Below, piece after piece: positions 1 to 64,000 of a DNA stretch of 64,000 bases. The stretch comes from Ascidia mentula. Taxonomy: Eukaryota > Chordata > Ascidiacea > Phlebobranchia > Ascidiidae. The first letter of the stretch is position 1. Each line of letters opens with the position of its first letter. Under the pieces are notes generated by a model. The model was not told where the DNA came from. It did no database searches and saw nothing but the letters and a program-made list of their open reading frames with translations. The stretch covers positions 992,001-1,056,000 of the forward strand of contig OX387198.1 of assembly GCA_947561715.1 (NCBI GenBank), read 5' to 3'. A program made the position numbers and the translations under genes.

Positions 1-492
1 TGTGGAAGCCATGCTGGAATGTAGTCAAGAAGTGATGAGTGTCACAAAACCAAGGTTTTCGAATCTACTCCCCGATAAAATGAAACTCTTCCGAACGTTT
101 GGCTGAAATGTTTCCTTTCGTCGTAAAATAAGCGAATATTTGTTTTTCTGGGTTTGCGAACAGCTGAAATCTCTGATTTGCGTTTAAAACATGTCGAATT
201 TAAAACAACAGACGAAATGTTAAACTTAATATGTGATTTATGCAGGACGTACAGATGTTACAAAGGCGAACCATAGAAACAATAATCTGAGGGGCGTGGT
301 CATGAGATGAAAACACAGGCGTAGCTCGTTCAACAATGGATTGTTAGTGCAGGTTCAATAAAATAAACTTCAGTGTCGCAATCCTACTGCATTTCCTCAC
401 TGCAAACTCTTAATATGCTTCATCGTGTCCTCATTTAAACAACGTTCAGCTTGGCTTTCCAACGAAAATACAAGTAAACTTATTATCTTACC
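1..492 (-). CDS. 5' end of a fourth kinase-WW-TPR gene copy, cut by the window edge
   Basis: Bases 1-12 read on the minus strand give ATG and the codons M-A-S-T, identical to the start of copies B (35340) and C (48614). An acceptor (TTCCAG, then C, then ATG) lies just upstream of the ATG. A probable noncoding 5' exon ends at 492 with donor CTG|GTAAGA, and the same donor recurs at 35837 and 49138. Flanking sequence to about 1.1 kb matches the regions 35.34-36.45 kb and 48.6-49.55 kb. The rest of the gene lies to the left of the window. The coding part is only four codons, so the call rests on paralogy. The transcription start is not visible. Confidence 0.7.
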
Positions 493-2237
493 AGGAAACA
501 AAGTTTTGCTTTGAAACATCGACTGAAAATAACTGCACTTTCGCAAGTGTGACAGCAGCATTGTATGCTGGATAGAACAATTGAATTAAGTGAGTCATGC
601 AGTGTAACGCGTTTCGACGCTACTTGCACCTTTCTATATTGCTTGTTACAGGGCATCGAACAAGCATCAAACCACCTCATTTACCACCTCATTTACTCCT
701 TTATTTGACCACAAATGCAGCTGGTAAGTTTTGTAATCTTTGTTAAAGTTGACTGATAAGAACAACAGCTATTTTAGCTTTTACATTTGACCAAATCGCC
801 TACGCAATATAAATCATTACATTCACATGTGATTCCCTTTGTTATTTTTTGACACGTGAATACGTGATACGATTAAGAAACTTGAGTTACTTATTTTAGA
901 TTCCACTAACAAGCTTGGTCAAACTGATAGAACCGGATGATTTGCATACGAATGCTGAGATCAACAAGTTGAGACCTTCGTATTTGGAGGTTCCTGTCTT
1001 GAATGGCGAAAGTGTTTATTGGTTCATTGCAAGTCATGTTGCTTGAGGTTGTACAAGCTGTGCAATGATGGATGTATAAGTAGTTGGAAAAATGCAAAAA
1101 TTGTGCGTGTCATAATGAATTCAAGCGGAAATAAAAGAAAGAGAAAAGCACTTTTCGTCGCGCGCGGTCACGTGTGTTCCGCTTGATTGATCACACCACA
1201 CAGAGAGGTGACGGTGGACATGCAATCGTGTAAGTTTGCTGAAACTAATATCTCCAATGTTCCAACAAAAGGCTTATGCTATGTTTAACAAATTATCGTA
1301 CAGGTGATGACGAAGTTTTTCCTCTAATAAGACTGGAAAAAGACCACAAATAAAACCTGTGTGGTAATTTTGGTGTTCAAATTTTGGGGTGTCATGAAAC
1401 ACAATCAGAAACAACAGCCTTGAGCCACGTAAAATTTTTGTTTGCATAAATTTTCTATGTTACTGAAGCTTATATGTGGATTAAGTTTGGCAAAAAGTTT
1501 GTGACCCGGTGTTAAAGTATCTTCCGCGGTGACGTGATGTCGTAGAGATTTTATCGCTAAGTATGCGCAGGGGATTCCCCTTGGAGGTAGCGGTCATCTG
1601 CCATAGTTGAGTTCAATCTGCGTCATTTTCGCTCCAGTATGTCAGTTATTTTGAACATTGTTAAACTCTGACGCAATTTTTAACAACATGTAAATGTACT
1701 AGATATGGGGAAAACGTTTTTGTGGTCCAAGGAACAAGATTGTTATGTTTAGTGGCGACCTTGCTTGTCAGGTATCAAAAAATTACTGCGTAAGTAATGT
1801 TATATTTGTAAGGTCTCTATAATTTCCCCAACACTATATATTTCCCCTGGTTTATCTTCGGCATCAACATCAACATTGCTTAAGGTTTGTCCACGCTTTT
1901 ATTCAAAGTTTTCTTTCTTTGCACGACTTCAACTGTTTTTTTACCGTAAGCGCGCTATGAAATGAAAATTAAAACACCTTCGGGTTTTGCTGGGCGAATA
2001 TTCTGGTCGACATTGAAACGTGATCACGTGACAAAAACGCGACAATTCAAGGTTAACAGTTTGAACTTCTAAGACGTCGCCGATCGCTTTGGAAAGTAGT
2101 TTTAGAAAAGTCAACCGCGTTGTAATCTGATTAGTTTTGTTCTTGGATAATTGCGAAGCCCCTCCTGACGCCGCAAGCGTATATGGCGTGGCCTCGGGTC
2201 GTGAGTAGCGATTGGAAGGTTGTTAGCTCACTGTGTG
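493..2237. other. Intergenic region between divergent kinase and Cys-rich genes
   Basis: No supported coding exon is seen; the small minus-strand ORFs at 483-680 and 906-1097 lack support. The stretch to about 1.1 kb is shared with 35.5-36.45 kb and 48.8-49.55 kb and probably holds the kinase-gene 5' UTR and promoter. From 1.1 to 2.2 kb it matches 49.65-51.0 kb closely, including a GC-richer patch with CGCGCGCGG near 1160 and a conserved block just upstream of the TATA box. The kinase gene is read leftward and the Cys-rich gene rightward, so this is a shared divergent intergenic region. Confidence 0.6.
1438..1540. repeat. Half copy of a dispersed GACCCGGTGT repeat
   Basis: The motif GTGACCCGGTGT preceded by TTATATGTGGAT is shared with both ends of the inverted-repeat elements at 20.02-20.33 kb and 33.47-33.77 kb, with 49985-50095 and with 61520-61632. 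Only one arm is present here, so this is probably a solo terminal repeat of a short DNA-transposon-like element. Confidence 0.5.
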
Positions 2238-2339
2238 TTTATATATGGGCGGGTGAACAATGGACCGACATGCAGTGGTCTACCTTCGCCTCTTGAAGAT
2301 ATCAACTGAGAAGATTTCTGTATCGTTCGTCGCTTGAAG
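2238..2339 (+). promoter_or_regulatory. TATA box and noncoding exon 1 of the 2.6 kb Cys-rich gene
   Basis: TTTATATATGG at 2238-2248 is followed about 30 bases downstream by a noncoding exon that ends at 2339 in donor GAAG|GTAAGC. The same arrangement is seen at 50991-51093 in the duplicate gene. The noncoding exon splices to the signal-peptide exon starting at 2599 (acceptor GTTTAG). The transcription start near 2270 is inferred from TATA spacing. Confidence 0.65.
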
Positions 2340-2614
2340 GTAAGCTTATGCAATGGGGAAGTTGGTAGTGTTTTAAAGGGTGTAAACTTTGCGTACAATA
2401 AAGTTCAAGATATTGATGTAGTTTGGTTGCATAAGGCATGGAATAATGCAGGACAGTAAAAGTGTTTTATTGCCTTTTAACAAAAGTGTTTGTGTGAGGA
2501 TAAATTCGTTCAACTTAAATCTCGTTCGCGTTGTTCTCATCCCTTCTATCAGGTTAACGAAAACACAATGCAAGCAAGCTTTATTTTTTTATGTTTAGTT
2601 TCAACTTATTAAGG

Positions 2615-3769
2615 ATGAAATTTTTTCTTCTCTCAATTTCGCTCCTCGTCTGTGTCGCCAACACGTTGTCGGGTAAGTCCCCATTTATAGAATGAGGCCG
2701 TGTTATTTGCCGAGTAAATCCAAATGTTTGAAATGAAGTTTGAAATGAACCACTACAACTTCAAGCTTTAGCGAAATGTACGACTGTATTAAGTAATTAA
2801 GTGAGCGTTTATGCAATTTCAGAAGGACAAACTGCAGCCGAATGTTTCGCCGCATGTGAAGCTTCCACTGATTGCAGCTCAGTGGCGACCCCTAGCGACT
2901 TGTTGGTGAATCAAACTGAAGCTTGCGTCGAGTGTTTGAACGAAGAATGCGAAGGTAAGTGACGTCATATACAAGCGTTACGTGAACATTTGTATCAATG
3001 CATGGTAATAAAAAAATGTTTGTTGTGATTTTCACGAAGGAAAACACGCAGTGAATTATGTTAATTGTTTTGTTTAATCATGAGGTTTTCAGGCTTGGCA
3101 GCCCGGGCATTGTTTTGTTTAACGTATAGTGACGTTTTTATATCGTATTCTTTTTACGTAAACCGGACAAAATCAACTGAACATCAAAAATGTGTCAAAC
3201 ATTATTTTTGTAAAAAAACATGTTCAAATATACATGGTAAGGTCTAACGTCGCGTTGAATGTTTCAAAGATGATGATAAGGAGGAGGAGGAGGAGGAGGA
3301 GGATGGTTGCAACATATGTCGTACAGTGGACAAAGCCGAGTGTTACGTGGATGAAATGGGGGATGATTGTGAATCGTGCGTTGCTCCGTCTGCAGAGACC
3401 GAGGCTGGAATCAAAGCTTGCTACGATTGCTTGGAGGCATGCGAAGGTTGGGGGAGTTAGCAATCTGTCCAATTGTAACTTATGCACTTTGTAAACAGCG
3501 AGCATTATATGCGGTGTGGTCGTATTGTGACAAAAGAAATATGCTCATAAGTTGACTGGCAACGATGACAAACTCTAACAATATCACGTAAATATTTGCT
3601 TTCGGACAAAACATTTGACCTAAAAAGTTCACAAAATTTGAAAATAAAAAATATTGGTGTCAAAAAGGAGAATTTAAACAACTCACACAGGATCAGTGTG
3701 AAATGCTTTCTAACATGAAATATCATTGCAGAAGATGAAGAAGACGACGATGACGATGATAGGAAGTAG
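2615..3769 (+). CDS. Secreted Cys-rich A-B protein with acidic tail
   Basis: Exons: 2615-2672 (signal), 2823-2954 (module A), 3270-3446 (acidic run plus module B), 3732-3769 (tail, stop TAG). This predicts 134 residues. All junctions are phase 1 and all introns are GT..AG. The start MKFFLLSISLLVCVA is a typical signal peptide, so the product should be secreted. Module A has six Cys with spacings 3,5,16,2,4. A run of Asp, Lys and Glu (about seven consecutive Glu) precedes module B, which has eight Cys with spacings 2,7,8,2,13,2,3. The C-terminus is Glu/Asp-rich and ends in Arg-Lys. No enzyme motif is seen. The even Cys count suggests disulfides, and the Cys-pair helices plus acidic patches resemble vanabin-like metal-binding proteins of ascidians; this is inference only. 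A near copy lies at 51334-52637. Confidence 0.8.
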
Positions 3770-3945
3770 AGAAACGGTTTCTTCTTTCTCCCAACACAAA
3801 CACTTTCCAAGACCTCCTGACGAAACGTTGGTTACAACAAACATTGTCGTAACTTAAGTGCCAGAAGAGCAAATAGTTGTCATACATTGCACTTTGTTAA
3901 TGTTTCGGTGCAATTAATTCATTTTCGGTGCTTTATTCCGTGTAC

Positions 3946-3951
3946 AATAAA
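3946..3951 (+). terminator. Poly(A) signal AATAAA
   Basis: AATAAA lies about 180 bases after the stop codon of the 2.6 kb Cys-rich gene and is conserved at 52940-52945 in the duplicate. Confidence 0.6.
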
Positions 3952-5086
3952 TGAGGTCTCATGTTTGGCACAACGATATTTTACAGCGATTTACGGCATG
4001 ATGGACAAAGGTTAGGTCATGAGGCTTGAATCTGTTAAATCCCACATGTTGTTACTTTGCTACATCGCTCACATATTGAGGCTTTTGGGGTAAATTCCTG
4101 ACAAACTTGTTCAAAAATTCAATTGAAAATTCAGAGTTGCAAAGCCCGAGAAGATGCAGATCTTAGATCTTATGGTGGTTTTGTATTGAAATATCACCAT
4201 TCCCGGCATTACGGGATTAACGACCACTCGTTTGTTTCATTTACAAACAAACTTCGACAATATCGCACACTTTGACATTCCATATTACCACATTCTATAT
4301 TAACAGGGCGAGTCTTCTTGTAGCTAAACCTAATATTATGATTCCCCACTCCCTCATAACCAGTCAAGCAAGTTCGAAAATAACGAAGAAGATAAACTTA
4401 ACCGCGTACCCTTATACAGTTTTGGGTTAAGAACGTGAATTCGAAATTAATGCTGAATAATCGAACTTGGCATTTGCGAACGTGGGCCTTCTCATAAACA
4501 TTCCGAACCTGTATGCAAAAACCACTGATTTTAAGTTAAATATGAAACAAACCAGGCATCTTTGAATATACAAGCGCAGAAACTTATAATGTCTTTAAGA
4601 CGAAATATACATTTCTGATATAAATCATTTATCGATCTGCATTTTTTACACAGATATTTATGACACGGTTATCAATCTACAGTTTTTCAGGGTAGTTTGG
4701 TTAAAGCATAGTTTTTAAACCTCGCAAAATACAAACATTTCCCTCAAATAAATTTTGGCACTTAATAAACAGTAGGAGACCCTCATGCGGCAAATCAGTG
4801 TTATCGGTTGGATTTACCCGGGAAAGAACAAAATCACCATTATCTAAATACGCCTCATAAAATGTTACATTGCTTCAATGTCCAATCTGCTTGGACGAAG
4901 TAATATTGTATTTATTGGCGAAAAAATGTAACAAACCAAATTGTAAAACACGTTTGGAATTCGTGACGATCTTTATTTGATGGATGAAGCCAGTTTTATT
5001 TATCTCTGCGGTGGGAGGAGCGCCGTCTCGCGTATTCCATCCGCAGGTATTTAACCGATAAGGTGGAACTTGTGGTAGGAAATGGG
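3952..5086. other. Intergenic region upstream of the cassette locus
   Basis: No coding exon is recognised. The stretch matches 52.95-54.12 kb along its length. Part of it (about 4.18-4.5 kb) is also recognisable upstream of the 60 kb and 63 kb genes (about 59.08-59.37 and 62.33-62.62 kb), so it belongs to a conserved upstream block of the cassette loci. Confidence 0.6.
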
Positions 5087-5178
5087 TATATATATGGACG
5101 GGTGAAGGAGGCGAGAACGCATTCTGGTCGGGTTCGAACTTACGGAAGATTCCAACACGAAGAAGATTTCATTCTAAG
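5087..5178 (+). promoter_or_regulatory. TATA box and noncoding exon 1 of the four-cassette locus
   Basis: TATATATATGG at 5087-5097 precedes a noncoding exon ending at 5178 (CTAAG|GTATTT). The same block occurs at 54121-54212 and, more diverged, at 59768-59853 and 63058-63143. No other promoter of this type is seen before 14.1 kb, so it appears to serve all the downstream cassettes. Confidence 0.65.
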
Positions 5179-5432
5179 GTATTTTGTTGTAAAAGTAAAA
5201 AGATTTAATTTGCGTGTGTTGGAAAATATTTTATCATAAAAATTTGTTGGTAAGAGTGGAAGGATAAGATTTAAGCAATTTTTAGCGTTACAAAATTAAA
5301 TAAGATAAAACAACAGATATGTTGGACAAAAGCTATCGTGGACTTTGTGTCCATAAGTTTCTTTAGTTCTAAAAGTGTGCTTTTAGTTGACAACAATTTT
5401 GTTTTCTTGTTTAAAGTTTCAACAAATCCATG

Positions 5433-6330
5433 ATGAAGGTTTTCATTTTCTCAGTTGTAATTCTTATATGCGTCGCGGGAACTTTCTCAGGTAAGTTTAC
5501 TCACTCTATCCCGTCTCTTCTATTGCGTGGTAATCACCAGTACGCACCCATACCTTTGGATTCAAGTTAAGTTTAATCGAAACTCAAACTGAATCTTGGT
5601 GAGATTCGCCGCTGAATTTCATTCAAAAACCTAATACGCCTCAAGGACAAAAACACCGATCGGGGTTTTCCCAAATGAGGCACAAAGTCGGTATAATGCC
5701 AACAATGTTACTGTAAGATGTGTGATTGACAAAATGGATTAAATTGTCAAAAGAAACACAAATGGTAAACACAGGTCGTGAAAATCTTAACCAATTGTGT
5801 GGCTCTAGATGGACAAACCGAGGCTGAATGTCGCGATTCATGCGAAGTTTCCACTGCCTGCAGCTCAGTAGCGACACCTGACGACTTGGTGGCTGGACAA
5901 TCTGAAGCTTGCACTGACTGTTTGTACGAAAAATGCCGGTGTAAGTGGCGCAAAGGGAATTTAGCATTTATAAAAACTGGTGCATGTTTTGTATAAAGGT
6001 AAACAATATCCAAAGTGGTTCGTACACGTTGTACGGTTTCCACAGTTTTTATTTAAATCCACGAAAAAGTGCAAAAATTTAAAGCCAATTTTATCCGTAT
6101 GCACAGACTACGGAAATGAAAACGGAAGTGGAGGCGGAAGCGAAAGCGGAAGTGCAGCAACAAGGGGAAGGACATTTTACTATATGCTGATGATAGCGAA
6201 GTGTTACGTGGATGAAATGGGTGATGGATGTGGATCGTGCATTCCTCCATCAGAGCAAACTTTGATTGGAATCAATACTTGCTACTCCTGCATGTTGAAT
6301 TGCGGAGGTTGGTGTGAAAAGCCTTGTTGA
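5433..6330 (+). CDS. Secreted Cys-rich protein, cassette 1 (signal exon, module A, linker plus module B)
   Basis: Exons: 5433-5490 (signal, begins MKVFIFSVVILICVA), 5809-5940 (module A), 6107-6330 (linker and module B, stop TGA). This predicts 137 residues. Acceptor of the noncoding leader is at 5416. A second in-frame ATG sits directly before at 5430; 5433 is preferred because it alone is kept in the paralogues. Module A keeps the 3,5,16,2,4 spacing. The exon 2 donor is CGGT|GTAAGT, phase 1. The last exon starts with a Gly/Ser repeat, then module B with eight Cys (spacings 8,2,13,2,3,3,3) ending in Cys-stop. The three-exon structure matches 54496-55381 and 60037-60930. Product predicted extracellular; biochemical role unknown. 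Confidence 0.8.
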
Positions 6331-7527
6331 TGCTTTATTAAAGCTTTGTATTTTTTTTAAATTATTATATATTCATATATTATAAGCAAAGTGGAGCCAA
6401 TAATATGAATTTTGTGAGCTGGAAATATATAACCACTCTTTCCACATATAAGGTCTCATCAGTGCAGCTTGGTGTGACTTATGTAATTTATATTCATTGC
6501 TCGCAAACGTGGTGACAAAAACACATAAATCCTTGTTCAAAATGAAATAGATTCTCCGTAGACGAGGATTCCATTCAGGAGACGGACAACGTTGTTGTTG
6601 ATTACGGGTTCTTTTTTTCTTTAGCGCAGAAAACCAATAAAAAGAAATTATTTGAGTTTGTTGTGTTACCTGAGAAACAATGTTTTTTGTCATAGAGCTT
6701 TTACAAAAATTTGTTTGGGAAACTTTCATCGTAGTAGGAATAAGTTTTCGAAAGCAAGAGAAGGATTTCGTTAAATTGCGCAAATTCATTTTGTAACAAA
6801 GGAAATAAATTTAATCAAAAAACGCGGCCACATTTGATATCTAACAATGTTTGGTAAAAATTTAGGCATTTACCACAGATTGTTTCCACATGATAAAATA
6901 CACCAGACAAAATCCATTGCGTTATTGACATTTACCCCAACTTCACATTATGATTTTAGTCAAATCGAAAACACAAATATTCTGTTTATTCATCAGCAGA
7001 ATTGGATCATTCACTGCCATCATGAACAGTTTCAATGTATAAGAACATAAAGAGAGCCGAAGTGGGTTTTTTTGAACAAGATTCGCCGCAGAATTTCATA
7101 GATAAACTCAATATGCCGCAGTGATTAAAAACACCGTTCGGGGTTTCACCAAATTAGGCATATTGCCTATAATGTTCTTCAATTTTAAATGTTACTAGAA
7201 CAACTTTGTGTCCACGCTTCTGATTTTATAAAATATGTTTCGCTTTTTAATAAAGCATCTTCAGTTGTACAAATAACATAAACAGAAAAGACATAGTTAG
7301 ATGCTAAAATGATAAAACGATAAAAACTGGTCGAACAGTAGAAACCTCTGGTGTTAACATACTGGACGACGCTCTGAGCAGGTGATACAAGTGACCTACT
7401 ACAAAGTCGGTATAATGCCTACAATGTTACTGTAAGATGTGTGATTGACAAAATGGATTAAATTGCCAAAACAAACACAAATGGTAAACACAGTTCGAGA
7501 AAATCTTAACCAACTGTGTGCCTCTAG

Positions 7528-8056
7528 ATGGACACGGCGAAGGTCAAACCGAGGCTGAATGTCGCGTTGCTTGCCAAGCTTCCACTAACTGCACCTCAGT
7601 AGCGACACCTGACGACTTGGTGGCTGGACAATCTGAAGCTTGCACTGACTGTTTGTACGAAAAATGCCGGTGTAAGTGGCGCAATGGGAATTTAGCATTT
7701 ATAAAAACTGGTGCATGTTTTGTATTAAGGTAAACAATATCCAAAGTGGTTCGTACACGTTGTACAATTTCCAAAGTTTGAAATCCAGGAAAAAGTGCAA
7801 ACTATTTTAGACAATTGTATCCGTATGCACAGACTACGGAAATGAAAACGGAAGTGGAGGCGGAAGCGGAAGCGGAAGTGCAGCAACAAGGGGAAGGACA
7901 TTTTACTATATGCTGATGATAGCGAAGTGTTACGTGGATGAAATGGGTGATGGATGTGGATCGTGCATTCCTCCATCAGAGCAAACTTTGATTGGAATCA
8001 ATACTTGCTACTCCTGCATGTTGAATTGCGGAGGTTGGTGTGAAAAGCCTTGTTAA
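7528..8056 (+). CDS. Cassette 2: module A and linker/module B exons without their own signal exon
   Basis: Exons 7528-7671 and 7833-8056 (stop TAA). The first is 12 bases longer than in cassette 1, adding a short Gly/His stretch before the module. All six module A Cys and eight module B Cys are kept. Both exons are open in phase 1, and the acceptor (CTCTAG) and donor (GTAAGT) are intact. No start codon with a signal peptide is found upstream within the unit, so expression would require splicing from the signal exon at 5433-5490 (141 residues in that case), or chaining after the cassette 1 module A exon, which is symmetric. Selection on function is suggested by the intact frame but is not proven. 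Confidence 0.65.
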
Positions 8057-9265
8057 AGCCTAATTGATGCTTTATTAAAGCTTTGTATTTTTTTTAAATT
8101 ATTATATATTCATATATTATAAGCAAAGTGGAGCCAATAATATGAATTTTGTGAGCTGGAAATATATAACCACTGTTTCGACATATAAGGTCTCATCAGT
8201 GCAGCTTGGTGTGACTTATGTAATTCATATTCATTGCTCGCAAACGTGGTGACAAAAATCACATGAATCCTTGTTTAAAATGAAATAGATTCTCCGTAGA
8301 CGAGGATTCCATTCAGGAGACGGACAACGTTGTTGTTGATTACGGGTTCTTTTTTTCTTTAGCGCAGAAAACCAATAAAAAGAAATTATTTGAGTTTGTT
8401 GTGTTGCATGAGAAACAATGTTTTTTGTCAAAGATGTTTTACAAAAATTTGTTTAGGAAACTTTCATCGTATTACGAATAATTTTTCGAAAGCAAAAGAA
8501 GTATTTCGTAAATTGCGCAAATTCATTTTGGAACAAAGGAAATAAATTTAATCAGAAAACGCAGCCACATTTAATATCTAAAAATGTTTGGTGAAAATTT
8601 AAGCATTTACCACAAATTGTTTCCACTTGATAAAATATACCAGACAAAATCCATTGCGTTATTGACTTCTACCCCAACTTCACATTATGATTTTAGAAGA
8701 AATCGAAAACACAAATATTCAGTTGATTCATCAGCAGAATTCAATCATTCACTGCCATCATGAACAGTTTCAATGTATAAGAACATAAAGAGGGCCGAAG
8801 TGGGTTTTGATGAACAAGATTCGCCGCAGAATTTTATCGATAAACTCAATATGCCGCAGTGATTAAAAACACCGATCGGGGTTTCACCAAATTAGGCATA
8901 TTGCCTACAATGTTCTTCAATTTTAAATGTTACTAGAACAACTTTGTGTCCACGCTTCTGATTTTATAAAACGTTTTTCGCTTTTTAATAAAGCATCTTC
9001 AGTTGTACAAATAACATAAACAGAAAAGACATAGTTAGATGCTAAAATGATAAAACGATAAAAACTGGCCGAACAGTAGAAACCTCTGGTGTTAACATAT
9101 TGCACGACGCTCTGAGCAGGTGATACAAGTGACCTACTACAAAGTCGGTATAATGCCTACAATGTTACTGTAAGATGTGTGATTGACAAAATGGATTTAA
9201 TTGCCAAAACAAACATAGGTTGTAAACACAGTACGATAAAATATTAACCAATTGTGTGGCTCTAG

Positions 9266-9787
9266 ATGGACAAACCGAGGCTGAATGTCGCGATTCATGC
9301 GAAGTTTCCACTGCCTGCAGCTCAGTAGCGACACCTGACGACTTGGTGGCTGGACAATCTGAAGCTTGCACTGACTGTTTGTACGAAAAATGCCGGTGTA
9401 AGTAGCGCAATGGGAATTTAGCATTTATAAAAACTGGTGCATGTTTTGTATAAAGGTAAACAATATCAAAAGTGGTTCGTACACGTTGTACGGTTTCCAC
9501 AGTTTTTATTTAAATCCACGAAAAAGTGCAAAAATTTAGAGATAATTTTATCCGCATGCACAGACTACGGAAATGAAAACGGAAGTGGAGGCGGAAGCGG
9601 AAGCGGAAGTGCAGCAACAAGGGGAAGGACATTTTACTATATGCTGATGATAGCGAAGTGTTACGTGGATGAAATGGGTGATGGATGTGGATCGTGCATT
9701 CCTCCATCAGAGCAAACTTTGATTGGAATCAATACTTGCTACTCCTGCATGTTGAATTGCGGAGGTTGGTGTGAAAAGCCTTGTTAA
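9266..9787 (+). CDS. Cassette 3: module A and linker/module B exons without their own signal exon
   Basis: Exons 9266-9397 and 9564-9787 (stop TAA). The module A exon is the 132-base form of cassette 1 (Asp-Ser-Cys-Glu-Val-Ser variant), while cassettes 2 and 4 have the 144-base form, so the two types alternate along the array. Cys positions, splice signals and frame are intact. The exon pair would give a 137-residue protein if joined to the distant signal exon at 5433. Confidence 0.65.
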
Positions 9788-10995
9788 AGCCTAATTGATG
9801 CTTTATTAAAGCTTTGTATTTTTTTTAAATTATTATATATTCATATATTATAAGCAAAGTGGAGCCAATAATATGAATTTTGTGAGCTGGAAATATATAA
9901 CCACTGTTTCGACATATAAGGTCTCATCAGTGCAGCTTGGTGTGACTTATGTAATTCATATTCATTGCTCGCAAACGTGGTGACAAAAATCACATGAATC
10001 CTTGTTTAAAATGAAATAGATTCTCCGTAGACGAGGATTCCATTCAGGAGACGGACAACGTTGTTGTTGATTACGGGTTCTTTTTTTCTTTAGCGCAGAA
10101 AACCAATAAAAAGAAATTATTTGAGTTTGTTGTGTTACCTGAGAAACAATGTTTTTTGTCAAAGATGTTTTACAAAAATTTGTTTAGGAAACTTTCATCG
10201 TAGTAGGAATAATTTTTCGAAAGCAAAAGAAGTATTTCGTAAATTGCGCAAATTCATTTTGGAACAAAGGAAATAAATTTAATCAAAAAACGCGGCCACA
10301 TTTGATATCTAACAATGTTTGGTAAAAATTTAAGCATTTACCACAGATTGTTTCCACTTGATAAAATATACCAGACAAAATCCATTGCGTTATTGACTTC
10401 TACCCCAACTTCACATTATGATTTTAGTCAAATCGAAAACACAAATATTCTGTTTATTCATCAGCAGAATTGGATCATTCACTGCCGTCATGAACAGTTT
10501 CAATGTATAAAAACATAAAGAGGGCTGAAGTGGGTTTTGATGAACAAGATTCGCCGCAGAATATCATCGATAAACTCTATATGCTGCAAGGACAAAAAAC
10601 ACCGATCGAGATTTCACCAAGTTAGGCATATTTCCTATAATGTTCTTCAATTTCAAATGTTACTAGAACAACTTTGTGTCCACGCTTCTGATTTTATAAA
10701 ACATGTTTCGCTTTTTAATAAAGCATCTTCAGTTCTACAAATAACATAAACAGAAAAGACATAGTTAGATGCTAAAAATGATAAAACGATAAAACTGGCC
10801 GAACAGTAGAAACCTCTGGTGTTAACATACTGGACGACGCTCTAAGCAGGTGATACAAGTGACCTACTACAAAGTCGGTATAATGCCTACAATGTTACTG
10901 TAAGATGTGTGATTGACAAAATGGATTAAATTGCCAAAACAAACACAAGTTGTAAACACAGTTCGAGAAAATCTTAACCAACTGTGTGCCTCTAG

Positions 10996-11536
10996 ATGGA
11001 CAAGGTGAAGGTCAAACCGAGGCTGAATGTCGCGTTGCTTGCCAAGCTTCCACTAACTGCAGCTCAGTAGCGACACCTGACGACTTGGTGGCTGGACAAT
11101 CTGAAGCTTGCACTGACTGTTTGTACGAAAAATGCCGGTGTAAGTAGCGCAAAGGGAATTTAGCATTTATAAAAAACTGGTGCATGTTTTGTATTAAGGT
11201 AAACAATATTAAAAGTGGTTCGTACACGTTGTATGATTTCCACAGTTTTTATTTAAATCCACGGAAAAGTGCAAAAATTTAGAGCCAATTTTATCCGTAT
11301 GCACAGACTACGGAAATGAAAACGGAAGTGGAGGCGGAAGCGGAAGCGGAAGCGGAAGTGCAGCAACAAGGGGAAGGACATTTTACTATATGCTGATGAT
11401 AGCGAAGTGTTACGTGGATGAAATAGGTGATGGATGTGGATCGTGCATTCCTCCATCAGAGCAAACTTTGATTGGAATCAATACTTGCTACTCCTGCATG
11501 TTGAATTGCGGAGGTTGGTGTGAAAAGCCTTGTTGA
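10996..11536 (+). CDS. Cassette 4: module A and linker/module B exons without their own signal exon
   Basis: Exons 10996-11139 and 11307-11536 (stop TGA). The Gly/Ser linker has two extra codons compared with cassette 1, and the Met before Gly-Asp-Gly-Cys is Ile. All Cys are conserved. Predicted length is 143 residues if spliced from 5433-5490. As for cassettes 2 and 3, no local promoter or signal exon is seen. Confidence 0.65.
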
Positions 11537-12293
11537 AGCCTAATTGATGCTTTATTAAAGCTTTGTATTTTTTTAAAATTATTATATATTCATATATTAT
11601 AAGCAAAGTGGAGCCAATAATATGAATTTTGTGAGCTGAAAATATATAACCACTGTTTCGACATATAAGGTCTCATCAGTGCAGCTTGGTGTGACTTATG
11701 TAATTTATATTCATTGATCGCAAACGTGGTGACAAAAAACACATAAATCCTTGTTTAAAATGAAATAGATTCTCCGTAGACGAGGATTCCATTCAGGAGA
11801 CGGACAACGTTGTTGTTGATTACGGGTTCTTTTTTTCTTTAGTGCTGAAAATCCAATAAAAAGAAATTATTTGAGTTTGTTGTGTTGCCTGAGAAACAAT
11901 GTTTTTTGTCAGAGATGTTTTACAAAAATTTGTTTGGGAAACTTTCATCGTAGTAGGAATAATTTTTCGAAAGCAAAAGAAGTATTTCGTTAAATTGCGC
12001 AAATTCATTTTGGAACAAAGGAAATAAATTTAATCAAAAAACGCGGCCACATTTGATATCTAACAATGTTTGGTGAAAATTTAAGCATTTACCACAGATT
12101 GTTTCCACTTGATAAAATATACCAGACAAAATTCATTGCGTTATTGACTTCTACCCCAACTTCACATTATGATTTTAGATGAAATCGAAAACACAAATAT
12201 TCTGTTCAGCAGAATTGGATCATTCACTGCCGTCATGAACAGTTTCAATGTATAAGAACATAAAGAGGGCTGAAGTGGGTTTTGATGAACAAG

Positions 12294-14112
12294 ATTTGGA
12301 TTGTTTCACCGACATTTGCCCACAATGTCAGACCGCTAATTTCTTGCAAAGGATCGAAGCTTGTCGTAAATGCAGCCAAGATTGCGCTGATCAGAACACG
12401 CGTAAGTTTCCATTTTTTCTGTACTTTTGCTTCCTTTAACTTGGTTCGCGCGGCTTCAATGTGGCCAATCAGCCGCTTGGTATTCAATGGTGTTATGGCC
12501 TCTTCTCTCACCCAATTCAGTTTTTCTATCTCATAAAATCGTGCTTTTACATAAATAAGAAAATACATTCATCGGACGAGAGGGTAGATGTGATGCAGGT
12601 CCTTTCCTTTAGATAATCGTAAACAACTTTTTGTAGAACCAGAAGTCGAACGTCAAACCATGGCAGAGTGTTTCGCTGCTTGTGAAGTTTCTCCTAAATG
12701 TAGCTTGGTGGTGACACCTAACGACCTTATCGTGAATCAGACGGAATCCTGTCAATCGTGCGTCAGGGGCGAATGCGATGGTAAGTGACGTAATATTAAG
12801 ATTCAATAGAATTCAGTTTATTTTTGACATCATCCAAAGTGGAAGTGGGATCGGTTAAAGCCACTTTTTTGCCTCAAATAGCAATGCTGGCTGATTTTGT
12901 TTGCAAATAAACGAAAAATATAATACCAAGCAAAACCACCACAAGCCATATTTCGTGATAATTTAACACATAGCTAGAGTCGTATATGTCATAGCCTGGA
13001 GGGGCGACGTTAAATGTAATAGGTTGCAGGACAAACTAAACTTTTATCAGATTACGGAACATTTTGATAAATTTAATTTTGGGTAAATACAAGTAGCCCA
13101 GATGAAATATTAGACTTCAACAGTTTGACATAATATACTAAAATGCTAATTGGACTCGTGATGAGCTTGGGCTAAAACTGTATTTGTTTGCTTCCAAGAC
13201 GCTGCCGACAGATACAGCGAGGAAAAAGTTGGAATCGATTGCGGGATTTGTGAGAAAGTAGATCAAGCTGATTGTTACGGAGCGGCGATGGATAAATAAT
13301 GTGACGATTGTGCTTCGGCATCGGATGAGACGGAGGTTGGAGTGACGAATTGCTACGACTGTCTACACGCGTGCAAAGGTGAATAGATTGTTGTTTTTAA
13401 TGCGGCTCTGACCACAAGCACCTAGGGAAGTCTCGACGAACCGCACGCGAAATGTTGCTTAAGCTGTGTTAAACCCCCAAGTCGAATGACAAAGCTTATT
13501 GTGATTTGTCTATAGTTAGCATTGTGCTAAACTGCTAACGTTTCGAACACTAATACTGCATTATCTGTGCGAACCATCCCAGTAACACAGGCTTTGTTTA
13601 ACCAAATCTCGTGACACTTGCGAATATGCAGAGCAGTGACGTCACAATTTGTTATTGTCCCATCTGCAGCGTAGCGCTATGTTGATCCCACTGTCAAAAG
13701 AACAAAAGTTAAATTGTCCGAGCCATTGCAACGTGCATTACGCATTAATATTGGAAAATAATGATGTTTAGGCATAGCGCCCTCTATAAGTTCTTTTAGT
13801 TATAGAGGGCGCTATGTGTTTAGGGGTCGACAGAATAGGGGGAAACCCCGATGCTTTCTGAAGTTGAATCTTAAATGCTGAGAAATTTGATTTGACTGCG
13901 TAAAATAAAGTGACTTCTTTCAGAAATCCTAACCTTAGTTTGTATTTAGCTACGTTCGTTCTTTTGTTGATTTGAAGCAGCCGAAAGTTTAGAATCCGTT
14001 TCTTAAACTGTGGAGTTTTGCAATCTTAACAAGAACGGCGGCAGTTAAAGATTTTGACGTCTTTTGAATCTAAAAAAACTTGTGTTTAGGAGAAGACACC
14101 GATGATGCTTAA
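12294..14112 (+). pseudogene. Hybrid B-A-B Cys-rich gene remnant joined to the cassette array
   Basis: Exons by comparison with 24.7-28.0 kb: 12294-12401 (short module B, six Cys, spacings 4,2,11,2,3), 12637-12780 (module A), 13199-13378 (module B) and 14090-14112 (Glu-Asp tail, stop TAA). Its left edge is a junction: sequence up to 12293 is cassette 3' flank, then it becomes the short-B exon of the longer gene type, with AACAAG acting as a possible acceptor in the right phase. A stop TAA at 13297-13299 interrupts the last module B (Glu-Glu in the 27.2 kb copy is Lys-stop here). There is no signal exon of its own. It could be a further terminal option of the array, giving a protein short of the last Cys residues, or a decaying remnant. 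Confidence 0.65.
13765..13824. mobile_element. 44-base perfect hairpin flanked by 8-base direct repeats (copy 1)
   Basis: Arms of 17 bases (13773-13789 and 13800-13816, starting CATAGCGCCC) are perfectly complementary around a 10-base loop. TGTTTAGG flanks both sides (13765-13772, 13817-13824) like a target-site duplication. It lies in the last intron of the Cys-rich gene. Confidence 0.6.
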
Positions 14113-14756
14113 GGTTTCTAAGTAGACGATGGAGACGAATCTGATCATGACGATTCTTGTTGAGGAGACACGCCTCCACAGACCTGATCATAAAAATTAA
14201 ACTTCCTTTTGTGCTTTTACTAACTGAATGTTACACCTTACAAGTAATGCAAATAAATAAGCAACGGTGCGTGACTGTTTTGTGGGAAAACCGCAGCGCA
14301 AAAGTCAATTTGAAGCCACAATATTACTCTTTTCATCAGACGCGGATTTAACCTAACTTGTCATAAACCACAGTCGCTGTTGATCACACCGCGTTTCCTT
14401 GCGTTCCAGTGAAAAGGAAAGTGATTTCTCAAGCGTTTTTCTGATACCATAGAAGACCCGGGTTTGGAAACAAAATTACGCAGCAAAGTTTACATTGGGT
14501 CGTTTACAAATTCCTTTTTGGCCAATGGCAAAATTAACAAAAACATCTTAAAAACAAATTTTGCATCACAATTGAGCACAAAAAACTGTAATTATATCAC
14601 ACTACAACATGACGAACAGACATTTTTTCATATGTAACGAATGCAACTTGTTGACAAAATAAACTCAATTTTCTTAAAAGTTTGTTTCGCATTTACTCAA
14701 CCATTTATTTACCAATTCACGCCCAAAGCTGAACGTGCAACATTGCCAAATTGGTA
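14113..14756. other. 3' flank of the A-B-A-B gene type
   Basis: AATAAA near 14254 (CAAATAAATAAG) is a candidate poly(A) signal. The stretch is repeated at 28031-28580 and 41169-41720. The ORF at 14157-14351 is not conserved as coding sequence, and no gene is called. Confidence 0.5.
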
Positions 14757-15010
14757 TATGTAAAAAAACTGAACGGATCCGCTAGTGGCGCTGTCTACTC
14801 TTATCGTGACCACGTTGTTGCAATGGCAGCTCGGGATTCGTGCTCAGGACATCCTGAGTTCAAATCCCGGTGTGGTAAAAAAAAAAAAAAAAATGGCAGC
14901 ATTGGTCAAGCGCCCGACCCGTATACCAAGAAGAAAACCTGATCGGGATTCGTGGCCATGATAACCAGGGTTCAAATCCCGGTGTGGTAGAAAAAATAAA
15001 AAAAAATACG
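14757..15010 (+). mobile_element. Two adjacent tRNA-derived SINE-like fragments with A-rich tails
   Basis: GTTCAAATCCCGGTGTGG occurs twice (about 14859 and 14970), each time followed by an A-rich run. It matches the Pol III B-box consensus GGTTCGANNCC. The two units share the context CGGGATTCGTG. A single related unit is found at about 28590-28690 and 41730-41830 at the equivalent place in the other duplicates. No tRNA cloverleaf is formed, so a SINE remnant is preferred over a tRNA gene. Confidence 0.55.
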
Positions 15011-15649
15011 TAACAATACTCCAGGCAAAGCTGCAAGCCAAGTTATTATTTTAGTAGTTGACTTGGCATTTGACAAGTGTGCCGTGTATGATACCACAGG
15101 AAGTATGGATGTTAAGTCTTGGTTAATACTTTTGACCAGAGTCTGTAGATCAGTGGTGAGACTAACAAAAAATCACTAATCAAGACATTTCTTGTGATTA
15201 AACTTTTCACAAAATCCACCGAAATGATTTGGTAGTTTTTCAACTAGAGTTACAACAAAACGCACTAACAATGGACTAGCTGACTATACTTAAACTGCCC
15301 AAAACACGCTGAAAATCGTCCTAAAAACAGCCTGTGCATCTGTGTTCATTCAACCTTAACACTGGTACCCATACATGACCCATTGCATTGTTACACACAA
15401 TTAACTCTGTTACGCAAAAGTTTGAGAAGGGCATTTCCCAAACAAGAAACTCTTTTCCACAGAAATACTGAGATAAAAAAATTTTTTTCAACAAAATGCA
15501 GTTCTTGTCAATTTTAAACGATTTCATTACTTACAAATAATTGCAAAGATACAAATCACTATTTATGGCACAATATTCAAACAAACCACTGATATTTTTG
15601 TTTAAGTAAAAACTGGAAATGAAAGTGTGGCAATGTGACGCCATAATGC
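15011..15649. other. 3' flank of kinase gene copy A
   Basis: No coding exon is seen. The stretch is repeated downstream of copies B (28.69-29.31 kb) and C (41.83-42.47 kb), and a further orphan copy sits at 23.93-24.39 kb. It probably contains the 3' UTR of the leftward kinase gene; the exact poly(A) site is not obvious. Confidence 0.5.
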
Positions 15650-18600
15650 CTACTGTTGTTTCTTATCTAAAACTCGTTGCAAATTGTTTTCACTTCTTTT
15701 AATCTTCTCCTTTCTTCTCTCTTCAGTTATGTCTGTTGCCATTCTGTAAGTTTGGATTGCTTTTTCAAACAAATCCATGCTTTCATTCAGTCGATTTGTT
15801 TCCATGCAAACAATACCAAGGTTGTTTAACAAGGCTCCGAACACATGATGCTTTGCTGAGTTTTCACCAAACTGTTTCCTCATCATTTCAAGTCCAAGTT
15901 TAATTGTTGATTCCCTCGACGAATAATCTCCGATTGAATATTGACTCCATTCAATCCAGAGCAAACACCACGCTTCACTTAAACATTGAAATTCTTCTTC
16001 CACGTTTTGAATATTTTGTATTTTGAGTCTCATCTGTTCCATCATTGGGATCACGTGACCACAAATTATTCGTTTGTTTGTTCGTTTTTTTAGAAGTTTT
16101 TGAACAAAATCTGATGTTTTCATCAAATCTTCGCATGTCAGCATCAAACCCCAAACACATTCCCTCACACCTTCCACCCCTCCCTCGTCATCGTGATGCC
16201 TTGAATAAAATTCACCTCCAAGTTCGTAAAATAAAATCGATTCCAAATATTTTCCCTCTTCTCTCTTTTTATCTCCAGTTGTTTCCAATTCTCCTGCAGT
16301 GACCCCAAGACCTTCAAGTGACCTTGAAAGTTTCCACCTTGTCTCGTCAGCTTCTTTGTATTTTTCATCTTTCAAAAGTTTCCGGTATTTTCCCATCAGC
16401 AATGTCGGACTGATGTTTTCATCTATCAAAAATAAAGTTAGGTTACGACCACAAACCACAATAATGTAGCTATCGTGATTCAACCGAAAACCAGGGATGT
16501 CAACGTTTTGGAGGCTGGAACAGAAATTATTAATAATTCGATTGTCGAGACTATGGTTATCCAAGTAAAAAGAGTGTTTAAACTAAAAGTGATTTGAGAC
16601 TGACAGCGTCAACATCACCGTGGTAGGTCTACCCTTACATGTAACTTCTGCTTACGAACTGCCCTTCATGCATTTTAAGGCCAACAAATAAGTTTCTCAA
16701 GATTTCAGAAACAAAATCTTACCATGACTGTGAAGTGATTTAAATTTTTTCTCCAAATCCTCCTGCAAATAAAATATTTGTTGGTTAAAGTGAGGTGTCG
16801 GCAATGTTTTAAACGCTCCGTGTCAGTTTACAAATTTGATAAAAACGTCACCAACTTCGCGTGCCAACCAATATGCGCACAACAACATATGCCCCGCATT
16901 CGATATCACTGCCTCGTGCAATAAACAAGCGAGTTTTAATGAGAAAACCTTTTAAAATCCTGAACATTTAGTCCCTCAACCCTTCTTGTTAACGCAACAC
17001 AATCCCGGACGGTGAGTAAAGTAATGGAGTATGAACTATTCAATTATTTTAAATTACTTGCATGGCATCTAAATATAACCAAATTAATCACGCATGTCAG
17101 GGGTTACAGAACCCTGGTACAGAGGTATAAGTTGTGCTTACGTCAGATGATACGTTTCATGAGCGCAAAAAACTGGAGTCAACTTTTGTAACCAAACAAG
17201 CCAAAGCTATTATGCTGTTAAGCTACGTTTCATGTTCGCAAAACACACGTCTACTTACATATGATAGACTTTGTATTCGTGGATCTTTCCATGTTGTGGT
17301 TCTGGTGTTGTGATCCAGAAAAAAAAACCTTCCACCTGGCGCCACCCTAAATTCACCACAAGGGTTAAAGTGGATGACGCGGAATGCCATGTTAAACTCT
17401 TACATAATGTCTTTTGTTGCAGCAATAAGTTTTGGAAATATTTTACCATGGCATCTGCGCCTACTATTGGTAAGCAGGGTTCTACGCCACAAACATGGCA
17501 ATTCACTAAGATGACCAGCAGTACTGGATATTCACATGTTCAATTACATTGCATTTGTTTCAACAGGCTTAACATACACATGGTGGGCCTAAACATGAGT
17601 AAATCGTTTGTTACAGATGGTATAAAGTTTAGGACCTTTTTCACATAATTACTTGTTTTTATTCGCAGGGTATCTTTTAATAAAACGCATGACGAACGTT
17701 GGTCAGTTTTCGAATATAGGGCATCTCGGCACACAGTGTCCGGTTTCAATGGCTGTAGCCATGTACACTTGGATTAATAAATTAAGGACTGCTCTTTGTT
17801 AAGCTTATCTTTAGAAGTGGAAATACTTTTTTTCCCATCCTGCAGGTAATGGTTTGGGGGAATCACCTGTTGAAGGTTGTGAACTCCGAGAATTCTGATA
17901 AAAAAGAATAACTTGAGACACAAAATACAACAAAAAAAAGTTTTGAATTTGAATGAATTTGTGTTTACATTGAGTTCTTGTGTTGACTGGTAATAAAGTG
18001 TAACTGTTTTGTTTAAATCGTGCGTTGAAAGAAACTTTACACTACAGCGGGTGTCTGTCCTGCATATTGCGTTAACATATAAATATATATTAAATAAAGT
18101 TTTTATTATCCCATGTATGCATAGGTAAAGTTTCTGACATCACTCACATGTGTTGGTTTCTGCCAGGTGGATTTTTTGTTGACATGATCCACATAATACT
18201 TGCGATAGGATTTTTTGTCCACCCTGACTTCCCAACCATCTGGTAGATCCTCCCCACCCGTATTACCTGTGGCCATTGTTAATATTTTGATGTTAAAATG
18301 TGTCCTCAATTTCAAGTCTATATTGGAACATGCTGTGAATTTGTTGTTGCAATGTAATTTAATGAAAATACATGGGTAAATCCAAAATGAAAACATGAAA
18401 TGAAAATTAAAGAAATAATAAAATGAAAATTTTTTCTGCTGTGGTCATGCTTTGTGGATTTGACATTACAATAAACAATGTATAAAAATATAAAGGCAAA
18501 ATGTAGAAGCCGGAATATTAAAGGGTTGTTTATGTATTAGCAGTGTTGATGAGGCAACTTTGCATCAGTAACTTGTACCTTGTGGTTCCTGTATTTCCTC

Positions 18601-21600
18601 TTGTTCAACAAGATGACGTGGATTTAAGCCAGGAACTGGAGACGCTTGTCTGACGTCATCAGCACCTGATCTCAAGCCGGAGGATGACTGATCGTTCCTC
18701 AGATCATTACGCGACGACAAGGATGCACTGCTGGGTTCTACGAGCACAAAAACGAACAGTTGAAACTACTGGTTCACGTGAAAACCCGTGAAGTGGATCT
18801 CACTACCTATTTTTTGTGCTAGAGTTAAATGGTTGCTATCCAACAAGTCAGAACACAGTTTTTGAAACTACAGCATGATTAATGTGTCAGAAAACAAGGG
18901 AAATAACCAGTAGTTAAATGTGTTTTTTTTGCATTGAGCTTTATTGAAATTTAACTGATTTAATCAACTTGGTTGAACAAATTCTATGAAAACAAACAAA
19001 TCAAGTGTTAAACAGCAGACCGAAAAATCTGTGTGGTAAGCAGAAATAAATTACTGAACAAAACTTATGCAAAATAATGTATTTTATTGCATTGTTGTGT
19101 AACAAAGTACTGAGCAACAGCAATGTTTAATGAACTACAGCGCTTCTTTTGTACTTTTGGACTCGCTAAAGTTTAGCATTACAAGTTGGGAACTATTGAA
19201 CCTAGTAGACCTTAAGGTTGCCCCCAAACTGCTTAACTATATGAATATTTTAATTATGTCATCCCAGAATAAATTGGGACTTGGGAAAAACTGGGAAATA
19301 AATTGTAGATGGTTGTTTGCCTAATCCTGGTACATTATGTTTGGTTTAATTTTTTGCCACTTGTTAAAAACATTTCATTTTTTTGTGACATATTTGATTG
19401 CTGTTGTACTTTTACTTCAGCATGTGTTTGTTGTCTTGCTACAACATCCCAAGACTTTAAACTATCAAAATTATTGGTACAGGTATTGTTAGGACCAATA
19501 GAGTTAAGCAACCATGCAAAACATGACTGAGCAGCTCGATAAGTAAATACTATATAGATGTTTACCTGCACGTTCAATGTGGTCATGTTGTGATGGTGTG
19601 TTGTTTGACGATTCACCTTCAAAATTGCAACAACATTATTCAATATAAAGCCCAATGAATCTTTAACACACACTTACAAGTTTTCATGAACTGAGCAAAA
19701 TTTATAAAAAATAATATTTGATACCTGGGTGTTGTAATAATCTGTCTGCAGTTATTTTTTGTGGAGATGAGATGTCAGATGATGTTTGACCTTCAAGATC
19801 ATCTCCTTGTTGCATAAAAAGAATGTTTATTTCTGTGGAATCCTCACAAACTTTTTGTGAACACAAATTTATTTGTATTTGTCAAAACATCTCCAAAATG
19901 ATTTTACCTGCTTGCTGATCATCAGTCATCAATTGATGAGAAATTGCGTGTGACGTCAACAAGTGCATCAGATCGGTTGTCAACACGGGAACTGTGACCT
20001 ACACAAGTAGTTAGGTAGACACTTTTAACCACGGTTACTTTTAATCCGTGGTTAGTGGAATGTGGAAGATACTTTTACACCGGGTCACAAAGTTTTTTCC
20101 AAACATGATCCACATATAAGCCTATGTAACATAGAAATCTGTGCGAATATTAAAGCTACGATTTCGTGTAGTATTTCAACTGTTATTTATAAACAAAAAT
20201 AACAGGCGGTGGCCCTGTTCACACCTAATCATTAAAATTCAAACAGATTTCTGTTTTACACATACTTATATTTGGATCAAGTTTGGAAAAAACTTTGTGA
20301 CCCGGTGTAGTAGTATTTTCCGTGGTTAGTAAACAGAAATTTCCAATCTAGTCTCACAGCAGGCTCAGGAAAAATCTACTCCATGTTTGAAATAAATATG
20401 CGATGTAGACAGGGCAAGAATGCTGAAGGGTTGTGCATGTATTAGCAGTGAAGACAGGGCAACTTTGCATCAATAACTTGCACCTTGTGGTTGATGCTTA
20501 TCCTCTCTTTCATCGAGATGGCGTGGAGTTAAGCTTGGAACCGGAGACGATTGTCTGACGTCATCAGCACCCGATCTCAAGCCGGAGGATGACTGATCGT
20601 TTCTCAGATCATTACGAGGGGACATGAGTTCACTTATGGGGACTAAGAGCACAAAAACAAATAATTTGGAGAAACACAGATAATTACATGAAGAACAACA
20701 TTACAAAAACAAACCTTGGAAACTTCGAGTTCGTGTGGAAAACCAGTGAAGCGGAACCAATCGATCAAGGTTGATAGGAAAGGGATCTTTGATGTCCATC
20801 TGTCTGACAACATTTTCCACTTGTTGCTCGATCACTTCTGGGCTTTGTTGGTCGAGAAGTTGCTGCAATCTCTCACAGATTTCGATCATCGTTGGTCGTT
20901 TAGATGGATCTTGATCCCAACACTGCTTCATCAGTTGCTCGAGGTTTTCAACAATTACTCTGTCGCTGTAACTGAGATGAGGCTTTGATTGCTTTATTAT
21001 GGAACAGTTTGGTCTTGTTCCTTCCTTGATGGAATCCAGTAAGGCTTTAAGGTTGCCTATCGGATATGGCAATGCACGCACGACAACGGTAAACACCATC
21101 ACACCGAAAGAGTAAACATCAAGTTCTTTAGTGGGTTTCATGGTGAGGTCTCTTAGTTTTTCAGGAGCCGTGTACATCGGTGTATTGAGGTCTTTCCTTC
21201 TTGCTTCTTGCTCCAGGATCAACGGTCGTCAGGCCAGTCAAAGTTGCTAGTTCAGCACTTCCAAAGTCGCATAGTTTGAGGAGCAGCCATTCAGTCAGCA
21301 ACCCATTCTCTGGTTTGACGTCTCCGTGAATCATTCTCTTCAGAGTTAAACCGTGGCAAGATTTGAGACCTTTTGCAGCACCGAGTAAAAACCGGACACG
21401 TAGGGGAAATCCCAAATCGATTGATGGCGTCATCAGTAATTCCAGGAGGTTTCCACCTTTGCAGAACTCCATGACGATCCCGATGGCAAATGGCCATTTG
21501 GTCCAACCGTGGACACGAACTATGTTGATGTGATCCAGTTTTTGCAGATTCCCAAGTTCCTCACCAATTCTAGAACACAGTGAAATGATTGGTAAAAGGT

Positions 21601-22679
21601 TGTGTCTCAGGGCATTGTATCAGGTTAATTTACGTTTCTTTAAAGACTTTTTCGGTATGAATGCCGCCAACTTGGATGACCTTGACTGCAACAAATTGTT
21701 GCAATCCAACGTGATACCCGATTATGACGTCACCGAATCCACCAGTTCCAGCAACAAAATTGACAGTATCACACAGAATGTCATTTGGAGGAATTTCGTT
21801 CATCTGTGTCAAAAACAAAAAAGTTTATAAATTCTGTTTGCAGATACCAGGCATGCAGCAATTAGTTGATGGTCAGGTGTTAATATGTTGGTAGAGGCAT
21901 ACACACAATGCTATGCAATCTGCATTGTTGTTTTCTCTGTTAGTTTGTGGTGACAATTGTGGCACCACGCATGTTTCCCAAACTAATTCTTCACACATTT
22001 GGAACACAGTCGGACCGAAGGCTGCAGACGGCTTTCCTGCAGAACTCGCACAGTCTTCTGGCATCCGGCTCGTCAACAGGCCTTTTTTTCATTGTAACTT
22101 GTTAAATACCTGTTCGTACTTCACGCTGTCAATTCGCTGTCATTATTCTCTGTCAATTTACTCTGCCTCTCAACTAGTCTCGGTCATTCAAATAACAACT
22201 GGTAGAAGAAGTTACTCTCTCAGTCACTAACGTGCTTGGAACAATTTGGAAACAAAGAAGTTACTCCACCTGATTTTGCAAACGTGTGTTTCAATTAATA
22301 AATAAGTCTGCTGTTGGAGTCGAATTTAGTATTAACAGCAAGAACACGCAAGCAGACTTAGCTTCAGTCTCAGTAGCAGACTGGAAACAATTGGTACGCT
22401 GCACAATCCACCGTCAAATACGTAAGGACGTTTCGTAAATTGGCACACAACCCCACAAAGAAATATTGTGGTTTTGATTAAAACAAAAGTACAAGGAAAA
22501 ATATGTTATTTACAAAACTATTTACTTTCTTACATGCTTGCTGTCGTAACAAAACCTTACAATCTTGATAACTTGCAAACCACACTAACTCGAACTAATT
22601 TTTGCCAATCTTCTTGAACTTACCTTGTTGGCTCGCGTTACGACCAGTCACGTTTTCCGACAAGCAGATTTTTTAAAAT
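15650..22679 (-). pseudogene. Kinase-WW-WW-TPR gene copy A, frameshifted in the kinase domain
   Basis: Exons by comparison with copy C: 22679-22624 (possible 5' UTR, stops in all frames), 21803-21634 (starts ATG AAC GAA; Gly loop [13 protein letters not shown] lysine), 21569-20715 (rest of kinase), 20642-20484, 19998-19908, 19805-19725, 19616-19566, 18737-18579 (linkers), 18266-18148 (WW1), 17894-17827 and 17346-17259 (WW2), 16762-16723, 16422-15650 (TPR-like, stop TAG). The main kinase exon is 855 bases against 857 in B and C. A two-base loss near 21181 shifts the frame after E-R-P-Q-Y-T, just before the APE motif. The linker exon 19998-19908 also has a 17-base loss giving a stop. The TPR-like exon stays open (257 codons). 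The MASTDQ first exon of B and C is absent, and its 5' flank (21.83-23.5 kb) is unlike theirs. Either a truncated product or a pseudogene. Confidence 0.75.
20022..20330. mobile_element. MITE-like element with about 85-base imperfect terminal inverted repeats (copy A)
   Basis: The left arm contains ACACCGGGTCACAAAG and ends near AGAAATCTGT. The right arm carries the reverse complement (ACAGATTTCTG ... CTTTGTGACCCGGTGT). The ends are CCACGG and CCGTGG. It lies in the kinase-gene intron between 20484 and 19998. The same insertion is at 33474-33772 in copy B and missing from copy C, so it entered the common ancestor of A and B. There is no coding capacity, and the superfamily is not assigned. Confidence 0.65.
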
Positions 22680-23737
22680 CTACAGAGAAAAAAAATGGTT
22701 GAAATTCCTAATTTCCGTCTATACTTTGGATGTAGTCTCTAATCTCCAATGATATTTAGTACGTATCGCTTATTGAAGAAACACATAGCGAAGCGTCTTA
22801 AAAATTATAAGGAACTTCAACGCCCAAAGTCGTTTTACAAAGAACAGTTTTGAGATGCGAAGCTTTTCAGCTCTAGAACTGCCTGACTGGGCTGCAGCCA
22901 CCGTCACACATGAGAATTCTGTCTGCGTCGTTCCTGTGAGTTTCCTTTTATAATCGTTGAGGCGGAACTCACCAAAACACCGTGCGCGAAAAATGAAGAA
23001 GTTTATTTCTCCTTACCCCACATTGTGAGTCGAATCGCATTGCTTTGTTTAGTTTCGTTACTTTGGCAATATTTTTGCTACAACCAAGGCCGGAACATGT
23101 TCGTAACATTTGGAACTGATTGTACTCCACCAATGTTTTGCGAGTCAATTAAAGTTACGCCGCACAGCAGACGAAAAGCTGCTTAAATACGGACTGTTCT
23201 ACAATTTGTGACTGAAAGTCATTTATAAAGGAATAAAACAATGCTACCATCCAGAAGGGTGCCTTTCATTTCTTGTTTAAACGGAAAGCAAAAGTATTTT
23301 TAAATCTTATTCCCCTGTACATCTTGAGCTATTTATAATGTCAGTGTACAATGTCGTTGCATCCACTGGTTCCGTCGACTGCGCATTGGTGCGGAAATGT
23401 ATGGATCTTTATCGCCACCTTCTGGCCAGTAACATATTTGCTGAATTATTCCTGTATGCCAATGAAAGCAAGAACAATACAACAAGTTGAGGTTTCAGCA
23501 AACAAAAGCAAGTACTGAGTACAAGATTGCTGCTCAACTCTTCATTTCTATCCCCTGGTGACCTCGATACGATAGCTGGATCTCCAACTAATGTCCTACG
23601 CTGTCGGCGATCCCGCCTTGTCATATAGAATACCCTCAAAATCTTGTTTTAATGTTGGTGCTGAGCGAATTCTCGAACAAAGAGAGTGGATTAGGGCGGT
23701 TAATGTCTGTGACCAACCTGTACATATTTATCTGCAG
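22680..23737. other. Unique stretch upstream of kinase copy A
   Basis: This region is not shared with copies B or C. ORFs at 21913-22230 and 23409-23639 have no splice support or recognisable motif. If copy A is transcribed, its promoter should lie here, upstream of the putative noncoding exon at 22679. Nothing else can be supported. Confidence 0.4.
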
Positions 23738-23860
23738 GAAGCCCAAAGTCCTGGTCAAAGTGTTTCACCAACGTTTGCCCACAATGTCAAACCGCAAATT
23801 TCTTACAAATGATCGAAGCATAAAGCAACTGCAGCCAAAATGGCGCTGATCAGAACAAGA
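23738..23860 (+). pseudogene. Decayed short module B exon
   Basis: The same acceptor context (TTTATCTGCAG) and 123-base length as the exon at 26192-26314, with Cys-Pro-Gln-Cys-Gln-Thr preserved. Frame carries TAA at 23821-23823 at the position of a conserved Cys, and a second Cys codon is changed. Donor GTGAGT is retained. No other exon of the same gene is found nearby, so it is an isolated remnant. Confidence 0.65.
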
Positions 23861-23929
23861 GTGAGTTTAATACTTGCTGTGTCTTCTGACATAAAATTAC
23901 GCACGACTTCACGACATATTCGTATTTTA

Positions 23930-24390
23930 GTTGCTGGCCTGTGATTTGACAAGTGTGCTGTGAAAACAGAGAGTATGCTAAGTCTTGGTTAATACTTTGA
24001 CCAGAGTCTGTAGATCAGTGGTGAGACTAAAAAAAAAAACATTTCTTGTGATTCAACTTTTCACAAAATCCACCGAAATGATTTGGTAGTTTTTCAGCTA
24101 GAGTGACAACAACACCCACTAACAATGGATTAGCTGACAAAACTAAAACTACCCAAAACAAGCTGAAAATCGCACTAGAAACAGTCTGTGCATCTGTGCT
24201 CATTCAACCTTAACACTGGCACCCATGCGCGCCCGTTACATTGTTACACAAAATTAACTCTGTTACGCAAGGAAATTCTTTACCACAGAAATACAGAAAT
24301 AAAAAATTTTTTTCCAAACAAATGCATTTTTTGTCAGTTTTAAACGATTTTATTACTTATAAACAATTGCAAATATACAAATGATTATTT
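23930..24390 (-). repeat. Orphan fragment of the kinase-gene 3' flank
   Basis: Sequence resembles 15.06-15.54 kb (for example CCAGAGTCTGTAGATCAGTG is present in both), but no TPR exon adjoins it. After 24.39 kb the sequence becomes the 5' part of the A-B-A-B gene (match to 39.53-40.3 kb). It marks a deletion or recombination junction from which a kinase copy may have been lost. Confidence 0.6.
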
Positions 24391-24675
24391 TTTGTTCCAA
24401 GTGCGGTTTGTTGTGGGTTTCGTGGAGAAAACAGAAGAAACAAGTGTTTTTGTTTGAATAAAATCGAGCGATGTTGTAACTAAAACTTGCATTAGGCCTA
24501 CAGTAATTTAATTAACTTGAATTAATTTCCGCCCAAATTTTTTTACTCGTTACTTTGTTTGTTCCGCATTCTTTTTTTTCGACAGAACAAGATAATTTTA
24601 AAGATATTTTTGATGAAAACTATATCATAAGCAAAGAAAAAACAACTTCAATTACTCTAACATCAAATAAGTATT

Positions 24676-27600
24676 CTATTCCTAGCTTCGACTGCAGTGG
24701 TTTTGTGTCTTCTCGTTGCTCATTCGGGTAAGTTTGACCTTTTCTGTCTCCGGGGTCGTGACTTTTATTTGTACAAAGGTTAATCGGTTTGAGGTTGTTG
24801 TTTTCCTCTTAAAAATTTCGTGATCTCTGATGAAACTGAGGTGTAAATATTTTTTAAACAAGTGTTCTCAATCTCGTTACATGAGGACTAGTGATTTTAT
24901 GAAATATGAACTAAAGTCGTTTGAACAGAACACGTATTGACATAAAAACTAACAAGTTACAAGTATGCACTTTCTAACAGAAGAAATTCTTTTTATGTAA
25001 AAATTGAGTGTAGGCTATGTGGTACCGGTGAAAATACTAACGCCCACGGTGATTGAAAAGCACTGTTCTAAAGTAAAGGCTTAGTTAAAGTTGAATTTAG
25101 GCTAAAACGGTTTGAAATTGAAGCTTTTACAGGATTTGTGAATTACTAAAAAAATATATTTATTTCCAATGTTATGTTACTATCAAAAGTTTTAAATTGA
25201 AGTCATCAGATTTATAAACAATATTCAAATATCGATTCGTCTGCACGGGCATCATCAGTTTCTCACTCAAATAGAACTTTTATTTCCATAGACGCATGCA
25301 GATTAAAGAAAAGCCGGAACGGAGGCAGGAAGAGCACCAAACTGGAGGAATGCATTGACAAGTGTCACGAGCCCCAGAAGTGCTTTCAACAATATGAGCT
25401 TTTTTACCTCTTATGGATGAAGGGAGCTGACTGCCGATCTTGTATCTACACAAGCTGCACAGGTTCGTGATATCAAATTTGATTCCCTTGTACGAGATTC
25501 CGTTGTGCCATAAAAACAGGTGCAGATTTGTACGCAAATGCCGGGTAACAATTTGTTTGTCAAAGCGAAATATATTTGTATTTGTTAAGAAAGGGAACAA
25601 ATTTCAAGGAAATAAACGTGGCCATAGGACAATAACATCGAACAATAAAAACTTTATTAAAAGATTATTAACTGTTCCACGGCGCCCATTACAGGATATG
25701 ATCTCAATAAAACAAATTTTCTTTTAGTTCAGTCGTATTTTGATTATTTGATCGTTGGGCCTACAGTAAGTCCATGGTCTTTAGAACCAGGAACTTATTT
25801 TTTTTAATTTCGCTCCAACTTGTCGGGAAAAAAGTTGTCGGCCCAGCTTGGCTGCGATGCGAGGAAACCTGTTTTTCATACGATAACTGTTGTCACCAAC
25901 CTACACTGTGGGGCGATCCAGTCTTGTCAGGCGATATTATGCAACACTTGTATTAATTTCTGTGAGCTGCAGACATAGGGCCACTGTTTCGACCTATAAT
26001 GTCTTATCAGTGCAGCTGGTGTGACTATCAGACGACTTTGCCGAATATACGGTCAGGCAAAGACTTCTACTTTGTGGTGATTATACTTTGTATTAATGTT
26101 TGCGCTGAAACTATAAATGCACAAAACACCAGGGGTCTGTAAGATTAGTATGGACAGTGTCTGTGATCAACCTGTACGTTTTTATCTGCAGGAAGCACCA
26201 AATCCTGGACGGATTGTTTCACCGACATTTGCCCACAATGTCAGACCGCAAATTTCTTGCAAAGGATCGAAGCTTGTCGTAACTGCAGCCAAGATTGCGC
26301 TGATCAGAACACGCGTAAGTTTCCATTTTTTCTGTACTTTTTGCTTCCTTAAACTTGGTTCGCGCGGCTTCACTGCGTCCTATCAGCTGCTTGGTATTCA
26401 ATGGTGTTATGGCCTCTTCTCTCACCCAATTCAGTTTTTCTATCTCATAAAATCGTGCTTTTACATAAATAAGAAAATACATTCATCGGACGTGAGCGTG
26501 GATCTGATGCAGCTCCTTTCAAACCTTTAGATAATCGTAAACAACTTTTTGTAGAACCAGAAGTCGAACGTCAAACCATGGCAGAGTGTTTCGATGCTTG
26601 TGAAGTTTCTCCTAAATGTGGCTCGGTGGTGACACCTAGCGACCTTATTGTGAATCAGACGGAATCCTGTCAATCCTGCGTCAGGGGCGAATGCGATGGT
26701 AAGTGACGTAATATTAAGATTCAATAGAATTCAGTTTATTTTTGACATCATCCAAAGTAGAAGTGGGATCGGTTAAAGCCACTTTTGCAAATAAACGTTT
26801 TTATGCTTGTGGTAAAAATATAATACGAAGCAAAACCACCACAAGACATATTTCGTGATAATTTAACACAGAGCTAGAGTCGTATATGTCATAGCCTGGA
26901 GGGGCGAAGTTAAATGTAATAGGTTGCAGGACAAACTAAACTTTTATCAGATTACGGAACATTTTAATAAATTGAATTTTGGGTAAATACAAGTAGCCCA
27001 GATGAAATATTAGACTTCAACAGTTTGACATAATATACTAAAATGCTAATTGGACTCGTGATGAGCTTGGGCTAAATTGATATTTCATTCATCAAACTGT
27101 ATTTGTTTGCTTCCAAGACGCTGCCGACAGATACAGCGAGGAAAAAGTTGGAATCGATTGCGGGATTTGTGAGAAAGTAGATCAAGCTGATTGTTACGGA
27201 GCGGCGATGGATGAAGAATGTGACGATTGTGCTTCTGCATCGGATGAGACGGAGGTTGGAGTGACGAGTTGTTACGACTGTCTACACACGTGCAAAGGTG
27301 AATAGATTGTTGTTTTTAATGCGGCTCTGACCACAAACACTTAAGGAAGTCGCGACGAACCGCAGGCGAAATGTTGCTTAAGCTATGTTAAACTCCCAAG
27401 TCAAATGACAAAGCTTATTGCGATTTGTCTATAGTTAGCATTTTGCAAAACTGCTGACGTTTCGAACACCAATACTGCATCATCTGTGCGAACCATCCCA
27501 GTAACACAGGCTTTGTTTAACCAAATCTCGTGACACTTGCGAATATGCAGAGCAGTGACGTCACAATTTGTTATTGTCTCACCTCCAGCGTAGCGCTATG

Positions 27601-28030
27601 TTGATCCCACTGTCAAAAGAACAAAAGTTAAATTGTCCGAGCCCTTGCAACGTGCATTACGCATTAATATTGGAAAATAATGATGTTTAGGCATAGCGCC
27701 CTCTATAAGTTCTTTTAGTTATAGAGGGCGCTATGTGTTTAGGGGTCGACAGAATAGGGGGAAACCCCGATGCTTTCTGAAGTTGAATCTTAAATGCTGA
27801 GAAATTTGATTTGACTGCGTTAAATAAAGTGACTTCTTTCAGAAATCCTAACCTTAGTTTGTATTTAGCTACGTTCGTTCTTTTGTTGATTTGAAGCAGC
27901 CGAAAGTTTAGAATCCGTTTCTTAAACTGTGGAGTTTTGCAATCTTAACAAGAACGGCGGCAGTTAAAGATTTTGACGTCTTTTGAATCTAAAAAACTTG
28001 TGTATAGGAGAAGACACCGATGATGCTTAA
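24676..28030 (+). CDS. Long Cys-rich A-B-A-B protein; signal exon has lost its ATG
   Basis: Exons: 24676-24727 (signal exon remnant), 25292-25462 (module A), 26192-26314 (short B), 26555-26698 (A), 27118-27297 (B), 28008-28030 (tail G-E-D-T-D-D-A, stop TAA). All internal exons are phase 1 at both ends and open. The first module A is preceded by a basic stretch (Arg/Lys-rich) and keeps spacings 3,5,16,2,4. The short B has six Cys (4,2,11,2,3) and the last B has eight (2,7,8,2,13,2,3). With a signal exon the protein would be about 232 residues. The exon 1 sequence matches 39883-39940 (A-S-T-A ... V-A-H-S) but the ATG AAA CTA start is disrupted to ATAAGTATTCTA, so translation initiation is unclear. 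AATAAA at 28175-28180. Confidence 0.7.
25950..26110. mobile_element. TCATCAGTGCAGCT-family repeat fragment
   Basis: GTGAGCTGCAGACA, CCACTGTTTCGACC and TATCAGTGCAGCTG are shared in order with 43.87-43.93 kb, with the 3' parts of each cassette (6415-6480, for instance) and with 36.55-36.61 kb. A dispersed short repeat, in the intron between the first A and B modules. Confidence 0.5.
27684..27743. mobile_element. 44-base perfect hairpin with 8-base flanking repeats (copy 2)
   Basis: Hairpin 27692-27735 with TGTTTAGG on both sides, identical in arms and loop to the element at 13773-13816, in the equivalent last intron. Confidence 0.6.
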
Positions 28031-28180
28031 GGTTTCTAAGTAGACGATGGAGACGAATCTGATCATGACGATTCTTATTGAGGAGACACGCCTCCACAGA
28101 CCTGATCATAAAAATTAAACTTCCTTTTGTGCTTTTAGTAATTGAATGTTACATTGTACCTTACAAAAAATGCAAATAAA

Positions 28181-29319
28181 TAGTCAACGGTGCGTGACTG
28201 TTTTGTGGGAAAACCGCAGCGCAGGTTGAAAGTCAACTGTTGATCACACTGCGTATCCTTGCGTTCCAGTGAAAAGGAAAGTTGTTTCTCAAGCGTTTAC
28301 CATACCATAAAAGAACCGGGTTTGGAAACAAAATTACGCAGCAAAGTTTACATTGGGTCGTTTACATATTACTTTTTGGCCAATGGCAAAATTAACACAA
28401 ACATCTTTGAAACAAATTTTGCATCACAATTGAGCACAAAACACTTAAGTAATTATATCACATTACAACATGACGAACAGACATTTTTTCATATGTTACG
28501 TACGCAAATTGTTGACAAAATAAACTCAATTTTCTTAAAAGTTTCTTTCGCATTTTTTTAACCATTTTTTTCGTTGTTGCAATGACAACATTAGTCAAGC
28601 GCCCGACCCGTATACCAAGAAGAAAACCTGATCGGGATTCGTGGCCATGATAACCAGGGTTCAAATCCCGATGTGGTTAATAAAATATGTAATAATGCTC
28701 CAGGTACATTATGTCCATTGTTTCAAAAAATGCTCGACATGTTTGTATTTTGGTTGTTGACTTGGGATTTGACAAGTGTGCCACAAAACAGGAAGTATGG
28801 ATGGTCTTGGTTTTCAACAGACTGAAAAAAAATCACCATGACATTTCTTGATTAAACTTTTCAAAAAATCCACCTCAATAATTTGGTAGTTTTTCAACTA
28901 GAGTTAAAACAACACCCACTAACAATGGACTAGCGGACTATAATAAATCTGCCCAAAACACGCTGAAAATCGTCCTAGAAACAGCCCGTGCATCTGTGTT
29001 CATTCAACATTAACACTGGCGCCCATGCATGACCCATTGCATTGTTACACACAATTAACTCTGTTACGCAAGAGTATGAGAAGGGCATTTCCCAACCAGG
29101 AAACTCTTTACCACAGAAATACGGAAATAACACAAATTTTTCCAAACAAATGCATTTCTTGTCAATTTTAAACGATTTTGTTACTTACAAATAAACAAAT
29201 GATTATTTATGGCACAATATTCACACAAACCACTGATATTTTTGTTCAAGTAAAAAGTGGAAAAAACAAAGTTTGCAATTGTGTTTACTTTACACACTGG
29301 CTATGTGACGTCATAATGC
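28181..29319. other. Intergenic region between the A-B-A-B gene and kinase copy B (convergent)
   Basis: Contains one SINE-like B-box unit (about 28590-28690, with GGTTCAAATCCC) and the kinase 3' flank. ORFs at 28259-28561 and 29178-29417 recur at 41462-41701 and 42356-42730 only because the block is duplicated. No supported gene. Confidence 0.5.
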
Positions 29320-35340
<6,021 letters not shown>

Positions 35341-36527
35341 GCTGGAATGTAGTCGAGAAGTGATGAGCGTCACAAAACCAAGGTTTTCGAATCTACTCCC
35401 CGATAAAATGAAACTGCTCCGAACGTTTGGCTGAAATGTTCCCTTTCGTCGTAAAATAAGCGAATATTTGTTTTTCTGGGTTTGCAAACAGCTGAAATCT
35501 CTGATTTGCGTTTAAAACATGTCGAATTTAAAACATTACGTTTTCTTAAAACAACAGACGAATTGTCAAACTTAATATGTGATTTATGCAGGACGTACAG
35601 ATGTTACAAAGGCGAACCATAGAAACAATAATCTAAGGGGCGTGGTCATGAGATGAAAACACAGGCGTAGCTCGTTCAACAATGGATTGTTAGTGCAGGT
35701 TCAATAAAATAAACTTCAGTGTCGCAATCCTACTGCATTTCCTCACTGCAAACTCTTAATATGCTTCATCGTGTCCTCATTTAAACAACGTTCAGCTTGG
35801 CTTAAAGCGAAAATACAAGTAAACTTATTATCTTACCAGGAAACAAAGTTTTGCTTTGAAGCATCGACTGAAAATAACTGCACTTTCGCAAGTGTGACAG
35901 CAGCATTGTATGCTGGATAGAACAATTGCATTAAAGTGAGTCATACAGTACAACGCGTTTCGACGCTACTTGCACCTTTCTATATTGCTTGTTACAGGAC
36001 ATCGAACAAGCATCAAACCACCTCATTTACTTTTTCCTTTAATTGACCACAAATGCAGCTGGTAAGTTTTGTAATCTTTGTTAAAGTTGACTGATAAGAA
36101 CAACAGCTATTTTAGCTTTTACATTTGACTAGATTGCCTAAGCAATATAAATCATTACATTCACATGTGATTCCCTTTGTTATTTTTTGACACGTGAATA
36201 CGTGATACGATTAAGAAACTTGTGTTGTTCATTTTAGATTCCACTAACAAGCTTGGTCAAACTGATAGAACCGGATGATTTGCATACGAATGCTGAGATT
36301 AACAAGTTGATACCTTCGTATTTGGATTTTTCTGTCTTGAATGGCGAAAGTGTTTGTTGGTTCATTGCAAGTCATGTTGTTTGAGGTTGCACAAACTGTT
36401 CAATGATGGATGGATAATTTGTTGGAAAAATGCACGAAGTTTGCGGTGTAAACGCATGTTGTGTAATAGCAAATTTATACTAAGATATTGCGACGTAAAT
36501 ATGTGAAATTAAAACTACTAATACATG
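35341..36527. other. 5' region of kinase copy B
   Basis: A probable noncoding exon on the minus strand ends at 35837 (CTG|GTAAGA). The region matches 13 to about 1100 and 48.62-49.55 kb. No TATA box is clear and no plus-strand gene is supported. Confidence 0.5.
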
Positions 36528-36825
36528 TGCAAATAAGCCATAATATTGGAGAGCTGCGGACAGTGTGTGTACACGTACTGTTTTGACCTGGTAGGTCTTA
36601 TCAGTGCAGCTGTTGACAGTGGCACTGTGTTAGCTTCCACACTAGAAGGCACACAGATTTCCACTTTGTGGTACCTTTCGGTCAACGTCGAACTGCAGGG
36701 TACCCTATACTGAGTACCAAACAACAGAGACGACGAACCACTGTGGAGCGCACTATGGCCAAACGGATCTGCTTGGCAACCTTCGACCTGTAAAGTCTCA
36801 TCAGTGCAGCTTGGTGTGGGAAGAG
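36528..36825. mobile_element. TCATCAGTGCAGCT-family element abutting the Gly-rich exon
   Basis: Shares AGCCATAATA ... GAGCTGC with the insertion at 50299-50488. It contains two copies of the CAGTGCAGCT core (about 36600 and 36802), the right one in CTCATCAGTGCAGCTTGG. The element ends at the first GGAAGAGGC of the coding Gly-Arg repeat, with no intervening intron sequence. Confidence 0.55.
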
Positions 36826-38677
36826 GCGGAAGAGGAGGTGGTGGAGGCGGAAGAGGAGGTGGTGGAGGTGGAAGAGGAGGTGGTGGACACGGAGGCAGGA
36901 GGAACAATGAACTGGAGAAATGTATGAACAAATGTTACGGACCCCAGAAGTGCTTCCGACACTATGAACTCTTCTATTACTTGTGGATGAGGGGATCTGC
37001 GTGCTCGTCGTGCGTGTGGAGAAACTGCACAGGTTTGGGCAAATTATTTACTGCAATATTCATAACTAGTATGGGAGTCTATTGTGGTGTCGGTATAATT
37101 GAAAACCTTCGGGTTCTGTCAATTCGAAGATATTTTGGAAGTGGATTGACTAAACATTATGCATAAGAAAAAAATGCGACAAATATATGCGAAACCATTA
37201 TTGTTTATCTAACTTTTCTGGAATTACTTGAATACCCTTGTGGTGTGGGAGATGAAAATTATGGGAAACACTGCTATACGTTATTGCAGGGAGCAGACCA
37301 AGCTTTGTTGTTGCAGGAAGTAAACCTGGCTACGAAGAATGCTTCACCAATACCTGCCCTCAATGTCAAACCGCAAACTTCCCGCAAAGAATCGAAGCTT
37401 GCGGCGAATGCAGGAAAAACTGCACCGACGCAAACACGAGTAAGTTGTTAAAACCTAAATGGCGGGCGTCAGATAGGTCATAGCAATATATATGATCAGT
37501 TGGTATAAAAGTAATATTTTAAGGCCTCACGTGAGTTCTTATGTTATGTTTTCTGACCTGACTTCAACTGAAAACCTGATGTAAAAATGTTTTACCGCCT
37601 CCGTATATTTTATCGTCACTGTAACAAATAAAATATGGCATTGCTCTAAATACAAGTGAGCTGCAGACAGCACAAAATCTCACCAGTCGAAATTGTCCTC
37701 TCTGTACAATAAGCGCTATGCAAAAACAGAAAGTTAAATAAATTTATTTTCATTCTATTGACCAAACAGAAACATTTTTCCATCGAATAATCGCACCCAT
37801 TTATTCCTTTTTTTACTACAGAACCGGAAGTCGAACGTCAAACCATGACAGAATGTTTCGATGCTTGTGAATCTTCCACTAAATGTGGCTCGGTGGTGAC
37901 ACCTGGCGACCTTCTGGTGAATCAGACGGAATCCTGTCAATCCTGCGTCAGAGACGAATGCGATGGTAAGTGACGTAATATTTAGTTTCAACCTGTTGTT
38001 GATTTGCAAACATCCCCCGAACTCAATTAAGTTTAATTCCGCAACTTTAGTTAATCCAAATAGTAATTTGAATTTCGAACCGAAAAAGCCGAAGACGAAG
38101 TGATATTTATACCGGATATTTGTTTGTTTATAACACGAAGGCAACACATACAACGAGGGTAGTGGCGGCAGTGGCGGCAGTGATTGCGCGATTTGTGAGA
38201 AAGTAGATCAAGCTGATTGTTACGGAGCGGCGATGGAAGAAGAATGTGACGATTGTACTTCAGCATCGGATGAGACGGAGGTTGGAGTGATGAGTTGTTA
38301 CGACTGTCTAAACGCGTGTACAGGTAAATAGATTGTTATTTTAATGCGGCTCTATTGATTTGTGTTGTAACATAACCCCCTTACCGTAGATGCACCCCTG
38401 GTTGACGTAAAAGCTGAATTAAAATTATATTTATGAGAACTTGGAAGTCGTATTTTATTTTTAATTTTCCACCGTGGAGTTTTCCACACAAATAAAACTT
38501 GCACGGAAGTTGCTGATGTGAAGGCAACGACTTCTAATTCTTACAAACTTATGTACAGGTGAAGATACTGATGGGGATAAAGATCCAGAGAGTGAGGACT
38601 CTGATGGTGAGGACTCTGATGGTGAGGACTCTGATGGTGAGGACTCTGACGGAGAGGACACTGATGATGAGGATTAA
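36826..38677 (+). CDS. Long Cys-rich A-B-A-B protein with Gly-rich N-terminal run and Asp/Glu repeat tail; 5' end not found
   Basis: Exons: about 36826-37032 (Gly/Arg repeat, then module A), 37317-37439 (short B, six Cys), 37822-37965 (A), 38141-38323 (Gly/Ser spacer, B with eight Cys), 38559-38677 (acidic tail, stop TAA). All junctions are phase 1. The first exon has a repeated G-R-G-G-G-G unit where the 25.3 kb homologue has a short basic stretch. Its 5' edge is uncertain because a repeat element abuts it and several AG dinucleotides fit. The tail has tandem 15-base repeats encoding E-D-S-D-G. No ATG-plus-signal exon is found between 35.34 and 36.83 kb, so this is either 5'-truncated or uses an unrecognised leader. 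The 26 Cys of the modules are intact. Function unknown; possibly metal binding by analogy with acidic Cys-rich proteins. Confidence 0.7.
38594..38660 (+). repeat. Coding 15-base minisatellite (E-D-S-D-G)
   Basis: GAGGACTCTGATGGT is repeated in frame about four times with the last unit slightly diverged (GACGGA). Located in the acidic tail exon. The minus-strand ORF here (Ser/Pro-rich) is only its shadow. Confidence 0.8.
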
Positions 38678-39882
38678 TTGAGCGAACATTCTTCTCAAGA
38701 CAGAGCAGACCTGATTAAAAGCAATTCAACTTAATTTTGTCATTTTTCTTGTCAACGGAATGTTACATTGTACCTTGTACATATAAATAATCACTGGTGC
38801 ATGAATGAAAGTTTGTGTTCTTTGAATTCCCTGTTTTCTTTATGGCCAACAAAGAGTTACAAATTTCCCAACAATTCATGCAAGTAATCCAAAGTGGTTT
38901 GTTTGATGTTTTGTAGATATTTATATTTCGCCGTTGTTTAGGCATCATCAGTATCACTAAAAACACAAACAACGCAGTTTAAAAACCAACACAAAAAAGG
39001 AATAGAAAAGTAAAATAGTTCAAAATAGACGAGAAAAAAATACCAGTTCCAAATTCTTACAAATGATTAGATCGAAATGTTTATTCACTTGGCTTCAATC
39101 CCAAACTTCGTGGGAAAGAATCATCGCTAAAAACAATGATGTTTAACTTTTCGATGCGGAGATGTTAACTTTAACCTTGCAGTAAACATTCAAACACCCT
39201 GCAGTCGTTCGTTCGGATCATATAAGGTTTAACCTGAATTCGTCAAGCTCAGATTTTAACTCGAGTTTCCTGTTCTGTTGCATTCGCACCCCTCTGAGAT
39301 CTGCCCTGAGGCCACATATTGCAGCGGTTTTGAATTAAAGAACCAAATAAATTGACCTTCGCTTAATGAAATTAACTTAACCTTGGCGCCTCAAGGGTTT
39401 ATAATGGGATGGATATTGAAGATGAGGATCAGATGCTTTCTGGTCTGAAGAGAAGCAACTGGAATCAACATACAGAAAAATATTTGTTCCGCTGGCATTG
39501 AGGTTTTAAAATCTAAATGTTTTGCAACTAAATTTGTTTGTCCCAAGCGCGGTTTGTTGTGGGTTTTTGTGGAGAAAACCGATGAAACAAGTGTTTTTGT
39601 TTGAATAAAATCGAGCGATATTGTAATCAAAACTTTAAGCCCAAAGTAGTTAATTAACTTCAATACGCCCAACTCTGTCTTAATTTTTAATTAGTTATTT
39701 TCTTTGTTCCGCATTCGTTTTCTCGACAGAACTCAGTTTAAAGATATTTTTGCTGAAAATTATATTATAAGCAAAGAACAGAATTAACTTCAAATACTCT
39801 AGTATTCTTGTAGTATTGGCTGCGTAATTACTTACTTGGCAGTTTATTTAAAAATGCTTTTTCGACAGATTAAATTTTCAAC
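38678..39882. other. Intergenic region upstream of the mini Cys-rich gene
   Basis: No exon is supported. The last part (39.53-39.88 kb) matches 24.39-24.68 kb and should contain the promoter and 5' UTR of the long gene type; no TATA box as clear as in the cassette loci. An ORF on the minus strand at 39391-39672 lacks any motif. Confidence 0.45.
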
Positions 39883-41168
39883 ATGAAACTATTCCTAGCT
39901 TCGACTGCAATGGTTTTGTGTCTTCTCGTTGCTCATTCGGGTAAGTTTGACCTTATCTGTCTCCGGGGTCGTGACTTTTGTTTGTACAAAGGTTAAACGG
40001 TTTGAGGTAGTTGTTGTTTTCCTCTTAAAAATTTCGTGATCTCTGATGAAACTGAGGTATAAATATTTTTTAAACAAGTTTTTCTCAATCTCGTTACATG
40101 ACGACTGGTGATTTTATGAAATATGAACTAAAGTCGTTTGAACAGAACACGTATTGACATATACAGGGTTTGTGAAATTATTAAAAAATATATTTATTTG
40201 CAATGTTATGAAACTATCAAAAGTTTTCAAATTGAAGTCAGCAGATTTATTAACAATATTGAAAAATCGATTTCGCCTGCACGGGCATCATCTTTTATTT
40301 AGAAAGTAGAGAAAGTAGATCAAGCTGATTGTTACGGATCGGCGATGGATGAAGAATGTGACGATTGTGCTTCGGCATCGGATGAGACGGAGGTTGGAGT
40401 GACGAGTTGCTACGACTGTCTACACGCGTGCAAAGGTAAATAGATTGTTGTTTTTAATGCGGCTCTGACCACAAGCACCTAAGGAAGTCTCGACGAACCG
40501 CACGCGAAATGTTGCTTAAGCTGTGTTAAACCCCCAAGTCGAATGACAAAGCTTATTGTGATTTGTCTATAGTTAGCATTGTGCTAAACTGCTAACGTTT
40601 CGAACACCAATACTGCATCATCAGTGCGAACCATCCCAGTAACACAGGCTTTGTTTAACCAAATCTCGTGACACTTGCGAATATGCAGAGCAGTGACGTC
40701 ACAATTTGTTATTGTCTCACCTCCAGCGTAGCGCTATGTTGATCCCACTGTCAAAAGAACAAAAGTTAAATTGTCCGAGCCCTTGCAACGTGTATTACGC
40801 ATTAATATTGGAAAATAATGATGTTTAGGCATAGCGCCCTCTATAAGTTCTTTTAGTTATAGAGGGCGCTATGTGTTTAGGGGTCGACAGAATAGGGGGA
40901 AACCCCGATGCTTTCTGAAGTTGAATCTTAAATGCTGAGAAATTTGATTTGACTGCGTTAAATAAAGTGACTTCTTTCAGAAATCCTAACCTTAGTTTGT
41001 ATTTAGCTACGTTCGTTCTTTTGTTGATTTGAAGCAGCCGAAAGTTGAGAATCCGTTTCTTAAACTGTGGAGTTTTGCAATCTTCACAAGAACGGCGGCA
41101 GTTAAAGATTTTGACGTCTTTTGAATCTAAAAAACTTGTGTTTAGGAGAAGACACCGATGATGCTTAA
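39883..41168 (+). CDS. Deletion-derived mini gene: signal peptide plus one module B
   Basis: Exons: 39883-39940 (MKLFLASTAMVLCLLVA, signal), 40307-40435 (V-E-K-V-D-Q then six Cys of module B), 41146-41168 (G-E-D-T-D-D-A, stop TAA). This predicts about 69 residues. Compared with 24.7-28.0 kb, the sequence jumps near 40.29-40.31 kb from the first intron to inside the last module B exon, removing modules A, B and A. A new acceptor AGAAAG at 40301-40306 keeps phase 1 and an open frame, but the first two Cys of the module are lost. The alternative acceptor TTTATTTAG would give a stop. A small secreted Cys-rich peptide is possible if expressed. Confidence 0.6.
40822..40881. mobile_element. 44-base perfect hairpin with 8-base flanking repeats (copy 3)
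   Basis: Hairpin 40830-40873 flanked by TGTTTAGG, identical to those at 13773 and 27692. The minus-strand ORF 40825-41247 that crosses it is not considered coding. Confidence 0.6.
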
Positions 41169-42476
41169 GGTTTCTAAGTAGACGATGGAGACGAATCTGA
41201 TCATGACGATTCTTATTGAGGAGACACGCCTCCACAGACCTGATCATAAAAATTAAACTTCCTTTTGTGCTTTTACTAACTGAATGTTACATTGTACCTT
41301 ACAAAAAATGCAAATAAATAGTCAACGGTGCGTGACTGTTTTGTGGGAAAACCGCAGCGCAGGTTGAAAGTCAACTGTTGATCACACTGCGTATTCTTGC
41401 GTTCCAGTGAAAAGGAAAGTTATTTCTCAAGCGTTTCTCTGATACCATAAAAGATCCGGGTTTGGAAACAAAATTACGCAGCAAATTTTACATTGGGTCG
41501 TTTACATATTACTTTTTGGCCAATGGCAAAATTAACACAAACATCTTTGAAACAAATTTTGCATCACAATTGAGCACAAAACACTTAAGTAATTATATCA
41601 CATTACAACATGACGAACAGACATTTTTTCATATGTTACTTACGCAACTTGTTGACAAAATAAACTCAATTTTCTTAAAAGTTTCTTTCGCATTTTTTTA
41701 ACCATTTTTTTCGTTGTTGCAATGACAACATTGGTCAAGCGCCCGACCCGTATACCAAGAAGAAAACCTGATCGGGATTCGTGGCCATGATAACCAGGGT
41801 TCAAATCCCGATGTGGTTAAAAAAATATGTAATAATGCTCCAGGTACATTATGTCCATTGTTTCAAAAAATGCTCGACATGTTCGTATTTTGGTTGTTGA
41901 CTTGGGATTTGACAAGTGTGCCACAAAACAGGAAGTATGGATGGTCTTGGTTAATGCTTTTCAACAGACTGACAAAAAATCACCATGACATTTCTTGATT
42001 CAACTTTGCAAAAAATCCACCTCAATAATTTGGTAGTTTTTCAACTAGAGTTAAAACAACACCCACTAACAATGGACTAGCGGACTATAATAAATCTGCC
42101 CAAAACACGCTGAAAATTGTCCTAGAAACAGCCCGTGCATCTGTGTTCATTCAACATTAACACTGGCCCCCATGCATGACCCATTGCATTGTTACACACA
42201 ATTAACTCTGTTACGCAAGAGTATGAGAAGGGCATTTCCCAACCAGGAAACTCTTTACCACAGAAATACGGAAATAACACAAATTTTTCCAAACAAATGC
42301 ATTTCTTGTCAATTTTAAACGATTTTGTTACTTACAAATAATTACAAATAAACAAATGATTATTTATGGCACAATATTCACACAAACCACTGATATTTTT
42401 GTTCAAGTAAAAAGTGGAAAAAACAAAGTTTGCAATTGTGTTTACTTTACACACTGGCTATGTGACGTCATAATGC
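41169..42476. other. Intergenic region between the mini gene and kinase copy C (convergent)
   Basis: AATAAA near 41316, a SINE-like B-box unit at about 41730-41830 and the kinase 3' flank, matching 28031-29319 almost throughout. ORFs here (41462, 41813, 42356) are unsupported. Confidence 0.5.
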
Positions 42477-45400
42477 CTATTGCTGTTCCATTTCTAAAAC
42501 TCGTCGCAAACTGTTTTCACTTTTTTCAATCCACTTCTTTCTTCCCTCTTCAGTTATGTCTGTTGCCATTCTGTAAGCTTGGATTGCTTTTATATAAAAA
42601 TCCACGCTTTCATTCAGTCGATTTGTTTCCATGCAAACACCACCAAGGTTGTTTAACAAATGCCCGAACACTACATGCTTTGTTGAGTTTTCACCAAACT
42701 GTTTCCTCATCATTTCAAGTCCAAGTTTAATTGTTGATTCACTCGACGAATAATCTCCGATTGAACGATGACTCACTTCAATCCAGTTCAAACACCGCAC
42801 TTCATTTACACATTTTATTCCGTCTTCCACGTTTTTAATATTTTGTATTTTGAGTCTCATCGTTTCCATCAGTGGGATCACGTGACCACGAATTATTCGT
42901 TTGTTTTCAAGTTTTTGATTCGAATCCGATGTTTTCATCAAATCTTCGCATGTCAGTTTCAAACCCCAAACACAATCCTTCACACCTTCCACCCCTCTCA
43001 CGCCATCGTGATGCCTTGAAAAAAATTCACCTCCAAGTTTGTAAAATAAAATCGATTCCAAACATTTTCCCTCTTCTCTCTTTTTATCTCCAGTTATTTT
43101 CAATTCTTCTGCAGTCACCCCAAGACCTTCAAGTGACCTTGAAAGTTCCCACCTTGTCTCGTCAGCTTCTTTGTATTTTTCATCCTTCAATAGTTTCCAG
43201 TACTTTTTTATCAGCAATGTCGGACTGATGTTTTTATCTATCAAAAATAAAGTTACGTTACGACCACAAACCACAATAATGTTGCTATCGTGATTCAACT
43301 GAAAACCAGAGATGGGAATGTTTTGGAGGCTGGGCCAGAAATTATCATAAATTCGATTGTCGAGACTATGGTTATCCAAGTATTAAGAGTGTTTAAACTA
43401 CAAAGTGATTTAAGACTGACAGCGTCAACATCACCGTGCTAGTTCTACCATTACAACCAGCCCTTCATGCATTTTAATGCCAACAAGTAAGTTTCTCAAG
43501 ATTTCAGAAACAAAATCTCACCATGACTGTGAAGTGATTTAAATCTTTTCTCCAAATCCTTCTGCAAATAAAACATGGAAAATATTTGTTGGTAAAAGTG
43601 AGGTGTCGGCAACGTTTTAAACGCTCCATGTCAGTTTACAAATCAGGTCGAAACGTCAACAACTTAGCGTGCCAACCAATATGCGCACAACAACATACAG
43701 CCCGCTTTCGATACCACTGTCTCATGAAGTAAACAAGCAAATTTTATTGGGGAAACTTGTAAAATCCTGGACATTTAGTCTCTTAACCCTTCTTGTCCAC
43801 GCAACACAATCCAGGACGGTGAGTAAAGCAATAAAGCATGAACTCGTAAATTATTTTATATTATGTATAAGCTGCAGACAGATGGCCACTGTTTCGACCT
43901 AAAAGGTCTCATCAGTGCAGCTGGTGTGACTATAAGACGACTTTGCTGACCAAACAGCCAAGCAAAGACTTCCACTTTGTGGTGAATATACAATCACCGT
44001 CATCCGTTGGGCACCAAACTAGGTGCAACCTTACGGAGCAAACGAGGTGGAAACACTACGGCCAAGCAAGCTCAACCAATAGTGCTGCAGCTTATACACA
44101 ATTTATATTATTGGCTCCACATTGCTTATCATATTTTAAATTACTTGCATGGCATTAAAATTTACCCAAATTAGTCACGCATGTCAGGTTACAGAACCCT
44201 GGTACAGAGGCATAAAGTTGAGCTTACGTCAAATAATACGTTTCATGACCAAAAAAATCAGTTAAATGTTGTAAACAACCAAGCCAAAGCTATTATGCTG
44301 TTAAGATACGCAAAACACACGTCTACTTACATATGATAGACTTTTTATGCGTGGATCGTTGAATGTTGTGGTTCTGGTGTTGTGATCAACAAAATAAAAC
44401 TTCCCATCTTTTGTCACTCTAAATTCACCACAAGGGTTAAACTGGATGACGTGGAATGCTATGTTGAACTCTTACATAATATCTTTAGTTGCAGCAATAA
44501 GTTTTGGAAAAATTTTACTATATAGCATCTGCGCCTACTTGTAGTAAGCAGGGTTGTAGGCCACAAACATGGCAATTCACTAAGATGACCGGCAGTACTG
44601 GATATTCACAAGTTTAATTACATTGTATTTGTTTCAACAGGCTTAACATACACATCGTGGGGCACTCACGAAAACATGAGTAAATCGTTTGTTACAGATG
44701 GTATAAAGCAGTGCTTCGCAAACAGTCGGTCGCGACCTATTGGTGGGTCGCAAAGCTATTTCAGGTGGGTCGCGAAGCATTTCTAAATGTTACAGTTTTC
44801 TATTAGATGACGAAATTATTGCATTATCATTACGTAACATTTATGCAACAATGTAACAAAAACGTAACAATTAGATGTGTTGTGTCGCATTAATTATTTC
44901 AGTACGTATACCAGCAGTAAAAATGCAGGTTTTATGTAACTGTTAATCTTATTTCCAAATAGTTGCATTAATAGTGGGTCTGAAAAAGGTTGGGAAGCAC
45001 TGGTATAAAGTTCAGTATCATACTCATCTTTGTTAAGCTTATGTTTATTTTTTAAAGTGGAAATACCTCTCTTCCCATCCTGCAGGTAATGGTTTGGGCG
45101 AATCACCTGTTGAAGGTTGTGAACTCAGAGAATTCTAATGAAAAAGAATAACTTGAGATATAAAATACAAACAAAACAATTACTTTTCCCAATGAATTTC
45201 ATTTTTTTAACTTTAAAATGTATTCTTTTAAATTTCATTGTTTTTTGCAAATTCATTTTGAAATTAATGTTTATATTAATAAGCATTTCATCAAAAAATT
45301 GCAAAATTATGTATGTTTATATTGGGTTCTTGTGTTGACCTGTAATAAAGTGTAACTGTTTTGTTTAAATCGTGTGTTAGAAGAAACTTTACATACACCT

Positions 45401-48400
45401 GTTGTGTGTCCTGCGAATTGTGTTAACATATAAATATATGTTAAATACAGATTTTTGTAACTTAATAATCTGTTCTTCTGGCAAAGATAAAACGTAACTT
45501 TTCGCCTGTTATTAAACGTCGGTGAATAAAGTTACGTTTTATCTTTGCCAGAAGAACAGATTATAAAGTCACAATATGCCTGGCAGCAACAAAAACAGAT
45601 TTTTATTATCCTATGCATATATATTCAATGCTTCATGCACCATTAGTTTCTGACATGACATCACTCACATGTGTTGGTTTCTGCCAGATGGATTTTTTGT
45701 TGACAAGATCCACATAATACTTGCGATTGGATTTTTTGTCCACCCTGACTTCCCAACCATCTGGTAGATCCTCCCCACCCGTATCACCTGTGGTCATTGT
45801 TAATATTTTGATGTTAAAATGCATCAATTTCAAATCTATCTTGGAACATGCTGTGAATTTGTTGGTGCAATGTAATTTAATGAAAATACATGGGTAAATA
45901 CAAAATGAAAACTATCAAATGAAAATTAAAGAAATAATAAAATGGAAATTTTTATTGCTGCGGTCGTGCTTTGCTGGTTTGACATTACAACAAAATATCA
46001 ATAAAAATGTGAAAGTCGGAATATTAAAGGGTTGTTTATGTATTAGCAGTGTTGATGAGGCAACTTTGCATCAGTAACTTGCACCTTGTAGTTCCTGTAT
46101 TTCCTCTCTTTCATTGAGATGACGTGGAGTTAAGCCTGGAACTGGAGACGCTTGTCTGAGGTCATCAACACCTGATCTCAAACTGGAGGATGACTGATCG
46201 TTCCCCAGATCATTACGCGACGACAAGGATGCACTGCTGGGTTCTACGAGCACAAAAACGAACAGTGGAAGCTACTGGTTCATCAAACAGTAGACAGAAA
46301 AACTTTCCATGTTGTCTTGCAGCAGCATCCCCAGGAGTCTCAAAAAATTATTGGTACAGGTATTGTTAGGACCAATAGAGTTAAGCAACCATGCTAAACA
46401 TGACTAAGCAGCTAGATAAGTAAATACTTATAACTGTTCACCTGCATGTTCAATGTGGCCATGTTGTGATGGTGTGCTGTTTGATGATTTACCTTGAAAT
46501 TGCAACAACATTATTCAATATGAAGCCCAATGAATCATTAACATACACTTCCAGTTTTGATGAAAGAATGTTTAATTCTGTGGAATCCTCGCAAACTTTT
46601 TGTGAACACAAATTCATTTGTATTTGTCAAAACACCTCCAACATGAATTTACCTGCTTGCTGGTCGTCAGTTGAATCTTCCGGAACGTCATCAATTGATG
46701 AGAGATTGCGTGTGACGTCACCAAGCGCACCAGATCGGTTGTCCACATGGGAACTGTGACCTACACAGAAACTACTTTCAATCCGTTGTAAGCAAAGTCA
46801 CTATGACTCTGGTTGTTGTAAATCTCCAAACTTTACCATTCGGTAATTTCCCGAATGCGTTAATAGTCATGACGAATTTAGAGCGGGCTCAAGAAAAATC
46901 TACGCCATGTTTAGGCTACATAGCATATGTTTAGGAAATTGCTGTGTCTTTTTCACGAGAAACCGAACTTAATTCAATAAAAAAAAGAAAATGAAAACAT
47001 CAGATAAAAATTATAAAAATGATAAAGTGGGATTTTTTTCCGCTGCGGTCTTGTTTTGCTGATTTGACATAACATGAAAAAAACAATAAATATGTCAACA
47101 CAAATTACAGAAGCCGGAATACTAAAAGGTATGTTTATGTATTAACAGTGTTGATGAGGCAACTATGCATCAATAACTTGTACCTTGTGGTTCCTGTATT
47201 TCCTTTCTTTCATCGAGATGACGTGGATTTAAGCCTGGAGCCACAGATGCTTGTCTGACGTCATCAGCACCCGATGTCAAGCCGGAGGATGACTGATCGT
47301 TCCTCAGATCATTACGAGGGGACAAGAGTTCACTTACGGGGACTAAGAGTAGAAAAACAAATAATTTGGAGGAACACAGACGATTACATGAAGTACAACA
47401 TTACAAAAACGAACCTTGGAAACTTCGAGTTCGTGTGGAAAAGCAGTGAAGCGGAACCAACCGATCAAGGTTGATAGGAAAGGGATCTTTGATGTCCATC
47501 TGTCTGACAACATCTTCCACTTGTTGCTCGATCACTTCTGGGCTTTGCTGGTCGAGAAGTTGCTTCAATCTCTCACAGATTTCGATCATCGTTGGTCGTT
47601 TAGATGGATCTTGATCCCAACACTGCTTCATCAGTTGCTCGAGGTTTTCAACGATTACTCTGTCGCTGTAACTGAGGTGAGGCTTTAATTGATTTACTTT
47701 GGAACAATTTGGTCTTGTTCCTTCCTTGATGGAATCCAGTAAAGCTTTAAGGTTGCCGGTCGGATATGGCAAAGCACGCACGACAACGGTAAACACCATC
47801 ACACCGAAAGCGTAAACATCAAGTTCTTTTGTGGGTTTCATGGTGAGGTCTGTTAGTTTTTCAGGTGCCGTGTACATCGCAGTGTATTGAGGTCTTTCCT
47901 TCTTGCTTCTTGCCAAAGGATCAACGGTCGTCGAACCAGTTAAAGTTGCGAGTTCAGCATTTCCAAAGTCGCATAGTTTAAGGAGCAGCCATTTAGTCAG
48001 CAAGCCACTCTCTGGTTTGACGTCTCCGTGAACCATTCTCTTCAGATGTAAACCGTGGCAAACTTTGAGACCTTTTGCAGCATCGTGTAAAAGCCGGACA
48101 CGCAGGGGAAATCCCAAATCAATTGATGGTGTCATCAGTAATTCCAGAAGGTTTCCACCTTCGCAGAACTCCATGACGATCCCGATGGCAAAGGGCCATT
48201 TGGTCCAACCATAGACACGAACTATGTTGATGTGATCCAGTTTTTGCAAATTTCCAAGTTCCTCACCAATTCTGTAACAAAGTGAAGTGTTGGGTATGAC
48301 ATTGTGATACATGGCATTTTCTGAATAATTACGTTTCTTTGAAGACATTCTCTGTATGACGACCACCAACTTGAATGACCTTGACTGCAACAAATTGTTG

Positions 48401-48614
48401 CAAGCCTACGTGATATCCGATTATGACGTCACCAAATCCACCAGTTCCAGCAACAAAGTTGCATTTGTCGCAAAAAATTTCCGCGGAGTTGATCAAACGA
48501 AACTACAACAAGATATTGTTACCATGTACAAGCAATATAGTCACAAACTTAAACAGGGTTATAGGATTGATTAGAAATATACTCAATTTCACATACCTGA
48601 TCTGTGGAAGCCAT
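42477..48614 (-). CDS. Kinase-WW-WW-TPR gene copy C, open throughout, catalytic-loop Asn replaced by Ser
   Basis: Exons: 48614-48597 (MASTDQ), 48502-48333, 48271-47415 (kinase), 47342-47184, 46760-46653, 46492-46442, 46243-46085 (linkers), 45787-45669 (WW1), 45134-45067 and 44418-44331 (WW2), 43561-43522, 43237-42477 (TPR-like, stop). The coding sum is 2598 bases, 865 residues, with no stop. Gly loop [28 protein letters not shown] and [12 protein letters not shown] are kept. The catalytic loop reads HGDVKPES where A and B read HGDVKPEN, so a Mg-binding Asn is changed. WW2 reads L-P-A-G-W-E-E-R across a phase 2 junction, then [12 protein letters not shown]. The linker exons 47342-47184 and 46243-46085 are duplicates (S/P-R-N-D-L in each). 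The 81-84 base linker exon of A and B is deleted here. Likely a signalling protein; catalytic activity doubtful. Confidence 0.82.
43853..44136. mobile_element. TCATCAGTGCAGCT-family MITE in kinase copy C
   Basis: GTATAAGCTGCAG (43865-43877) and CTGCAGCTTATAC (44085-44097) are perfect inverted repeats. TTTATATTAT occurs on both sides, like a target duplication. The interior has CCACTGTTTCGACC and CTCATCAGTGCAGCTG. Absent from the matching introns of copies A and B. Confidence 0.6.
44701..45010. mobile_element. hAT-like non-autonomous DNA transposon
   Basis: Element 44709-45002 begins CAGTGCTTCGCAAAC and ends GTTGGGAAGCACTG, which are hAT-type terminal inverted repeats. It is flanked by the 8-base duplication GTATAAAG (44701-44708, 45003-45010). 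Copies A (17.6 kb) and B (31.45 kb) have the empty site with a single GTATAAAG. The 294-base element has no coding capacity. It lies in the intron between the two WW2 half-exons. Confidence 0.85.
45466..45563. mobile_element. Perfect 34-base inverted repeat (foldback element)
   Basis: Arms 45466-45499 and 45530-45563 are exact reverse complements (for example CTTCTGGCAAAGATAAAACG against its partner) around about 30 bases of loop. Missing in copies A and B at the equivalent place between WW1 and WW2, so it is a recent insertion. No coding capacity. Confidence 0.75.
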
Positions 48615-50990
48615 GCTATAGTGTAGTCACGAAGTTATGAGAGTCACAAACTCAAGTGTTCTGAATCCACTGCACGGTAAAATGAAATCCCTCCGAAATG
48701 TTCAATTAAAATGTTCCTTTTCGTCGCAATTAAGCAAATATTTGTTGTTCTGGTTCAGTTAACAGCTCAAGACTCTGATTTGTGTTTAAAACTTGTCGAA
48801 TTAAACATGTTTCGAAAATTATAAAACGTTATGTTTTCTTGAAACAACAAAGGAATTGTTAAACGTAACATGTGATTCATGCATAACGTAATGTAATTTA
48901 TACAGATGTTACAAAGGCGAACCATAGAAATAATAGTCTGGGGCGTATAGTCATGTGAGTAAACACAGGCCCAGCTCGTTAAACAATGGCTTGTTGCGAC
49001 AGGTTAAATACAATAAACTTCAGTGTCGCAATCCTACTGCATTCCCTCATTGTGAATACATAATATGCTTTTTGTGGCCTTATTTAAACAACGTTCAGCT
49101 TTGCTTTTAAAGCGAAAAAGTAGACTTATTATCTTACCTGGAAACAAAGTTTGGCTTTAAACATCGACAACCTCATTAACTTTTTCTTTTATTTGACCAC
49201 AAATGCAGCTGGTAAGTAATTGTCTAAGCTTTGTAAAAGTTGAATAATAAGAACAACAGCTATCGTGCCATTTACATTTAACCAAATTGCCCAAGCAATA
49301 TAAATCATTACATTCACACGAGATTCCCTTCTATTATTTGACACGTAATTAATTAAGAAACTCGTGTAATTCATTTTAGCTTTCCATGACAAGTTTGGTC
49401 AAAGCTGAGATCAACAAGATAAGACCTTCGTATTTGGAGGTTCCTGTCTTCAATTGCGAAAGTGTTCATTAGTTCATTGCCAGTCATGTTGCTCGAGGTT
49501 GTACAAACTGTGCAATGATGGATGGATAATTTGTTGGAAAAATGCAAAAATTGTGCGGAGTAAACGTATGTTGTGTAATAGCAAATTTACACAAAGGCAT
49601 TGCAACGTAAATATGTGACATTAAAACGACTAAAACATAGGAAACGAAAAAAAGTAGCGCATCATAATGAATTCAAGCGGAAATAAACGAAAGAGAAAAG
49701 CACTTTTCGTCGCGCGCGGTCACATGTGTTCCGCTTGATTGGTCACACCTCACGGAGAGGTTACGGTGGATATGCAATCGTGTAAGCTTGCTGAAACTAA
49801 TATCCAATGTTCCAACAAAAGGCTTATGCTATGTTTAACAAGTTATCGTACAGGTGATGACGAAGTTTTTCCTCTAATAAGACTGGAAAAACACCACAAA
49901 TAAAACCTGTGTGGTAATTTTGGTTTTCAAATTTTGGGGTGTCGTGAAACACAATCAGAAACCACAGCCTTGAGCCACGTAAAATTTTTGTTCGCACAAA
50001 TTTTCTATGTTACTGAAGCTTATATGTGGATTAAGTTTGGCAAAAAATTGGCGACCCGGTTTTAAAGTATCTTCCGCGGTGACGTGATGTCGTAGAGATG
50101 TTATCGCTAAGTATGCGCAGGGGATTCCCCTTGGAGGTATCGGTCATCTGCCATAGTTGAGTTCAATCTGCGTCAATTTTCGCTCCAGTATGTCAGTTAT
50201 TTTGAACATTGTTAAACTCTGACATAATTTTTTAACAACATGTAATTGTGCTAGATATGGGGAAAACGTTATTGTGATCCAAGGAATAAGATTGTTATAT
50301 GCGCAAAAGAGCCATAATAATAAATGAGAGCTGCAGGCAGGGTGCATACACGCACATATATACACGCACATACACAACATATCGACGATTGACCGAAAGG
50401 TACCACGAAGAAATCTGTGTGTCTGATAGTCTACCAGCTAGCACAGTGCCACATCAACAGCTGCACTGATGAGACCTTACAGGTCGAAAAGATTGTTATG
50501 TTTAGTGGCGACCTAACTTGTCAGGTATTAAAAAATTACTGCGTAAGTAATGTTATATTTGTAAGTTCTCTATAATTTCCCCAACACTATTTATTTTACC
50601 TGGCTTATCTTCGGCATCAACATCAACGTTGCTTAAGGTTTGTCCACGCTTTTATTCAAAGTTTCCTTTCTTTGCACGATTTAAACTGTTTTTTTCACTG
50701 TAAACGCGCTATGAAATGAAAATTAAAACACCTTCGGTTTTGCTGGGAGAATATTCTGGTCGACATTGAAACGTGATCACGTGACAAAAACGCGACAGTT
50801 CAAGGTTAACAGTTTGAACTTCTAAGACGTCGCCGATCGCTTTGGAAAGTAGTTTTAGAAAAGTCAACCGCGTTGTAATCTGATTAGTTTTGTTCTTGGA
50901 TAATTGCGAAGCCCCTCCTGACGCCGCAAGCGTATATGGCGTGGCCTCGGGTCGTGAGTAGCGATTGGAAGGATGTTGGCTCGCTGTGTG
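48615..50990. other. Divergent intergenic region between kinase copy C and the 51 kb Cys-rich gene
   Basis: Noncoding 5' exon of the kinase gene ends at 49138 (donor GTAAGA). Further right the region matches 1.1-2.24 kb, including CGCGCGCGG near 49715 and the solo GACCCGGTGT repeat at 49985-50095. ORFs at 49189-49392 and 50144-50380 are not conserved and not called. Confidence 0.55.
50288..50499. mobile_element. 190-base insertion with 11-base target-site duplication
   Basis: Element 50299-50488 is flanked by AAGATTGTTAT on both sides (50288-50298, 50489-50499). The duplicate at about 1730-1745 has only one AAGATTGTTAT and no insert. It contains GAGCTGCAGGCAG and the reverse-oriented CTGCACTGATGAGACC core of the dispersed repeat family also seen at 26.0, 36.6 and 43.9 kb. 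Confidence 0.8.
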
Positions 50991-51093
50991 TTTATATATG
51001 GGCAGGCGAACAATGGACCGACATGCAGTGGTCTACCTTCGCCTCTTGGAAGATATCAACTGAGAAGATTTCTGTATCGTTCGTCGCCTGAAG
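50991..51093 (+). promoter_or_regulatory. TATA box and noncoding exon 1 of the 51 kb Cys-rich gene
   Basis: TTTATATATGGG at 50991-51002, then a noncoding exon ending at 51093 (CTGAAG|GTAAGA). Duplicate of 2238-2339. Confidence 0.65.
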
Positions 51094-51333
51094 GTAAGAT
51101 GCAATGGGGATGTTGGTAGTGTTTTAAAGGGTGTAAACTTTACGTACAAATAAGTTTAAGATATTGATGATGTAGTTTGGTTGCATGAAGCATGAAATAA
51201 TGCAGGACAGTAAACGTGTTTTATTTGTTCAACTTAAATCTCTTTCGTGTTGTTCTCATCCCTTCTATCAGGTTAACGAAAACACAATGCAAGCAAGCTT
51301 TATTTTTTTATGTTTAGTTTCAACTTTTTAAGG

Positions 51334-52637
51334 ATGAAATTTTTTCTTCTCTCAATTTCGCTCCTCGTCTGTGTCGCCAACACGTGGTCGGGTAAGTCCC
51401 CATTCATAGAATGAGGCCGTGTTATTTGTCAAAAAAATACTAATGTTTGAAATGAAGTTGGGTTTGAGGTTTGTCCAGACACTGTACTATCTTGCGCCTT
51501 TTGTGGCAACGTTATTGTCACGTGTTCTCGATTGGAAGTTCAGAAAACTTTTCAACTAAGTTGTTTTGAAATAAACGTAAATGCAGTGGTTTGTGCCATG
51601 TCTGGCATTACGCTGTGCAAAATAATAGCCTGTAACCACATGGGCGCCACCACTACAACTTCAAGCTTTAGCGAAATGTACGACTGTATTAAGTAATTAA
51701 GTGAACGTTTTTGCAATTTCAGAAGGACAAACTGCAGCCGAATGTTTCGCCGCATGTGAAGTTTCCACTGATTGCAGCTCCGTGGCGACTCCTAGCGACT
51801 TGTTGGTGAATCAAACTGAAGCTTGCGTCGAGTGTTTGAACGAAGAATGCGAAGGTAAGTGACGTCATATACAAGCGTTACGTGAACATTTGTATCAATG
51901 CATGGTAATAACAAAATATTTGTTGTGATTTTCACGAAGGAAAACATGCAGTGACGTAATTATGTTAATTGTTTTGTTTAACATTTAGTGACGTTTCTAT
52001 ACCGTATTCTTTTTACGTAAACCGGACAAAATCAACTGGACATAAAAAATGTGTCAAATATTATTTTCGTAAAAAAACATGTTCAAATATACATGGTAAG
52101 GTCTAACGTCGCGTTGAATGTTTCAAAGATGATGATGAGGAGGAGGAGGAGGAGAAGGAAGAGGAGGAGGAGGGTTGCAACATATGTCGTACAGTGGACA
52201 AAGCCGAGTGTTACGTGGATGAAATGGGGGATGATTGTGAATCGTGCGTTGCTCCGTCTGCAGAGACCGAGGCTGGAATCAAAGCTTGCTGCGATTGCTT
52301 GGAGGCATGCGAAGGTTAGGGCAGTTAGCAATCTGTACAATTGTAACTTATGCACTTTGTAAACAGCGAGCATTATATGCGGTGTGGTCGTATTGCGACA
52401 AAAGAAATATGGTTATAAGTTGATTGGCAACGATGACAAACTCTAACAATACCACGTAAATATTTGCTTTCGGACAAAACATTTGACCTAAAAAGTTCAC
52501 AAAATTTGAAAATAAAAAATATTGGTGTCAAAAAGGATAATTTAAACAACTCACACAGGATAAGTGAGAAATGCTTTCTAACATGAAATATCATTGCAGA
52601 AGATGAAGAAGACGACGATGACGATGATAGGAAGTAG
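51334..52637 (+). CDS. Secreted Cys-rich A-B protein with acidic tail (duplicate of the 2.6 kb gene)
   Basis: Exons: 51334-51391 (MKFFLLSISLLVCVA signal), 51723-51854 (module A), 52129-52314 (acidic run, module B), 52600-52637 (acidic tail, stop TAG). This predicts 137 residues. The acidic run is three residues longer than in the 2.6 kb gene and includes a Lys. In module B the Tyr of Cys-Tyr-Asp-Cys is Cys, giving an odd number of Cys (nine in the module). Other Cys are conserved, splice sites are intact and phases are all 1. Relative to its twin, intron 2 contains about 190 extra bases (near 51465-51650) and the 3' UTR about 130 extra bases (near 52690-52815). Poly(A) signal AATAAA at 52940-52945. 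Confidence 0.8.
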
Positions 52638-52939
52638 AGGAACGGTTTCTTCCTTCTCCCAACACAAACACATTCCCAGACCTCCTGATGGTACTTGTTT
52701 CTGGAAATTGTGCAGTAGTTGTCACACAGTGCTGTTCTTGCTGCCAGGCATAGTAATTAATAAAACAATTGTTCTTCTGACAAATAAGATACGAAAGTCT
52801 CGCCGGATGTTGAACGAAACGTTGGTTACAACAAAGATTGTCGTAACTTAAGTGCCAGAAGAGCAAATAGTTGTCATACATTGCACTTTGTTAATGTTTC
52901 GGTGCAATTAATTCATTTTCGGTGCTTTATTCCGTGTAC

Positions 52940-52945
52940 AATAAA
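52940..52945 (+). terminator. Poly(A) signal AATAAA
   Basis: Same position relative to the stop as 3946-3951, allowing for the extra 3' UTR sequence here. Confidence 0.6.
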
Positions 52946-54120
52946 TGCGGTTTCATGTTTGGCACAACGATATTTTACAGCGATTTACATCATGATGGAC
53001 AAAGGTTAGGTCATGAGGCTTGAATCTGTTAAATCCCACATGTTGTTACTTGACTACATCGCTCACATATTGAGGCTTTTGGGGTAAATTCCTGAAACAC
53101 TTGTTCAAAAATTCAATTGAAAATTCAGAGTTGCAAAGCCCGAGAATATGCAGATCTTAGAGCTTACGGTGGTTTTCTACTTAAATATCATCAATCCCGG
53201 CATTATACCGGATTGACAACCATTCGTTTGTTTCATTTACAAACAAATTTCGACATTATCGCACATCTTGACATTCTATATTACCACATTCTATATTAAC
53301 AGGGCGAGTCTTCCTGTTGCTAAACCTAATATTATGATCCCCCACTCCCTCATAATAACCAGTCAAGTAAGTTTGCAAATAACGAAGAAGATTAACTTAA
53401 CCGCGTTCCCTCATACAGTTTTGGGTTAAGAACGTGAATTCGAAATTAATGCTGAATAATCTAACTTGACATTTGCGAACGTGGGCCTTCTCATAAACAT
53501 TCCGAACCTCAATGCAAAAACCACTGATTTCAAGTTAAATATGAAACAAACCAGGTACCTTTGAATATACAAGCGCAGAAACTTATAATGTCTTTAAGAC
53601 GAAATATACATTTCTGATATAAATCATTTATAGATCTGCATTTTTTTACACAGATATTTATGATACGGTTATCAATCTACAGTTTTTCAGGGTAGTTTGT
53701 TTCAAGCATAGATCCAGTATGTTTATATTATCCTTTACACCTAGGTTTGTTTTTAAACCACGCAAAATACAAACATTTCCCTCAAATAAATTTTGGCACT
53801 TAATAAACAGTAGGAGACCCTCATGCGACAATTCAGCGTTATCGGTTGGATTTACCCGGGAAAGAACAAAATCCTCATTATCTAAATACGCCTCATAAAG
53901 TGTTACATTGCTTCAATGTCCAATCTGCTTGGACGAAGTAATATTGTATTGGCGAAAAAATGTAACAAACCAAATTGTAAAACACGTTTGGAATTCGTGA
54001 CGATCTTTATTTGATGGATGAAGCCAGTTTTATTTATCTCTGCGGTGGGAGGAGCGCCGTCTCGCGTATTCCATCCGCAGGTATTTAACCGATAAGGTGG
54101 ATCTTGTGGTAGGAGATGGG
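52946..54120. other. Intergenic region upstream of the 54 kb cassette locus
   Basis: Matches 3952-5086, with a short insertion near 53710-53755. No coding exon is supported. Confidence 0.6.
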
Positions 54121-54212
54121 TATATATATGGATGGGTGAAGGAGGCGAGAACGCATTCTGGTCGGGTTCGAACTTATGGAAGATTCTAACACGAAGAAGA
54201 TTTCATTCTAAG
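54121..54212 (+). promoter_or_regulatory. TATA box and noncoding exon 1 of the two-cassette locus
   Basis: TATATATATGG at 54121-54131, then a noncoding exon ending at 54212 (CTAAG|GTATTT), as at 5087-5178. Confidence 0.65.
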
Positions 54213-54495
54213 GTATTTTGTTGTAAAAGTAAAAAGATTTAATTTGCGTGTGTTGGAAAATATTTTATCATAAAAATTTGTTGGTAATTAAGAGTGGAAG
54301 AATGAGATTTAAGCAATTTTTAGCGTTACAAAATTAAATAAGATAAAACAGCGTGCAAAAATATTCTTGCATTTTACAGATATGTTGGGTAAAAGCTATC
54401 GTGGACTTTGTGTCCATCAGTTTCTTTAGTTCTAAAAGTGTGCTTTTAGTTGACAACAATTTTGATTTCTTGTTTAAAGTTTCAACAAATCCAAG

Positions 54496-55381
54496 ATGAA
54501 GGTTTTCATTTTCTCAGTTGTAATTCTTATATGCGTCGCGGGAACTTTCTCAGGTAAGTTTACTTACTCTATCCCGTCTCTTCTGTTGCGCGTTAATCAC
54601 CAGTACGCACCAATTAAAGTTAAGTTTAATCGAAACTCAAACTCAGTCTTTGCGAGATTCACCGCTGAATTTCATTCATAAACCTGATACGCCTCAAGGA
54701 CAAAAACACCGATCGGGGTTTTCCCAAATGAGGCACAAAGTCGGTATAATGCCTAATGTTACTGTAAGATGTGTGATTGACAAAATGGATTAAATTGCCA
54801 AAACAAACACAAATGGTAAACACAGGTCGTGAAAATCTTAACCAATTGTGTGGCTCTAGATGGACAAACCGAGGCTGAATGTCGCGATTCATGCGAAGTT
54901 TCCACTGCCTGCAGCTCAGTAGCGACACCTGACGACTTGGTGGCTGGACAATCTGAAGCTTGCACTGACTGTTTGTACGAAAAATGCCGGTGTAAGTAGC
55001 GCAATGGGAATTTAGCATTTATAAAAACTGGTGCATGTTTTGTATAAAGGTAAACAATATTAAAAGTGGTTCGTACACCTTGCACGGTTTCCACAGTTTT
55101 TATTTAAATCCACGAAAAAGTGCAAAAATTTAGAGCCAATTTTATCCGCATGCACAGACTACGGAAATGAAAACGGAAGTGGAGGCGGAAGCGGAAGCGG
55201 AAGTGCAGCAACAAGGGGAAGGACATTTTACTATATGCTGTTGATAGCGAAGTGTTACGTGGATGAAATGGGTGATGGATGTGGATCGTGCATTCCTCCA
55301 TCAGAGCAAACTTTGATTGGAATCAATACTTGCTACTCCTGCATGTTGAATTGCGGAGGTTGGTGTGAAAAGCCTTGTTAA
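54496..55381 (+). CDS. Secreted Cys-rich protein, first cassette of the 54 kb locus
   Basis: Exons: 54496-54553 (MKVFIFSVVILICVA signal, acceptor of the leader at 54479), 54860-54991 (module A), 55158-55381 (Gly/Ser linker, module B, stop TAA). This predicts 137 residues, nearly identical to the 5.4 kb product. One Met in Y-M-L-M is Leu here (Y-M-L-L). Cys patterns and phases are intact. The poly(A) context matches the 5 kb cassettes. Role unknown, predicted extracellular. Confidence 0.8.
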
Positions 55382-56586
55382 AGCCTAATTGATGCTTTAT
55401 TAAAGCTTTGTTTTTTTTTAATTTATTATATATTCATATATTATAAGCAAAGTGGAGCCAATAATATGAATTTTGTGAGCTGGAAATATATACTCTTACG
55501 TCATATAAGGTCTCATCAGTGCAGCTTGGTGTGACTTTTGTAATTCATATTCATTGCTCGCAAACGTGGTGACAAAAATTACATGAATCCTTGTTTAAAA
55601 TGAAATAGATTCTCCGTAGACGAGGATTCCATTCAGGAGACGGACAACGTTGTTGTTGATTACGGGTTCTTTTTTTCTTTAGCTCAGAAAACCAATAAAA
55701 AGAAATTATTTGAGTTTGTTGTGTTACATGAGAAACAATGTTTTTTGTCAGAGATGTTTTACAAAAATTTGTTTAGGAAACTTTCATCGTATTAGGAATA
55801 ATTTTTCGAAAGCAAAAGAAGTATTTCGTTAAATTGGCAAATTCATTTTGGAACAATAGAAATAAATTTAATCAAAAAACGCGGCCACATTTGATATCTA
55901 ACAATGTTTGGTAAAAATTTAAGCATTTACCACAAATTGTTTCCACTTGATAAAATATACCAGACAAAATCCATTGCGTTATTGACTTTTACCCCAACTT
56001 CACATTATGATTTTAGAAGAAATCGAAAACACAAATATTCTGTTTATTCATCAGCAGAATTGGATCATTTACTGCCGTCATGAACAGTTTCAATGTATAA
56101 AAAACATAAAGAGGGCCGAAGTGGGTTTTGATGAACAAGATTCGCCGCAGAATTTCATCGATAAACTCAATATGCCGCAATGATTAAAAACACCGATCGA
56201 GATTTCACCAAATTAGGCATATTGCCTATAATGTTCTTCAATTTCAAATGTTACTAGAACAACTTTGTGTCCACGCTTCTGATTTTATAAAATATGTTTC
56301 GCTTTTTAATAAAGCATCTTCAGTTCTACAAATAACATAAACAGAAAAGACATAGTTAGATGCTAAAATGATAAAACGATAAAAACTGGTCGAACAGTAG
56401 AAACCTCTGGTGTTAACATACTGGACGACGCTCTGAGCAGGAAATACAAGTGACCAACTACAAATTCGGTATAATGCCTACAATGTTACTGTAAGATGTG
56501 TGATTGACAAAATGGATTAAATTGCCAAAACAAACACAAATGTTAAACACAGTTCGAGAAAATCTTAACCAACTGTGTGCCTCTAG

Positions 56587-56927
56587 ATGGACAAGGTGAA
56601 GGTCAAACCGAGTCTGAATGTCGCGTTGCTTGCCAAGCTTCCACTAACTGCAGCTCAGTAGCGACACCTGACGACGTGGTGGCTGGACAATCTGACGCTT
56701 GCACGGACTGTTTGTACAAAAAATGCCGAAGCGGAAGCGGAAGCGGAAGTGCAGCAACAAGGGGAAGGACATTTTACTATATGCTGATGATAGCGAAGTG
56801 TTACGTGGATGAAATGGGTGATGGATGTGGATCGTGCATTCCTCCATCAGAGCAAACTTTGATTGGAATCAATACTTGCTACTCCTGCATGTTGAATTGC
56901 GGAGGTTGGTGTGAAAAGCCTTGTTGA
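56587..56927 (+). CDS. Second cassette of the 54 kb locus: module A and module B fused in one exon (intron lost)
   Basis: One open exon of 341 bases (phase 1 entry, stop TGA) carries module A and then module B. At 56727 the codon after Lys-Lys-Cys runs straight into the Gly/Ser linker (TGCCGAAGCGG), so the usual short intron, the start of the next exon and some linker are missing. The frame is preserved and the Gly/Ser linker is shortened. The acceptor CTCTAG is intact. There is no signal exon between 55.4 and 56.6 kb, so use would need splicing from 54496-54553 (132 residues). All 14 module Cys are retained. The fusion probably arose by deletion between similar GGAAGCGG-type sequences. Confidence 0.7.
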
Positions 56928-59767
56928 TGCTTTGTTAAAGCTTTGTATTTATTTTTAAATTATTATATATTCATATATTATAAGCAAAGTGGAGCCAATA
57001 ATATGAATTTTGTGAGCTGGAAATATATAACCACTCTTTCGAAATATAAGGTCTCATCAGTGCAGCTGGGTGTGACTTATGTAATTTATATTCATTGCTC
57101 GAAAACGTGGTGACAAAAATCTCATAAATCCTTGTTTAAAATGAAATAGATTCTCCGTAGACGAGGATTCCATTCAGGAGACGGACAACGTTGTTGTTGA
57201 TTACGGGTTCTTTTTTTCTTTAGCGCAGAAAACCAATAAAAAGAAATTATTTGAGTTTGTTTTGTTACCTGAGAAACAATGTTTTTTGTCACAGAGCTTT
57301 TACAAAAATTTGTTTAGGAAACTTTCATCGTAGTAGGAATAAGTTTTTCGAAAGCAAGAGAAGGATTTCGTTAAATTGCGCAAATTCATTTTGGAACAAA
57401 GGAAATAAATTTAATCAAAAAACGCGGCCACATTTGATATCTAAATATGTTTGGTGAAAATTTAAGCATTTACCACAGATTGTTTCCACTTGATAAAATA
57501 TACCAGACAAAATCCATTGCGTTATTGACTTCTACCCCAACTTCACATTATGATTTAGAAGAAATCGAAAACACAAATATTCTGTTTATTCATCAGCAGA
57601 ATTCAATCATTCAATGCCGTCATGAACAGTTTCAATGTATAAGAACATAAAGGGGCTGAAGTGGGTTTTTATGAACAAGATTCGCCGCAGAATTTCATCG
57701 ATAAACTCAATATGCCGCAGTGATTAAAAACACCGATCGGGGTTTCCCCAAATGACGCCAAAAGTCGGTATAATGCCTATAATGTTCTTGTAAGATGTGT
57801 GATTGACAAAATGGATCAAATTGCCAAAAAAGACAATAAAAGCACAAGTTGTAAACACAGTACGATAAAAATCTTGAAGAGGGTGAAGTGTGTTAAAAAG
57901 CCAAACAGATGCACTTCCTTTCAAAATGAAATAATTAACTAATGGCAACGATACGCAAGACCCGATTTTCGGGCTGTGTACCGGAAAATTATGACGCCAG
58001 GGTTCACATTCAAGGCATGTGAGTGGCAAATGACAGAGGTCTAACTGGTTCGGAATATATTTATAATGTTTAGGTCGCTGTGTTTATGGTGACAACACAT
58101 CAATGTTTTCGCCCGACATAATCCTGATGAAATCCGGTTAGATTAGAGAACCCTTTATGGAGAATCGTTGTATTGCAGACGAAATTTCGGTGAATGTAAT
58201 TAATATTTGGTTGTCCACTAAGGTTAGTTGTTAACAAATTAGAAAATGCGGCACGACTGCAACAGCAACTCAGTATTGATATTAAATGTGCTTCAAGGAT
58301 CATTTCTCGATACTTACTTCTTTCATAACTGATTTTGCCACTCGAACTTGACTTTTTTACCACTGTTCGGTCAAATTGGACGCGGGCTTACGTGCGGTGC
58401 CAACTTTATGTGGTTTAATTGATAAACGATCCCACAGTTTTACGCACGGTTCGACGATGTATTCGAGAAACTCGGGTGTAACTTTGTTTCCAAAACACGA
58501 GTTTAGCCACAAACAAACCGTGGAGTTTCAAAATATTTCTTCTGGTCCTACCGGTCTTTCACCTCACATTAATCAAAGTCTTCGGATTATCATAAATTGT
58601 AATCGGGTTCCGGTTGACCTCACGAGCCTGAAATACAAAACGATCATTTTGCATTTAGTTTATTGTTGAGATGTTGGCATTAAATAAAACTCTTGCCGGC
58701 TTTTACCGCCACGTTTTTCATAGTCTTTACTTTGTGTCTACCAAGGTATTGTTAATAAAGTCCAGTCGAGCGTTGATTGCCAATCACGAATTTAAAACAT
58801 TATTGCGCAGTTTCGTAAATCCAATTCTTGTGTATGTGGGAGGCATTTTCTTGTCGCCTTCAAATCGTGTAGTGGATGAGCCGTAGATCGTGTGGAAGTT
58901 TCCGGGCCTGGAACTTGGAAGATGAGTTTGCATCAATTTCTTTTATTGTTTGACCACATTTCTGATACATTAGACTTTTGAAGTAAAGTACTGACAAATA
59001 TGGAAAAATCCTGAAAAATAGCCCGAGTTGCAAAACGAAAATGCAGATCTTAGTGCGATGTTTCATGTTAAGATATCACAGACTTTACCCGGCATTATGT
59101 GATTAACGATCAGTTGTTTATTTCATTCACAAACAAACCTCAATTTTTCGCACTCTCTAGCATTCCGCATAAACCACACAGCAGGGCGGGTCTCGATCCA
59201 CGATCATCTCACGCAGATAACCAGTCAAGCAAGTTAGTTTGCTGATAGCGAACATCGTTTAACTTCTGTACACTAAAGTAGGTCAAGATCGCGAACTCAC
59301 AATTAATGTTGATTTGACTTATTCGCGAGCGTGGGTTTTTCCACAAACATTCCGAATTTAAAACCATTGATTTCAAGTTCAATCAAGAAACATTGGTTTA
59401 TTTCTGATATAGAAACATCTATGGAGATGTATGGGGTTTTCCGACACAGAAACTTACTGTCATCGATCCACAGATTCAACATGCGAAAAAATTTTTTATT
59501 TTATGGCGTAAAAAAATCAGCAATCAAAATTTCAGAAAATAATATAAATAATCCAGAGTCTGTCTGTTTAACGTTAATTTGATATATATATTCTGCCAGC
59601 GTTTGCAGGCAACATCGGTATCGCTTATTCAACTAGAATTTATTTCAACTTAGGAATTTATGATGTTCCGGTATCTGAAGGCTAAATTGGGTCTTGCGAA
59701 ACGCCTCCGCCTCGTGTATTCCACCCCAGGCAATTTGTCACTTAGCTGGATCGTGTCTGGTGATGGG
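56928..59767. other. Long intergenic region before the 60 kb gene
   Basis: To about 57.84 kb this is cassette 3' flank and the start of another intron-1-type repeat, with no module exon following. About 58.17-59.7 kb is a block repeated upstream of the next gene at 61.63-62.96 kb. An ORF at 58376-58669 (97 codons) is shortened in the second copy (61837-62025), matches nothing I recognise and lacks splice support, so it is not called. AT-rich, no other signals. Confidence 0.5.
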
Positions 59768-59853
59768 TATATATAAGGATAGGGTTAGTATGTTGGAATA
59801 TATTCTGGTCGGGTTTGAGCTTACGGAAGATTCCAACTCCACTTCAGCCTAAG
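59768..59853 (+). promoter_or_regulatory. TATA box and noncoding exon 1 of the 60 kb gene
   Basis: TATATATAAGG at 59768-59778, then a noncoding exon ending at 59853 (CTAAG|GTACGT). Same layout as 63058-63143. Confidence 0.65.
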
Positions 59854-60036
59854 GTACGTTGTTATAAAGCAAATATAGCATGTATGTGTTTGAAAATATT
59901 CTTGCAGTTATCAGGTATGTTGGATGCAGGCGTATGTGAGCCTGTGGTTGTGTGTTTCTTTAATCTTTATTTATTCCAGTTCGCTTCTAGTTGACAACGA
60001 TTTTGTTTTCTTGTTTAAAGTTTCAACAAATCCAAG

Positions 60037-60930
60037 ATGAAGGTTTTCATTTTCTCAGTTGTAATTCTTATATGCGTCGCGGGAACTTTCTCAGGTAAGT
60101 TAACTTACTCTATCCCGTCTCTTCTGTTGCGCGGTAATCACCAGTACGCACCCATTAAAGTTAAGTTTAATCGAAACTCAAACTGAATCTTGGTGAGATT
60201 CGCCGCTGAATTTCATTCATAAACCTAATACGCCTCAAGGACAAAAAGCACCGATCGGGGTTTTCCCAAATGAGGCACAAAGTCGGTATAATGCCTACAA
60301 TGTTACTATAAGATGTGTGATTGACAAAATGGATTAAATTGCCAAAACAAACACAGGTTGTAAACACAGGTCGTGGAAATCTTAACCAATTGTGTGGCTC
60401 TAGATGGACACGGCGAAGGTGAAGCCGAAGCTGAATGTCGCGATGCTTGCGAAGCTTCCACTGACTGCACCTCTGTAGCGACACCTGACGACTTGGTGGA
60501 TGGTCTACCTGACGCTAGCGTAGAGTGTTTAAACCAAAAATGCCTGTGTAAGTAGCGCAATGGGAATTTTGCATTCATAAAAACTGGTGCATGTTTTGTA
60601 TAAAGGTAAACAATGTTAAAAGTGGGATTGAAACGTTGTAAGATTTCCACAGTTTGAAATCCACAAAAAAGTGCAAAATTTATTTTTGATACAATTTTGT
60701 CCGCATGCACAGACAACGGAAATGAAAACGGAAGCGGAGGCGGAAGCGGAAGTGCAGGGACAATGGGAAGGACATTTTACGATAGTCTGATGATAGCGAA
60801 GTGTTACGTGGATCAAATGGGTGGTGGATGTGGATCATGTAATCCTCCACCTGAGCAAACTTTGATTGGAATCAATACTTGCTACTCCTGCATGTTGAAT
60901 TGCGGAGGTTGGTGTGAAAAGCTTAGTTGA
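60037..60930 (+). CDS. Diverged secreted Cys-rich cassette protein with two Cys replaced
   Basis: Exons: 60037-60094 (MKVFIFSVVILICVA signal), 60404-60547 (module A), 60713-60930 (linker, module B, stop TGA). This predicts 139 residues. In module A the fourth Cys is Ser (D-A-S-V-E-C), and at the C-terminus the last Cys is Ser (C-E-K-L-S-stop). All other Cys remain. The module A exon is the longer 144-base type with G-H-G-E-G-E. The linker and module B differ from the other cassettes at several positions (G-T-M-G-R, M-G-G-G-C, N-P-P-P-E), so this is an older duplicate. The frame and splice sites are intact, which argues for function. Confidence 0.78.
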
Positions 60931-63057
60931 AGCTTAATTGATGCTTTAATAAAGCTTTGTATTTTTTTTTTAAATTATTATATATTCATATATTATGAGC
61001 AAAGTGGAGCCAATAATATGAATTTTGTGAGCTGCAAATACATAACCACTCTTTCGACATGTAAGGTTTCATCAGTGTAGCTTGGTGTGACTTTTGTAAT
61101 TTATATTCATTGCTCGCAAACGTGGTGACAAAAATCACATGAATCCTTGTTTAAAATGAAATAGATTCTCCGTAGACGAGGATTCCATTCAGAAAACACA
61201 CGACGACGTTGTTGTTGATCACGAGTTCTTCTTTCTTTAGCGCTGAAAATCCAATAAAAAGAAAATTGTTTGAGCTTGTTGTGATACCCGAGAAACTCAG
61301 TTATTGGTCATAGAATATTTCGCAACAATTTGTTTTGGCAACTTTCATCGTAGCAGAATAAGTTTTCGAAAGCAAGAGAAGGATTTCGTTAAATTGCGCA
61401 AATTCATTTTGGAACAAAGGAAATAAATTGAATCAGAAAACGCGGCCACATTTAATATCTAAAAATTGTTTGGTGAAAACTTTCTGAAACCACCTGTTAT
61501 TTTTGTTTATAAATTTAACTTGAAATACTTCTCGAAATCGTAGCGTTAATATTCGCACAGATTTCTATGTTACATAGGCTTATATGTGGATCAAGCTTGG
61601 AAAAAACTTTGTGACCCGGTGTAAAAGTACCTTCGACTGTAACAGCAACCCAGTATTGATATTGTACTTCAAGTATCATTCTCGATACCTGCTTTCTTTC
61701 ATAACTGATTTTGCCTCACGAACGTGACTTTTTTGTCACTGTTCTGTCAAGTTGCCAACTTTGTGTGATTTAATTTATAAACGATCCCATAGTTTTACGC
61801 ACGGCCCACGATCTTTTCGAGAAACTCGGGTGTAACTTGTTTCCAAAACACGAGTTCAACCACAAACAAACCGCGGAGTTTCAAAATATTTCTTCCGCTC
61901 CTACCGGTCTTTCACGTCACGTTTATCGAAGTCTTCGGATTATCCTAAATTGTAATCGGGTTCCGTTTGACCTCACGAACCTGAAATACAAAACGATCAT
62001 TTTGCATCTTAAAGTTTATTTTTGAGATGTTGGCATTAAATAAAACTCTTGCCGGCTTTTAACGCCACGTTTTTCAATAATTTTATTTTGTGTCTACCAA
62101 GGTATTGTTAATGAAGTCCAGTCGATCGTTGATTGCCAATCACGATTTTAAAACATTAATGCGCAGTTTCGTATTATACCTATCCGTGTGTATGTCTTTA
62201 AAGTTGAGTTTTCATCAATTTCTTTCATTGCTTGACCACATTTCTGAAACATTAAGCTTTTAAAAAAAAGCACTGATCAAGTTGCAAAAAGAGAATGCAG
62301 ATCTTAGAGCGATGTTTCGTGTTAAGATATCACAGACTTTACCCGGCATGATGGGATTAACGATCAGTTGTTTATTTCATTCACAAACAAACCTCCATTT
62401 TTCGCACTCTCTAGCGTTCCGCATAAACCACACGGCATGACGAGTCTCGGTGTCAAACCACGATCATCTCACGCAGATAACCAGTCAAGCAAGTTAGTTT
62501 GTTGATAGCGAACATCGTTTAACTTCTTTACACAAAAGTGGGTCAAGATCGCGAACTCACAATTAATGATGAAAATACTTATTCGCGAGCGTGGGTTTTT
62601 CCACAAACATTCCGAATTTTAAACCATTGATTTCAAGTTCAATCAAGAAACAGAATAGATTTAATGTTTTTAAGTCGCAAAATAGATATCGCCAAAATTG
62701 GTTTATCTCTGATATAAAAACATCTATGGGGCTGTATGGTTTTCCGGCTTACACAGAAACCTACGGTCATCGATCGACAGATTCAACATACGAAAATATT
62801 TTGTTGTTTTATGGCGTAGAAAATCTGTCTGTTTAACGTTAATTTGATATATATATTCTGCCAGTGTTTGCAGGCAACATCGCGGTATCGCTTATTCCAC
62901 TAGAATTTATTTCAGGTTAGGAATTTATGATGTTCCGGTATCTGAAGGCTGAAAGCCTATTTTAATTAGTTCCGCCGTGGGTCTTGCGAAACGCCTCCGC
63001 CTCGTGCATTTCACCCCAGGCAATTTGTCGCTGTGGTTGATCGTGTCCGGTGATGGG
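60931..63057. other. Intergenic region before the last gene
   Basis: To about 61.48 kb this is cassette 3' flank. A solo GACCCGGTGT repeat lies at 61520-61632. From about 61.63 to 62.96 kb it is the duplicate of the block at 58.17-59.7 kb. No gene is supported. Confidence 0.5.
61520..61632. repeat. Solo arm of the GACCCGGTGT inverted-repeat element
   Basis: Contains TTATATGTGGATCAAGCTTG and TTTGTGACCCGGTGTAAAAG, matching the right arm of the elements at 20.3 and 33.75 kb. The opposite arm is missing. Confidence 0.55.
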
Positions 63058-63143
63058 TATATATAAGGATGGGGTTAGTAGATTGGAATATATTCTGGTC
63101 GGGTTTGAGCTTGCGGAAGATTCCAACTCCACTTCAGCCTAAG
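63058..63143 (+). promoter_or_regulatory. TATA box and noncoding exon 1 of the last gene
   Basis: TATATATAAGG at 63058-63068, then a noncoding exon ending at 63143 (CTAAG|GTACGT). Confidence 0.65.
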
Positions 63144-63326
63144 GTACGTTGTTATACAGCAAATATAGCATGTATGTGTTTGAAAATATTCTTGCAGTTA
63201 TCAGGTATGTTGGATGCAGGCGTATGTGAGCCTGTGGTTGTGTGTTTCTTTAATCTTTATTTATTCCAGTTCGCTTTTAGTTGACAACAATTTTTTTTTC
63301 TTGTTTAAAGTTTCAACAAATCCAAG

Positions 63327-63870
63327 ATGAAGGTTTTCATTTTCTCAGTTGTAATTCTTATATGCGTCGCGGGAACTTTCTCAGGTAAGTTTACTTATAC
63401 TGACCCTGCTCCCTGTATAGCGACTACGCACTAATTTCTGTGAGTTAAGTTTCATAGCAACTCATAACGTGTCTTTGCGAGATTCGCCGCTGAATTTCAT
63501 TCATAAACTCAATATACCGCAGTGATAAAAACACCTACCGGGGTTTTCCCAAACGAAGCATTTTCGTAACTTTTACAGTAAAAAAGGTGGGTATAATGCC
63601 TACAATATTACCGTAAACTGTATGATTGACAAAGTGTATAAAATAGCCCAAGCAAAGGTGTTTGGCGGATCGTGCACAAACAATAAAAACAGTTCGAGAA
63701 CTTCTAAACCAATTTTGTGCCTCTAGACGGACACGGCGGAGGTCAAACCGAGGCTGAATGTCGCGTTGCTTGCGAAGCTTCCACTGCCTGCAGCTCAGTA
63801 GCGACACCTGACGACTTGGTGGCAAATCAAACTGAAGCTTGCGTTTCCTGCTTGAAAGAAGAATGCGACG
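63327..63870 (+). CDS. Secreted Cys-rich protein, 5' part (cut by the window edge)
   Basis: Exons: 63327-63384 (MKVFIFSVVILICVA signal) and 63727-63870 (module A, six Cys with spacings 3,5,16,2,4; donor GACG|GTGAGT, phase 1). The end of the module (V-S-C-L-K-E-E-C-D) is closer to the acidic-tail genes at 2.8 and 51.7 kb than to the cassette genes, while the signal exon is the cassette type. It is thus a mosaic. The module B exon must lie beyond 64 kb. Confidence 0.75.
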
Positions 63871-64000
63871 GTGAGTGACGTCATTGGTCTTAGGTCAAAA
63901 CTAATGCATATTCCGTATAAAGGTAATCGTTAGTAAAAGTGTCATGTACACGTTTCGCTCATGCTGTCATTTCATGCCCTCATTCATTCTTTTACAAAAT

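Follow-up and report, generated by a model that had tools for sequence, protein, structure and literature searches.

The window, a 64,000-nucleotide stretch of Ascidia mentula contig OX387198.1 (positions 992,001 to 1,056,000), contains an array in which one TATA-type promoter and one signal exon lie upstream of four pairs of open coding exons, termed A and B. The cassettes repeat at a spacing of about 1.73 kb. In every cassette the A module has six Cys and the B module eight. The features of this first array and of the sequence that follows it are listed here.

5087..5130, + strand: TATA-type promoter TATATATA, then the first exon; 5060-5185 is 96% identical at 54094, and part of it is 79% identical at 59763 and 63053
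5430..5490, + strand: signal-peptide exon MMKVFIFSVVILICVAGTFS, ATG at 5430 or 5433, ending in phase 1, with donor GTAAGT at 5491
5809..5940, + strand: cassette 1 A exon, type a (translation)
6107..6330, + strand: cassette 1 B exon with stop (translation)
7079..7160, + strand: start of the duplicated unit, a copy of intron-1 sequence 5602-5682 (80% identity, alignment)
7528..7671, + strand: cassette 2 A exon, type b; own signal exon not found (translation, exon scan)
7833..8056, + strand: cassette 2 B exon with stop (translation)
9266..9397, + strand: cassette 3 A exon, type a, same sequence as in cassette 1 (translation, alignment)
9564..9787, + strand: cassette 3 B exon with stop (translation)
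10996..11139, + strand: cassette 4 A exon, type b (translation)
11307..11536, + strand: cassette 4 B exon with stop (translation)
12298..13383, + strand: truncated C-A-B copy, with the C exon cut 5', the A exon at 12639-12776 and a TAA in the B exon

The four cassettes, which the sequence-only reading had placed at 5809, 7528, 9266 and 10996, were confirmed by translation in their coordinates, frames, phases and splice sites; each A exon is phase 1 at both ends and each B exon has its own stop, as had been proposed. The A exon borders are the same in all four, CTCTAG/AT...CGGT/GTAAGT (slashes mark the exon ends), and no stops or frameshifts lie within the coding exons. There are two types of A exon, each present twice. 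Those of cassettes 1 and 3 (type a) are identical, those of cassettes 2 and 4 (type b) differ at 3 of 144 bases, and the types are a 12-base indel and several substitutions apart. The useful diversity of the array would be two A types rather than four, with B proteins that differ by few residues. Poly(A)-type hexamers are present 3' of the B exon in all four of the intervals scanned, a point against use of the downstream cassettes.

A hybrid gene had been proposed at 12294, downstream of the cassettes. This copy is truncated within its first module exon and has a TAA in its B exon. Its homology to C-A-B copies elsewhere begins at 12298, within the C exon. In two other C-A-B copies the C exon begins after CTGCAG and includes sequence that the copy at 12298 lacks, and the B-exon TAA is absent from both. 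The hybrid looks like a dead copy that has lost its 5' part, and very probably is not part of a working system. The AG just 5' of the C remnant (CAAG/AT) fits phase 1, although there is no clear pyrimidine tract, and it may be weakly used as an acceptor.

A second array with the same plan is present at 54.1-57.9 kb. Between 54094 and 54553 it is 96% identical to the first array in the promoter and first exon, 87% in the 5' leader and 98% in the signal exon.

54094..54219, + strand: array 2 promoter and first exon (96% identical to 5060-5185)
54496..54553, + strand: array 2 signal exon (homology, sequence)
54860..54991, + strand: array 2 cassette 1 A exon, type a (translation)
55158..55381, + strand: array 2 cassette 1 B exon (translation)
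56587..56927, + strand: array 2 cassette 2, a single exon in which type b A is joined to B; signal exon not found (open frame)
57678..57875, + strand: array 2 stub, a piece of intron 1 with no exon after it (80% identity to intron 1)

The fusion in the second cassette of array 2 came about through a 194-column deletion that took out intron 2 and kept the frame. Between 56927 and 60406 no A or B module matches were found at a useful score. Further genes with their own promoter and signal exon are present at 59763/60037 and 63053/63327 (promoter/signal exon positions), and the stretch 5400-5500, which holds the signal exon of array 1, is 98-99% identical at 54463, 60004 and 63296. A more distant, older relative has a signal exon at about 2615, read by eye. 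The single-promoter locus that had been described is thus one promoter and signal exon for four cassettes, as claimed, but it is not alone in the window.

When the whole genome was searched with the A-B protein, 32 matches had E<=10; 30 of them are in this one cluster, and the remaining two, located elsewhere, are very weak (E 1.6 and 5.4). Haplotype mis-assembly was considered as the source of the two arrays and is unlikely, because the cluster has many copies with varied offsets and identities (78-98%), and because of the assembly method and the low level of duplicated BUSCOs; the genome note for Ascidia mentula gives HiFi reads, purge_dups and 1.2% duplicated BUSCOs (PMC11109543). The mitochondrial COX1 of the genome has 16 AGA/AGG codons, many of them at sites that make sense as conserved glycines only under code 13, the ascidian one; Daphnia, an earlier candidate for the host, was rejected on this ground.

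The signal-less cassettes have a common structure at their heads. Copies of the middle of intron 1 (5602-5682) precede each of them, at 7079, 8817, 10547 and 56138, with 78-80% identity; these are followed by a 241-base stretch that is absent from cassette 1 and then by the last 127 bases of intron 1. These alignments show a repeat unit that starts within intron 1 and extends into the 3' flank, and the signal-less cassettes are without a promoter and signal exon because of where the duplication breakpoint lies. In both arrays the type b A exons are found only in signal-less cassettes. The types alternate as a-b-a-b in array 1 and a-b in array 2, and the a-b pair is therefore probably older than the array duplication; judging from this alternation, it probably predates the array split and was then doubled to a-b-a-b in array 1. 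With the cassettes of array 1 labelled c1-c4 and cassettes 1 and 2 of array 2 labelled d1 and d2, the far 3' flank groups differently, five sites joining c1 with d2 and three joining c2 with d1.

Other starts of transcription or secretion were sought between the cassettes. The sequence-only reading had held that only the first of the four has a TATA promoter and signal exon, and had named beforehand the discovery of others in the intercassette DNA as telling against its interpretation. A homology search found no copy of the promoter or signal exon between the cassettes. The four intercassette intervals were also scanned for plus-strand ATG exons that are 12-45 codons long and end in phase 1 with a good donor; all four came up empty, and the claim is supported to that extent. 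In two of two control regions the scan recovered the known signal exon, one of these also giving two false hits. When any GT was accepted as a donor, weak hydrophobic candidates appeared in three of the four intervals, none of them common to all. Most likely, then, secretion of a cassette 2-4 product would need splicing from the upstream signal exon.

It might instead be proposed that the intercassette DNA supplies every downstream cassette with a weak promoter of its own and with a short first exon of unrelated sequence. TATAAAA is found 5' of all four signal-less cassettes (7227, 8965, 10695 and 56286), with TTCAGTT 33 bases further on. However, the window as a whole shows no clear enrichment of TATAAAA (32 occurrences against 24.9 expected, with 7 of 100 shuffles reaching 32), the insert at the cassette heads is no more conserved than the 3' flank (14 of 237 columns variable against 44 of 753), and no signal exon with a good donor follows the TATAAAA. 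Separate weak promoters are accordingly a very improbable explanation.

The arrangement in array 1 has three of the traits expected of an exon-choice gene. It has a common 5' part with a splice donor, the signal exon with GTAAGT at 5491; it has several compatible 3' ends in the same phase with their own stops, the four A-B pairs; and its alternative ends are without a homologous promoter or signal exon, candidates with a good donor being found in none of the four intervals scanned. The starting gene would have encoded a small two-module Cys-rich secreted protein from a signal exon, an A exon and a B exon. Partial tandem duplication, starting midway through intron 1 and ending in the 3' flank, then yielded cassettes without a promoter or signal exon. 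In the most likely mode of working, some transcripts from the single promoter would continue beyond the poly(A) signals that follow cassette 1, and a downstream A acceptor would be joined to the signal-exon donor at 5491. The result would be alternative two-exon 3' ends, giving a type a or a type b protein behind one signal peptide, the b isoform being the presumed product of this use. Most of the difference between the cassettes falls in the first half of module A.

Exon choice in array 1 behind a single signal peptide, through read-through and splicing, is possible and slightly favoured, with a probability of roughly 0.46. Points for use of the cassettes are the intact exons and good splice sites in all four, the start of the repeat unit in intron-1 sequence, the lack of signal-exon candidates with a good donor between cassettes, and the presence of the same plan in two arrays. 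A fuller proposal is that this is a compact chordate exon-choice locus, in which one promoter and signal exon serve interchangeable two-exon Cys cassettes and at least two mature proteins are chosen between at splicing, the plan having been carried through the array duplication and refined by the A-B fusion in array 2. This is rather unlikely as a whole.

The phases of the A exons would also allow one A to be spliced to the next with the inner B exons skipped, giving proteins that contain several A modules. The A exons begin and end in phase 1 in all four cassettes, and three-module C-A-B relatives are present in the same cluster, but the inner B exons would have to be skipped in one transcript and the complete genes in the window with a signal exon, A and B carry a single A. 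Such multi-A proteins are a very improbable product of the array.

RNA pairing between docking and selector sequences is a trait of mutually exclusive exon clusters. Duplex energies of intron 1 with the four cassette heads were no better than those of shuffles (z +0.68, +0.40, +0.41 and -0.67), although this whole-stretch comparison is crude and a short site could be missed.

A reading nearly as likely as exon choice is that cassettes 2-4 and the cassette at 56587 are silent, recent partial duplicates, which look intact only since they are young and have been overwritten by conversion from an expressed cassette 1. Dead or truncated pieces lie nearby, namely the C-A-B gene copy that starts at 12298 and the intron-1 stub of array 2, and the noncoding divergence between cassettes is low: it is about 2-5% across the 3' flank, and the introns reach about 10% at most. 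Long identical tracts between cassettes fit this reading also. There are tracts of 581 columns between c2 and c3 and of 294 columns between c1 and c2 and between c1 and c3. Runs of such length arose in few or none of 2000 permutations (p 0.0005-0.0015), and p<0.05 holds for 9 of the 15 pairs; the permutation assumes evenly spread changes, and exon constraint could also yield long runs. Sequence exchange between cassettes by gene conversion is likely. It would explain much of their similarity and is compatible with the cassettes being used. Against silence, type a sequence has not replaced type b in the A exons.

The preservation of the reading frames bears on the same question. Nine frame-breaking noncoding indels are confined to the signal-less copies, from which 3.1 coding frameshifts would be expected, and none is observed (P=0.045). 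For all six copies, 17 indel events give an expectation of 5.9, again with none observed (P=0.003); an event at the alignment end (columns 1446-1450), which results from the cut of cassette 4, was dropped. One of the nine indels, a 5-base gap in cassette 2, recurs in e1, the outgroup gene, and could be ancestral; leaving it out lowers the expectation to about 2.8 and raises P to about 0.06. Three length changes touch coding columns, and all are in frame: a 12-base change that separates types a and b, a 6-base change in a GGAAGC repeat, and the A-B fusion, for which the chance of keeping the frame is one in three. Both the lack of frameshifts, where about three would be expected, and the in-frame fusion count against silent duplicates. 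The open frames are thus kept slightly better than neutral decay would predict. Conversion could mask the decay of frames, and it also preserves frames.

The distribution of changes between exons and introns also sits poorly with silent copies, since changes are few in exon B and in the second half of A, and the intervening intron 2 is variable. Variable columns number 4 of 221 in exon B, 23 of 166 in intron 2 and 105 of 1057 in all noncoding sequence. The second half of A has none in 71 among the four cassettes of array 1, and 4 in 71 once the fused d2 is added. For c2-c4 alone the difference between B (1 of 221) and the next 240 columns of the 3' flank (6 of 238) is not significant (P=0.12).

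The comparison of dN/dS between cassettes, proposed in the sequence-only reading, leaves both exon choice and silent copies standing. The ratio is about 1 in A (pS 0.064 and pN 0.072 for c1/c2), as would be expected of silent duplicates, and in exon B among c1-c4 and d1 there are no synonymous changes and few amino-acid changes. A ratio near 1 is by itself no mark of a pseudogene, because e1 and f1, two genes with their own promoters, show the same in module A (pS 0.185, pN 0.180). Purifying selection as the explanation of the low divergence in B was withdrawn, given the lack of synonymous changes and the 581-column identical tract. The scarcity of changes in the exons appears to be a DNA-level effect and not one of selection on the protein, and conversion would explain this as well. 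The exon-choice system that had been proposed is therefore sustained in its anatomy and in frames slightly better than neutral, and is weakened by the youth of the copies, the exchange between them and the dN/dS of about 1.

Where lineage-specific genes for Cys-rich secreted proteins form ordinary tandem arrays, change is fast outside the Cys frame, gene conversion occurs, and each copy usually keeps its own promoter and signal exon. The present cluster is similar in its tandem copies and conversion, and the genes at 60037 and 63327 keep their own heads, but cassettes 2-4 do not. In alternative last exon genes each terminal exon has its own stop and poly(A) signals. The terminal exons of such genes are generally diverged, whereas here they are near-identical tandem copies of a two-exon end. 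The alternatives of insect serpin-1 are single exons after a long common body; here only the signal peptide would be a common coding part, and the alternative unit would consist of two exons.

Among proven systems the nearest parallel is insect serpin-1, a gene type with alternative 3' exons (PMC10513286), which likewise shows an expansion of alternative 3' coding exons in the gene of a secreted protein. In that report on Pteromalus puparum, all 21 C-terminal forms of PpSerpin-1 were confirmed by RT-PCR, and positive selection is described for the alternative exons, together with lower synonymous rates there (PMC10513286).

If the cassettes are used, this is a secreted-protein gene that is diversifying by copying everything but its promoter and signal peptide, seen at an early stage and in two arrays that can be compared. 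If they are silent, the locus is a clean case of partial tandem duplication producing intact-looking headless gene copies, which an annotation pipeline could wrongly report as genes or as multi-module proteins.

A literature search, covering top-ranked titles and abstracts and few subscription papers, found nothing on this locus or family. The spliced protein of cassette 1 matches no Pfam-A family and the fused A-B exon no PDB sequence, both at E<=10, and nothing in the window reaches the Rfam gathering thresholds. AlphaFold2 models have a mean pLDDT of 47.9 for the B module (11-row alignment) and 53.8 for the fused A-B exon (single sequence), which is too poor for a fold search. When A and B exons were aligned jointly (24 rows), those of B lined up with the A half of the first sequence. 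This suggests that A and B are probably related modules.

An 11-base deletion lying exactly at the stop codon is common to cassette 1 of the first array (near 6328), which has a signal exon ahead of four pairs of A and B exons, and the signal-less fused A-B cassette of the second array (near 56925). The deletion leaves the position of the stop unchanged in both, and the codon there is TGA, as against TAA in cassettes 2 and 3. This common deletion is a probable sign of exchange between the arrays.

Some 105 bases of the cassettes' 3' flank (window 6376-6480) form a stretch that is present again behind the other B exons. It matches at least 31 places on nine contigs, all outside the cluster of A-B Cys genes, with 82-90% identity; the 31 are a lower bound, as 40 of the 1139 candidates were scored. 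By these matches, the stretch is a dispersed repeat that is carried within the tandemly duplicated cassette unit.

The gene at 60037 (window 60406-60927), a copy with its own signal exon followed by A and B modules, has lost two Cys residues: one of those of module A (AC to AS) and the last one of module B (PC to LS). These paired losses could represent one lost disulphide between the two modules. Changes are also found in the second copy of the upstream relative with this signal-A-B structure, which has these parts:

51719, A exon
52152-52325, B exon region

Within 52152-52325, a Trp near the end of the B exon has become a stop and one Tyr has become Cys.

Window 14831-15005 contains two direct copies, 112 bases apart, of a stretch that carries an A-rich tail and a tRNA-like B box. 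ARAGORN called no tRNA there, and so the stretch is perhaps a tRNA-derived SINE.

A complex segmental array spans window 15650-49000 and 20 kb on each side of the window. TPR-like genes, protein-kinase genes, and three-module C-A-B Cys genes are found repeatedly in it at several offsets, including those near 13-14, 21-22, 35, and 49 kb. Its copies are 78-98% identical and in part inverted downstream.
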